Below, piece by piece: positions 1-39,308 of a stretch of DNA of 39,308 bases. How positions within the stretch are numbered: the stretch's first letter is position 1; each line of letters begins with the position of its first letter. This DNA comes from Acidobacteriaceae bacterium. Its GTDB lineage: Bacteria > Acidobacteriota > Terriglobia > Terriglobales > Acidobacteriaceae. Location: assembly GCA_003131315.1 (NCBI GenBank), contig PKUV01000101.1:1-39308 (forward strand), in the 5' to 3' direction. The translations under genes were made by a program, and so were the position numbers. The notes beneath the pieces were generated by a model. That model had not been told where the DNA came from, did no database searches, and saw only the letters and a program-made list of their open reading frames with translations.

Positions 1-262
1 CCCGCTGCCGAAATCCTGAGCGGAGCGAACGGATCTCGTAAGTCCTTATTCCGGAATATTTTCCATATAAGTCCTTTAAACTCAAAGATTTGACGGGATT
101 TTCCCCCTAACCCTATGATTCCAATAGATAGGGGGGGGAGGGGGGTACCCCCCATACTAACTGGTTAATACACTCGGAGTAACGGGCAAGAATCCAAGGA
201 GTGTGACGGTGGAGCGGCGGGCGTCCTCGCCCGTCCCGCCCGGAGCGCCGCACGGTTACACA
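1..262. other. Intergenic region downstream of the reductase gene, no gene seen
   Basis: No convincing coding sequence or RNA gene is visible. Positions 14-36 resemble one half of the TCCTGAGCGAAGCGAAGGAT palindromic repeat that occurs twice later in the window. An AT-rich stretch follows, then a G-rich palindrome at 131-153. A short CGGGCG/CGCCCG stem with a 4-base loop lies around 218-233, just beyond the reductase stop codon, but has no T-run, so it is only weakly terminator-like. The long plus-strand reading frame that starts near 203 is the antisense of the reductase. Confidence 0.5.
131..153. repeat. G-tract with 14-bp perfect palindrome
   Basis: Eight G, one A, then six G, TA and six C. 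Positions 140-153 form a perfect palindrome with a central GGTACC. The G-tracts on one strand could form a quadruplex only intermolecularly or with another tract; the palindrome could extrude. No function is known. Confidence 0.6.
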
Positions 263-1333
263 TTAAGTCGCGTCAAGAGGAAAATTTGGGTTCACGCCGC
301 CGAGCTTCTGGCTGAGGTGATTGGCAATCAGTTTGCCGTGGAAGCGGCCATTCTCAATGAAGATTTCATTCGTCCTCGATCCGGCGACGATCACTCCGGC
401 GACGTAGATTCCTGGAACATTCGATTCCAGGTTCTCGGGATCGCAGACGGGACGAAGCTGTTCGGAGGAAAGTTCGATGCCCACGCTGCGCAGGAAATCG
501 TAGTCGGGATGGTATCCGGTGAGAGCGAATACAAAATCGTTCTTCAGCCGAAGGGAGCCGGACGGAGTTCGCAGCACCACATAGTCGGCGCCGATCTCCT
601 GCACGGTGCCCTTGAAGTGCGCGGCGATTTCGCCAGCCTTGATGCGGTTTTCGATGTCGGGACGCACCCAATACTTGACGTGGTTGTGCATCTGCGATCC
701 GCGATGGACGAGCGTGACGCGAGCGCCGTGCCGCCACAAGTCCAAAGCCGCCTCGGCCGCCGAATTCTTGCCGCCGACCACCACCACGTCGGTGTCGAAA
801 TAAGGATGCGGCTCCCGATAGTAGTGGGAGACTTTGTCCAGGTCCTCGCCGGGGATATCGAGTTGGTTGGCGAGATCGTAGTATCCGCTGGCGACCACGA
901 TCTTGCGCGCGCGGTAGTCGTGGATGGCGTTGTGCCGGTTGGTCGTGGTGACACGAAACTCGCCGTCCCCGCCCGTAATGGTCTTCACCCATTCGTACTG
1001 GCGGATGTGCAGGTGATAGTGCTCGGCGACACGGCGGTAATATTCGAGGGCTTCGAGGCGGGTGGGCTTTGCCAGGGATGTGGTGAAAGGAACATCGCCA
1101 ATCTCGAGCAACTCGGGCGTGGTGAAGAACACCATGTTGTTCGGATAGTGATAGACGGAATTGACGAGGCATCCTTTGTCGATGATGAGGGCCTTGAAGC
1201 CCGCCTTCTGGGCCTCGATGGCGCAGGCCATGCCGGTGGGGCCAGCGCCCACGACCAGGACATCACTCCAGGAGTCGGGCCGCGCCTGGGCTTGAGCGCG
1301 GGGCAGAGTTTCCGGAATCTGTTCGACGGGCAA
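263..1333 (-). CDS. ypdA: YpdA-type FAD/NAD(P)-dependent oxidoreductase (putative bacillithiol disulfide reductase family)
   Basis: 356 residues with two Rossmann motifs: VVGAGPTG (about residues 27-34, FAD) and VVVVGGKNSAAEAAL (about 183-197, NAD(P)H). A C-terminal GIYVAGVIVAG segment is typical of the second FAD contact. The CxxC redox motif of thioredoxin reductases is absent, as in the YpdA family, whose characterised Firmicute members reduce bacillithiol disulfide. Whether this organism makes bacillithiol cannot be seen here, so the substrate is open. The only fitting start is TTG, with AAAGG 11 nt upstream; an N-terminal Ala/Pro/Arg stretch precedes the first Rossmann strand. It follows the LacI regulator on the same strand after 75 bp and could be cotranscribed. 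Confidence 0.85.
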   Translation of the reverse strand: MPVEQIPETLPRAQAQARPDSWSDVLVVGAGPTGMACAIEAQKAGFKALIIDKGCLVNSVYHYPNNMVFFTTPELLEIGDVPFTTSLAKPTRLEALEYYRRVAEHYHLHIRQYEWVKTITGGDGEFRVTTTNRHNAIHDYRARKIVVASGYYDLANQLDIPGEDLDKVSHYYREPHPYFDTDVVVVGGKNSAAEAALDLWRHGARVTLVHRGSQMHNHVKYWVRPDIENRIKAGEIAAHFKGTVQEIGADYVVLRTPSGSLRLKNDFVFALTGYHPDYDFLRSVGIELSSEQLRPVCDPENLESNVPGIYVAGVIVAGSRTNEIFIENGRFHGKLIANHLSQKLGGVNPNFPLDAT

Positions 1334-1408
1334 GAGTGTCTGAGCCTTTATCGCATGTGATGGAAACGCACAATTCTAGCACCGCGCAAGACTAAGTCGT
1401 CCGTGGTT

Positions 1409-2500
1409 TTAACAGTCTTTGCGGAAACGGGATTTTGCAACGTTCGCTCGTCCTGCCTTACAGGTAGATTCGCGAACCACCAGCTCGGGCTCGACTGTGA
1501 TCTGCTTGGGATAGTCCATGCCGTCACGAGTGATGCGACGCAGAACGGTCTCGGCGGCAATCCTTCCCATCTTGCGCAGGGGTTGCCGCACGGTGGTGAG
1601 CCCTGGGTTTTGGTACGCGGCGCTCTGAATGTCGTCGAAGCCGACCACGGAGACGTCTTCCGGCACCCGTAGTCCCTTTTCCCGCAAGGCACGGATCGCG
1701 CCAATCGCGGAAATGTCATTGAACGCAAACATCGCTGAGAAGGGCTCGTGTTTTGCCAGCAGGCGGCGAGTGACTTGGTAACCCAGATCGGGAGAGGGTA
1801 CATCTCCCAGCAACTGGGTTGTCAGTTTCGCATGAATCGTGAGGCCAAGCTTGGTTGCGGCCTGAACAATCGCGTCCCAGCGTGCTTCCGTATCCGAACT
1901 GAACTCTTGACCTTTGATAAAGGCTACGCGGCGGTGTCCTAGCTTGAACAGGTGTTCCAATGCCAGCTCCGCGGCACGGCGGTGATCGAGCATGATGTTG
2001 GTGACCCCCTGCATTTCGTTGTGTCCGGAAACGGCAACCACAGGAATGGATAGATCGTGTTGCCACGGAGTATCCACGGCGATCAATCCCTCGACCGAGC
2101 GCGCCAGCAGCAGCTTGGGGTACTCGTCGATCAAATCGGGCTTGTGGTGATGACTGGCCACGAAATAAAAATAGCCTTCCCTCAGCAGGTGCTCTTCGAT
2201 GCCGCTCAGCACCAGGGTCTCGTAGCCCTCGCTTACTTCCGGCACGATCACGCCGATGGTGAAGGTGCGCTGGGTGCGCAAGGAGCGGGCCAGAAAATTG
2301 GGGCGATAGTTGAACTTGTGCGCGGCGGCGAAAATCTGGTCCTGAGTCGCCTTGGGAATGGAGTCGGCTACCGCCGAGCGGTTCATCACCAGCGACACTG
2401 TAGCCGGGGAAAGGCCAAGGTGATCGGCTAGAAACTTCAGGCTGATTTTCTGTCCTGGGTGCCGGACGGCGGGGGTTCCGTTGTCTTTCTGCTTGCTCAT
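1409..2500 (-). CDS. LacI-family transcriptional regulator
   Basis: 363 residues from the chosen ATG. An N-terminal helix-turn-helix (about residues 19-45, [20 protein letters not shown]) is followed by a hinge helix ([11 protein letters not shown]) and a periplasmic-binding-protein-like sensor domain ending in the usual FDDIQ...LTTVRQP pattern. An upstream in-frame ATG at 2596 would add 32 residues without LacI character. The ATG at 2500 puts the DNA-binding domain at the usual distance from the N terminus and has GGGAG 12 nt upstream. The gene diverges from the TonB-dependent receptor, and LacI-type operator candidates lie between them, so it most likely controls that glycan cluster in response to a sugar ligand. 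The ligand is unknown. Confidence 0.9.
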
Positions 2501-2615
2501 CGCGCTGGCAGTCTCCCACAAGCGCGGGCGAGAGGCAACTATCGAAGATTTCGATGAGTCGCATTCGTTGGGCGCTTGACTTGTCCTGGACATCATGCTA
2601 TACCGCTCTGGTTGA

Positions 2616-2684
2616 CTAAAGCGATTTAGTTACGATTTAGTAGCGCTACCGGTTTTAGTGCCGAGATGGCTGACCAAAACCGGT
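2616..2684. promoter_or_regulatory. Cluster of LacI-type operator candidates
   Basis: CTAAAGCGATTTAG at 2616-2629 has symmetric CTAAA/TTTAG arms around a central CG, the usual architecture of LacI-family operators. GATTTAGT is repeated directly 12 bp further on. A perfect 10-bp palindrome GTAGCGCTAC lies at 2640-2649. ACCGGTTTT (2648-2656) and AAAACCGGT (2676-2684) form a 9-bp inverted pair, the two ACCGGT cores centred 31 bp apart, about three helical turns. All lie between the divergent lacI and receptor genes. Binding is inferred. Confidence 0.6.
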
Positions 2685-2696
2685 TCGCCGCTTTTC

Positions 2697-2746
2697 TGGA
2701 TCGCTCGAACTGGATCGCTTGAAAAAGAGCGCTTGAAAACAAGCGC
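2697..2746 (+). promoter_or_regulatory. Direct repeats and perfect hairpin in receptor 5' leader
   Basis: TGGATCGCTCGAA (2697-2709) and TGGATCGCTTGAA (2711-2723) are 13-nt direct repeats at a 14-bp period. They run into a perfect hairpin at 2729-2746 (GCGCTTG, AAAA loop, CAAGCGC) that ends 14 nt before the GGAGG ribosome-binding site at 2761. It could be an additional operator or a 5'-UTR stem that protects or modulates the message. Confidence 0.5.
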
Positions 2747-2771
2747 GACTTCCGTGCCTTGGAGGCAAGTC

Positions 2772-5700
2772 ATGTTCCACTCGACTCCTGTCCGTGCTCT
2801 CCTGCTCTCTACGATTCTCTTCTTCCTGACCTCATCCGCACTGGCGCAGTACGGCGCAAGTTTGCAAGGAACCGTCAGCGACAAAACTGGCGCCGTCGTC
2901 AAGGGCGCGAAAGTGACCGTGACCAACGAGGCGACCGGAGTCACCCAGACCACCGAAACCACCGGCGCGGGTTTCTACCGTGTTGCAGCCCTCACCCCAG
3001 GACAATACACCGTGGACGTGGAGTCCGGCGGTTTCCGCAAAAGCCACTTGACGAATGTGCAAGTGGACGCAGAAAGCGTGCGCGCGTTGGACGTTGCGCT
3101 TGAACTCGGCGGGAGCCAGGAGACGGTGACGGTGACGGGGGTTGTGGCAGGCCCTGAAACTGAAAACGCCAATATCAGCGGCGAAATTACCGCCAAGGAC
3201 ATTGAGCGGATGCCGTCCTACGGACGCGATCCGTATGAACTGCTGCGACTGGCGCCCGGTGTGTTCGGCGACGGCGCGCGCACCGGTACCGGCTCTTCGG
3301 CGAACTTCAACAATACCTCCGGTCCGGGCGGCTCCACGAACTCCATTTTTTCGGTGGAAAATGTGTCGCAAATCAGTGCAAACGGACAGCGTCCCAGCGG
3401 CAACAACTTCACCATCGATGGCACCAGCGTCAACAGCCTCACTTGGGGCGGCGCTGCCGTCCTGACTCCCAACCAGGAGTCAATCGCCGAAGTGAAGGTT
3501 CTTTCCACCGACTACTCGGCTGAAGATGGACGCAACACCGGCGCTCAGATCAAGGCGATCTCCAAGACCGGCACCAACCAGCTCCACGGCTCAGGCTTCT
3601 TCGACTATGACGAGCCCGGGCTGAACGCCTACAATCGCTGGGGCGGCTACTCGACCGGCGGCAACCCGGATGGCACCTGCTCCAATCCAAACCCGCCCTA
3701 TTGCAATCAGCGCGTCAACAACAAGAATCGCCAGTTCGGCGGCAGCCTGGGCGGACCCGTCTGGAAAGACAAACTCTTCTTCTTCTTTTCCTACGAAGGG
3801 AACCGCGTCCACAACCAGACCACTACCAGTCAGTACATCGAGACCCAGCAGTTCGCGGACTTCATGAAGAACAACCGTGCCGGTACCGTCGAAGGCGCGG
3901 TCGCTACGGCAGCGAACAACATGCCCCGCGTCCTGCAGGTTCTCACTCCGAACTGCAACGACTTCAAGGGGCAGTGGCCCAATTATGCCTATTCACCGGG
4001 AGGGGTCCAGGGTGCGGATGGCTCGGGCTGCCAGGTGGTCACTGGCGGCGTGGACTTGGGCGGAGCCGGCATCACTGGCGCTAATCCCACTTGGACTTAT
4101 GGCCAATATGTTCCGACATGGAACATTCTCCAGAACACCTGCTGCCTGACCGACAGCACCGCCGGCGGGTTCGATGGCATCCCGGACTTACAGAAAGTCC
4201 TGATCGGCCAACCCAGCCACCTCAGCGGGAATCAATACAACACCCGCATTGACTTTGCCCACGGAAAAAACACGTTTGCCGGCAGTTTCTACATAACACC
4301 CTACAACTATACCCAGACCACAGGCCAGGCGCGTGTGAACCAGGATATACACTCCGCATGGCGCAACGGCCTGATAACGTTCTTGTGGAACCGGAACATC
4401 TCCCCCACCCTGCTGAACGAGGCGCGCTTCAATGCCACTCGCTGGAGCAACAACGAGTACACAATCAATCCCCAGATGAACTGGGGGTTGCCCAATATGC
4501 AGATTGAAGACATGCCCTTATCGCGCGTCGTCTGGGGAGCTCCTCAGGGCGACAACTCGCCGGGCCTGTTTGCCCAGAACCAGTTTGAATTCCGCGACAA
4601 CATTAGCAAAATCCACGGCCGCCACGGCTTGAAGGCGGGCTTCAGCTTTGCCTCGATCCAGGACAACACCGACTATATGTTTGGTGACCAGCGTCCGATC
4701 TACACCTACCACGGGATCTGGGAATTTGCGAATGGCGCCCCGATCTATGAAGGCGTCAACGCCAACCCGCTTACCGGGGCATTCACCGACAACCACAAGT
4801 ACTTCCGGCAGCACGATATCGCGGGGTTCGTGCAGGATGACCTCAAGCTGCGGCCGAACCTGACTATCAACATCGGACTCCGTTACGAGTTTTTCAGCCC
4901 GCTCAAAGATAAGAATGGGAACCTGTCCAACTTGTTCTTGAATCCGGCAAGCGACTACGTCAACGGTCTAGCGAACGCGACGGTAAAGGTATCCAATCCT
5001 CTATACCCGGCGGACAAGAACAACTTCGGTCCGCGTATCGGCTTTGCCTGGAGCCCGTCTAAGTTGAATAACAAGGGTGTTTTCCGCGGTGGGTTTGGCG
5101 TCGGTTACAACCGGGTCACGGATACCATGACCGGCATCAGCCGCGTAAATCCGCCCTTTGTCTTCCGTTATGGGATCTGTTGCGCCGCCGCAGGCTCCCC
5201 ACTAGGTTCCGAGTCACAGACTTACGACTTGCTGGCCAACAGTTGGATGCAGCCCCCCTTTGCTCCCAATGCCATCGGCAACCAGATCGTGGTTGCGCAG
5301 GGCTCCAGCCTGCATTCGATCACTGGCTATCCAGCGAATCCAGCTCTGGCTTTTGATCCCAATACCGGGACTCCCTATGGGACAGTGGAAGTCTGGGGAG
5401 CACCACAAAACTTCAGCACGCCCTATGTGTATAGCTACTCCCTGGACTTCCAAAATGAACTGCCGCATAATTTCGTCGCCACGCTCGGCTATCAGGGCAG
5501 TTCCAGTCACCGGATTCTCCGGATCGTCAACCTCGAAAACATCTACGCGAAGCCGAACGCGCACTACGGCGCCGTGTACTTCCCATCTACCGACGCCAAG
5601 GCCCATTACAATGCGCTGCTGGCGGACCTGAAACACAACTTTTCCCACGGGGTACAGATGTACGCGAAGTATCGCTGGAGCAAGAGCATGGACACGGTCA

Positions 5701-6362
5701 CCGGCGAAGGCGCGGGTGGCTACACCAACCAGTTCTATCCCATCAACCAAAATGCGGCTGATCTTGGTCCGTCGGATTTTGATGCGACCCAGAGCTTCAT
5801 GCTCTCCGCCTTATATGATCTGCCATTCCCAGGAAACAAGGACGGCGTTGCGTACAAACTGCTCGGGGGCTGGCACCTCGATCCCATTTACCAATTCCAT
5901 TCGGGTTTCCCATGGAGTGCGGTACAAGGGAACAGCTGCCCGCCGGTTCCGCAGGGAGGTACCATCTGTCCCGCATTGCCGCGCGCCTATCTCGGCGGCG
6001 CGGGCCAGGACTATAGCACTTCCACCTTCCAGAAGCAGGGCGGGAACTTCCCCAATGGAGGGCCGGCATACTTTGATATCAGCGCGCCCGGACCGCCGTT
6101 TGTGAAGCGCAATTCATTCCGCGGCCCTCGCTACCAGGCCTTTGACGTAAGTCTGGGCAAGGAGACCCGCGTGCCGTTCATCACCAAGGAAGGGGCCAAG
6201 TTCGATTTCCGGGCCAACTTCTTCAACCTGTTCAATAAGCTGAACCTGACAGGGTTCGGGTACAACAGTCCTAGCACGAATATCACGAACAGCGACTTTG
6301 GGATGGCTGGTAGTGCTTTCGCGGGCCGAGTGATCGAATTCCAGACGCGGCTTACCTTCTAA
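2772..6362 (+). CDS. TonB-dependent receptor, Oar/carboxypeptidase-regulatory-domain type
   Basis: 1196 residues. Start chosen at ATG 2772 because GGAGG lies 6 nt upstream and a clear signal peptide follows (residues 1-25, cleavage after SALA before Q). An upstream in-frame GTG at 2658 lies in the operator region and would bury the signal peptide. Residues about 30-110 form a carboxypeptidase-regulatory-like fold (LQGTVSDKTGAVVKGAKVTV). A plug domain follows (YELLRLAPGVFGDG, FTIDGTSVN), then a long outer-membrane beta-barrel ending in Phe (FQTRLTF). Such proteins import glycans or other large substrates across the outer membrane with TonB energy. No SusD partner is present, as is usual in Acidobacteriota. 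The neighbouring glycosidases suggest a saccharide substrate. Confidence 0.93.
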   Translation: MFHSTPVRALLLSTILFFLTSSALAQYGASLQGTVSDKTGAVVKGAKVTVTNEATGVTQTTETTGAGFYRVAALTPGQYTVDVESGGFRKSHLTNVQVDAESVRALDVALELGGSQETVTVTGVVAGPETENANISGEITAKDIERMPSYGRDPYELLRLAPGVFGDGARTGTGSSANFNNTSGPGGSTNSIFSVENVSQISANGQRPSGNNFTIDGTSVNSLTWGGAAVLTPNQESIAEVKVLSTDYSAEDGRNTGAQIKAISKTGTNQLHGSGFFDYDEPGLNAYNRWGGYSTGGNPDGTCSNPNPPYCNQRVNNKNRQFGGSLGGPVWKDKLFFFFSYEGNRVHNQTTTSQYIETQQFADFMKNNRAGTVEGAVATAANNMPRVLQVLTPNCNDFKGQWPNYAYSPGGVQGADGSGCQVVTGGVDLGGAGITGANPTWTYGQYVPTWNILQNTCCLTDSTAGGFDGIPDLQKVLIGQPSHLSGNQYNTRIDFAHGKNTFAGSFYITPYNYTQTTGQARVNQDIHSAWRNGLITFLWNRNISPTLLNEARFNATRWSNNEYTINPQMNWGLPNMQIEDMPLSRVVWGAPQGDNSPGLFAQNQFEFRDNISKIHGRHGLKAGFSFASIQDNTDYMFGDQRPIYTYHGIWEFANGAPIYEGVNANPLTGAFTDNHKYFRQHDIAGFVQDDLKLRPNLTINIGLRYEFFSPLKDKNGNLSNLFLNPASDYVNGLANATVKVSNPLYPADKNNFGPRIGFAWSPSKLNNKGVFRGGFGVGYNRVTDTMTGISRVNPPFVFRYGICCAAAGSPLGSESQTYDLLANSWMQPPFAPNAIGNQIVVAQGSSLHSITGYPANPALAFDPNTGTPYGTVEVWGAPQNFSTPYVYSYSLDFQNELPHNFVATLGYQGSSSHRILRIVNLENIYAKPNAHYGAVYFPSTDAKAHYNALLADLKHNFSHGVQMYAKYRWSKSMDTVTGEGAGGYTNQFYPINQNAADLGPSDFDATQSFMLSALYDLPFPGNKDGVAYKLLGGWHLDPIYQFHSGFPWSAVQGNSCPPVPQGGTICPALPRAYLGGAGQDYSTSTFQKQGGNFPNGGPAYFDISAPGPPFVKRNSFRGPRYQAFDVSLGKETRVPFITKEGAKFDFRANFFNLFNKLNLTGFGYNSPSTNITNSDFGMAGSAFAGRVIEFQTRLTF

Positions 6363-6378
6363 ACTTGCGCGGAGCTCC

Positions 6379-6413
6379 CCGAGCGGCGGACCTGAACCGA
6401 GGCTGCCGCTCGG
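6379..6413. repeat. Intergenic hairpin between receptor and GH39 genes
   Basis: CCGAGCGGC (6379-6387) and GCCGCTCGG (6405-6413) form a 9-bp perfect stem with a 17-nt loop. There is no T-run, so it is not a classical terminator. It may dampen transcription into, or stabilise, the downstream glycosidase message. Confidence 0.5.
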
Positions 6414-6435
6414 CCCCGCTTCTGCACGGACTTTC

Positions 6436-7962
6436 ATGATTAGGCGACATGGTCTCTTAGCGCTTCTTCTCTGTACGGTTAGCGCGATCGTTGTGAATCG
6501 CCCTGCGATCGCACAACCCATAACCGAGACGGTGGTCATTGACGCGAACGCTCCCGCCCACGCCCTCCCTCACTTCTGGGAGAAAATGTTTGGTTCCGGG
6601 CGCGCCATCCTGACGTTGCGCGAGAGCTACCGCCGCGATCTCCGCGATGTAAAGCAGATTACCGGCTTCGAATACGTGCGCTTCCATGCCATCTTCCACG
6701 ATGAAGTCGGCATCTACGACGAGGACGCCCAGGGGCATCCCCAGTACAACTTTTCCTACGTGGATCAGGTCTATGACGGCTTGCTGGCCAACGGTGTGCG
6801 CCCGTTCATCGAACTGAGTTTCATGCCTAAGAAACTGGCCGCACGGGACGCCCTGCACGCCTTTTGGTACAAGCAGAACGTCTCCCCACCCAAAGACTGG
6901 AATAAGTGGGACGATCTCATCACCCAGTTCACCAAGCACCTCGTGGACCGTTATGGCATCGACGAGGTCTCGCAGTGGTACTTTGAAGTCTGGAACGAAC
7001 CGAATATTGATTTTTGGGCGGGCGAACCGAAACAGGCCACCTACTGGCAGCTTTACGATCACACCGCTCGCTCCATCAAGCAGGTAAGCCCGCGTCTGCG
7101 CGTGGGTGGACCTGCTACCGCACAGGCCGCCTGGGCGGATGCTTTCATTCAACACTGCGCCGAAAACAAGGTTCCCGTGGATTTTGTCTCCTCTCACGTT
7201 TACGGCAACGACCTCGCGCAAGACGTCTTTGGCACTGACGAAAAAATCCCGCGCGACCAGATGGTGTGCCGCGCGGTGAAGAAAGTGCACGATCGGATCC
7301 GGTCTTCGACCATGCCCAGCTTGCCCCTGATCTGGACCGAGTACAACGCCAGTTACTTCAACGAGCCCGCCATCACCGACTCGATTTACATGGGCCCGTG
7401 GCTGGCCGACACCATCCGCCAGTGCGACGGCTTGGTGGATGCGATGTCCTACTGGACGTTTTCCGATGTCTTCGAAGAACAGGGCGTGGTGAAACAGCCG
7501 TTCTACGGCGGTTTTGGCCTGATCGCGGCCGGCGGTATTCCCAAACCGTCCTACAACGCGTTCAAGCTGCTGCACCGGCTGGGCGATGAGCGAATTCCGG
7601 TGGACTCCCGCTCCGTGCTGGTGACGCGCCAGAAAGACGGTTCGCTGGTAGTCGCGGCGTGGAACCTCGTTCCTCCGGATCAGACTGGCGTGTTCCAGAC
7701 CGGCCTAACGAAGACAATTCATCTGCGCTTCGAACATCTCGCCGGAAGTCGCAGGGCCTATATTTCGCGCGTTGACCGCGACCACGGGGATGTGCATCCG
7801 GCGTACGAAAAGATGGGACAGCCGCGCTACCCGACCCAGGAACAGCTCAAGGCGTTGCAACAGGCCGCGCAATTGCCTCCTTCTGAAATCCGTGAGTTGA
7901 CGAGTGGCGACTTGAATCTCGATCTCGCTCCGGATGGTCTGGCAGTCATTGAGGTGAAGTAA
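6436..7962 (+). CDS. Glycoside hydrolase family 39 (beta-xylosidase-like), secreted
   Basis: 508 residues with an N-terminal signal peptide (hydrophobic core LLALLLCTVSAIVV, likely cleavage near AIA/Q). It is a (beta/alpha)8 retaining glycosidase of clan A: EVWNEPNIDFW contains the acid/base Glu188 and IWTEYNASY contains the nucleophile Glu302. The C-terminal part (from about residue 400) looks like the usual beta-sandwich. GH39 includes beta-xylosidases and alpha-L-iduronidases; the substrate cannot be decided here. It starts 73 bp after the receptor gene on the same strand and probably belongs to the same LacI-controlled unit. The ribosome-binding site is weak (GGA about 6 nt upstream). Confidence 0.9.
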   Translation: MIRRHGLLALLLCTVSAIVVNRPAIAQPITETVVIDANAPAHALPHFWEKMFGSGRAILTLRESYRRDLRDVKQITGFEYVRFHAIFHDEVGIYDEDAQGHPQYNFSYVDQVYDGLLANGVRPFIELSFMPKKLAARDALHAFWYKQNVSPPKDWNKWDDLITQFTKHLVDRYGIDEVSQWYFEVWNEPNIDFWAGEPKQATYWQLYDHTARSIKQVSPRLRVGGPATAQAAWADAFIQHCAENKVPVDFVSSHVYGNDLAQDVFGTDEKIPRDQMVCRAVKKVHDRIRSSTMPSLPLIWTEYNASYFNEPAITDSIYMGPWLADTIRQCDGLVDAMSYWTFSDVFEEQGVVKQPFYGGFGLIAAGGIPKPSYNAFKLLHRLGDERIPVDSRSVLVTRQKDGSLVVAAWNLVPPDQTGVFQTGLTKTIHLRFEHLAGSRRAYISRVDRDHGDVHPAYEKMGQPRYPTQEQLKALQQAAQLPPSEIRELTSGDLNLDLAPDGLAVIEVK

Positions 7963-8067
7963 GAACAGCCATCACTCCTACATCTGCTGCAGAATGCGTG
8001 GCCACATTAGCCGGGCCGTGAAGCTATAATCGTGAGGCAATATCCTGATGCTTCAGGAGTCATTTTC

Positions 8068-9390
8068 ATGAGTTGTCCTACCCCAACCACACCTCTGAGC
8101 CGCCGGGAATGGCTTGCGCGGTTGGGTAAGACGATGCTGGTATCTCCCGTGCTCAACATGGCCATGATTAGTATGTCCTGTGGCGGGTCCAAGACCAGCA
8201 ATCCCGGGCCACCCCCGTTGTCCGACGACCAATTTCTGGATGAAATCGAACGTGCCATCTTTCTTTACTTCTGGGAGCAGGCCAGTACGACGACGGGCCA
8301 AGTCAAGGACCGTGCCTTCGCCGCTGGAAATGACAGTCGCACGGTCTCCAGCATTTCGGCCACAGGCTTTGGTCTAACCGCTCTGTGTATCGCGGACCAG
8401 CGCGGCTACATGGCCAGCGCCAACGTCGTCGCGCGTGTGCAGGCTACGTTGAGTTTCCTTCTCAACCAACTGCCGAACCAAAACGGCTTCTTCTACCACT
8501 TCGTGGATATGAATACAGGGCAGAGGGCAAACAACTCCGAGGTCTCTTCGATTGATACCGCAATCCTGCTGTGCGGCGTACTTACCTGCCGGCAACACTT
8601 TCAGGACCAGCAGATCGTAGACCTGGCGACGCAGCTCTATCAGCGCATCAACTGGCCGTGGATGCTCAACGGCGGAAACACGTTCTCCATGGGCTGGACG
8701 CCGGAGAGCGGATTCCTGACTGCGCGATGGGACACTTACTCCGAGCTGATGATGCTGTATCTGTTGGCGATCGGCGCGACGGTGAAACCGATCCCGGCGA
8801 GCGCATGGCAAGTATTTGCGCGTCCGTCGCTGACTTACCATGGTCTGACCTACATTACGAATACCGGCGCGCCCCTGTTCATCCATCAGTACTCCCACGC
8901 CTGGTTCGACTTTCGCAACAAGCAGGACGCCTACGCCAACTACTTCAACAACTCCATCACCGCTACGCAAGCCCACAAGCTGTTCTGTTCGTCGCTAGCC
9001 GGTCAGTTTTCCGATTATTCGACCAACCTGTGGGGAATCACGGCGTCAGACTCGGTGAACGGCTATGTGGCATGGGGCGGGCCACCGCCGATGGGGCCAA
9101 TTGATGGTTCCATCGTTCCCTGTGCCGCCGGCGGATCCATTCCGTTTCTGTCCTCCGACTGCATTGTGGCGCTGCGCAACATCCAGAGCAAGTTCCCCAA
9201 GACATGGCAGAGGTACAGCTTCGTGGACGCGTTCAATCCGCTCGCCGGTTGGTATGACACGGATGTGATCGGGATTGATCTGGGCATCATGATGCTGATG
9301 GCAGAAAACCAGCGTACCGGCTTCGTCTGGAACACATTCATGAAGAACCCTGAAGCCGGGGCCGCAATGACGGCGGTCGGGTTCCACTAG
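8068..9390 (+). CDS. Glucoamylase-like/GH144-type (endo-beta-1,2-glucanase-like) exported protein
   Basis: 440 residues. ATG at 8068 is preceded by AGGAG with 8-nt spacing; an upstream in-frame GTG at 8032 lacks a comparable site. The N terminus has a twin-arginine motif (SRREWL) before a hydrophobic stretch, then SMSCGG, so a Tat-exported lipoprotein is possible, although the lipobox is imperfect. The rest is an all-alpha (alpha/alpha)6 type domain with the signatures of Pfam Glycoamylase/GH144: IERAIFLYFWEQ, SSIDTAILLCG, GWTPESGFLTARWDTYSELMMLYLLAIG, FIHQYSHAWFDFR and the final DVIGIDLGIMMLMAENQRTGFVW. Characterised relatives cut beta-1,2-glucans or related oligosaccharides. It is the third gene of the receptor/GH39 cluster. 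Confidence 0.85.
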   Translation: MSCPTPTTPLSRREWLARLGKTMLVSPVLNMAMISMSCGGSKTSNPGPPPLSDDQFLDEIERAIFLYFWEQASTTTGQVKDRAFAAGNDSRTVSSISATGFGLTALCIADQRGYMASANVVARVQATLSFLLNQLPNQNGFFYHFVDMNTGQRANNSEVSSIDTAILLCGVLTCRQHFQDQQIVDLATQLYQRINWPWMLNGGNTFSMGWTPESGFLTARWDTYSELMMLYLLAIGATVKPIPASAWQVFARPSLTYHGLTYITNTGAPLFIHQYSHAWFDFRNKQDAYANYFNNSITATQAHKLFCSSLAGQFSDYSTNLWGITASDSVNGYVAWGGPPPMGPIDGSIVPCAAGGSIPFLSSDCIVALRNIQSKFPKTWQRYSFVDAFNPLAGWYDTDVIGIDLGIMMLMAENQRTGFVWNTFMKNPEAGAAMTAVGFH

Positions 9391-9422
9391 AGAAGACGTT
9401 AGCGCACTAACTCGTAGCACAC

Positions 9423-9449
9423 GCGGCAGTGATCCCATCACTACGCCGC
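9423..9449 (+). terminator. Hairpin after the glucanase-like gene
   Basis: GCGGC-AGTGAT, CCC loop, ATCACT-AC-GCCGC: an 11-bp stem with a 2-nt bulge, 33 nt after the stop codon. There is no strong T-run, so termination is only plausible. Confidence 0.35.
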
Positions 9450-9608
9450 ATTGCACAACCCTTTAAACTTCCGTCGGCAGGTCATTGATCGCTAGCCTGC
9501 ATGGGAATACAATTCTCCAGTTCTCGACTGCCGCGAAACCCCTCCCCTAGTCGGTAGCGAGCCGAGCGTTTTTCTCTACCCGATGCTCAGATGTGACGGA
9601 AGGACCCT

Positions 9609-12389
9609 ATGAAGCGCGCTTACCTCATCTGCCTGTTTCAGTTTTTGGCCACCACCTTCTTGTTGGCCCAGTCGAATCCTGTTCCTCTAATCAATCAAAC
9701 CGCGAGCGTTGTGTCTCCGATCAGTGCGTCTCAAGCCGACCCGAAAGCTCAAGCCAAGATTCTCGACAGCTACGGCAAGTTGCCGCTGAGCTTCGAGGCC
9801 AATCACGGGCAGGCCGATGCGCGGGTGATGTTTCTGTCGCGCACGGGCGCTTACACTCTTTTTCTCACCGGGGATGAGGCGGTGCTCGCGTTGAGCGGCA
9901 GCAAGGCGGATACGAATAAAGCGAAGATCGCGGGTACCGCTCACACGTTGTTGCGGTCCGGCACGGCTGCGCCCAAAGCCGGTGGCGTGTTGCGGATGAA
10001 GCTTCGCAATGCCAATCCTGCGGCCAAGGTGACTGGCTTGGATGAACTGGCGGGGACGAGCAACTACTTCATTGGCAATGATCCTGCGAAGTGGCGCAGC
10101 AATGTTCCGACTTACGCGAAGGTGAAGTACGAGGGAATTTATTCGGGCATTGACCTGGTTTACTACGGCAACCAGCGGCAACTGGAGTATGACTTTATCG
10201 TTGCGCCGGGTGCGGACCCGCGTCGCATAGAGTTCGACATTAGTGGAGCGCAGCGGATTCGTAAGGACGAGCACGGCGACTTAGTCCTCAAAATGAAGAC
10301 CGGCGAAGACGAAATTCGCTGGCACAAGCCGGTTGTGTATCAGGAGAAAGATGGAGCGCGGCAGGAGATTGCGGCGCATTATGTTATCACGGCTACGAAT
10401 CGGGTGGGATTCGAGGTCGCGAAATATGACGCAAGCAGGCCGCTGTACATCGATCCGCTGATTTACTCCACCTACTTGGGCGGCAGCGGGCGGGACGTTG
10501 GCCACCGCATCGCCGTGAACAGCGCGGGCAACGCTTACGTCACCGGCTACACCTTCTCAACCGACTTTCCGACCACGCCCGGTGCCTTCCAGACAACCTG
10601 CTGTGGGGCCTTCGTGGCCAAGTTGAACTCCGCAGGATCGGCTTTGGTTTACTCCACCTATCTGGGTGGCAGTGGGTATGACGGTGACTCTGGCAACGGT
10701 ATCGCGGCGGACAGCGCGGGCAACGCTTACGTCAACGGCTACACCTCCTCAACCGACTTTCCCACGGTGAATGCTTTGCAGCCAACCTACGGTGGCAATG
10801 GCGACGCGTTCGTGACCAAGATTAACCCCGAGGGCTCGGCTTTGGTTTACTCCACCTATCTGGGCGGCAGCAACTATGACCAAGGCGACGGCATCGCGGT
10901 GGACAGCGCGGGTAACGCTTACGTCACGGGCTCCACGAGCTCAACCGACTTTCCCGTCACGCCCGGTGCCTTCCAGATGACCTACGGCGGCGGCTACGGC
11001 GGCGACGCCTTCGTGGCCAAGATCAATCCCGAGGGCTCGGCTTTGGTTTACTCCACCTATCTGGGTGGCAGCGGGTTTTCGGTTTGGGGTGACTTTGGCA
11101 GCGGTATCGCGGTGGACAGCGTGGGCAACGCTTACGTCACCGGTCAAACCTACTCCACCAACTTTCCAACCAAGAATCCCTTGCAGCCAAACTACGGTGG
11201 CAATGGCGACGTCTTCGCGGCTAAGATTAACCCCGAGGGCTCGGCTTTGGTTTACTCCACCTATCTAGGTGGCAGCGGGGATGAGTGGGGCAACGGCATC
11301 GCGGTGGACAGCGCGGGCAACGCTTACGTCGCTGGCAACACCAACTCAACCAACTTTCCAACCGTGAATCCCTTGCAGCCAAACTACGGTGGCGGCAACG
11401 ACGACGCCTTCGTGGCCAAGATCAACCCCACGGGATCGGCTTTGGTTTACTCCACCTATCTAGGCGGCAGCGGGGATGACGGCGGCTTCGGCATCGCGGT
11501 GGACAGCGCGGGCAACGCGTACGTCACCGGCTACACTATGTCCACCAATTTCCCGACAGAGAGCCCCTTCCAGAAAAGAAAGGATGGCAGCGGCGACGCC
11601 TTCGTGTCCAAGCTCAACCCCACGGGGTCGGCGCTGTTTTACTCCACGTACCTTGGCGGCGGCTCGTATGACCAAGCCAACGGCATCGCGGTGGACAGCG
11701 CGGGCAACGCTTACGTCACGGGCTGGACTGACTCAACCAACTTTCCAACCAAGAATCCCTTTCAAAAATACTACGGTGGCGGTGGCTCCGACGCCTTCGT
11801 GACCAAGATTGATACGAGGGCAGCGACCACAGCTAGACTCACGTCTTCGCCGAATCCGTCCACTTATGGACAGGCGGTGACCTTTACCGCAACGGTCACT
11901 TCCAGCCTCGGTGCGCCGCCGAATGGAGAAACCGTCAAGTTTATGAAGGGTACAACGTCACTGGGAACGGGTGTGCTGAGCGGCGGCTCGGCTAGCTTTA
12001 CGACCTCGACGCTCAAGGTGGGTACAACGGCGGTCACGGCGGTGTACGGCGGTGACTCGAACTTCGCCGGCAGCAAGTCGAAGGCGGTGAGCCAAGTGGT
12101 CGGCAAAGCCACGACCACGACCACTTTGGCTTCGTCGCAGAATCCGTCGAACTCTGGGCAGTCCGTGACCTTTACGGCGAGCGTGGCGCCGCAGTTCGGC
12201 GGCACGGTCACCGGGACAGTCACCTTCTACGATGGCACGACGCTCTTGAAGAGTGTGGCCCTGAGCGGAGGGGTGGCTAAGTACACAACCAAGACGCTGA
12301 CCTCGGGCACGCACAGCATCACGGCGACGTACAACGGAAGCACCAGCTTCGACGGCAGTTCGGCTTCGCTGACACAGACGGTGAATTAG
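9609..12389 (+). CDS. Secreted DUF7948 / SBBP beta-propeller repeat protein with two Ig-like domains
   Basis: 926 residues. ATG 9609 has GGAAGGA about 5 nt upstream and is followed by a signal peptide (core LICLFQFLATTFLLA). Residues about 50-280 form the DUF7948-type N-terminal domain (LSFEANHGQADARVMFLSR, NYFIGNDPAKW, VYYGNQRQLEYDFIV). Seven SBBP repeats follow (YSTYLGGS ... GIAVDSAGNAYVTG ... FPT), consistent with a seven-bladed propeller. The C terminus holds two Ig-like modules (about 740-830 and 835-926, each starting with a TTxxLxSSxNPS pattern). No enzymatic residues are recognised; such proteins are common in Acidobacteriota and presumed to act at or outside the cell surface. The spacing from the glucanase gene (218 bp with a hairpin) suggests a separate unit. 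Confidence 0.88.
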   Translation: MKRAYLICLFQFLATTFLLAQSNPVPLINQTASVVSPISASQADPKAQAKILDSYGKLPLSFEANHGQADARVMFLSRTGAYTLFLTGDEAVLALSGSKADTNKAKIAGTAHTLLRSGTAAPKAGGVLRMKLRNANPAAKVTGLDELAGTSNYFIGNDPAKWRSNVPTYAKVKYEGIYSGIDLVYYGNQRQLEYDFIVAPGADPRRIEFDISGAQRIRKDEHGDLVLKMKTGEDEIRWHKPVVYQEKDGARQEIAAHYVITATNRVGFEVAKYDASRPLYIDPLIYSTYLGGSGRDVGHRIAVNSAGNAYVTGYTFSTDFPTTPGAFQTTCCGAFVAKLNSAGSALVYSTYLGGSGYDGDSGNGIAADSAGNAYVNGYTSSTDFPTVNALQPTYGGNGDAFVTKINPEGSALVYSTYLGGSNYDQGDGIAVDSAGNAYVTGSTSSTDFPVTPGAFQMTYGGGYGGDAFVAKINPEGSALVYSTYLGGSGFSVWGDFGSGIAVDSVGNAYVTGQTYSTNFPTKNPLQPNYGGNGDVFAAKINPEGSALVYSTYLGGSGDEWGNGIAVDSAGNAYVAGNTNSTNFPTVNPLQPNYGGGNDDAFVAKINPTGSALVYSTYLGGSGDDGGFGIAVDSAGNAYVTGYTMSTNFPTESPFQKRKDGSGDAFVSKLNPTGSALFYSTYLGGGSYDQANGIAVDSAGNAYVTGWTDSTNFPTKNPFQKYYGGGGSDAFVTKIDTRAATTARLTSSPNPSTYGQAVTFTATVTSSLGAPPNGETVKFMKGTTSLGTGVLSGGSASFTTSTLKVGTTAVTAVYGGDSNFAGSKSKAVSQVVGKATTTTTLASSQNPSNSGQSVTFTASVAPQFGGTVTGTVTFYDGTTLLKSVALSGGVAKYTTKTLTSGTHSITATYNGSTSFDGSSASLTQTVN
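10464..11810 (+). repeat. Coding tandem repeats (SBBP units)
   Basis: Seven units begin with the YSTYLGG codons at about 10464, 10650, 10848, 11049, 11253, 11448 and 11640, spaced 186-204 bp, always a multiple of three. The DNA around each unit start (GGCTTTGGTTTACTCCACC in most copies) is nearly identical, indicating recent duplication or gene conversion. Confidence 0.85.
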
Positions 12390-12607
12390 GGATCGGCGGA
12401 ATTGCTAAACCTGTAAACGCCGGAGCAAAAATCGACCCCATCACGCCGTGGAAGTCTTAAAGCAGCCGCGGCGACTTCCAAAGTTGACCAGATCTTTTCG
12501 CCCTGCTGGTGAGCCAGTTCGTACTGGCGGCGGAGGATCTGGTCCCCGCGCTTGGAGAGGTTGGGCTGGGTAGCCGACGGCTGCCAATTGGGAAAGTCTG
12601 TAAGTGA
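12386..12607 (-). pseudogene. Possible degraded small coding sequence next to tRNA-Gly
   Basis: An open frame of about 73 codons ends in TAA at 12386, overlapping the end of the SBBP gene. Its codons are GC-rich in third positions, and the peptide (QILRRQYELAHQQGEKIW) looks helical. No ATG, GTG or TTG lies at its 5' end before the tRNA, so it may be a remnant whose start was lost, or chance. No family is recognised. Confidence 0.25.
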
Positions 12608-12616
12608 TTGACAAGA

Positions 12617-12691
12617 TGGAGCGGGAGACGGGGATCGAACCCGTGACATCCAGCTTGGGAAGCTGGCGTTCTACCGCTGAACTACTCCCGC
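12617..12691 (-). tRNA. tRNA-Gly (anticodon CCC)
   Basis: Full cloverleaf on the minus strand: acceptor GCGGGAG pairs with CTCCCGC, discriminator T, CCA encoded. D-arm GTTC...GAAC with AGCGGTA loop. The anticodon stem CCAGC/GCTGG encloses loop TTCCCAA, giving anticodon CCC. T-arm ACGGG/CCCGT with loop TTCGATC. U73 and C35-C36 fit glycine identity. It reads GGG codons. Confidence 0.95.
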
Positions 12692-12834
12692 TCAACTTCG
12701 TTAGACTACCATTCCGCTCTATCCAAGACAACGCTCCCTAACACCGTCATCTGCGTTTGCCTTTCTCTCGCACTGCTCGTAAGATTCCCGCTCGGGACTT
12801 CCATCCGAATTCATCCCACGTCGCAGGAGCCTTG

Positions 12835-14496
12835 ATGTCCACCGATTCCCTTCCCCCGAAGTACAAGTCGCGCCGCAACTTCCTTCGCGCAGGGGTGACC
12901 GCTACCATTGCCACGGCCGCCTACCCGGCGCTCGGCTCAACTCGTGTTGTCAACCCTGCGCCTGCGCCCGCACCGGCCGTCAAGGATTCCGAGCTCGATG
13001 AGATCACGATTGACGATCTCCAGAAGGCCTTCCAGTCCGGCCAGTATTCCTCCCGCTCTTTGACCGAGAAATACCTGGCACGCATTCAGGAGATCGACAA
13101 AGCCGGACCCATGCTCAACTCCGTCATCGAGCTCAACCCCGAGGCTCTCCACATCGCCGAGGCGCTCGACCAGGAGCGCAAGGTGAAGGGGCCGCGCGGG
13201 CCGCTTCATGGCATTCCCGTGCTCATCAAGGACAACATCGATACCTCGGACCGCATGAACACGACAGCGGGTTCGCTGGCGCTGCTGGGATCGCGCCCTC
13301 CCAACGACGCTTTCGTCGCCGCGCAGTTGCGTAAGGCCGGTGCCGTGATCCTGGGCAAAACCAATCTCAGTGAGTGGGCCAACATTCGCTCCAGTCATTC
13401 CACCAGCGGCTGGAGCGGCCGCGGCGGACTTACTCGTAACCCTTATGCTCTCGACCGCAATCCGTGTGGGTCGAGCTCCGGGACTGGAGCTGCCGTGTCC
13501 GCGAATCTCTGCGTTGCCGGTGTGGGTACGGAGACGGACGGGTCGGTCGTCTGTCCTGCTTCTGCGAACGGTCTGGCAGGGCTTAAACCTACGGTTGGAC
13601 TTGTCAGTCGCACCGGCATCGTTCCGATCTCGCACAGTCAGGACACGGCGGGTCCGATGGCTCGCACGGTGCGGGATGTCGCCATTCTTCTCGGTGCCAT
13701 GGCTGGAACGGATCCACAAGATCCCGCAACCGCTGACAGTCAGGGCAAGCTGTCCCCCGACTACACAAGATACCTCGATCCGGCAGGACTCAAAGGCGCG
13801 CGCCTGGGAGTGGTGCGCAAATATTTCGGCTTCAACGATGCCGTCGACCAGCTTATGGACACGCTCATCGGCGAGATGAAGCGTGCTGGCGCTGAGATCG
13901 TCGATCCCGCCGACATTCCCACCATTGGCAAGTTCGACGAGAGCGAGCTCACCGTCTTCTACTACGAACTTAAGGCGGACCTTGCGGCATATCTTGCTCG
14001 CCGCGGCAGCTCTTCACCGATTAAGAGTTTGAAGGATGTAATTGAGTTCAACGAACTCAATCGCGGCCGGGAAATGCCCTACTTCGGGCAAGACATTTTT
14101 CTCAAGTCGGAACAGAAGGGCCCGCTCACCTCGAAGGAATATCTCGACGCGCTGGCCTTGAATCGCCAACTCACACGCTCCGAGGGCATCGACTTCGTTA
14201 TGGACAAGTTCAAACTCGACGCGCTCGTCGCCCCCACGGGAGGCCCCGCCTGGCTCACCGACCTGATCAATGGCGATCACGCCGCCGGAGGCAGTTCGAG
14301 CGCCGCCGCCGTCGCCGGCTATCCCAATATCAACGTGACAGCCGGACATCTCTGGGGGCTGCCGGTCGGCATCTCTTTCTTCGGACGCGCCTGGAGCGAA
14401 CCTACCCTGCTCAAGATCGCCTATTCGTTCGAGCAGTTAACGAAAGCCCGTCAGAAGCCGCGCTTCCTGCCGACGATGGATATTCCAGCGTCCTGA
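12835..14496 (+). CDS. Amidase-signature hydrolase, Tat-exported
   Basis: 553 residues. ATG 12835 has AGGAG with 5-nt spacing; an upstream in-frame start at 12757 has none and would displace the signal. SRRNFLRAG (about residues 13-21) is a strong twin-arginine signal followed by a hydrophobic Ala-rich core. The amidase-signature Ser-cisSer-Lys triad is visible: Lys132 (PVLIKDNIDT), Ser214 in CGSSSGTGA and Ser237 in ETDGSVVCPAS. The motif form resembles peptide amidases and other exported members of the family, which hydrolyse amide bonds of peptides or small molecules. The substrate cannot be assigned. It stands alone on the plus strand, convergent with the next gene. Confidence 0.9.
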   Translation: MSTDSLPPKYKSRRNFLRAGVTATIATAAYPALGSTRVVNPAPAPAPAVKDSELDEITIDDLQKAFQSGQYSSRSLTEKYLARIQEIDKAGPMLNSVIELNPEALHIAEALDQERKVKGPRGPLHGIPVLIKDNIDTSDRMNTTAGSLALLGSRPPNDAFVAAQLRKAGAVILGKTNLSEWANIRSSHSTSGWSGRGGLTRNPYALDRNPCGSSSGTGAAVSANLCVAGVGTETDGSVVCPASANGLAGLKPTVGLVSRTGIVPISHSQDTAGPMARTVRDVAILLGAMAGTDPQDPATADSQGKLSPDYTRYLDPAGLKGARLGVVRKYFGFNDAVDQLMDTLIGEMKRAGAEIVDPADIPTIGKFDESELTVFYYELKADLAAYLARRGSSSPIKSLKDVIEFNELNRGREMPYFGQDIFLKSEQKGPLTSKEYLDALALNRQLTRSEGIDFVMDKFKLDALVAPTGGPAWLTDLINGDHAAGGSSSAAAVAGYPNINVTAGHLWGLPVGISFFGRAWSEPTLLKIAYSFEQLTKARQKPRFLPTMDIPAS

Positions 14497-14507
14497 CAAA
14501 ATCTTGG

Positions 14508-14583
14508 CCACAGAGGACACAGAGGAACACAGGCGAAAGCTCAACTTGTTACTCCTCTGTGAACCCCTGTGCCCCCTGTGGTT
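14508..14583. repeat. Palindromic repeat, CACAGAGG/CCTGTGGT family (copy 1)
   Basis: Left arm 14508-14533 (CCACAGAGGACACAGAGGAA start) and right arm 14552-14583 (ending CCCCCTGTGGTT) form a long imperfect hairpin between the convergent amidase and secreted-protein genes. A second copy is at 25897-25977. It may serve as a bidirectional terminator-like structure. Confidence 0.75.
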
Positions 14584-14590
14584 CGAGCTT

Positions 14591-15523
14591 TTATCGCTGC
14601 GAAGTTGGGCCTGAACTCGGGGACTTGTCGAGGCTCGGTTTGTCCGGAATTGCGGGCGCGGTTGGAGCGGGTGGAATGGAAGTTGCGGTCGGCCCGGGCG
14701 CGTGCTGCGGCTCGTTCGATCCCGGCACGAACGGCGATGGCGTAGCAAACAGCGGGTCTGGCAGCGAATCGGGCAGCGACCGCGCTTGCGACGGCCGGAT
14801 TCCCTTGGCTTCTACGATCGACCATCGCCAATCTTCATCGGGGCCGGGGGTGATCCCGATATTTTCGTGAAACGCGGTTGTGCTGAAGGGCTTGGCCGTG
14901 GCCTTGAGGTGATAGAGGAGCGTTACGTCGGAACGTCGCTCGACGGCGACTGGCGCAACGCCTTGAGCGGCGGGAATTACACGCGCACGCGCGGCCACTT
15001 CGGCGTTCTCTCCAGGCTTGCGTTCAAGCGTCAGGCCAATGGTGATTTCGCTAAGGTCCCAGTCGGTTCCATTGAATACTTCCAGTTGCAGACTTTCATC
15101 CTGAATGGAACCGGGGCCGTCTATTTTGAGCAGCTCGGTGAGCGGCAAATCTTCGATCAGAACCGGCTTGATCAGCAGCGAGCTGGCCCGGGCGTTGAAA
15201 GACAGACTGCAGGTTACATCGGGCGACGACACTTTGAGGGTATTGCCGGAAGGGTCAATGGAAAACACGGTCTTGTCTTTGTTGGCTGGCCTTGCTTTCT
15301 TGGCGTCCTCCGTGACCTGGGCCAGATTGTCGTTATCGATGACAGGGCGGCCTGGGTCCGGCTGTTGTTGAGGCTGCTGCTGCAATTTGTTTTTGCGCAG
15401 GTTGCGGGCGAGGTCGCCGAGCGAGGGGTCATTGTCTTGCGCCGAAGCAGCTGACGGGACGAGCAGCACGACGAGCAGCACGACGGGCGCGACCAACCGC
15501 AAGCTGGGGAATCTGGATCGCAT
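14591..15523 (-). CDS. Secreted protein of unknown function
   Basis: 310 residues with a clear signal peptide (LVAPVVLLVVLLVPSAASA, cleavage before QDNDPSLGD). A Gln/Pro-rich linker follows (about 48-60). The central beta-rich region (about 85-230, VTCSLSFNARASSLLIKP, LQLEVFNGTDWDLSEITIGLTL) resembles no family I recognise, and the tail is Pro/Ser-rich and probably disordered. ATG 15523 lacks a good Shine-Dalgarno. It is convergent with the amidase gene, separated by a palindromic repeat. It may be a periplasmic or surface protein. Confidence 0.75.
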   Translation of the reverse strand: MRSRFPSLRLVAPVVLLVVLLVPSAASAQDNDPSLGDLARNLRKNKLQQQPQQQPDPGRPVIDNDNLAQVTEDAKKARPANKDKTVFSIDPSGNTLKVSSPDVTCSLSFNARASSLLIKPVLIEDLPLTELLKIDGPGSIQDESLQLEVFNGTDWDLSEITIGLTLERKPGENAEVAARARVIPAAQGVAPVAVERRSDVTLLYHLKATAKPFSTTAFHENIGITPGPDEDWRWSIVEAKGIRPSQARSLPDSLPDPLFATPSPFVPGSNEPQHAPGPTATSIPPAPTAPAIPDKPSLDKSPSSGPTSQR

Positions 15524-15716
15524 GATTTCGGTCGCTGAGCGGCACGTGCGGCCTCAGCGGGTCCACATAGAAAGTCTAGGCGAGATGGAACGGAAAAGAA
15601 GTTACCGAAGGGACACGGTAGTGCTAGCACTTCCAGGGATGGAAAGGGGCATGAACGCGCTCAAATCGAAGGGACGCGCAACGGGGCGCGCCCATGCCCT
15701 TTCACCAGTCGTTTCT

Positions 15717-15839
15717 TTACAGCAGGCCAGAGGTACGGAGACGGGTGATCGGATCGCTTACCGGCATTGGTTGACGCTTAAAAACCCAGCGCGCCACCGC
15801 TATCCCCAATGCCGCATAACACAGATGCCAGATTTTCAT
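15717..15839 (-). CDS. Predicted 40-residue single-pass membrane protein
   Basis: ATG at 15839, TAA at 15717. The peptide starts MKIWHLCYAALGIAVARWVF, a short Lys-led hydrophobic segment ending in Arg/Lys (KRQ), followed by a polar tail ending TSGLL. GGGGAG lies 7 nt upstream, a near-ideal ribosome-binding site. The codons are coherent and otherwise nothing explains this interval. Length and topology (one helix, positive inside at the C side) are like many small regulatory membrane proteins. No family is recognised. The leader carries two interleaved inverted repeats that include the ribosome-binding site. Confidence 0.5.
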   Translation of the reverse strand: MKIWHLCYAALGIAVARWVFKRQPMPVSDPITRLRTSGLL

Positions 15840-15846
15840 AAGATCG

Positions 15847-15889
15847 CTCCCCACGCCGGACCTTTACTGGGGAGAGACTACGAAGGTCC
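15847..15889 (-). promoter_or_regulatory. Candidate H-type pseudoknot sequestering the small ORF ribosome-binding site
   Basis: On the minus strand the order is GGACCTT (15889-15883), CTCCCCA (15874-15868), AAGGTCC (15864-15858), TGGGGAG (15853-15847). Arms 1 and 3 pair (7 bp) and arms 2 and 4 pair (7 bp), which is the topology of an H-type pseudoknot. Arm 4 contains the GGGGAG Shine-Dalgarno of the small ORF. Several riboswitch classes that control translation use this fold, but no known consensus is matched convincingly. Confidence 0.4.
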
Positions 15890-16040
15890 CGTCGTGAACT
15901 AACCTTAACCCTGCTTCATTGGCAGGTCTAGTCCACGAAGGTGCTATGAATTCCAGGAAAAGTAATCGTGGGTACCCAATGCGCAGTAACCGTGCGCTGG
16001 AGGGACAGGCGGGGACGCCCGACTCTCCACCAGCAAGTGC

Positions 16041-17165
16041 TTACTGCGTGGAGTTTTCGATCCAGCCGCCGCCGACGACGATGTCACCATCGTAGAAAAC
16101 GGCAGCCTGGCCGGGGGTGAGCGCGCGCTGCGGCTCGTCAAAGGTAACGCGGACTTCGTCCGGCCCGGCGGATTCAATGATGGCCGGCGCGGGTTGATGC
16201 TTGTGGCGGATCTTCACTGCGACGCGCATGGGCTCGCGCAGCTCGGACGTCGAAATGAAGTTCACCCGACGCGCGCGAAGAGTGCGCGAGTAAAGCTCCT
16301 CGTCCTTGCCGACCACCACTTGCCGCGTGTCGTTCTTGATTTGAATCACGTACAGCGGAGAGCCGGTGGCCACACCGAGTCCCTTGCGCTGGCCGATCGT
16401 GAAGTTGTGAACGCCGGCGTGCTCGCCGATCACCTTGCCGTCGGTAGTGACCATCTCGCCGGCAATTTCTGTCGGCTTATCTCCCTGCTCGGTGAGATAG
16501 GCTTCGAGAAAGCGCTTGTAGTCACCGCCAGGGACAAAGCAGATTTCCTGCGAGTCGGGCTTTTCGGCGATCACCAGGCTGTGCTTGCGGGCCAGTTCGC
16601 GCACTTCCGGCTTGGTCATGCCGCCGAGTGGGAACAGAGTGCGGCTCAATTGCGCCTGCGTAAGGCCGAAGAGGAAGTAAGTCTGGTCCTTGGATTTGTC
16701 GACTGAGCGTTTCAGCAGCCAGCGGTTGAGCTGCTCGTCAAAGACGACTTGGGCGTAATGGCCGGTGGCAATCTGATCGGCGCCAATCTGCCGCGCCACA
16801 ACAAGAAGCTGGTCAAACTTCAAGTGATTGTTGCAGAGGCTGCACGGGATCGGCGTGCGCCCGGCAAGATACTCCTCGACGAACGGCCGCACCACATCGC
16901 GCTCAAAGCGCTCTTCGTGATTGACCACGTAGTACGGGATGCCGAGGGTCTCGGCAACGCGGCGAGCGTCGTAGACGTCGTCGATCGAACAGCAGCGGCC
17001 CTGGACGGATTCCGGCATGCCTTCGTGTCCGGCGAGACGGCGCTGGTTCCAGAGTTGCATGGTCAGGCCGATAACGTTGCGCCCTTCGGCACGCAGCATG
17101 GCCGCAACGGCCGAGGAGTCGACTCCTCCCGACATGGCGACGGCGATGGTTTCAGCAGTTAGCAC
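16041..17165 (-). CDS. mnmA: tRNA-specific 2-thiouridylase MnmA
   Basis: 374 residues, normal for the family. The PP-loop ATPase motif AMSGGVDSSA is at about residues 10-19. The two catalytic cysteine regions are TPIPCSLCNNHLKFDQ and SQEICFVPGGDYKRF; ATGHYAQV and DQTYFLFGL are also family marks. The enzyme adenylates and thiolates U34 in tRNAs for Lys, Glu and Gln, taking sulfur from a cysteine desulfurase. It lies 53 bp downstream of iscS on the same strand, so donor and acceptor are probably coexpressed. The start is GTG at 17165, which falls inside a short repeat element. No clear Shine-Dalgarno is seen, and the first few residues (MLTAET) are repeat-encoded. Confidence 0.95.
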   Translation of the reverse strand: MLTAETIAVAMSGGVDSSAVAAMLRAEGRNVIGLTMQLWNQRRLAGHEGMPESVQGRCCSIDDVYDARRVAETLGIPYYVVNHEERFERDVVRPFVEEYLAGRTPIPCSLCNNHLKFDQLLVVARQIGADQIATGHYAQVVFDEQLNRWLLKRSVDKSKDQTYFLFGLTQAQLSRTLFPLGGMTKPEVRELARKHSLVIAEKPDSQEICFVPGGDYKRFLEAYLTEQGDKPTEIAGEMVTTDGKVIGEHAGVHNFTIGQRKGLGVATGSPLYVIQIKNDTRQVVVGKDEELYSRTLRARRVNFISTSELREPMRVAVKIRHKHQPAPAIIESAGPDEVRVTFDEPQRALTPGQAAVFYDGDIVVGGGWIENSTQ

Positions 17166-17243
17166 TTGGCAGTTAGCATATAGCTCTTCACTATTCCGAT
17201 TCGGCTAAATGCTAAGTGCTAATGGCTAACTGCGCTCTTCAGC
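17156..17243. repeat. TTAGC-type repeat spanning the iscS end and mnmA start
   Basis: On the minus strand, TGAAGAGCGC is followed by reiterated units such as AGTTAGC, ATTAGC, ACTTAGC, ATTTAGC and later ATGCTAACTGC. The iscS stop codon and the mnmA GTG start both lie in it. A related block is at 23507-23550. Confidence 0.65.
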
Positions 17244-18397
17244 CACACCGGCGACAACTCGCGCAACCGCCCCACGGTTTCCGGAACCAGGGCCAGTGCG
17301 AAGTCTATATCCTCGGGCGTGTTTTGCTTTCCCAGACTGAAACGAATGCTGGCTTTGGCGCGGTCGGGACGCAACCCCATCGCGGTCAGCACATGCGACG
17401 GTTCGATCGCCCCGGAAGAGCACGCAGCGCCGGTCGAGACTGCCAGTCCCTTCAAGTCCAGCGCGATGACCAGCGCCTCGCCGTCGATGGAATCGAAATA
17501 AATGTTGGTCGTATTCGGCACGCGGGGCGCGCCTTCGCCGTTTAAGCCTGTGGCTTCGATCTCGAGCAGTTCCCTTTCCAGATGGTCACGCGCAGCCGCC
17601 ATCTTCCGATCGTCGCCGCGTTCGAAGCCAGAGATGGCCAACTCGGCTGCCTTGCCTAAACCTACGATGCCAGGAACGTTCTCCGTCCCGGCGCGGCGGG
17701 AGCGTTCATGACTTCCGCCATAGAGCATAGGCTCAAGCAGAGTTCCCTTGCGGACGTAGAGCGCGCCCACACCCTGCGGCCCGTGAATCTTGTGGCCGGA
17801 GATGGTCAGCAGGTCGCACCCGATTTTGTTGACGTCGATCGGGATCTTCCCCGCCGCCTGCACCGCGTCGGTGTGGAAGTACACGTCGGCTTCGGCGGCG
17901 ATCTTCCCAATCTCCGCGACGGGTTGCACGACGCCGGTCTCGTTGTTGGCGAGCATGATGGTGATCAACTTCGTATTCGGCCGGATCGCGCGCTTCACAT
18001 CCGCCGGATCCACCAGACCGCGGCCATCCACTGGAATGTACGTGACTTCGCATCCCGTCGTCCCACGATACTTGGCGAGATGCTTGCAGGCGTTGAGAAC
18101 GGCGTGATGTTCGATGGTTGAGGTGATGACATGGTCGCCCGACCGCGCCAGCCCAAAGACCGCAAGATTGTCCGCTTCTGTTCCACCGCTGGTAAACACA
18201 ACCTCGGAGGCGCGGCAGCCCAGCAGGGCGGCCACGGATTCGCGAGCGCGCTCGACGGCGGCCCGCGTCTCCTGTCCATGATGGTGGATGGAGGACGCGT
18301 TGCCAAAGTGCTCGCCAAAGTATGGCCGCATGGCCTCCAGGACCTCGGGGAGCACCGGAGTAGTCGCGTTGTTGTCGAGATAGACCCGGCGCATCAT
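17219..18397 (-). CDS. iscS: Cysteine desulfurase (IscS/NifS family)
   Basis: 392 residues of the fold-type I PLP enzyme family. YLDNNATTP opens the protein; HTDAVQ and SGHKIHGPQG (PLP lysine 203) mark the cofactor site. STGAACSSGA holds the persulfide-forming Cys326 on the mobile loop, in the IscS/NifS form. It converts cysteine to alanine and passes sulfur to acceptors, here probably MnmA encoded next. No iscU or iscR is adjacent. The start may be ATG 18397 or the adjoining ATG 18394. The last residues (KSAVSH) and the stop are encoded by a repeat element. Confidence 0.95.
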   Translation of the reverse strand: MMRRVYLDNNATTPVLPEVLEAMRPYFGEHFGNASSIHHHGQETRAAVERARESVAALLGCRASEVVFTSGGTEADNLAVFGLARSGDHVITSTIEHHAVLNACKHLAKYRGTTGCEVTYIPVDGRGLVDPADVKRAIRPNTKLITIMLANNETGVVQPVAEIGKIAAEADVYFHTDAVQAAGKIPIDVNKIGCDLLTISGHKIHGPQGVGALYVRKGTLLEPMLYGGSHERSRRAGTENVPGIVGLGKAAELAISGFERGDDRKMAAARDHLERELLEIEATGLNGEGAPRVPNTTNIYFDSIDGEALVIALDLKGLAVSTGAACSSGAIEPSHVLTAMGLRPDRAKASIRFSLGKQNTPEDIDFALALVPETVGRLRELSPVWLKSAVSH

Positions 18398-18452
18398 GCT
18401 GCTTTCATTGTACTGATGCGGCGGGAGGTTGACAGGGTGCGCGATGGGCCTG

Positions 18453-18474
18453 CTGACCGCTCACCGCTCACGGC
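18453..18474. repeat. Left inverted repeat flanking the four-helix-bundle gene
   Basis: CTGACCGCTCACC (18453-18465) followed by GCTCACGGC (18466-18474). Both are found inverted at 19018-19038 on the other side of the gene: GGTGAGCTGTCAG (12 of 13 matching) and GCCGTGAGC. Confidence 0.6.
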
Positions 18475-18641
18475 AGGCGACGGCGCAGGCGAGGCACCGG
18501 TCGACGGGTGGTCACAGCTGCCTGCTCAAGCCTCACGGCAAGCCAATATCTTCTCAGGACCTGTGGAGTCAAAACCGAACATTTTGCGAGTGACTGCTGT
18601 CACTGTCCTGCAGGTCCGGCGCGATTAAGCTCCCTGTCAAT

Positions 18642-19022
18642 ATGTCCTCCGACTACAAGGAGCTCCGTGTCTGGCGAGACGCTATGGCCCTCGTCCGGGA
18701 TATCTATCGCCTTACTCGCAGGCTTCCGAAGGAAGAAACTTTCGGCCTTGTGTCCCAGATGCGCCGGGCGGCAGTTTCGGTTCCCAGCAACGTTGCCGAG
18801 GGGAAGGGCCGCCATTCGCAGCGGGAATTGGCTCAGTTTCTCTATCGCGCGCGAGGTTCTCTCTTGGAACTTGAGACTCAAGTCCTGATCGCGCGTGACC
18901 TCGGCTACATTGACGAGTCAATTTGCGTTGGAGTAGGGCAGCAAATCAAGAAGCTTGCCTGCACGCTGAACGGACTGATCAATCGGGTACAGGAAGGGAT
19001 TGCTTCAGGCCTTTTGCGGTGA
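18642..19022 (+). CDS. Four-helix-bundle protein (23S rRNA intervening-sequence / S23 family)
   Basis: 126 residues, typical length. Family marks are YKELRVWRDAM at the N terminus, RLTRRLPKEETFGLVSQMRRAAVSVPSNVAEG in the second helix region and FLYRARGSLLELETQVLIARDLGYI. Members form pentameric four-helix bundles; some are encoded in 23S rRNA intervening sequences and relatives act as accessory proteins of diversity-generating retroelements. No rRNA or reverse transcriptase is here, so the role is unknown. The only nearby ATG start (18642) lacks a good Shine-Dalgarno. Inverted repeats flank it, the right one overlapping the TGA stop, which suggests a mobile or duplicated cassette. Confidence 0.85.
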   Translation: MSSDYKELRVWRDAMALVRDIYRLTRRLPKEETFGLVSQMRRAAVSVPSNVAEGKGRHSQRELAQFLYRARGSLLELETQVLIARDLGYIDESICVGVGQQIKKLACTLNGLINRVQEGIASGLLR

Positions 19023-19038
19023 GCTGTCAGCCGTGAGC
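19018..19038. repeat. Right inverted repeat flanking the four-helix-bundle gene
   Basis: GGTGAGCTGTCAG (19018-19030) and GCCGTGAGC (19030-19038) are inverted relative to 18453-18474 and include the stop codon of the gene. Further GCCGT/GAGCCG variants continue to about 19050. Confidence 0.6.
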
Positions 19039-19073
19039 CGTTGGCCGTCAACGCTCGCTACCTGTGACCTCCT

Positions 19074-20216
19074 CTATCTTTTCTCCACCGCCACATATTT
19101 TTGTGGGTAGGCCGGGCCGACGTAATCGGCGCGCGGGCGGATCAGCCGGTTATCGTCGAGTTGTTCGATGACGTGCGCGGTCCAGCCGCCGACCCGCGAG
19201 ACTGCGAAGATGGGCGTGAACAGGTCTACCTCGATGCCGAGTGTGTGGTAGGTGGAAGCCGAGTAGAAGTCCACATTGGCGTTGAGCTTCTTGTCGGCCC
19301 TTACGAAGTCTTCGATCTTTTGCGAGTATTCGAACCACTTCGGATCGCCGCTGGAATGGCCCAGGTCGCGGGACATCTGCCGCAGGTGGGTGGCGCGCGG
19401 ATCTTCCGTGTGGTACACGCGGTGTCCGAAGCCAGGGATTTTCTTCTTCTGGGCCAGCAACCCTTTGACATACTCGACGGGGTCGGCGCCGTTGGCGTCG
19501 ATTTCCTTAAGAATTTTGAAGACGGCCTCGTTGGCGCCGCCGTGCAGCGGCCCCTTGAGCGTGCCGATGGCGGAGGTGACCGCTGAGTGCATATCGGAAA
19601 GCGTTGCGGCTGTGACCCGGGCCGCGAAGGTGGAAGCATTCAGTTCATGGTCGGCGTGGAGAATGAGTGCGATGTTAAGAGCGCGTTCGGCGGTCTCCGA
19701 GGGCGCGGTACCGTTCAGCATGAGCAGGAAATTAGCCGCGTGTGAAAGCGATCGATCCGGCTCCACCACCGGCTTCCCTTTGCGAACGCGATCGTAGTTG
19801 GCCACGATCATGGCGATCTGGGAGGTCAGGCGAATCGCTTTGTCGACGTTAGCGTCGTGATCGTTGCGGTCGTATTCGGGATCGTAAAAAGAAAGCGCTG
19901 AAACCAACGTACGTAGCACGTCCATCGGCAGCGCGTGCTTAGGCGCCAACTGCAAGCGATAGATAATGGACGCATCCAGCTTCCGTTCTTCCGCCATGCG
20001 CTGCTTCAGGGCCTTGAGTTCGCCGGCATTGGGCAAACGTCCGAACCAGAGCAGGTAGCAGACTTCCTCAAAGGTAGAGTGGTCGGCCAGATCGTGGATG
20101 TCATACCCGCGATAGGCGAGCACTCCCTGCTCACCGTCGATGTAACAAATGCCGGATGTGGTAGCGACAACCCCTTCGAGTCCTTTGGGGGCGTGCAGGC
20201 TCGTAACGCTGGACAT
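19074..20216 (-). CDS. gltA: Citrate synthase (short, homodimeric type)
   Basis: 380 residues, the size of the Gram-positive/archaeal-like citrate synthases rather than the longer Proteobacterial hexamers. The catalytic triad is visible: His225 (GPLHGGANE), His265 (PGFGHRVYHTEDPRA) and Asp316 (NVDFYSA), and HADHELNAST is the conserved segment between domains. It condenses oxaloacetate with acetyl-CoA at the entry of the TCA cycle. A 2-methylcitrate synthase role cannot be excluded from sequence, but no prp genes are nearby. ATG 20216 has GAGG 4 nt upstream. It diverges from the S46 peptidase gene across 222 bp. Confidence 0.93.
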   Translation of the reverse strand: MSSVTSLHAPKGLEGVVATTSGICYIDGEQGVLAYRGYDIHDLADHSTFEEVCYLLWFGRLPNAGELKALKQRMAEERKLDASIIYRLQLAPKHALPMDVLRTLVSALSFYDPEYDRNDHDANVDKAIRLTSQIAMIVANYDRVRKGKPVVEPDRSLSHAANFLLMLNGTAPSETAERALNIALILHADHELNASTFAARVTAATLSDMHSAVTSAIGTLKGPLHGGANEAVFKILKEIDANGADPVEYVKGLLAQKKKIPGFGHRVYHTEDPRATHLRQMSRDLGHSSGDPKWFEYSQKIEDFVRADKKLNANVDFYSASTYHTLGIEVDLFTPIFAVSRVGGWTAHVIEQLDDNRLIRPRADYVGPAYPQKYVAVEKR

Positions 20217-20438
20217 GGCTCCTCGCTGGCAGTGCGGATGGACCTACGGTGCTCTTCCGCGCACAAAGGATCGGCAGGGCAACCTTCTTTTATACGCTAA
20301 ACCGGCGGCAGTTTCCAAGCGCGCGCTTGGCCTGGAAGTGCACGCGGCGTAAAATGATTGGTTTGCCATTTGCCGCTGGAGACGTGTGCCCCGGCAGAAT
20401 TCCCAGAACTAAGGGGAGAAATTCATGCGGAGAAGTTC

Positions 20439-22517
20439 ATGAAAACAAGACTGCTCATTTTCGCCCTCATCCTTGCCCTCGCAACGCCCCTGGCGCTCGC
20501 CGACGAGGGTATGTGGTTATACAACAATTTCCCGAAAGATAAGGTCCAGAAGCAATACAGCTTTCTGCCGACGCAGGAATGGCTGGACCACCTCCGGTTG
20601 TCGTCGGTACGCTTTAACAATGGAGGCTCCGGTTCGTTCGTGTCGGCCGACGGCCTGGCATTTACCAATCATCACGTGGGCGCCGACTGCATCGGAAAAC
20701 TGGCCACCTCCGGCGCCGATTACATGAAGACCGGTTTTTACGCCAAGACCCAGGCGGACGAAGCCAAGTGCCCCGACCTTGAATTGAACGTGCTGGTTGG
20801 CATCGACGACGTCACTGCGAAGGTGAAAGCCGCTGCCACGTCTTCCATGTCGGCCGCCAACGCTGGCCAGGCACAGCGCTCCGCCATGAGCGCCGTCGAA
20901 AAAGACTGTGCCACTCCGACCGGCCTGCGCTGCGATGTGGTCACGCTCTACTCGGGCGAAGTTTACAACCTCTACAAATACAAGAAGTACACCGATGTGC
21001 GCCTCGTGTTTGCGCCGGAATTTGATGCGGCATTCTTCGGCGGCGATCCCGACAACTTCACCTTCCCGCGCTATGACCTGGACATCACGTTCTTCCGTAT
21101 CTACGAGAACGACAAGCCCGTCCATCTCGACAACTACCTGCAATGGTCGAAAGTTGGAGTCAAAGATGGCGATTTGATTTTCGTTTCCGGCCACCCGGGA
21201 AACACGGATCGCCTGAAAACGGGGGCGCAATTACAGTTTCTGAAGAACGTGGATTATCCGTCGCGCCTCGCCACCTACAAGCGCCGGATCGCGATGCTCC
21301 AGAAGTTCAGCGCGCAGTCGCCGGAAAACGCTCGCATCGCGCAAGAAGACATCTTCGGGTTGCAGAATTCTCAGAAAGCCATTAACGGCGAGTATGAAGG
21401 CCTGCAGGATATGGCCGTATTGGCGCAGATGAACACGGCGGAGCGCGAGCGCGAAAAAGCTTACATGGATAAGCACACGGGCGAGCCCAACCCCTGGGAA
21501 GAGATTTCCAACGCCATGAAGGTGAATCGCGAAATTTACGACCAGCTCACCTACGTTGAGCGGATGCGTGGGATCTCCTCGCATCTGACGTCATACGCCC
21601 GGAATCTGGTTCGTCTCGCAGAGGAGAAGTCGAGGCCGAACGGCGACCGTCTCCGCGAGTATCGCGATTCTGCCCTGCCCTCGCTGGAGCAACAACTGTT
21701 CAGCGCCGCTCCCATCTACAAGAATCTTGAGACCGCGACTTTAGCCGTCTCCCTGGCCCAGCTACAGGAAGCGCTGGGACCCGACGATGCGGCCGTGAAA
21801 GCGTCGCTGAGCGGCAAGTCGCCCGAAGAGGCTGCCAAGGCGCTGATCGCGGGTACCAAGCTGGAAGATGTGACGGTCCGTAAGCGACTTTATGAGGGCG
21901 GGAAGGCAGCGGTGGATGCGAGCACGGATCCACTGATCGTCCTCATGCGCAATGTCGATCCCGAGGCACGGGCGGTACGCAAGCGCTTCGACGACGAGGT
22001 GGATGCGGCGGTGCGGCGCGACGGCGCAACCATCGCTCGGGCGCGGTTTGCCCAGGCGGGCTTCATCCAGCCTCCGGACGCGACCTTCACGCTGCGCCTC
22101 AGTTATGGCACGGTGAAGGGGTATGAGGAGAATGGAAAAAAGATTCCTTACTTCACCACCTTCGGCGGCGCCTTCCAGCATGCCGAGGAGCACGGCAGCA
22201 AGCCTCCGTACAATCTGGCCGGCAGTTGGCCCAAGATGAAGTCGAAACTCAATCTTGAGACGCCACTGAATTATGTTTCCACCGCGGACATCATCGGCGG
22301 CAACTCGGGCAGCCCGACCGTGAACAAGGCGGGCGAAGTGGTCGGAATTATTTTCGACGGCAATATCCAGTCGCTGGTTTTGAACTTCTACTACGACGAC
22401 CGCCAGGCACGGGCCGTACAGGTCGATTCGCGCGGCATCATCGAAGCGCTGCGCAAAATTTACGGCGCTGACGCTCTGGCCAATGAACTGACCGGCACGA
22501 AAGCGGCAGGAAAATAA
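20439..22517 (+). CDS. S46-family dipeptidyl peptidase (DPP7/DPP11 type), exported
   Basis: 692 residues. ATG 20439 has GGAG with 6-nt spacing and starts a signal peptide (MKTRLLIFALILALATPLALA, cleavage before DEG). An upstream in-frame start at 20358 would bury it. Family marks are GMWLYNNFP after cleavage, the catalytic His in FTNHHVGADC (residues 78-79), Asp in FGGDPDNFTFPRYDLD (203 region) and nucleophile Ser623 in GGNSGSPT. These chymotrypsin-fold enzymes remove N-terminal dipeptides in the periplasm and support growth on peptides. The P1 preference (hydrophobic versus acidic) depends on a residue I cannot place by eye. Convergent with the amidohydrolase gene. Confidence 0.92.
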   Translation: MKTRLLIFALILALATPLALADEGMWLYNNFPKDKVQKQYSFLPTQEWLDHLRLSSVRFNNGGSGSFVSADGLAFTNHHVGADCIGKLATSGADYMKTGFYAKTQADEAKCPDLELNVLVGIDDVTAKVKAAATSSMSAANAGQAQRSAMSAVEKDCATPTGLRCDVVTLYSGEVYNLYKYKKYTDVRLVFAPEFDAAFFGGDPDNFTFPRYDLDITFFRIYENDKPVHLDNYLQWSKVGVKDGDLIFVSGHPGNTDRLKTGAQLQFLKNVDYPSRLATYKRRIAMLQKFSAQSPENARIAQEDIFGLQNSQKAINGEYEGLQDMAVLAQMNTAEREREKAYMDKHTGEPNPWEEISNAMKVNREIYDQLTYVERMRGISSHLTSYARNLVRLAEEKSRPNGDRLREYRDSALPSLEQQLFSAAPIYKNLETATLAVSLAQLQEALGPDDAAVKASLSGKSPEEAAKALIAGTKLEDVTVRKRLYEGGKAAVDASTDPLIVLMRNVDPEARAVRKRFDDEVDAAVRRDGATIARARFAQAGFIQPPDATFTLRLSYGTVKGYEENGKKIPYFTTFGGAFQHAEEHGSKPPYNLAGSWPKMKSKLNLETPLNYVSTADIIGGNSGSPTVNKAGEVVGIIFDGNIQSLVLNFYYDDRQARAVQVDSRGIIEALRKIYGADALANELTGTKAAGK

Positions 22518-22530
22518 GTTCCAGTTCACT

Positions 22531-22655
22531 ACAGAGGCACGGAGAAATTGGTAATTTTGAAATTTGGCAATTTGGTAATTTGAACCCGGCGTGCGGTCGC
22601 CGGGCGAGGAGATTGTCAAATTGCCAAATTACCCGATTACAAAATTACCCAATTC
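22531..22655. repeat. AATTACC palindromic repeat (copy 1)
   Basis: A left half rich in AATTTGGTAATTTG (22546-22582) and a right half rich in CAAATTACC (22616-22652) form a long imperfect hairpin around a GC-rich loop (CGGCGTGCGGTCGCCG). An ACAGAGGCACGGAGA flank remains on the left. It directly abuts the amidohydrolase stop codon. A fuller copy is at 35503-35666. Confidence 0.75.
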
Positions 22656-23498
22656 TCACTCCGGCCAGAGCGAGGCCGCCGTCTTGCTCAAGATCTGCTC
22701 TCGCATCTCTTCGCGAATGGGCAGAGCCTTGAATTCCTCAAGATTCCGCTTGACGTCCGGGACGCCCGGACCCGGCCAGTCGGTGCCAAACAGCGTCTTG
22801 TGGGCGATCTCATCAAGCCGCGGAAAATACTTGAGCAGCGTCTTCGGCGGAATGCCGCTGATGTCGAGATAGACGTTCGGGTGCCGACGGATGAGAAAAA
22901 ACGCGGTGTGCATCCAGAGGGGCCGGCCGCCGTGTGCCAGCAGGATTTTGAGCTTTGGGAAATCCACCGCAACATCGTCAACGTAGATCGGGTCGCCGTA
23001 TTTATTGCGCGCGCCGGGGAAAATCGACGTCCCAGTGTGGAACATGACGGGGATCCCATTGGCCTCGGCAGCCCGGTAGATGATTTCGAGTTCCTTCACT
23101 CCGTTTAGATAGTCGTTCGGAAACAGCAGTTGATGCGGCGGGGGAATCTTGATCATGCGAAGGCCGAGGCGCAGGATGTGCTCTACATCCGCCAAGATAT
23201 TGGTGGTGTGCCGCGGATGCAGGCTGCCACAGGAGAGCAGTCGCTTGGGATCGTGCTTCGTGTAGTCGGCGACGAACTGGTTGACCTCGGGCGTAAAACC
23301 GATCACTTCCGGCGCAACGTAGTTGATCAGTGCAGCACGGTCAACGCCGCAACGGTCCAGATATTTCAGGAAGGCCTTGGGCGAGCGGCAATATTCGGCG
23401 ATCTCATCGAAATTGGCGCGCTTGCGCTTCATCAGTTCAAGCGCGTGCGGCTTGAATAGTTCGATCGGCTCGATGTGAATGTGGCAGTCGGTGATCAA
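22656..23498 (-). CDS. Amidohydrolase-2 family (TIM-barrel metal-dependent hydrolase/decarboxylase)
   Basis: 280 residues. The N-terminal ITDCHIHIEP carries the HxH metal pair (His6, His8). Further candidate ligands are in VMFHTGTS, LLAHGGRPLW and LFGTDWPGPG, the last Asp being the usual catalytic/metal residue. The family (Pfam PF04909) includes ACMSD-like decarboxylases and lactone hydrolases; the substrate is not deducible. The only reasonable start is TTG at 23498, since an in-frame stop lies upstream in a TTAGC-type repeat and no ATG fits. It follows the rhodanese gene on the same strand by 47 bp. Confidence 0.85.
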   Translation of the reverse strand: MITDCHIHIEPIELFKPHALELMKRKRANFDEIAEYCRSPKAFLKYLDRCGVDRAALINYVAPEVIGFTPEVNQFVADYTKHDPKRLLSCGSLHPRHTTNILADVEHILRLGLRMIKIPPPHQLLFPNDYLNGVKELEIIYRAAEANGIPVMFHTGTSIFPGARNKYGDPIYVDDVAVDFPKLKILLAHGGRPLWMHTAFFLIRRHPNVYLDISGIPPKTLLKYFPRLDEIAHKTLFGTDWPGPGVPDVKRNLEEFKALPIREEMREQILSKTAASLWPE

Positions 23499-23506
23499 GG
23501 TTTTGG

Positions 23507-23550
23507 GTTTGCTAACAGCTAAAAGCTAATAGCCAAGAGCGCTCTTCAGT
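23507..23550. repeat. TTAGC-type repeat between rhodanese and amidohydrolase genes
   Basis: Minus-strand reading: TGAAGAGCGC, then TATTAGC, TTTTAGC and TGTTAGC units. It shares TGAAGAGCGC and the reiterated TTAGC core with 17156-17243, and here the TGA is the rhodanese stop codon. Confidence 0.6.
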
Positions 23551-23881
23551 ACAACGGCACTTTCGGATCCACCGTCCGCGCCCAGCCATCGATCCCGCCG
23601 CTCATGGATTGAACTTTTTCGTATCCCTGCTGGCGGAGCCAGTTGGTGACGGTCAACGAGCGCACACCGTGATGGCACAGGACCACGATGTGATCGTCGG
23701 GGTCGAGTTCCTGGTGAACGCGGGTCGGGATGTCGCCCATCGGAATGTGCTTTGCCCCTTCAATGCGGGAGGCTTCATATTCCCAAGCCTCGCGAACATC
23801 GAGCAGCGTAAATGTTTCCCCGCGCTTCTGCAGCGACTTCACCTGCCCGGGAGAGATTTCGAAGTCCATAGTTTGGTTCAT
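23546..23881 (-). CDS. Single-domain rhodanese-like protein
   Basis: 111 residues covering one rhodanese fold: FTLLDVREAWEYEASRIEGAKHIPMGDI (CH2A/CH2B motifs) and active-site loop CHHGVRS with Cys69 as the persulfide carrier. The loop length is that of sulfurtransferases such as GlpE/PspE rather than Cdc25-type phosphatases. It may pass sulfane sulfur, but the physiological acceptor is unknown. The start is ATG 23881, or ATG 23869 four codons on. Its TGA stop is part of a TTAGC-type repeat. Confidence 0.9.
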   Translation of the reverse strand: MNQTMDFEISPGQVKSLQKRGETFTLLDVREAWEYEASRIEGAKHIPMGDIPTRVHQELDPDDHIVVLCHHGVRSLTVTNWLRQQGYEKVQSMSGGIDGWARTVDPKVPLY

Positions 23882-23911
23882 GCTGAAGTCTGCAGTCAGA
23901 TGTCGCGTCGT

Positions 23912-24022
23912 TGTCCCGCAAATTCACGATCTAAGTTTGGGCTGTCATCTTGAGCGAAGCGAAAGACCTATGCATTGGGGCGGATTCAAATACAGAGGTC
24001 CTTCGCTTCGCTCAGGATGACA
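23912..24022. repeat. TCATCCTGAGCGAAGCG palindromic element (copy 1, right end lost)
   Basis: The left end TGTCCCGCAAATTCACGAT (23912-23930) matches the terminal repeat of the complete copy at 36857-36998. The inner inverted arms (TGTCATCTTGAGCGAAGCGA at 23943 and its near-complement ending 24022) are intact, but the right terminal repeat is missing. The TAA of the adjoining membrane-protein gene begins 3 nt beyond it. Confidence 0.75.
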
Positions 24023-24025
24023 CTG

Positions 24026-24469
24026 TTAGTTGTTCTTCCGAAGCTCCGGCGCACTTCTCAGCGTGGTCAAGCTCACAAGCGCGGCCACCGCCCAGAGCGC
24101 ACCGGTTCCAATGCGAGCGATACGCACATCGGCGGAGGGAATGTTGTGCCACATCGTCAACCCACAGCCGACTACAAAATTGATAACGACCAGGCCGAAA
24201 AGCACGCGCTCGCGCAGGCAGCGCGTGTCGACCGCCAGGCCGGCCAGCAAGAGGATCCACACGATGTAGGTCGCGGCGGTCCAGATGTCGTGCGGCCATT
24301 CATACTCGTTGCGAGTGACGTGGCTAAACGAAATCCACGCGAAGTAGGCACAGCCGAGGAAGCCGGCCACGCCCCACAATGGCGTGCGGCACATCAGATG
24401 GCCGGACGTGTAGGGCTGCTTCGCCCCGCTCTTTACCCTAACCTTCGCGTTTTCTATTTGCCTGTCCAT
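24026..24469 (-). CDS. Small integral membrane protein of unknown function
   Basis: 147 residues with four likely transmembrane helices: WGVAGFLGCAYFAWISFS, WTAATYIVWILLLAGLAV, VLFGLVVINFVVGCGLTMW and a C-terminal one around GTGALWAVAALVSLTTL. The N terminus is basic and soluble. No known family is recognised. Its start (ATG 24469) overlaps by 16 bp the end of a truncated enoyl-CoA hydratase frame, which suggests it was once translationally coupled to an intact copy of that gene. Confidence 0.7.
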   Translation of the reverse strand: MDRQIENAKVRVKSGAKQPYTSGHLMCRTPLWGVAGFLGCAYFAWISFSHVTRNEYEWPHDIWTAATYIVWILLLAGLAVDTRCLRERVLFGLVVINFVVGCGLTMWHNIPSADVRIARIGTGALWAVAALVSLTTLRSAPELRKNN

Positions 24470-24579
24470 TTCGGTGGTCGTTTGTCGAGGAAGGCAATGA
24501 TACCCTCGCGCGCGTCTGCGGTCGAGATGAGTTCATCTTCGACTCGAATTGTGGCGGCAGTGGCCATCTTCAGCGGTGA
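24454..24579 (-). pseudogene. C-terminal remnant of an enoyl-CoA hydratase
   Basis: A 41-codon frame ending in TAG reads SPLKMATAATIRVEDELIS then ADAREGIIAFLDKRPPKWTG. The DAREG-x-x-AFL-x-KRPP-x-(F/W)TG tail is the standard C terminus of crotonase-family proteins; compare DAKEGLAAYVEKRPAVFT in the intact gene at 25993-26814. All of the catalytic part is missing. Upstream of codon 1 the frame runs into a palindromic repeat (24585-24665), so the gene was probably cut by repeat insertion or deletion. Confidence 0.7.
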
Positions 24580-24584
24580 TTGTT

Positions 24585-24665
24585 TTTCCCCACAGAGAAC
24601 ACTGGGACAAAGAGGATCGCAGATCCCTTTCTGCTTTTCTCCGTGACTCCGTGCCTCCGTGGCAG
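24585..24665. repeat. CACAGAG/CTCCGTG palindromic repeat at the truncation point
   Basis: The left part CCCCACAGAGAACACTGGG and the right part ending TCTCCGTGCCTCCGTGGC combine arms seen in the copies at 14508, 25897 and 35503. It lies between the enoyl-CoA hydratase remnant and the BoxB-like gene. The bases from 24666 to 24703 hold nothing recognisable. Confidence 0.6.
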
Positions 24666-24703
24666 GTTCAGTTCAGGCGGACAAAAGTGCCGCCCCACAC
24701 GAG

Positions 24704-25879
24704 CTAAATGTTAATCGCCGACCGGCGCGGCTCGCCAATGGTGGACAGCGGATCGCGCGCGCCCACTTTCTCCATGATCCACTTCTTTTCGTTGCGGATG
24801 ATGTCGAGCAGCAGCTCTTTATCCTTCGCGCTCGGCAGATTCTCTTTACAGTGCCGCTCGTAGCTGCGGTCGTCCAACGGCTCGCCGGTCTCGCAGTGGT
24901 ACTTCTTCCCTGTCCATTGTCCAATGTTGCGGTTAAAGCGGATGTCCGGCGTGTAGAACTTCTTCTCGCCTGGCTCCAGGAACGTGTTCAGCCGCTCGAC
25001 CAATCCCGCGACTTCCTGGCGATATAAATGGCGGCTGTAGTCATTCAGGTCGTCGAGGTCGGCGGCTTTGTCGTTCTGCATCTCGTCGTACCGGCCTTTG
25101 ATTCCCCAGACGTAGGCCCAGTGCGCGGAGGAAGAATGATCCGTACCAAAAAGATCGAACGAACTCGATATCCACTTGTTCAGGTACTTCTGCATGAGCC
25201 ACCGCGGAATCACGCCTGCTTCGACCACGCGGCGCAGCCCATCGTTGCCGGTTCCCATGTGGAAGGCTTCCTCGCGCAGCATGTAAGACGTCGAGCGTCC
25301 GAGCGGCGCAAACGACGAATACTTCAGCATTTGAAGCTGGAATTTGCCGTCACGGTCCACAAAATCCGTGTAAGTGAAGAAGTCGAGCCAGTTATCGACG
25401 TCGACGTTGAAAGTGCCCAGCAGGCGTTTGTTTTCGAAGGCGCGGCGCTCCAGCATTTTCTGGGCTTCCACTTTGCCGGAGGAGCCGAAAAAGTCGATGA
25501 GCAGCGCGCACATCTGCCAGCCGTGGCGCATCTCTTCAATCATGACGCGGGTGAGCGCTCGGCGATCCCATTCCGACGGCGCCGTTTCAAACAGGTTGCG
25601 CTGCTGCTCCACGCTGGCAAATTCGGTGTCGCCCTGGTAGATAATCATGTTCATGAGCGCGTCCCGCATCTGCTGCGTGGGAATCTGGCGCAGGTTCTCC
25701 CACTTGTTGCGGCCTTTGTAGGCGCCGAACTGGATCTCCCCGGTCTCGATCGCTCCGTAGAGCGTATCGAAGTGGAACGCCTCGACGTCGTCTTTGTTAA
25801 CGCCAACTTCCTTGCGCCACTCGTTGAACAGCCCAACCCAGTCACTGAAGTTTCCGATTTTCGCTACTTTGCCTGGCAT
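24704..25879 (-). CDS. BoxB-like diiron oxygenase (benzoyl-CoA 2,3-epoxidase subunit B family)
   Basis: 391 residues, clearly shorter than characterised BoxB (about 470). Diiron-ligand motifs are in the BoxB order: YQGDTEFASVEQQR (Glu86), IEEMRHGWQM (Glu116, His119), DFVDRDGKFQLQ and LREEAFHM (Glu204, His207). FDLFGTDHSSSA and RFNRNIGQWTG also match BoxB. BoxB with reductase BoxA epoxidises benzoyl-CoA. No boxA, boxC or boxD is in the window; only an enoyl-CoA hydratase lies just upstream. A role in aromatic-CoA or other acyl-CoA oxidation is likely but unproven. ATG 25879 has GAGG 4 nt upstream. The separation from the hydratase gene is filled by a palindromic repeat. Confidence 0.85.
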   Translation of the reverse strand: MPGKVAKIGNFSDWVGLFNEWRKEVGVNKDDVEAFHFDTLYGAIETGEIQFGAYKGRNKWENLRQIPTQQMRDALMNMIIYQGDTEFASVEQQRNLFETAPSEWDRRALTRVMIEEMRHGWQMCALLIDFFGSSGKVEAQKMLERRAFENKRLLGTFNVDVDNWLDFFTYTDFVDRDGKFQLQMLKYSSFAPLGRSTSYMLREEAFHMGTGNDGLRRVVEAGVIPRWLMQKYLNKWISSSFDLFGTDHSSSAHWAYVWGIKGRYDEMQNDKAADLDDLNDYSRHLYRQEVAGLVERLNTFLEPGEKKFYTPDIRFNRNIGQWTGKKYHCETGEPLDDRSYERHCKENLPSAKDKELLLDIIRNEKKWIMEKVGARDPLSTIGEPRRSAINI

Positions 25880-25896
25880 AGGACCTCAAAATTCTT

Positions 25897-25977
25897 AACC
25901 ACAGGGGCCACAGAGGAACACAGGGGAAAACAACATCTTTGGGCGTTCCCCTGTGAACCCCTGCGCCCCCTGTGGTT
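25897..25977. repeat. Palindromic repeat, CACAGAGG/CCTGTGGT family (copy 2)
   Basis: Two 32-nt arms (25897-25928 and 25946-25977) are mutually inverted with about 27 matches and a 17-nt loop. It lies between the hydratase and BoxB-like genes, which are otherwise in the same orientation. Confidence 0.75.
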
Positions 25978-25992
25978 CAAGCTTTTTTGCTC

Positions 25993-26814
25993 TCATTTCG
26001 CCGTGAACACAGCCGGACGCTTCTCGACGTAAGCGGCCAAACCTTCCTTGGCATCATCGCTCTGGAATAGGATCTGCTGGTTCTCTCTCTCGACGGCCAA
26101 GGCTGATTCCATTGGGATCTCCCAGCCCGTCTGCACGGCGCGCTTTATGCGTCCAACGGCCTTCGCGGCCTTATTCGGCGGCGTGAACTGGCGCGCATAC
26201 TCCATGATGTTCTCCATGAAGCCATCGCGTTCGAAGATGTCGTTCACAATGCCAAACTCCTGCGCTTCTTCGAATGAGAACGTATTGCCGGTGATCATAA
26301 GTTCAATGGCTTTGCTTTTCCCTACCAGGCGCGACAGCCGCTGCGTTCCGCCGGTGCCGGGCAGCACGCCGAGGTTGACCTCGGGCAGGCCGATCTTGCC
26401 AGCGTCTTTGCGGGCAATCCGGAGGTCGGCAGCCATGGCGATCTCCAGCCCTCCGCCGACGCAATGCCCGTTGATCGCGGCGATGACAAGTTTCGGCGTG
26501 TGCTCCAGCCGCAGTAGCATTTCATTCGCATGCAGGCAGAAGTAATACTTGAACGTTGGATCGACCGAGGCCAGCATCTTGATGTTCGCGCCGGCAGAGA
26601 AAAACTTGTCGCCCACGCCCGTGAGCACGATCACGTGCACATCGTTATCCATGCGCGCCCTGAGGATGGCCTCGTCGAGCTGGCGGTTCATTTCGTAGGT
26701 GTAGGTGTTAGCCGGAGGATCGTTCATCTCGATCACGGCCACGCCGGCGTCGCTGCGATAGTTGATGAGCTGCTTGGTGGTTTCGCCGGTGGCCGGCTGC
26801 GTCGTGGTCGCCAT
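25993..26814 (-). CDS. Enoyl-CoA hydratase/isomerase (crotonase) family protein
   Basis: 273 residues. Crotonase marks: FSAGANIKML (first oxyanion-hole strand), INGHCVGGGLEIAMAADLRIA (second, with Glu124) and GLPEVNLGVLPGTGGTQRL (Glu145). Both glutamates of hydratases are present, so hydration of an enoyl-CoA is plausible. At half the size of BoxC it is not that enzyme. ATG 26814 has AAGGAG with 6-nt spacing, the best ribosome-binding site of this cluster. It sits between the DapA-like gene (51 bp upstream) and the BoxB-like gene. Confidence 0.9.
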   Translation of the reverse strand: MATTTQPATGETTKQLINYRSDAGVAVIEMNDPPANTYTYEMNRQLDEAILRARMDNDVHVIVLTGVGDKFFSAGANIKMLASVDPTFKYYFCLHANEMLLRLEHTPKLVIAAINGHCVGGGLEIAMAADLRIARKDAGKIGLPEVNLGVLPGTGGTQRLSRLVGKSKAIELMITGNTFSFEEAQEFGIVNDIFERDGFMENIMEYARQFTPPNKAAKAVGRIKRAVQTGWEIPMESALAVERENQQILFQSDDAKEGLAAYVEKRPAVFTAK

Positions 26815-26865
26815 AATTTGCTCCTTATTGATTTCGCGTTAACTTCTTCGCCCTGCAGAAATCCC

Positions 26866-27975
26866 TTAGCTCTTGATTCCCGCCATCAATTTCTCGATCT
26901 CGGCTTTCTGCTCGCCAGAGAGCGGCAAAAATGGCAGCCGCGATGGGCCTCCATAGTAGCCATTCAGGTCCATGGAGTACTTCACGCCTGGGACGCCGAG
27001 CTCACCGACCACGCGCTGGGCAGCGAGTTTCACGCGCTCTTGTTTTTCGCGGGCGAGCGCGTTGTCTCCATCTTTGAGCGCTGCGTAGATTTCGTAGCAC
27101 GCCATGGGCGCAGGACACGCAAGCGCGAGAATGGCGCCGACCGCTCCCAGTCCAAGCGACGGTTCGAGCTGGTGAGCCGCGCCGACCATGACCTGGAAGC
27201 CGACTTCTTTCTGCCGCGTCTTCAATTTTCCTACGACGGTTACCGCGATCGATGATGGTGTCGATGTCGTCGACGGGCGCGGCGGTCCCTCCGTCGATGC
27301 AGTTGCGCCAGTCAAGGAGGCGACAGTAACGAGTTCCCTGCTCTCTTTCGCGCTTTCGGCCACTGCCGCCTTGAGCATGCGCGGAGTCACGGCATCGAAC
27401 GTTTCGGTCACGGTGGCCTGCCTCTTCACGTAGCGCGTGCCCTCGACCATCTTTTTCACTTTGTCGAGGTTGCCGCTCGATTCCTTGATGGCGACGATGT
27501 TGGGATGACCCGCGAGTTCGATCACGACTTCGGCGGGAATGTCGTATCCGGTGGCCTGCGGAAAGTTGTAGATGATAATCGGCAGCGCGGACCGGTCGGC
27601 TACCGTGCGATAAAAAGCGAGCAGGTTCGCAGGGTGCATCTGCTTCTTGTAATAGTGCGGAGTGCGCACCATGGCGGCGTCGTAGCCAAGCTCAGCGGCG
27701 TATTCGGTGAGCCGCAGAGTTTCATGTGCAGACTCGACGCCGGTGCCTGCGATCATGACTTTATTGGGCGCGGCGGCGGCGAGCGCCGTCTTCAGCACGT
27801 CGCGGCGTTCCTGGTCGGACAGCAGGATCGCCTCGCCCGTTGAACCGAGCGCCACGATGCCGGCAACCGGCGTGCGCGAGTAGCGTTCGACGTTCGCTTC
27901 GATCTTTTTGTAATAGACCTCGCCATCGGGAAAGAAGGGCGTCGTGATGGGCGGAAAGATTCCGGATAAGAGCAT
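26866..27975 (-). CDS. DapA-family aldolase/synthase with a 76-residue insertion
   Basis: 369 residues; the family is normally about 300. Residues 1-180 are standard: FPPITTPF, GSTGEAILLS, PIIIYNFPQATG (Tyr136) and VAIKESSG with Schiff-base Lys164. The family resumes at KEVGFQVMVGAAH and continues to the end (PGVKYSMDLNGYYGG). Between them, residues about 181-256 form an extra segment with a Ser/Thr/Pro-rich stretch (about 224-245). The frame is unbroken, so this is not a simple frameshift. Members cleave or form C-C bonds with pyruvate; the substrate is unknown. Start chosen at ATG 27975, since the upstream TTG at 28029 adds only a basic, non-conserved segment. Confidence 0.85.
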   Translation of the reverse strand: MLLSGIFPPITTPFFPDGEVYYKKIEANVERYSRTPVAGIVALGSTGEAILLSDQERRDVLKTALAAAAPNKVMIAGTGVESAHETLRLTEYAAELGYDAAMVRTPHYYKKQMHPANLLAFYRTVADRSALPIIIYNFPQATGYDIPAEVVIELAGHPNIVAIKESSGNLDKVKKMVEGTRYVKRQATVTETFDAVTPRMLKAAVAESAKESRELVTVASLTGATASTEGPPRPSTTSTPSSIAVTVVGKLKTRQKEVGFQVMVGAAHQLEPSLGLGAVGAILALACPAPMACYEIYAALKDGDNALAREKQERVKLAAQRVVGELGVPGVKYSMDLNGYYGGPSRLPFLPLSGEQKAEIEKLMAGIKS

Positions 27976-28080
27976 GGTGGACCCCAGTCGTCGGTCGTTC
28001 GTCGTTGATCGTTTGCGACCGCGATTCAATTATGGAGTCTGGGTTGAGAGTTTGTCATCTTGAGGTCGGGTCGGGAAACC

Positions 28081-28551
28081 TTACTGGCAGACGGGCCAGT
28101 TTTTGTTGGGGTCGACTTCGTGGCGATACTGGTCTTCGGTCCCAACGAAGAAGCGGGCAAACGGTGTCGAGGTGCGGTCGTCAACCATGGTCTCAATTTG
28201 CCAGACCATGCCGCCTTTGCAAACGCCGGCGTTCGAGAGCAACGTACGGCGGTCGCCTGAGTAGTAGAAAAAATCGTCTCTGCCGTGGCCAGGCTGCGGA
28301 TCGGAGGAAGTTTGCAGCGTTCCGTGCGCGTCCAGTTTGAGCAGACGGCGGCCGTCTTCCATCGGCAAAGGCGGCGCGCCTTTCTGGCGAAAATCAACGC
28401 GCACCCAGCCGCTGTATCCGGCGGGAATCAGGAAGCGCTCCGGCGGCCGGCGATGGAAAACAAGATCGAAGGCGGTCGGGCCGAAGACGACGGCGGCGAT
28501 GAAGATGGGAAGGCCGAGGACTGCGACGATGATAAAAGGGGCTCTGGTCAT
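28081..28551 (-). CDS. Membrane-anchored protein, DUF6843-like
   Basis: 156 residues: one N-terminal transmembrane segment (FIIVAVLGLPIFIAAVVFG), then an extracytoplasmic domain opening FLIPAGYSGWVRVDF, the pattern I associate with DUF6843. Function is unknown. The start lies 6 bp after the carB stop, so it is almost certainly cotranscribed with carB. Confidence 0.65.
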   Translation of the reverse strand: MTRAPFIIVAVLGLPIFIAAVVFGPTAFDLVFHRRPPERFLIPAGYSGWVRVDFRQKGAPPLPMEDGRRLLKLDAHGTLQTSSDPQPGHGRDDFFYYSGDRRTLLSNAGVCKGGMVWQIETMVDDRTSTPFARFFVGTEDQYRHEVDPNKNWPVCQ

Positions 28552-28557
28552 GCGACC

Positions 28558-31500
28558 TTACTTCGCCGCGACTCTCTCCGCGTGCAGCGCCTGCAGAGCT
28601 TGCACGCGCACTTCTCCACGTTGCAGGGCGGCGATACCTTGCGCGGCGGCTCGGGCAGCGGAGAGCGTGGTAATGGTCGTGATGCGGGCGGTAACTGCGG
28701 CGCGGCGAATCGCTTTCTCGTCGAAATAAGGGTCGGGCCCGTGCGGCGTGTTGACGATCAGCTGGATGCGATCGGCTTTGATCAGGTCCACCGCGTTGGG
28801 CCGGCCTTCTTTTACCTTGTAGACGCGCTCAACCGCCAAGCCGGCTTCTTCCAGGATGTCCGCTGTGCCGTGCGTGGCCACGAGTTTGAATCCCATGTCG
28901 ACGAAGCGATGCGCGATCTCCACCACCTGCGGCTTGTCGTGGTCGGTAACGCTGATGAAAACCGTGCCCTGCGTCGGCAGTTTCTGGCCGGCGGCAATTT
29001 GGGCTTTGGCGAAGGCTTCGCCGAAATTGTCAGCGATGCCCATGACTTCTCCGGTGGAGCGCATTTCGGGGCCAAGAACCGTATCGACGCCGGGAAATTT
29101 CGACCAGGGAAAGACCGGAGATTTCACGTAGAAGCAGCGGCCCGTATCGAGATCCGTGCCGCGCTCGACGTATTCCGGAAGGAACTCGCGCAGCTTGCGG
29201 CCGGTCATGAGGCGCGCGGCAATCTTGGCCATGGGCACGCCGGTAGCTTTTGAAACGAATGGCACGGTGCGTGAGGCGCGCGGGTTCACTTCCAGCACAT
29301 AGACTTTTGCTTCGTGATGGCCGTTACCCTTCGCGCCGTTGCCGCGCGGGATCGCGAACTGCACGTTCATCAGGCCGATCACTTTCAGCGCCCGCGCCAG
29401 CTTGAAAGTGTGGTCGCGCATTTGCTCGAGCAGCGGCTCGGGGATGTCGACCGTGGGCAGCACGCAGGAAGAGTCGCCGGAGTGGATGCCGGCTTCCTCG
29501 ATGTGCTGCATGATGCCCCCGATCACGACGTCCTCGCCGTCGGAAAGCGCGTCCACGTCGACTTCAATCGCGTCTTCCAGAAATTTATCGATGAGTATGG
29601 CGCGGTCCTGCGAATACTCGACTGCCTGCTTCATATACTGCATGATGGTGTCTTCGTCGTAGGCGATAACCATCGCTCGCCCTCCGAGTACATACGAAGG
29701 ACGAACCAGCACCGGGAACCCAATCTTCTTCGCGGCTTCGACTGCCTCCTCGGCCGAGGTGACCATGGCTCCCGGAGCTTGCAGGATGTCGAGCTCCTCC
29801 AGCAGCTTCCCGAAGCGCTTGCGGTCTTCCGCCAGATCGATGGATTCGGGCGTGGTTCCGATGATGTTGACGCCTGCAGCTTTGAGCGGCAGAGAAAGAT
29901 TCAGCGGCGTCTGACCGCCGAACTGCACGATAACGCCGACCGGCGCGCCGCCGGACGCTTCGTGCTCGCAGATGGCGAACACATCTTCGAGCGTGAGCGG
30001 CTCGAAGTAGAGGCGGTCACTGGTGTCGTAGTCGGTGGAGACCGTCTCCGGATTGCAGTTGATCATGATGGTTTCGTAGCCGTCCTCACGCAGCGCGTAG
30101 CTGGCGTGGCAGCAGCAGTAATCAAATTCAATTCCCTGCCCGATGCGGTTGGGACCGGAACCGAGAATGACGACCTTCTTCTTCGCGGTGGGCGCAGCCT
30201 CGTCTTCTTCTTCGTAGGTGGAATAGAGATAAGGTGTGTAGCTTTCGAACTCCGCAGCGCAGGTATCCACCCGCTTGTAGACCGGCTTCACGCCATGTTT
30301 CTTGCGGAAGTGGCGAACTTGTTCCTGGCCGCCTTTGCCGTCCAGACGCCAAGTCCCGGCGAGACGTCCGTCGGAGAAGCCCATACGCTTGGCTTCGCGC
30401 AGCACCTCGGTGGGGATCGATTCCATCGGGTGCTTTTCCAGCTCCAGTTGCATGTCGTTAATTTCTTTCAGCTGGTAGAGAAACCACGGGTCAATCGATG
30501 TCATCTTCGCGATCTGCTTGATCGTGTGTCCCTGACGGATTGCGTACTGCACGTAGGTCAGCCGCTCGGGATGCGGCGTGACCAGCCGCTGGGTGAGAAT
30601 CTTGGGCTCGATTTTCTGCGACCCCACGCGCTTGCCGGTATCGAGCGAGCGGATTCCCTTCTGCAATGCTTCCTTGAAGGTGCGGCCGAGGGCCATCACT
30701 TCGCCGACGGATTTCATCTGCGGTCCAAGCGATTCGTCGGCGCCGGGAAATTTCTCGAACTGCCACTTCGGAATCTTGACGACCACGTAGTCGAGCGTGG
30801 GCTCGAAGCAGGCTGGAGTCTTGCGCGTAATGTCATTTGGAATCTCGTCGAGCGTATAGCCGACGGCAAGCTTGGCGGCGATTTTCGCGATCGGAAAGCC
30901 GGTCGCCTTCGATGCCAGCGCGGAAGAGCGCGAGACGCGCGGGTTCATTTCGATCACCACCATGCGCCCGGTCGAAGGATTGACGCCGAACTGGATATTG
31001 GATCCACCGGTCTCGACGCCGATCTCGCGGATCACGGCAATCGCCGCATCGCGCATTACTTGGTACTCGCGGTCGGTGAGCGTCTGCGCCGGGGCGACGG
31101 TGATGGAATCGCCGGTATGCACGCCCATGGGATCGAAGTTTTCAATCGAGCAGATGATGATGACGTTGTCTTTCGTGTCGCGCATCACCTCGAGCTCGTA
31201 CTCTTTCCAGCCGAGCACGGATTCTTCGATCAGGCACTCATGCGCGGGCGAGAGGTCGAGGCCGCGGGCGAGCACTTCCATCAGTTCTTCACGGTTGTAG
31301 GCAATACCGCCGCCCGTGCCGCCCAGCGTGAACGAGGGGCGAATGATGACCGGGAAGCCGATCTTGCCGGCAAACTCGATGCCGTCTTTCAGGTTGTTGA
31401 CGAGCGCCGATTTCGGCACGTCGAGCCCGATGCGCTGCATGGCATCTTTGAAAAACAGGCGGTCTTCGGCCTTCTTGATGGCGCCGATCTGCGCGCCAAT

Positions 31501-31863
31501 CAGAAGCACGTTGTACTTGTCGAGCACGCCGCTGTCGGCAAGTTCGATGGCGAGGTTGAGCGCGGTCTGCCCGCCAACGGTGGGGAGAATGGCAAAGCCC
31601 GCACTCGGCGACATCTCCCGCTCGACGCGAATAATCTCTTCGAGATATTCGCGGGTAAGCGGCTCGATGTAAGTGCGGTCCGCCGACTCGGGATCGGTCA
31701 TGATGGTGGCCGGGTTCGAGTTGGCCAGCACGACTTCAAACCCCTCGGACTTGAGCGCCTTGCAGGCTTGAGTGCCGGAGTAGTCGAACTCGGCCGACTG
31801 TCCGATGACGATGGGGCCGGAGCCGAGGATTAGGATCTTCGAGATGTCAGTTCTACGTGGCAT
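28558..31863 (-). CDS. carB: Carbamoyl-phosphate synthase large subunit
   Basis: 1101 residues, slightly longer than the E. coli protein. Two ATP-grasp halves are evident: the first opens [22 protein letters not shown], the second [20 protein letters not shown] from about residue 570. Each has [12 protein letters not shown] or [12 protein letters not shown], and [12 protein letters not shown] or [12 protein letters not shown]. The C-terminal MGS-like allosteric domain starts near [13 protein letters not shown]. With CarA it makes carbamoyl phosphate for pyrimidines and arginine. Its ATG overlaps the stop codon of the restriction endonuclease gene (TAATG), and only AAGAAG is visible as ribosome-binding site, so re-initiation from the endonuclease reading frame is likely. 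Confidence 0.97.
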
Positions 31864-32588
31864 TATTGTGTCTTCTTGAGAGCTATCGCCTTCGCCAATA
31901 GCGATGAGACGAAATTGGAGAAACTCAGTTCGGGGACAGGCTCGCTATATTGCCCGCGCACTCCATCGCTGCTCTTGGACATCAGGAAACAGGTTGCATC
32001 GTAAAGCCTTTCGCGAACAAGCTTCGTCAGAAGAATTTCGTAGCGCCGCGCATACGACGCCGACTTAAACTCCTGAAATACCTTGAAGTGCGGCTCTTGT
32101 GCCTTGACGGGGCGGGTGGAAGCCGGAGACTCTTCGAGCAGCATCACATAACCTAACCATGGACGCCCGGACGGCTTGAATGCCCCCTCGCGATATGCAG
32201 CCCACAGGTCTGTGGCGCTGCCCAGAGCCTCTTCCGTTCGATTGTTGTAGTTATTGCCGAATGACCCGACTTGCGACTTAAATTCAATCGCCGCGATCAG
32301 GCACCCATCCACTACCACCAGGAGATCCCATTTCTTCTCTGGCCGAAACCAGCCCGGAAGCTCGACTTGCCGCTCGCAATAGATCACAGGTTTATTCACC
32401 CCGGACTCTTCGAGCAAGTCCCGGACTAATTCGACGAATCCGTCCATTTGGCTGCCGCCGGTGACAGCAGCCCTTGCTCCGGCGTCGCGGACTCCTGATT
32501 TCGCGCCCTGCTTCTGCGCTTGAGTTTCCCGACTAGACCAAAATCGCGCGACTGCCTCTTTGAGTTTTAAATCCAGTTCAGTGTTCAA
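31863..32588 (-). CDS. Type II restriction endonuclease, XhoI/PaeR7I family
   Basis: 241 residues, the family's usual length. [19 protein letters not shown] (33-51) is the N-terminal signature. The PD-(D/E)xK core is WDLL (Asp88) and IAAIEFKSQ (Glu102, Lys104), followed by [21 protein letters not shown]. Characterised members cut CTCGAG; the specificity here is inferred from family. It starts with TTG at 32588, preceded by AGGGA 7 nt upstream, 4 bp after the methyltransferase stop. An out-of-frame ATG at 32592 would give only MLEH before a stop. Its TAA overlaps the carB ATG. It looks intact, with no frameshift and core residues present. Confidence 0.93.
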
Positions 32589-32592
32589 GCAT

Positions 32593-33588
32593 TTATCCCT
32601 GTTCCATCACGAGGACTGGGTTCGAGAAAAGGGTAGACAGTTCCCGCTGCAATCGCGCTGCTGCAAAGTTGAAATAGCTGCTGTCGACCTCGAAGTTCAC
32701 GCTGTTTCGACCACACTTCGACGCCGCCAAAGCCGTCGTCCCCGTCCCCATGAAGGGGTCTAACACCGTGTCGCCCACAAAACTGAACATTCGAATCAGC
32801 CGCGTCACCAACTCAAGCGGATAAGGCGCAGGGTGATCCTTTGTGGAGGCTCCAGTTACTCCAGACCAGATCTGCTGAAACCACTTCCGATGTTCCTCAG
32901 CGGAAATGACGCTTAGAACTCGCACGGCGCCTGACGGAGCGCGATAACCGCCCGGCTTCCTTTGCATTAGGATGAATTCGATATCGTTCTTTACCACACC
33001 ATTCGGTTCATACGGTTTTCCCAGGAAGCCGCCACCACCATTTTCCACTTCATAAGCGGCATTCGCGATCTTATGCCAAATTATCGGGGCGAGATTGTCA
33101 AAACCAATCTTGCGGCAGTGGTCTTGGATACTTGCGTGGAGCGGGACGACTGTGTGCCGTCCGTCGTTCTTTCGGCGCGACAAGCAAACATCCCCCACGA
33201 CACAGACGATCCTTCCGCCGGGCACCAACAGGTCAAAGCACTTTTGCCAAACACGGTCGAGTTCGGTAATGAATTCATCGTAGTCCGCGATGTGCCCCAT
33301 CTGCCCCGGCGCGTCCCGGTATTCCTTCAGGGTCCAATAGGGCGGCGATGTGATCACAAGGTGCGCTGTGCCCACGAGATTCCTCTTCATTTCGCGAGCA
33401 TCGCCTCTCACAAGAACATGCCGTGAGGGGATACGTTCCACAGTTTCTCGGATCAGTTTGAGCAATACCGGGTCCTTAGCCACTCTTGGAATCGCCGTTT
33501 GAAGATCGCCCAAACCGCGCAAGGCCTCTGGCAAGAAATCGGACAGATCAACGTGTTTGTCGATCTTCGGTATTGCCTGTGTCGTCAC
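32593..33588 (-). CDS. Type II DNA methyltransferase, TSPPYW (beta-class) type
   Basis: 331 residues. Motif IV is TSPPYW (residues 80-85) and motif I is DPFMGTGTT (277-285) near the C terminus, the motif order of beta-class amino-methyltransferases. SPPY is the usual form in N4-cytosine enzymes, though it does not prove the target base. The partner of the XhoI/PaeR7I-like endonuclease is expected to protect CTCGAG. The start is best placed at GTG 33588, which shares GTGA with the carA stop and has AGGAG 8 nt upstream, inside carA. An in-frame GTG at 33597 directly abuts that ribosome-binding site and is unlikely. Confidence 0.9.
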   Translation of the reverse strand: MTTQAIPKIDKHVDLSDFLPEALRGLGDLQTAIPRVAKDPVLLKLIRETVERIPSRHVLVRGDAREMKRNLVGTAHLVITSPPYWTLKEYRDAPGQMGHIADYDEFITELDRVWQKCFDLLVPGGRIVCVVGDVCLSRRKNDGRHTVVPLHASIQDHCRKIGFDNLAPIIWHKIANAAYEVENGGGGFLGKPYEPNGVVKNDIEFILMQRKPGGYRAPSGAVRVLSVISAEEHRKWFQQIWSGVTGASTKDHPAPYPLELVTRLIRMFSFVGDTVLDPFMGTGTTALAASKCGRNSVNFEVDSSYFNFAAARLQRELSTLFSNPVLVMEQG

Positions 33589-34715
33589 CGCTTGCACTCC
33601 TCCATCATCTTCACGAAGTCCTTGAACAAGTAGTGTGAATCATGCGGCCCCGGCGCCGCTTCCGGGTGGTACTGCACCGTGAACAGCGGCAAATTCCGGT
33701 GGCGCATGCCTTCGAGCGTCTGGTCGTTCAGATCGATGTGCGTCAATTCAACTTCGCTTTGCGGGAGTGAATCGGGATCGACAGCAAAGTTATGGTTGTG
33801 CGCGGTGATCTCGATCTTGCCGCTGGCCAGTTGCTTCACGGGATGATTTCCGCCGTGGTGGCCGAATTTCAGCTTGAAGGTCTTCCCTCCGAGCGCAATG
33901 CCGGTGAGTTGATGTCCCAGGCAGATTCCGAAGATCGGCTGGCGTCCCATCAGTCGCCGTATGTTATCGACCGCGTAGGTGCAGGGCTCGGGATCGCCCG
34001 GGCCATTTGATAGGAACACTCCGTCGGGCTTCAGAGCCAGCACGTCCTCCGCCGTCGTCTGCGCCGGGACTACCGTCACCTTGCAGCCTTCTCCCCGCAG
34101 CTTGCGCAGGATGTTCTGCTTGATGCCGAAGTCATAGGCAACCACGTGGAAGCGCGCCGGCTCGTCTTTTACGCCGACCACTTCGTCGGGCAGGTGCGAG
34201 CGCTCGCCCGTCTCCCACACATAGGTGTGTTTGGTGGAAACGACTTTGGCGAGATCGGTACCATCCATTTTCGGGATCGCGCGCGCCTTGGCAACAAGTT
34301 TGTCGGTGTCGTCTTCGAGCGTCGAGATCACGCCCCGCATTACACCGTAAGTGCGCAGGTGGCGCACCAGGGCCCGCGTGTCAATCTCGGCGAGCACCGG
34401 GATCCTGAACTGTTCCATGAATTCGTCCGTCACCTGCTGCGAGCGCCAGTTGGAGCTGACTTTCGAAAATTCGCGCACGATCAGCCCCTCGATGTACGGA
34501 CGCACCGCCTCGTTGTCTTCGGGATTCGTGCCATAGTTTCCGATTTCAGGGTTGGTCAGGACGACCATCTGCCCGGCGTAGGAGGGGTCGGTGAAAATTT
34601 CCTGGTAGCCGGTAATGGAAGTATTGAAAACGACTTCGCCGGAGCACTCGCCTTTAGCGCCGTAGCCTTTGCCTCGGAAGACTCTGCCGTCTTCGAGCGC
34701 AAGGATCGCTTGCAT
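33585..34715 (-). CDS. carA: Carbamoyl-phosphate synthase small subunit (glutamine amidotransferase)
   Basis: 376 residues, full length. The N-terminal domain (ALEDGRVFRGKGYGA, FNTSITGYQEIFTDPSYAGQ) is followed by a class I glutamine amidotransferase domain with the nucleophile Cys265 (FGICLGHQL) and the HxE pair in VQYHPEAAPG. It supplies ammonia to CarB. Normally carA and carB are adjacent; here about 1.7 kb with a methyltransferase and endonuclease separates them. The ATG at 34715 is clear. Its 3' end contains the ribosome-binding site and start of the methyltransferase. lepB lies 158 bp upstream on the same strand. Confidence 0.97.
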   Translation of the reverse strand: MQAILALEDGRVFRGKGYGAKGECSGEVVFNTSITGYQEIFTDPSYAGQMVVLTNPEIGNYGTNPEDNEAVRPYIEGLIVREFSKVSSNWRSQQVTDEFMEQFRIPVLAEIDTRALVRHLRTYGVMRGVISTLEDDTDKLVAKARAIPKMDGTDLAKVVSTKHTYVWETGERSHLPDEVVGVKDEPARFHVVAYDFGIKQNILRKLRGEGCKVTVVPAQTTAEDVLALKPDGVFLSNGPGDPEPCTYAVDNIRRLMGRQPIFGICLGHQLTGIALGGKTFKLKFGHHGGNHPVKQLASGKIEITAHNHNFAVDPDSLPQSEVELTHIDLNDQTLEGMRHRNLPLFTVQYHPEAAPGPHDSHYLFKDFVKMMEECKR

Positions 34716-34781
34716 TGGAACTCCTGGGAGTGGATTTTACAGATTCTAGCAGGAGAGCGAGACTGAAGAAAGGTCTCAGTT

Positions 34782-34872
34782 GTCAGGTCTCAGGTCTTAG
34801 GAAAATCAAGTGTCACGACGCCAATTTTCTCAACGTGCTCTTCCTGACACCTGAGACCTGCGACCTGACACC
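34782..34872. repeat. GTCAGGTCTCAGGT inverted repeat upstream of carA
   Basis: GTCAGGTCTCAGGT (34782-34795) and ACCTGAGACCTG (34849-34860) pair over 12 bp; ACCTGACACC follows at 34863. The pair fills the lepB-carA gap, so it lies in the 5' leader of the car operon or in the lepB 3' end. It could influence readthrough from lepB. Confidence 0.65.
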
Positions 34873-34873
34873 T

Positions 34874-35449
34874 TTATCGCAGCCTTCCCAGCTTCTCCAT
34901 CGGCCAATATCCGAAAACAGCTTTCCCGTAGATGAAGCGTTCGTTCACTGGGCCGAAGTCGCGGCTGTCGTTCGACATGGTGCGATGGTCGCCGAGGACG
35001 AAGAAGCTATTCGGTGGAACCACGACTTCGCCATAAGAGCGCGCGTCCGCGTAATCGTTGGGAACGTAGTCTTCGTCAAGCGCCTCGCCGTTCACGTAGA
35101 CCTGGCCGTTCTCGATGCGGATTCGGTCGCCGGCTACGCCGATGACGCGCTTGATGTAGCTTTTCGAAGTGTCGCGCGGATAGCGGAAGACGACGATGTC
35201 GCCACGCTGGATGGGCTCCCAGCGATAGACAAACTTGTTGACGAAGATCCGCTCCTGATCTTCGAGGCCGGGCATCATGCTGGTGCCTTCCACCTTCACC
35301 GGCTGGTAGAGAAAGATAATAATGAAAGCAGAGATGGCGAGCGAGACCAGCAGATCGCGCGCCCAGACTGCGACCACGGGCAGCGGGTGCGCGCCAGATT
35401 CTTTTGTAGCCACCGGGGTTGGCGGCTGAGGGCTCCCCACGTCAGGCAT
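34874..35449 (-). CDS. lepB: Signal peptidase I
   Basis: 191 residues from ATG 35449; an in-frame GTG at 35458 is an alternative start, and neither has a clear Shine-Dalgarno. One transmembrane segment (LLVSLAISAFIIIFLY) precedes the catalytic Ser in VEGTSMMPGL (Ser57). The general-base Lys is in SYIKRVIGVAGD (Lys100). Boxes C-E are present, including GDIVVFRYP and FVLGDHRTMSNDSRDFG. It cleaves Sec and Tat signal peptides at the outer face of the inner membrane. One transmembrane helix, as here, is common in short forms. Confidence 0.94.
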   Translation of the reverse strand: MPDVGSPQPPTPVATKESGAHPLPVVAVWARDLLVSLAISAFIIIFLYQPVKVEGTSMMPGLEDQERIFVNKFVYRWEPIQRGDIVVFRYPRDTSKSYIKRVIGVAGDRIRIENGQVYVNGEALDEDYVPNDYADARSYGEVVVPPNSFFVLGDHRTMSNDSRDFGPVNERFIYGKAVFGYWPMEKLGRLR

Positions 35450-35502
35450 CGTAATCACATTCTATCGGAAGAGGATTGGGGAGGCGAGGATTGCCAGAGA
35501 AA

Positions 35503-35666
35503 CCACCACGGAGACACAGAGGTACGGAGAAAATTGGTAATTGAGTAATTTGTAATTTGGTAATTTGAATCCGACCGCGTGCCGCACCCGGCGTCTCGGC
35601 CTTGATCTGATTGTCAAATTACCAAATTACCCGATTACCAAATTGCTCTCCGTGCCTCCGTGGTGG
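35503..35666. repeat. Composite palindromic repeat with CCACCACGGAG ends (copy 2)
   Basis: Outer arms: CCACCACGGAGACACAGAGG (35503-35522) and TCTCCGTGCCTCCGTGGTGG (35647-35666). Inner arms: reiterated AATTTGGTAATTTG (35532-35567) and CAAATTACCAAATTACC (35614-35644). The core is GC-rich. It lies between lepB and the DUF420 gene, which diverge. The remaining bases up to 35728 hold nothing recognisable. Confidence 0.8.
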
Positions 35667-35728
35667 GTGTTGGGTTTAAGCAGCAATTGTTGCCAAATGA
35701 CCCGTCTTCCCCGTACAAACTAAAGTCT

Positions 35729-36151
35729 ATGACCGACTACTCAATCTTCCCGAAGATCAATGCGACCCTCAACGGATGCAGCGCTTTGCTGCTGCTGACA
35801 GGACGTGTACTCATCGCGCGCGGCAAGAGGGCGGCGCATCGCGCGGTGATGCTGACCGCATTGGCCACCTCTTCCCTTTTCCTCGTGTCGTATCTCTACT
35901 ACCACTATCACGTGGGTTCCGTGCATTTTCGCGGCACCGGCTGGACGCGGCCCCTCTATTTCACCATCCTGATCTCGCACACCACCCTGGCCGTGGTCAT
36001 TGTACCCATGGTGCTGATGACACTGACCCGCGCCTTGCGTGAGCAATTTGACCGGCATCGGGCCATCGCGCGCTGGACGTTTCCGCTCTGGCTCTACGTC
36101 TCGGTGACCGGCGTGGCCGTCTACCTGATGCTGTATCAAATTTTTATATAG
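35729..36151 (+). CDS. DUF420 family membrane protein (CtaM/YozB-like)
   Basis: 140 residues with four transmembrane helices. Family marks include INATLNGCSALLLLTGR, the His-containing helix pattern LVSYLYYHYHVGS, YFTILISHTTLAV and the final WLYVSVTGVAVYLMLY. DUF420 members such as CtaM are membrane proteins needed for assembly of haem-copper oxidases; the several histidines fit a metal or haem role. No oxidase genes are in the window. Start chosen at ATG 35729; an upstream in-frame ATG at 35660 falls in or beside a repeat and adds a non-hydrophobic segment. No strong ribosome-binding site is seen. Confidence 0.85.
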   Translation: MTDYSIFPKINATLNGCSALLLLTGRVLIARGKRAAHRAVMLTALATSSLFLVSYLYYHYHVGSVHFRGTGWTRPLYFTILISHTTLAVVIVPMVLMTLTRALREQFDRHRAIARWTFPLWLYVSVTGVAVYLMLYQIFI

Positions 36152-36154
36152 AAG

Positions 36155-36208
36155 CGTAGAGACTGGGCTTGCCCCGTCTAGTGCAACGCGGCAAGCCGCG
36201 TCTCTACG
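36155..36208 (+). terminator. Long hairpin after the DUF420 gene
   Basis: Outer stem CGTAGAGAC/GTCTCTACG (9 bp, 36155-36163 with 36200-36208) and inner stem GGCTTGCC/GGCAAGCC (8 bp, 36166-36173 with 36190-36197), starting 4 nt after the stop. There is no T-run, but the two nested stems give a strong structure. It resembles a REP-like element as much as a terminator. Confidence 0.5.
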
Positions 36209-36372
36209 GGAAATCAGATGCCCCTTTAGGGGCTGAGCAGCGAAAGTCCGCTTCCGGCCGCAGCCTGCCGATTCATCACATATTTTTGGTACGGGCGACA
36301 CCGCCTCTGTGCCGCCCAATTCTGATATAGTTTGCATCTCGAAGGTCAGCGTTCTCGAAGGAGCCCGCACTC

Positions 36373-36852
36373 ATGAAAAGCGTAAACAAAGTCATCCTGA
36401 TCGGAAACCTTGGCAAGGATCCCGAAATGAAGTTCACGCAAGGCGGCATGCCGGTCGCCAAGTTCTCCATCGCCACCAACGAGCGCTTCAAAGACAAAGA
36501 CGGCAACTGGCAGGACCGCACCGAGTGGCACAACATCGTGGCCTTCCAGCGCCTGGCCGAGATTATCGGCCAATATCTGAAGAAGGGCGGGAAGTGTTAT
36601 ATCGAGGGCAGCCTGCGTACCGGTTCGTGGGACGACAAAGAAACTGGGAAGAAGATGTATAAGACGGAGATTATCGCCAACGAACTCGTGTTGCTCAGCG
36701 GACGCGGCGAAGGCGGCGGTGGCGAGCACGCCGGCAGCCCGCGCGCGGCCTCGACATCCGCGGGCGGCAACAACTTCGACCAGAGCGCGCCCGAACCGGA
36801 GCACGCCCCAGCCGGAAGTTCTCCGATTACGGATGAAGACATTCCGTTCTAG
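36373..36852 (+). CDS. ssb: Single-stranded DNA-binding protein
   Basis: 159 residues. The OB-fold (1 to about 112) begins SVNKVILIGNLGKDPEMKFT and continues with FSIATNERFKD, EWHNIVAFQRLAEI and KCYIEGSLRTGSW. A flexible Gly/Ala/Ser/Pro-rich linker leads to the acidic tip DEDIPF, which recruits replication and repair partners. ATG 36373 has AAGGAG 9 nt upstream. A TATAGT (36326-36331) could be a -10 element, but no -35 is convincing. The stop is followed within 5 nt by a palindromic element that may end transcription. Confidence 0.96.
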   Translation: MKSVNKVILIGNLGKDPEMKFTQGGMPVAKFSIATNERFKDKDGNWQDRTEWHNIVAFQRLAEIIGQYLKKGGKCYIEGSLRTGSWDDKETGKKMYKTEIIANELVLLSGRGEGGGGEHAGSPRAASTSAGGNNFDQSAPEPEHAPAGSSPITDEDIPF

Positions 36853-36856
36853 TGTC

Positions 36857-36998
36857 GTGTCCCGTAAATTCGCGACGTCTGTTTGGGTTGTCATCCTGAG
36901 CGAAGCGAAGGATCTTGTGCAGCGCGAATTCAAATCCATAGGTCCTTCGCTTCGCTCAGGATGACAGTTGGCATTCATGTCGCGAACTTGCGGGACAC
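36857..36998. mobile_element. MITE-like palindromic element with 19-nt terminal inverted repeats
   Basis: Left terminal TGTCCCGTAAATTCGCGAC (36858-36876) and right GTCGCGAACTTGCGGGACA (36979-36997) are inverted with 2 mismatches; one further base pairs outside on each side. Inside is a second, 26-nt inverted pair (36889-36914 and 36941-36966) containing CCTGAGCGAAGCGAAGGA. The element is about 142 bp and non-coding. A copy lacking its right end is at 23912-24022. No obvious target-site duplication was found. Confidence 0.7.
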
Positions 36999-37027
36999 CG
37001 CACCAGGACTTCATCTTGAGCACACCT

Positions 37028-37357
37028 ATGCTTGCAGACCGAAATTGCGTCCCTTGCCGCGGCGGTGTTCCGTCGCTGAAGGGAAACAAACTTACAGAAA
37101 TTCATCGTCAGTTGGCGGAACCTGGGCAGTGGAATATCGTCAACGAGCATCACATCGTGCGCGCCTACAAGTTTCCCGATTTTAAGTCCGCCCTGGCTTT
37201 CGTAAATCGCGTTGGCGGACTGGCCGAGGAGCAGGGCCATCATCCCGACATCCTGCTGGGATGGGGCAAGGTCGAGATCACGACCTGGACGCGCGCGGTG
37301 GATGGGCTGACCGAGTCGGATTTCATCCTGGCAGCGAAGATTGACCAGCTGTCTTAA
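37028..37357 (+). CDS. 4a-hydroxytetrahydrobiopterin (pterin-4a-carbinolamine) dehydratase
   Basis: 109 residues. Family marks are CVPCRGGVPSLKG near the N terminus, YKFPDFKSALAFVNRVGGLAEEQGHHPDILLGWGKVEITTWT with the His-His-Pro-Asp active-site segment, and DGLTESDFILAAKID. The enzyme dehydrates 4a-hydroxy-pterin formed by aromatic amino acid hydroxylases and recycles the cofactor; some homologues have moonlighting roles. No hydroxylase gene is in the window. Start chosen at ATG 37028; in-frame ATGs from 36968 fall in the preceding palindromic element. The ribosome-binding site is weak. Confidence 0.93.
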   Translation: MLADRNCVPCRGGVPSLKGNKLTEIHRQLAEPGQWNIVNEHHIVRAYKFPDFKSALAFVNRVGGLAEEQGHHPDILLGWGKVEITTWTRAVDGLTESDFILAAKIDQLS

Positions 37358-37438
37358 CTCGACAGAACACTAACACTGACGACCGCGGGTAGGATGCCCA
37401 CATGGCCGTGGTTTTTGTCTCACGTTTACCAATTATAA

Positions 37439-37469
37439 TTGCCATTGCCAAAATAGTATGGCATAATAT
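37439..37469 (+). promoter_or_regulatory. Probable vapBC promoter and operator
   Basis: TTGCCA at 37439-37444, repeated at 37445-37450, and TAATAT at 37464-37469 give a -35/-10 pair with 19-bp spacing (or 13 with the second copy). TGCCA (37446-37450) and TGGCA (37459-37463) are inverted with 8 nt between them, a plausible site for the AbrB-type antitoxin. The AT-rich stretch contrasts with the flanks. A transcript from TAATAT would have a very short leader. Confidence 0.45.
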
Positions 37470-37473
37470 CCAT

Positions 37474-37737
37474 ATGAAGCTCAAATTGGACAAACTCGGA
37501 CGAGTGGTTCTTCCTAAACCGCTGCGCGCTCGCTACGGACTGCGTCCGGGCACGGAATTGGAAGTCAGCGAGGGGGCGCAGGAGTTTGCGTTGCGTCCGG
37601 CTCGTAGTGGCCCCAGTTTGGTGGAAATTGACGGTATTCTGGTGCATCAGGGCGTTCCGCACGGAGAACTCGACATCGTTAAGGCTATTCGCGAGGACCG
37701 AGAGGAACGTCTCCAGCATTTGAGCGGCATGGAGTGA
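37474..37737 (+). CDS. AbrB/MazE-type antitoxin (VapB-like)
   Basis: 87 residues. The swapped-hairpin SpoVT-AbrB domain is MKLKLDKLGRVVLPKPLRARYGLRPGTELEV (about 1-31); the C-terminal half is acidic and helical and would bind the toxin. ATG 37474 begins at the domain; an upstream in-frame start at 37402 would read through the promoter. The TGA stop overlaps the toxin GTG start (GTGA), the usual coupling in toxin-antitoxin pairs. It should neutralise the PIN toxin and repress the operon. Confidence 0.88.
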   Translation: MKLKLDKLGRVVLPKPLRARYGLRPGTELEVSEGAQEFALRPARSGPSLVEIDGILVHQGVPHGELDIVKAIREDREERLQHLSGME

Positions 37738-38168
37738 GGCTGTACTTCGATACCTCCGTCCTGGTGTCCCTCGCTGTCGCACATCATCCTCATCACGATC
37801 TGGCTTTCGCCGCCTTCCACCAGGTAACAACGGGTGGCCACGAGGGCTTTGTTTCGGCACACGGCCTAGCGGAGACCTTCAACACACTCACTCGCCTCCC
37901 CATCACTCCCATGGTTCATCCGACCGAAGCCTACCGCTTCGTTTCAGAAACCATCGTCGGACGCTGCGCAGTAGTGTGTCTCGTCGAAAAGGATTACTTG
38001 GCGACATTAGAGGCAGCAGCCAAGGCAGGGTTGCGTGGCGGGGTTATTTACGACGCGTTGCAGTTGCGTTGCGCGGAGAAGGCTAGATGCGACCGCATTT
38101 ATACCTTTAACATCTCGGACTTTGTGCGGATCGCGCCTCACCTCGGAAAGCAGATCGTGCGTCCGTAA
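37734..38168 (+). CDS. PIN-domain ribonuclease toxin (VapC-like)
   Basis: 144 residues. The four acidic residues of PIN nucleases are visible: Asp6 (LYFDTSVL), Glu47 (GLAETFNTL), Asp107 (VIYDALQL) and Asp129 (NISDFVRI). The fold and length match VapC. Starts with GTG sharing 4 bp with the antitoxin stop. Characterised toxins of this kind cut tRNA or rRNA; the target is unknown. No other toxin-antitoxin genes are near. Confidence 0.9.
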   Translation: MRLYFDTSVLVSLAVAHHPHHDLAFAAFHQVTTGGHEGFVSAHGLAETFNTLTRLPITPMVHPTEAYRFVSETIVGRCAVVCLVEKDYLATLEAAAKAGLRGGVIYDALQLRCAEKARCDRIYTFNISDFVRIAPHLGKQIVRP

Positions 38169-38186
38169 CTTGGTTGTTCATTGGAC

Positions 38187-39308
38187 CTACGCTGCCGCTG
38201 CATTCCGCACCGAGAGCCCCCACAGCGCCGCCGGGATCAGCATCAACATCCCCCGCGACGCTGGCGACGTGCCGCGCCGCGAAGCCCCAATCCACGAAGC
38301 GTCCGGCAAGATACGCCCCCGCGGCAATCGTGAACATGGAGAGGCCGAGGTCGGCGGCAAACACGCGCCCGCGAAACTTGTCGTCGCTTTGCATCTGCAA
38401 CAGCGTCGTCGAGAAGACCCATACGATCGAACTTCCAAAGTGCGCCAGCATCACGCACAGACACGCCTGCCAAAGACGCCCCGATACACCCAGCAGCGCA
38501 TACCCGGCGGCCGCTCCCAGATATCCCCAGAAGATCGCGACTTCCAATCGATGTTTCCAGTGTCCTGCCCACGGAGCGGCCAGAAGCGGCCCGAGCAGCG
38601 CGCCCAGTCCGCGGGCGCCGAGCAGCAGACTCATCCCGAGGAACGCGCCGCGTTCGGGCGCCATGCCGTGCCAGCGGACCGCGAATTCATTTTGCCCCAT
38701 CACCGTGAACAGCACCCAGCCCGGTCCGATGATCAGGTTTCCGAACTTCACAAAAATCGTCGAGCGCAAACGAACATGCCCTCGCACATAACGGATCCCC
38801 GCCAGAATCGGCGAAAAATCCACCAACTCTCGCGCCCTGAACGGGTGACCGCCTTCGGCATGTGGCTCGGCAAAGCGCATTCCCCAAATCAATGCGGCTG
38901 AAGCTACAAACGACAGCGCATTCAGCAGGAAGACGGCATCGCGCCCAAGCAGCGCCGCGACCACGCCTCCAAGGGTCGCGCCCACCATCAGATTCACGCT
39001 CCACGTGGTCGAGGAGAGCGTGTTTGCCACCACCACGTCTTCCCGCGCCACAATGTTTGGGATCACGGCATTGCGCGCCGGTTCAAAAAAAGCGACCAGC
39101 AACGTCTCCGCCATCAGCAGCGGATAGACCACCCACACCATTTCTTTCGAGCGAATCAGCAGCATGCAGAGCACGATCAACATGCGTCCGATATCCGCCG
39201 CGATCATGACGTGCTTGCGCCGCAGCCGATCATTCACCACGCCCGCCGTGGGCCCGATGAAAGTCTGCGGAAGAACTTGCAGGACCAGCGCTATACCATT
39301 TTCACATA
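38187..39308 (-). CDS. MFS transporter (enterobactin-exporter/MFS_3-like), 5' end outside window, one apparent frameshift
   Basis: The frame is open from the window edge (peptide ALVLQVLPQTFIGPTAGVV precedes the first internal start codon), so the gene begins beyond 39308. About ten transmembrane helices are visible, with the loop motif NDRLRRKHVMIAADI typical of MFS helix 2-3 and FFEPARNAVIPNIV, as in MFS_3 exporters. Near the C terminus, after RHVASVAG, the original frame continues into unrelated sequence to 38107. The +1 frame gives MLMLIPAALWGLSVRNAAAA and stops at 38187, which fits a transmembrane end. The shift point is a run of five C at 38250-38254. Substrate unknown. Confidence 0.8.

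Follow-up and report, generated by a model that had tools for sequence, protein, structure and literature searches.

The carA-carB junction in an Acidobacteriota family as a probable cargo slot, with an XhoI-type restriction-modification pair as one recurrent occupant

Introduction

The usual picture of restriction-modification (R-M) systems is one of rapid turnover. Some R-M pairs have been described at fixed positions within metabolic operons. PMC4615327 describes R-M pairs of the PabI family that Helicobacter and Campylobacter carry within metabolic operons, in the same orientation as the operon, in a putative operon with the genes for the large and small chains of glutamate synthase and also at two histidine genes; these loci are orthologous across genera, with replacement by another gene described as well. 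The same authors suggest (section 8, where defence islands are also mentioned) that R-M insertion may impose maintenance of the operon. Inserts between carA and carB, which encode the small and large subunits of carbamoyl-phosphate synthase, have likewise been reported: in PMC4619228, Pseudomonas aeruginosa and Xanthomonas citri have the order carA-orf-carB, the two open reading frames (ORFs) being dissimilar and the one in X. citri being co-transcribed with its neighbors as assessed by RT-PCR. Finally, among enzymes of the XhoI/PaeR7I type, PaeR7I makes 6-methyladenine in CTCGAG, as stated in PMC3031569.

Here we describe a type II R-M pair located between carA and carB in a member of a family of soil Acidobacteria, together with the junction that harbors it. 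The insertion of R-M genes into operons is already published, and so is the idea that an R-M pair placed between the subunit genes of one metabolic enzyme protects the operon (PMC4615327, section 8). The novel part is a slot with many occupants; a search of open-licence papers returned no description of this slot, nor of R-M genes in carAB or in operons of Acidobacteria.

Gene order and boundaries at the locus

The stretch of DNA analysed here, hereafter the window, is 39,308 nt long and represents one whole contig of a 6.0-Mb draft genome in 194 contigs. On its minus strand, the order is carA, a DNA methyltransferase, an XhoI-family endonuclease and carB, with the following features:

33585..34715, minus strand: carA, carbamoyl-phosphate synthase small subunit (TIGR01368, 502 bits, full length)
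32593..33597, minus strand: DNA methyltransferase of the N6_N4_Mtase type with a TSPPYW motif (PF01555, E=3e-36)
31863..32588, minus strand: XhoI-family type II restriction endonuclease with a TTG start (PF04555, E=2.8e-82)
28558..31863, minus strand: carB, carbamoyl-phosphate synthase large subunit (NF003671, 1648 bits, full length)
31863..33588, minus strand: probable cargo slot, occupied, from the carA stop to the carB start (bounds shared with empty junctions and with relatives that carry other cargo)

A preliminary description of the window had proposed this order on one strand, and an intact type II pair inserted into carAB without breaking it; the ORFs and the Pfam matches agree on both points, with the two R-M genes matching their families on the same strand and with carA and carB both giving uninterrupted, full-length matches. 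The boundaries that it gave (a GTGA overlap, a 4-bp gap and a TAATG overlap) are also found, the first of them provided that the methyltransferase starts at 33588. This gene has two candidate starts, that is, the GTG at 33588, whose GTGA overlaps the carA stop, and a GTG at 33597, which yields the longest ORF and a 13-bp overlap, and the former is the probable start. The 4 bp lie between the methyltransferase stop and the endonuclease start, and in TAATG the endonuclease stop overlaps the start of carB, which is the sole carB match in the window genome at E of 1e-120 or less. Elsewhere in the window, a signal peptidase gene (PF10502; 34874-35458, minus strand) lies 158 bp upstream of carA on the same strand, and a VapBC-like toxin-antitoxin pair is found at 37402-38168 on the plus strand, where a MazE-like antitoxin (PF04014, E=2.8e-8) overlaps a PIN-domain toxin (PF01850, E=1.3e-10).

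The R-M proteins

Based on Pfam and PADLOC, the window encodes an endonuclease of a known type II family adjoined by a DNA methyltransferase; the former matches the PADLOC model REase_II (E=1.5e-83) and the latter MTase_II (E=3e-60). The nearest PDB structure to the methyltransferase is 2zie (E=8e-103), while the search of solved structures returned no match for the endonuclease. Residues D88 and E102-x-K104 of the endonuclease fall in invariant columns across 17 aligned slot copies, and a methyltransferase with at least 45% identity lies upstream, on the same strand, at all of the best 80 (of 185) endonuclease loci. Damage was seen in two of the 12 slot copies fetched. These are G479 (L080), where the methyltransferase is split into two frames and the endonuclease is open, and G543 (L074), where the endonuclease has a stop at codon 39; a sequencing error is possible in both.

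We also counted CTCGAG and GAGCTC in 54 genomes, nine of which have the R-M elsewhere and were left out of the comparison along with the two damaged carriers. The median CTCGAG/GAGCTC ratio was 1.26 in 16 slot carriers showing no defect vs. 1.44 in 27 genomes without an endonuclease match (p=0.09), and hence a strong avoidance of CTCGAG that could serve as proof of specificity was not found.

Recurrence of the R-M pair at carAB

An XhoI-type endonuclease was present in 35 of the 398 genomes drawn from the family. Flanks were inspected at 31 of these loci (four of the 35 genomes were not placed), and the order carA-R-M-carB occurs at 18 of the 31 vs. none of 15 loci outside the family (Fisher p=8e-5). 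The remaining 13 family loci are not at carAB, and some of the non-slot loci are cut by contig ends; for two of the carriers, carA was seen in a longer stretch (G171) or only as a fragment at a contig end (G581). In named genomes, carA and carB flank 20 of the best 80 (of 185) loci, and the carriers bear the names Acidobacteriaceae, Terriglobia, Granulicella and Acidobacteria. Both in the window and in these carriers the R-M pair lies on the operon strand between functionally linked genes. A misjoined assembly, about which the preliminary description had cautioned and which would have placed an R-M fragment within carAB, could be suspected in a draft of 194 contigs where the window is one whole contig, but deserves practically no weight: the same order is found in many drafts, on contigs of up to 354 kb, and this recurrence refutes an artefact.

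The carA-carB junction and its occupants

Junction lengths were obtained from 120 family carA-carB pairs on one contig among the matches listed (200 genomes searched); for another 30 listed carA matches, no carB row was listed on their contig. The junction is at least 393 bp long in 77 of the 120 pairs and 253 bp or less in the remainder, the longest being 2.5 kb. A set of 108 junctions, which comprised every one of the 77 long ones, a number of short ones and relatives that include four from outside the family, was analysed further; frequencies are quoted from the 120 junctions and not from the 108. In six of the 108, carA and carB abut or overlap by one base.

Long gaps are much rarer between pheS and pheT in the same family, which we used as a control (the 30 best-scoring loci of 60 genomes, with the next long open frame taken as pheT): only three of the 30 gaps reach at least 380 bp (Fisher p=6e-8 vs. 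carA-carB). Outside the family, a draw from the phylum (60 genomes searched, 43 with a carA match) provided 25 loci among the 30 best, and carB was absent within 1.5 kb at ten of these 25; none of the 15 measurable gaps was long, all being 237 bp or less (p=1e-6 vs. the family). The slot is, however, not strictly confined to the Acidobacteriota family of the window, since the junction of G444, from a different family in this class, measures 1,878 bp and contains an IS200-like gene.

The contents of the long junctions are diverse and include IS200-like transposases (a label for which Pfam gives only Y1_Tnp), two GIY-YIG families, secreted carboxypeptidase-regulatory-like proteins, an acetyltransferase, a HEPN/Toprim protein, a glycosyltransferase and further ORFs without a Pfam match; some long junctions lack any co-directional ORF of 100 aa or more. 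XhoI-type R-M occupies 12 of the 120 junctions among the matches listed. In the non-R-M slots, 87 of the 96 cargo ORFs with 100 aa or more have the orientation of the operon strand, many of the cargoes are DNA-cutting enzymes by family, and no integrase was detected among the cargo proteins scanned. Six tandems have the secreted protein first and the DNA enzyme adjoining carB, while other tandems differ; in G171, the tandem consists of a CarboxypepD_reg-like ORF (E=8.7e-7, below Pfam's cut-off) and the R-M pair. An unrelated type II R-M system, found only once in the family, lies in the carA-carB junction of G397 from the window's own genus (L054:5045-7497). Its methyltransferase is Eco57I-like (PADLOC E=8e-111), and the 292-aa partner has a weak match to a restriction enzyme model (E=0.004) and none among solved structures.

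Accordingly, comparing the carA-carB junctions of related Acidobacteriota, as the preliminary description had suggested, reveals both a recurring four-gene order and other cargo elsewhere, and we consider it probable that the junction is, in this family, a cargo slot that often contains one to three small genes, which differ between species. Two side observations concern individual slots. L084 and L088 (G593 and G121) encode a slot protein of 438-458 aa, the G593 copy of which matched no PADLOC model and carries a HEPN/Toprim domain at its N-terminus (PF18871, E=7e-14), and short palindromic REP-like repeats were noticed by eye around several slot genes, e.g., in junctions L059, L061 and L064.

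Transcription and translation across the junction

No terminator-like site was found in 31700-35600, and the operon strand has a single promoter-like match, inside carA (34294-34267); the two matches on both strands vs. 1.4 expected are at the level of chance. Judged from these sequence features, carA, the R-M pair and carB are very likely carried on one message.

The tail of carA contains a strong Shine-Dalgarno (SD) sequence, GGAGGAG, ahead of the methyltransferase of the window. A carA-tail SD at or below -4 kcal/mol is found in 101 of the 108 junctions (median -9.3), and in the six junctions where the two genes abut or overlap it serves carB (-9.3 to -9.5). The methyltransferase can be read in frame from a start codon overlapping the carA stop in ten of 12 R-M junctions, the exceptions being G171, where another ORF comes first, and G479, with its split methyltransferase.

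The near absence of a ribosome-binding site at carB, another point of the preliminary description, is borne out: the carB of the window lacks an SD, its duplex reaching -1.6 kcal/mol against an average of -3.1 for ATGs in these loci. Duplexes at or below -4 precede carB in two of 12 R-M carriers and in 34 of 77 other cargo junctions vs. 32% of all ATGs. The endonuclease stop overlaps or abuts the carB ATG in seven of the 12 measured R-M junctions and lies 3-26 nt before carB in the other five; in G581, it lies about 210 nt before carB. For comparison, the stop of the last ORF is within 20 nt of the carB start in 43 of the 70 non-R-M junctions that have a forward cargo ORF. Since carB in the window lacks an SD, CarB is likely made there by termination-reinitiation after the endonuclease, which would not hold for every carrier.

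Descent, divergence and selection

R-M distances follow the carAB distances of the hosts (Mantel r=0.92, p=1e-4, 18 genomes), and they do so at the slot (r=0.96, 12 genomes) as opposed to elsewhere (r=-0.07, six genomes, rising to 0.45 without G453, the most divergent of the six). Purifying selection is seen in one genus, where the dN/dS values of the endonuclease (0.03-0.04) and the methyltransferase (0.05-0.06) in three g277 pairs resemble those of carA and carB (0.025-0.08). Such low values for both R-M genes (0.03-0.06) argue that the pair is functional; in five wider pairs, the synonymous sites of the R-M genes are saturated, giving no dN/dS.

The slot copies fall into three clusters of the R-M tree. 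Twenty copies, namely all 18 from the slot and those of G345 and G682, which lie away from carAB, make up one side of a branch with support 67/97, a level that allows a single origin of the slot R-M but does not prove it. The latter two copies are nested inside the slot copies, and a clade of the 18 slot copies without them was rejected (AU p about 1e-54). A lateral transfer of the R-M pair of G504 was also considered and dismissed, the tree conflict not being significant (AU p=0.186 in the R-M tree); with the host genes, the test for G504 gave p=0.105 for carAB together, 0.004 for carB alone and 0.43 for carA alone. Some lateral exchange is suggested by genus g6, where R-M distances at one and the same carAB distance show a 2.5-fold difference.

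The presence of the R-M pair on the carAB tree (108 tips) requires 11 changes for 12 carriers, the same as with shuffled labels, and a scenario with a single gain implies 31-41 losses. Using the two R-M proteins of the window as queries, no R-M relics were detected in other junctions at E of 0.1 or less. Nor were recombination tracts seen near the junction, where the stepwise identity of the window does not rise toward other R-M carriers (in an ungapped comparison, several rows of which lose register because of differences in length).

Several other cargo families were assessed in the same manner. The IS200-like and both GIY-YIG families of the slot track their hosts (r=0.71, 0.64 and 0.97, respectively), no such tracking is seen for one secreted family (r=-0.07), and cargo identity was never above host carA identity for any pair in the 13 clusters tested. 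GIY-YIG type b (junctions L062, L063, L085 and L105) was present in two of 25 relatives and confined to the slot in both. For the IS200-like cargo, the 25 relatives include two slot copies that are 74% identical, and no copy elsewhere exceeds 55% identity to the query; since the median identity of the slot copies family-wide is only 53%, these values give no more than a hint of a slot-specific IS200-like lineage.

How the slot may have evolved

The explanation that we favor, and hold to be probable as a whole, is that of a family slot in which the R-M pair is one recurrent, mostly inherited occupant read on the carAB message. Under this explanation, the pair would mostly be inherited together with the slot and would often be lost or replaced by other cargo, either by recombination within the flanking carA and carB, which are conserved, or by sorting of an older multi-gene insert. 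The methyltransferase would have taken its place behind the carA-tail SD that serves carB in abutting junctions, the endonuclease would begin at its TTG, and the carB of the window would then be translated mainly by termination-reinitiation. The benefit for the cell is probably ordinary restriction at housekeeping levels of expression, not addiction. In our reading, several old lineages reside in the slot and displace each other there. A more specific proposal, which is possible but which we advance only tentatively, is that unrelated lineages (the XhoI-type R-M, the two GIY-YIG, the IS200-like and the secreted cargoes) persist as alternative alleles across dozens of genera and are swapped via the flanking genes, with each occupant taking over the ribosome-binding site in the carA tail and CarB depending on its translation.

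Alternatively, a circulating pool of XhoI-type R-M, GIY-YIG and IS200-like genes might re-invade the junction repeatedly and independently, perhaps by a homing-like repair that uses carA and carB as arms. The scatter of R-M presence, with as many changes (11) as expected at random, would fit such insertions, as would the three slot clusters in the R-M tree, the many other cargoes that are also DNA-cutting by family and the other junctions being free of relics. We regard repeated insertion as unlikely, however, given that slot copies diverge in step with their hosts (r=0.96) while non-slot copies do not, that no pair in the 13 cargo clusters is more alike than the carA genes of its hosts, and that 25 relatives contained no GIY-YIG type b gene other than in the slot. 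It could also be that carA and carB of the family's ancestor were separated by a tandem array of several cargo genes, of which each lineage kept another subset. The tandems, six of which place a secreted protein first and a DNA enzyme next to carB (G171 with its R-M pair included), and the several cargo families that track the host are in line with such sorting; it requires, however, a long ancestral insert that was never seen whole, the longest of the 120 junctions being 2.5 kb, and several junctions in the family as well as the 15 measured outside it are tight. We deem this scenario unlikely as well.

The preliminary description had gone one step further and proposed that CarB needs translation of the endonuclease, so that loss of the latter would cost the cell pyrimidine and arginine synthesis and the R-M pair would become fixed in the genome. 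The TAATG overlap in front of a carB without an SD, and the seven of 12 measured R-M junctions where the endonuclease stop abuts or overlaps the carB start, are what such a lock would look like. Carriers would be expected to retain the endonuclease if its loss cost them CarB; yet the R-M pair is missing from most relatives, including the nearest kin. Relatives with 97-98% identical carA have other genes in the slot, no endonuclease match was obtained in the 20 same-genus genomes listed, and presence is scattered like shuffled labels. The lock therefore falls short, and fixation of the pair by coupling is not supported. Further, the spacing of 3-26 nt in five carriers and about 210 nt in one means that the lock cannot be general, and the 43 of 70 other cargo junctions that end near carB show that the geometry is not special to the endonuclease. 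In G543, despite the early endonuclease stop, carB still matches along its length. The cost would also be avoided if the whole cassette were exchanged via carA and carB, provided that the incoming cargo is itself coupled to carB. Taken together, we find the proposed lock very unlikely.

If a family slot with a mostly inherited R-M occupant is indeed the right explanation, foreign genes are tolerated in an essential biosynthetic operon, and retained there over long times, between two subunits that need joint synthesis. The natural series of junctions (empty, or with R-M, nucleases or secreted proteins) would let translational coupling and the cost of insertion be measured directly. The R-M pair itself would be a case with signs of long inheritance at one locus, contrary to the rapid turnover usually pictured for R-M systems.

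Comparison with known systems

At the level of the enzymes, the closest match is PaeR7I/XhoI: the endonuclease of the window belongs to the Pfam family XhoI as well, and its methyltransferase is an N6_N4_Mtase with SPPY (PF01555). M.PaeR7I is of the gamma class. At the level of the locus, the PabI-family systems share with the window a type II R-M pair on the operon strand amid the genes of one enzyme; they differ in being of a DNA glycosylase family and in another phylum, and the available text of PMC4615327 describes neither a slot with multiple families nor a take-over of the ribosome-binding site. P. aeruginosa and X. citri share with the window a co-directional insert between carA and carB, but in the accessible part of PMC4619228 this insert is one ORF in each species, with no R-M and no family-wide set of occupants. 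Chromosomal hotspots and defence islands likewise hold variable genes, some of them for defence, between conserved genes; what distinguishes the site in the window, with no integrase among the cargo scanned, is that it lies inside a two-gene operon and accommodates one to three mostly co-directional genes.
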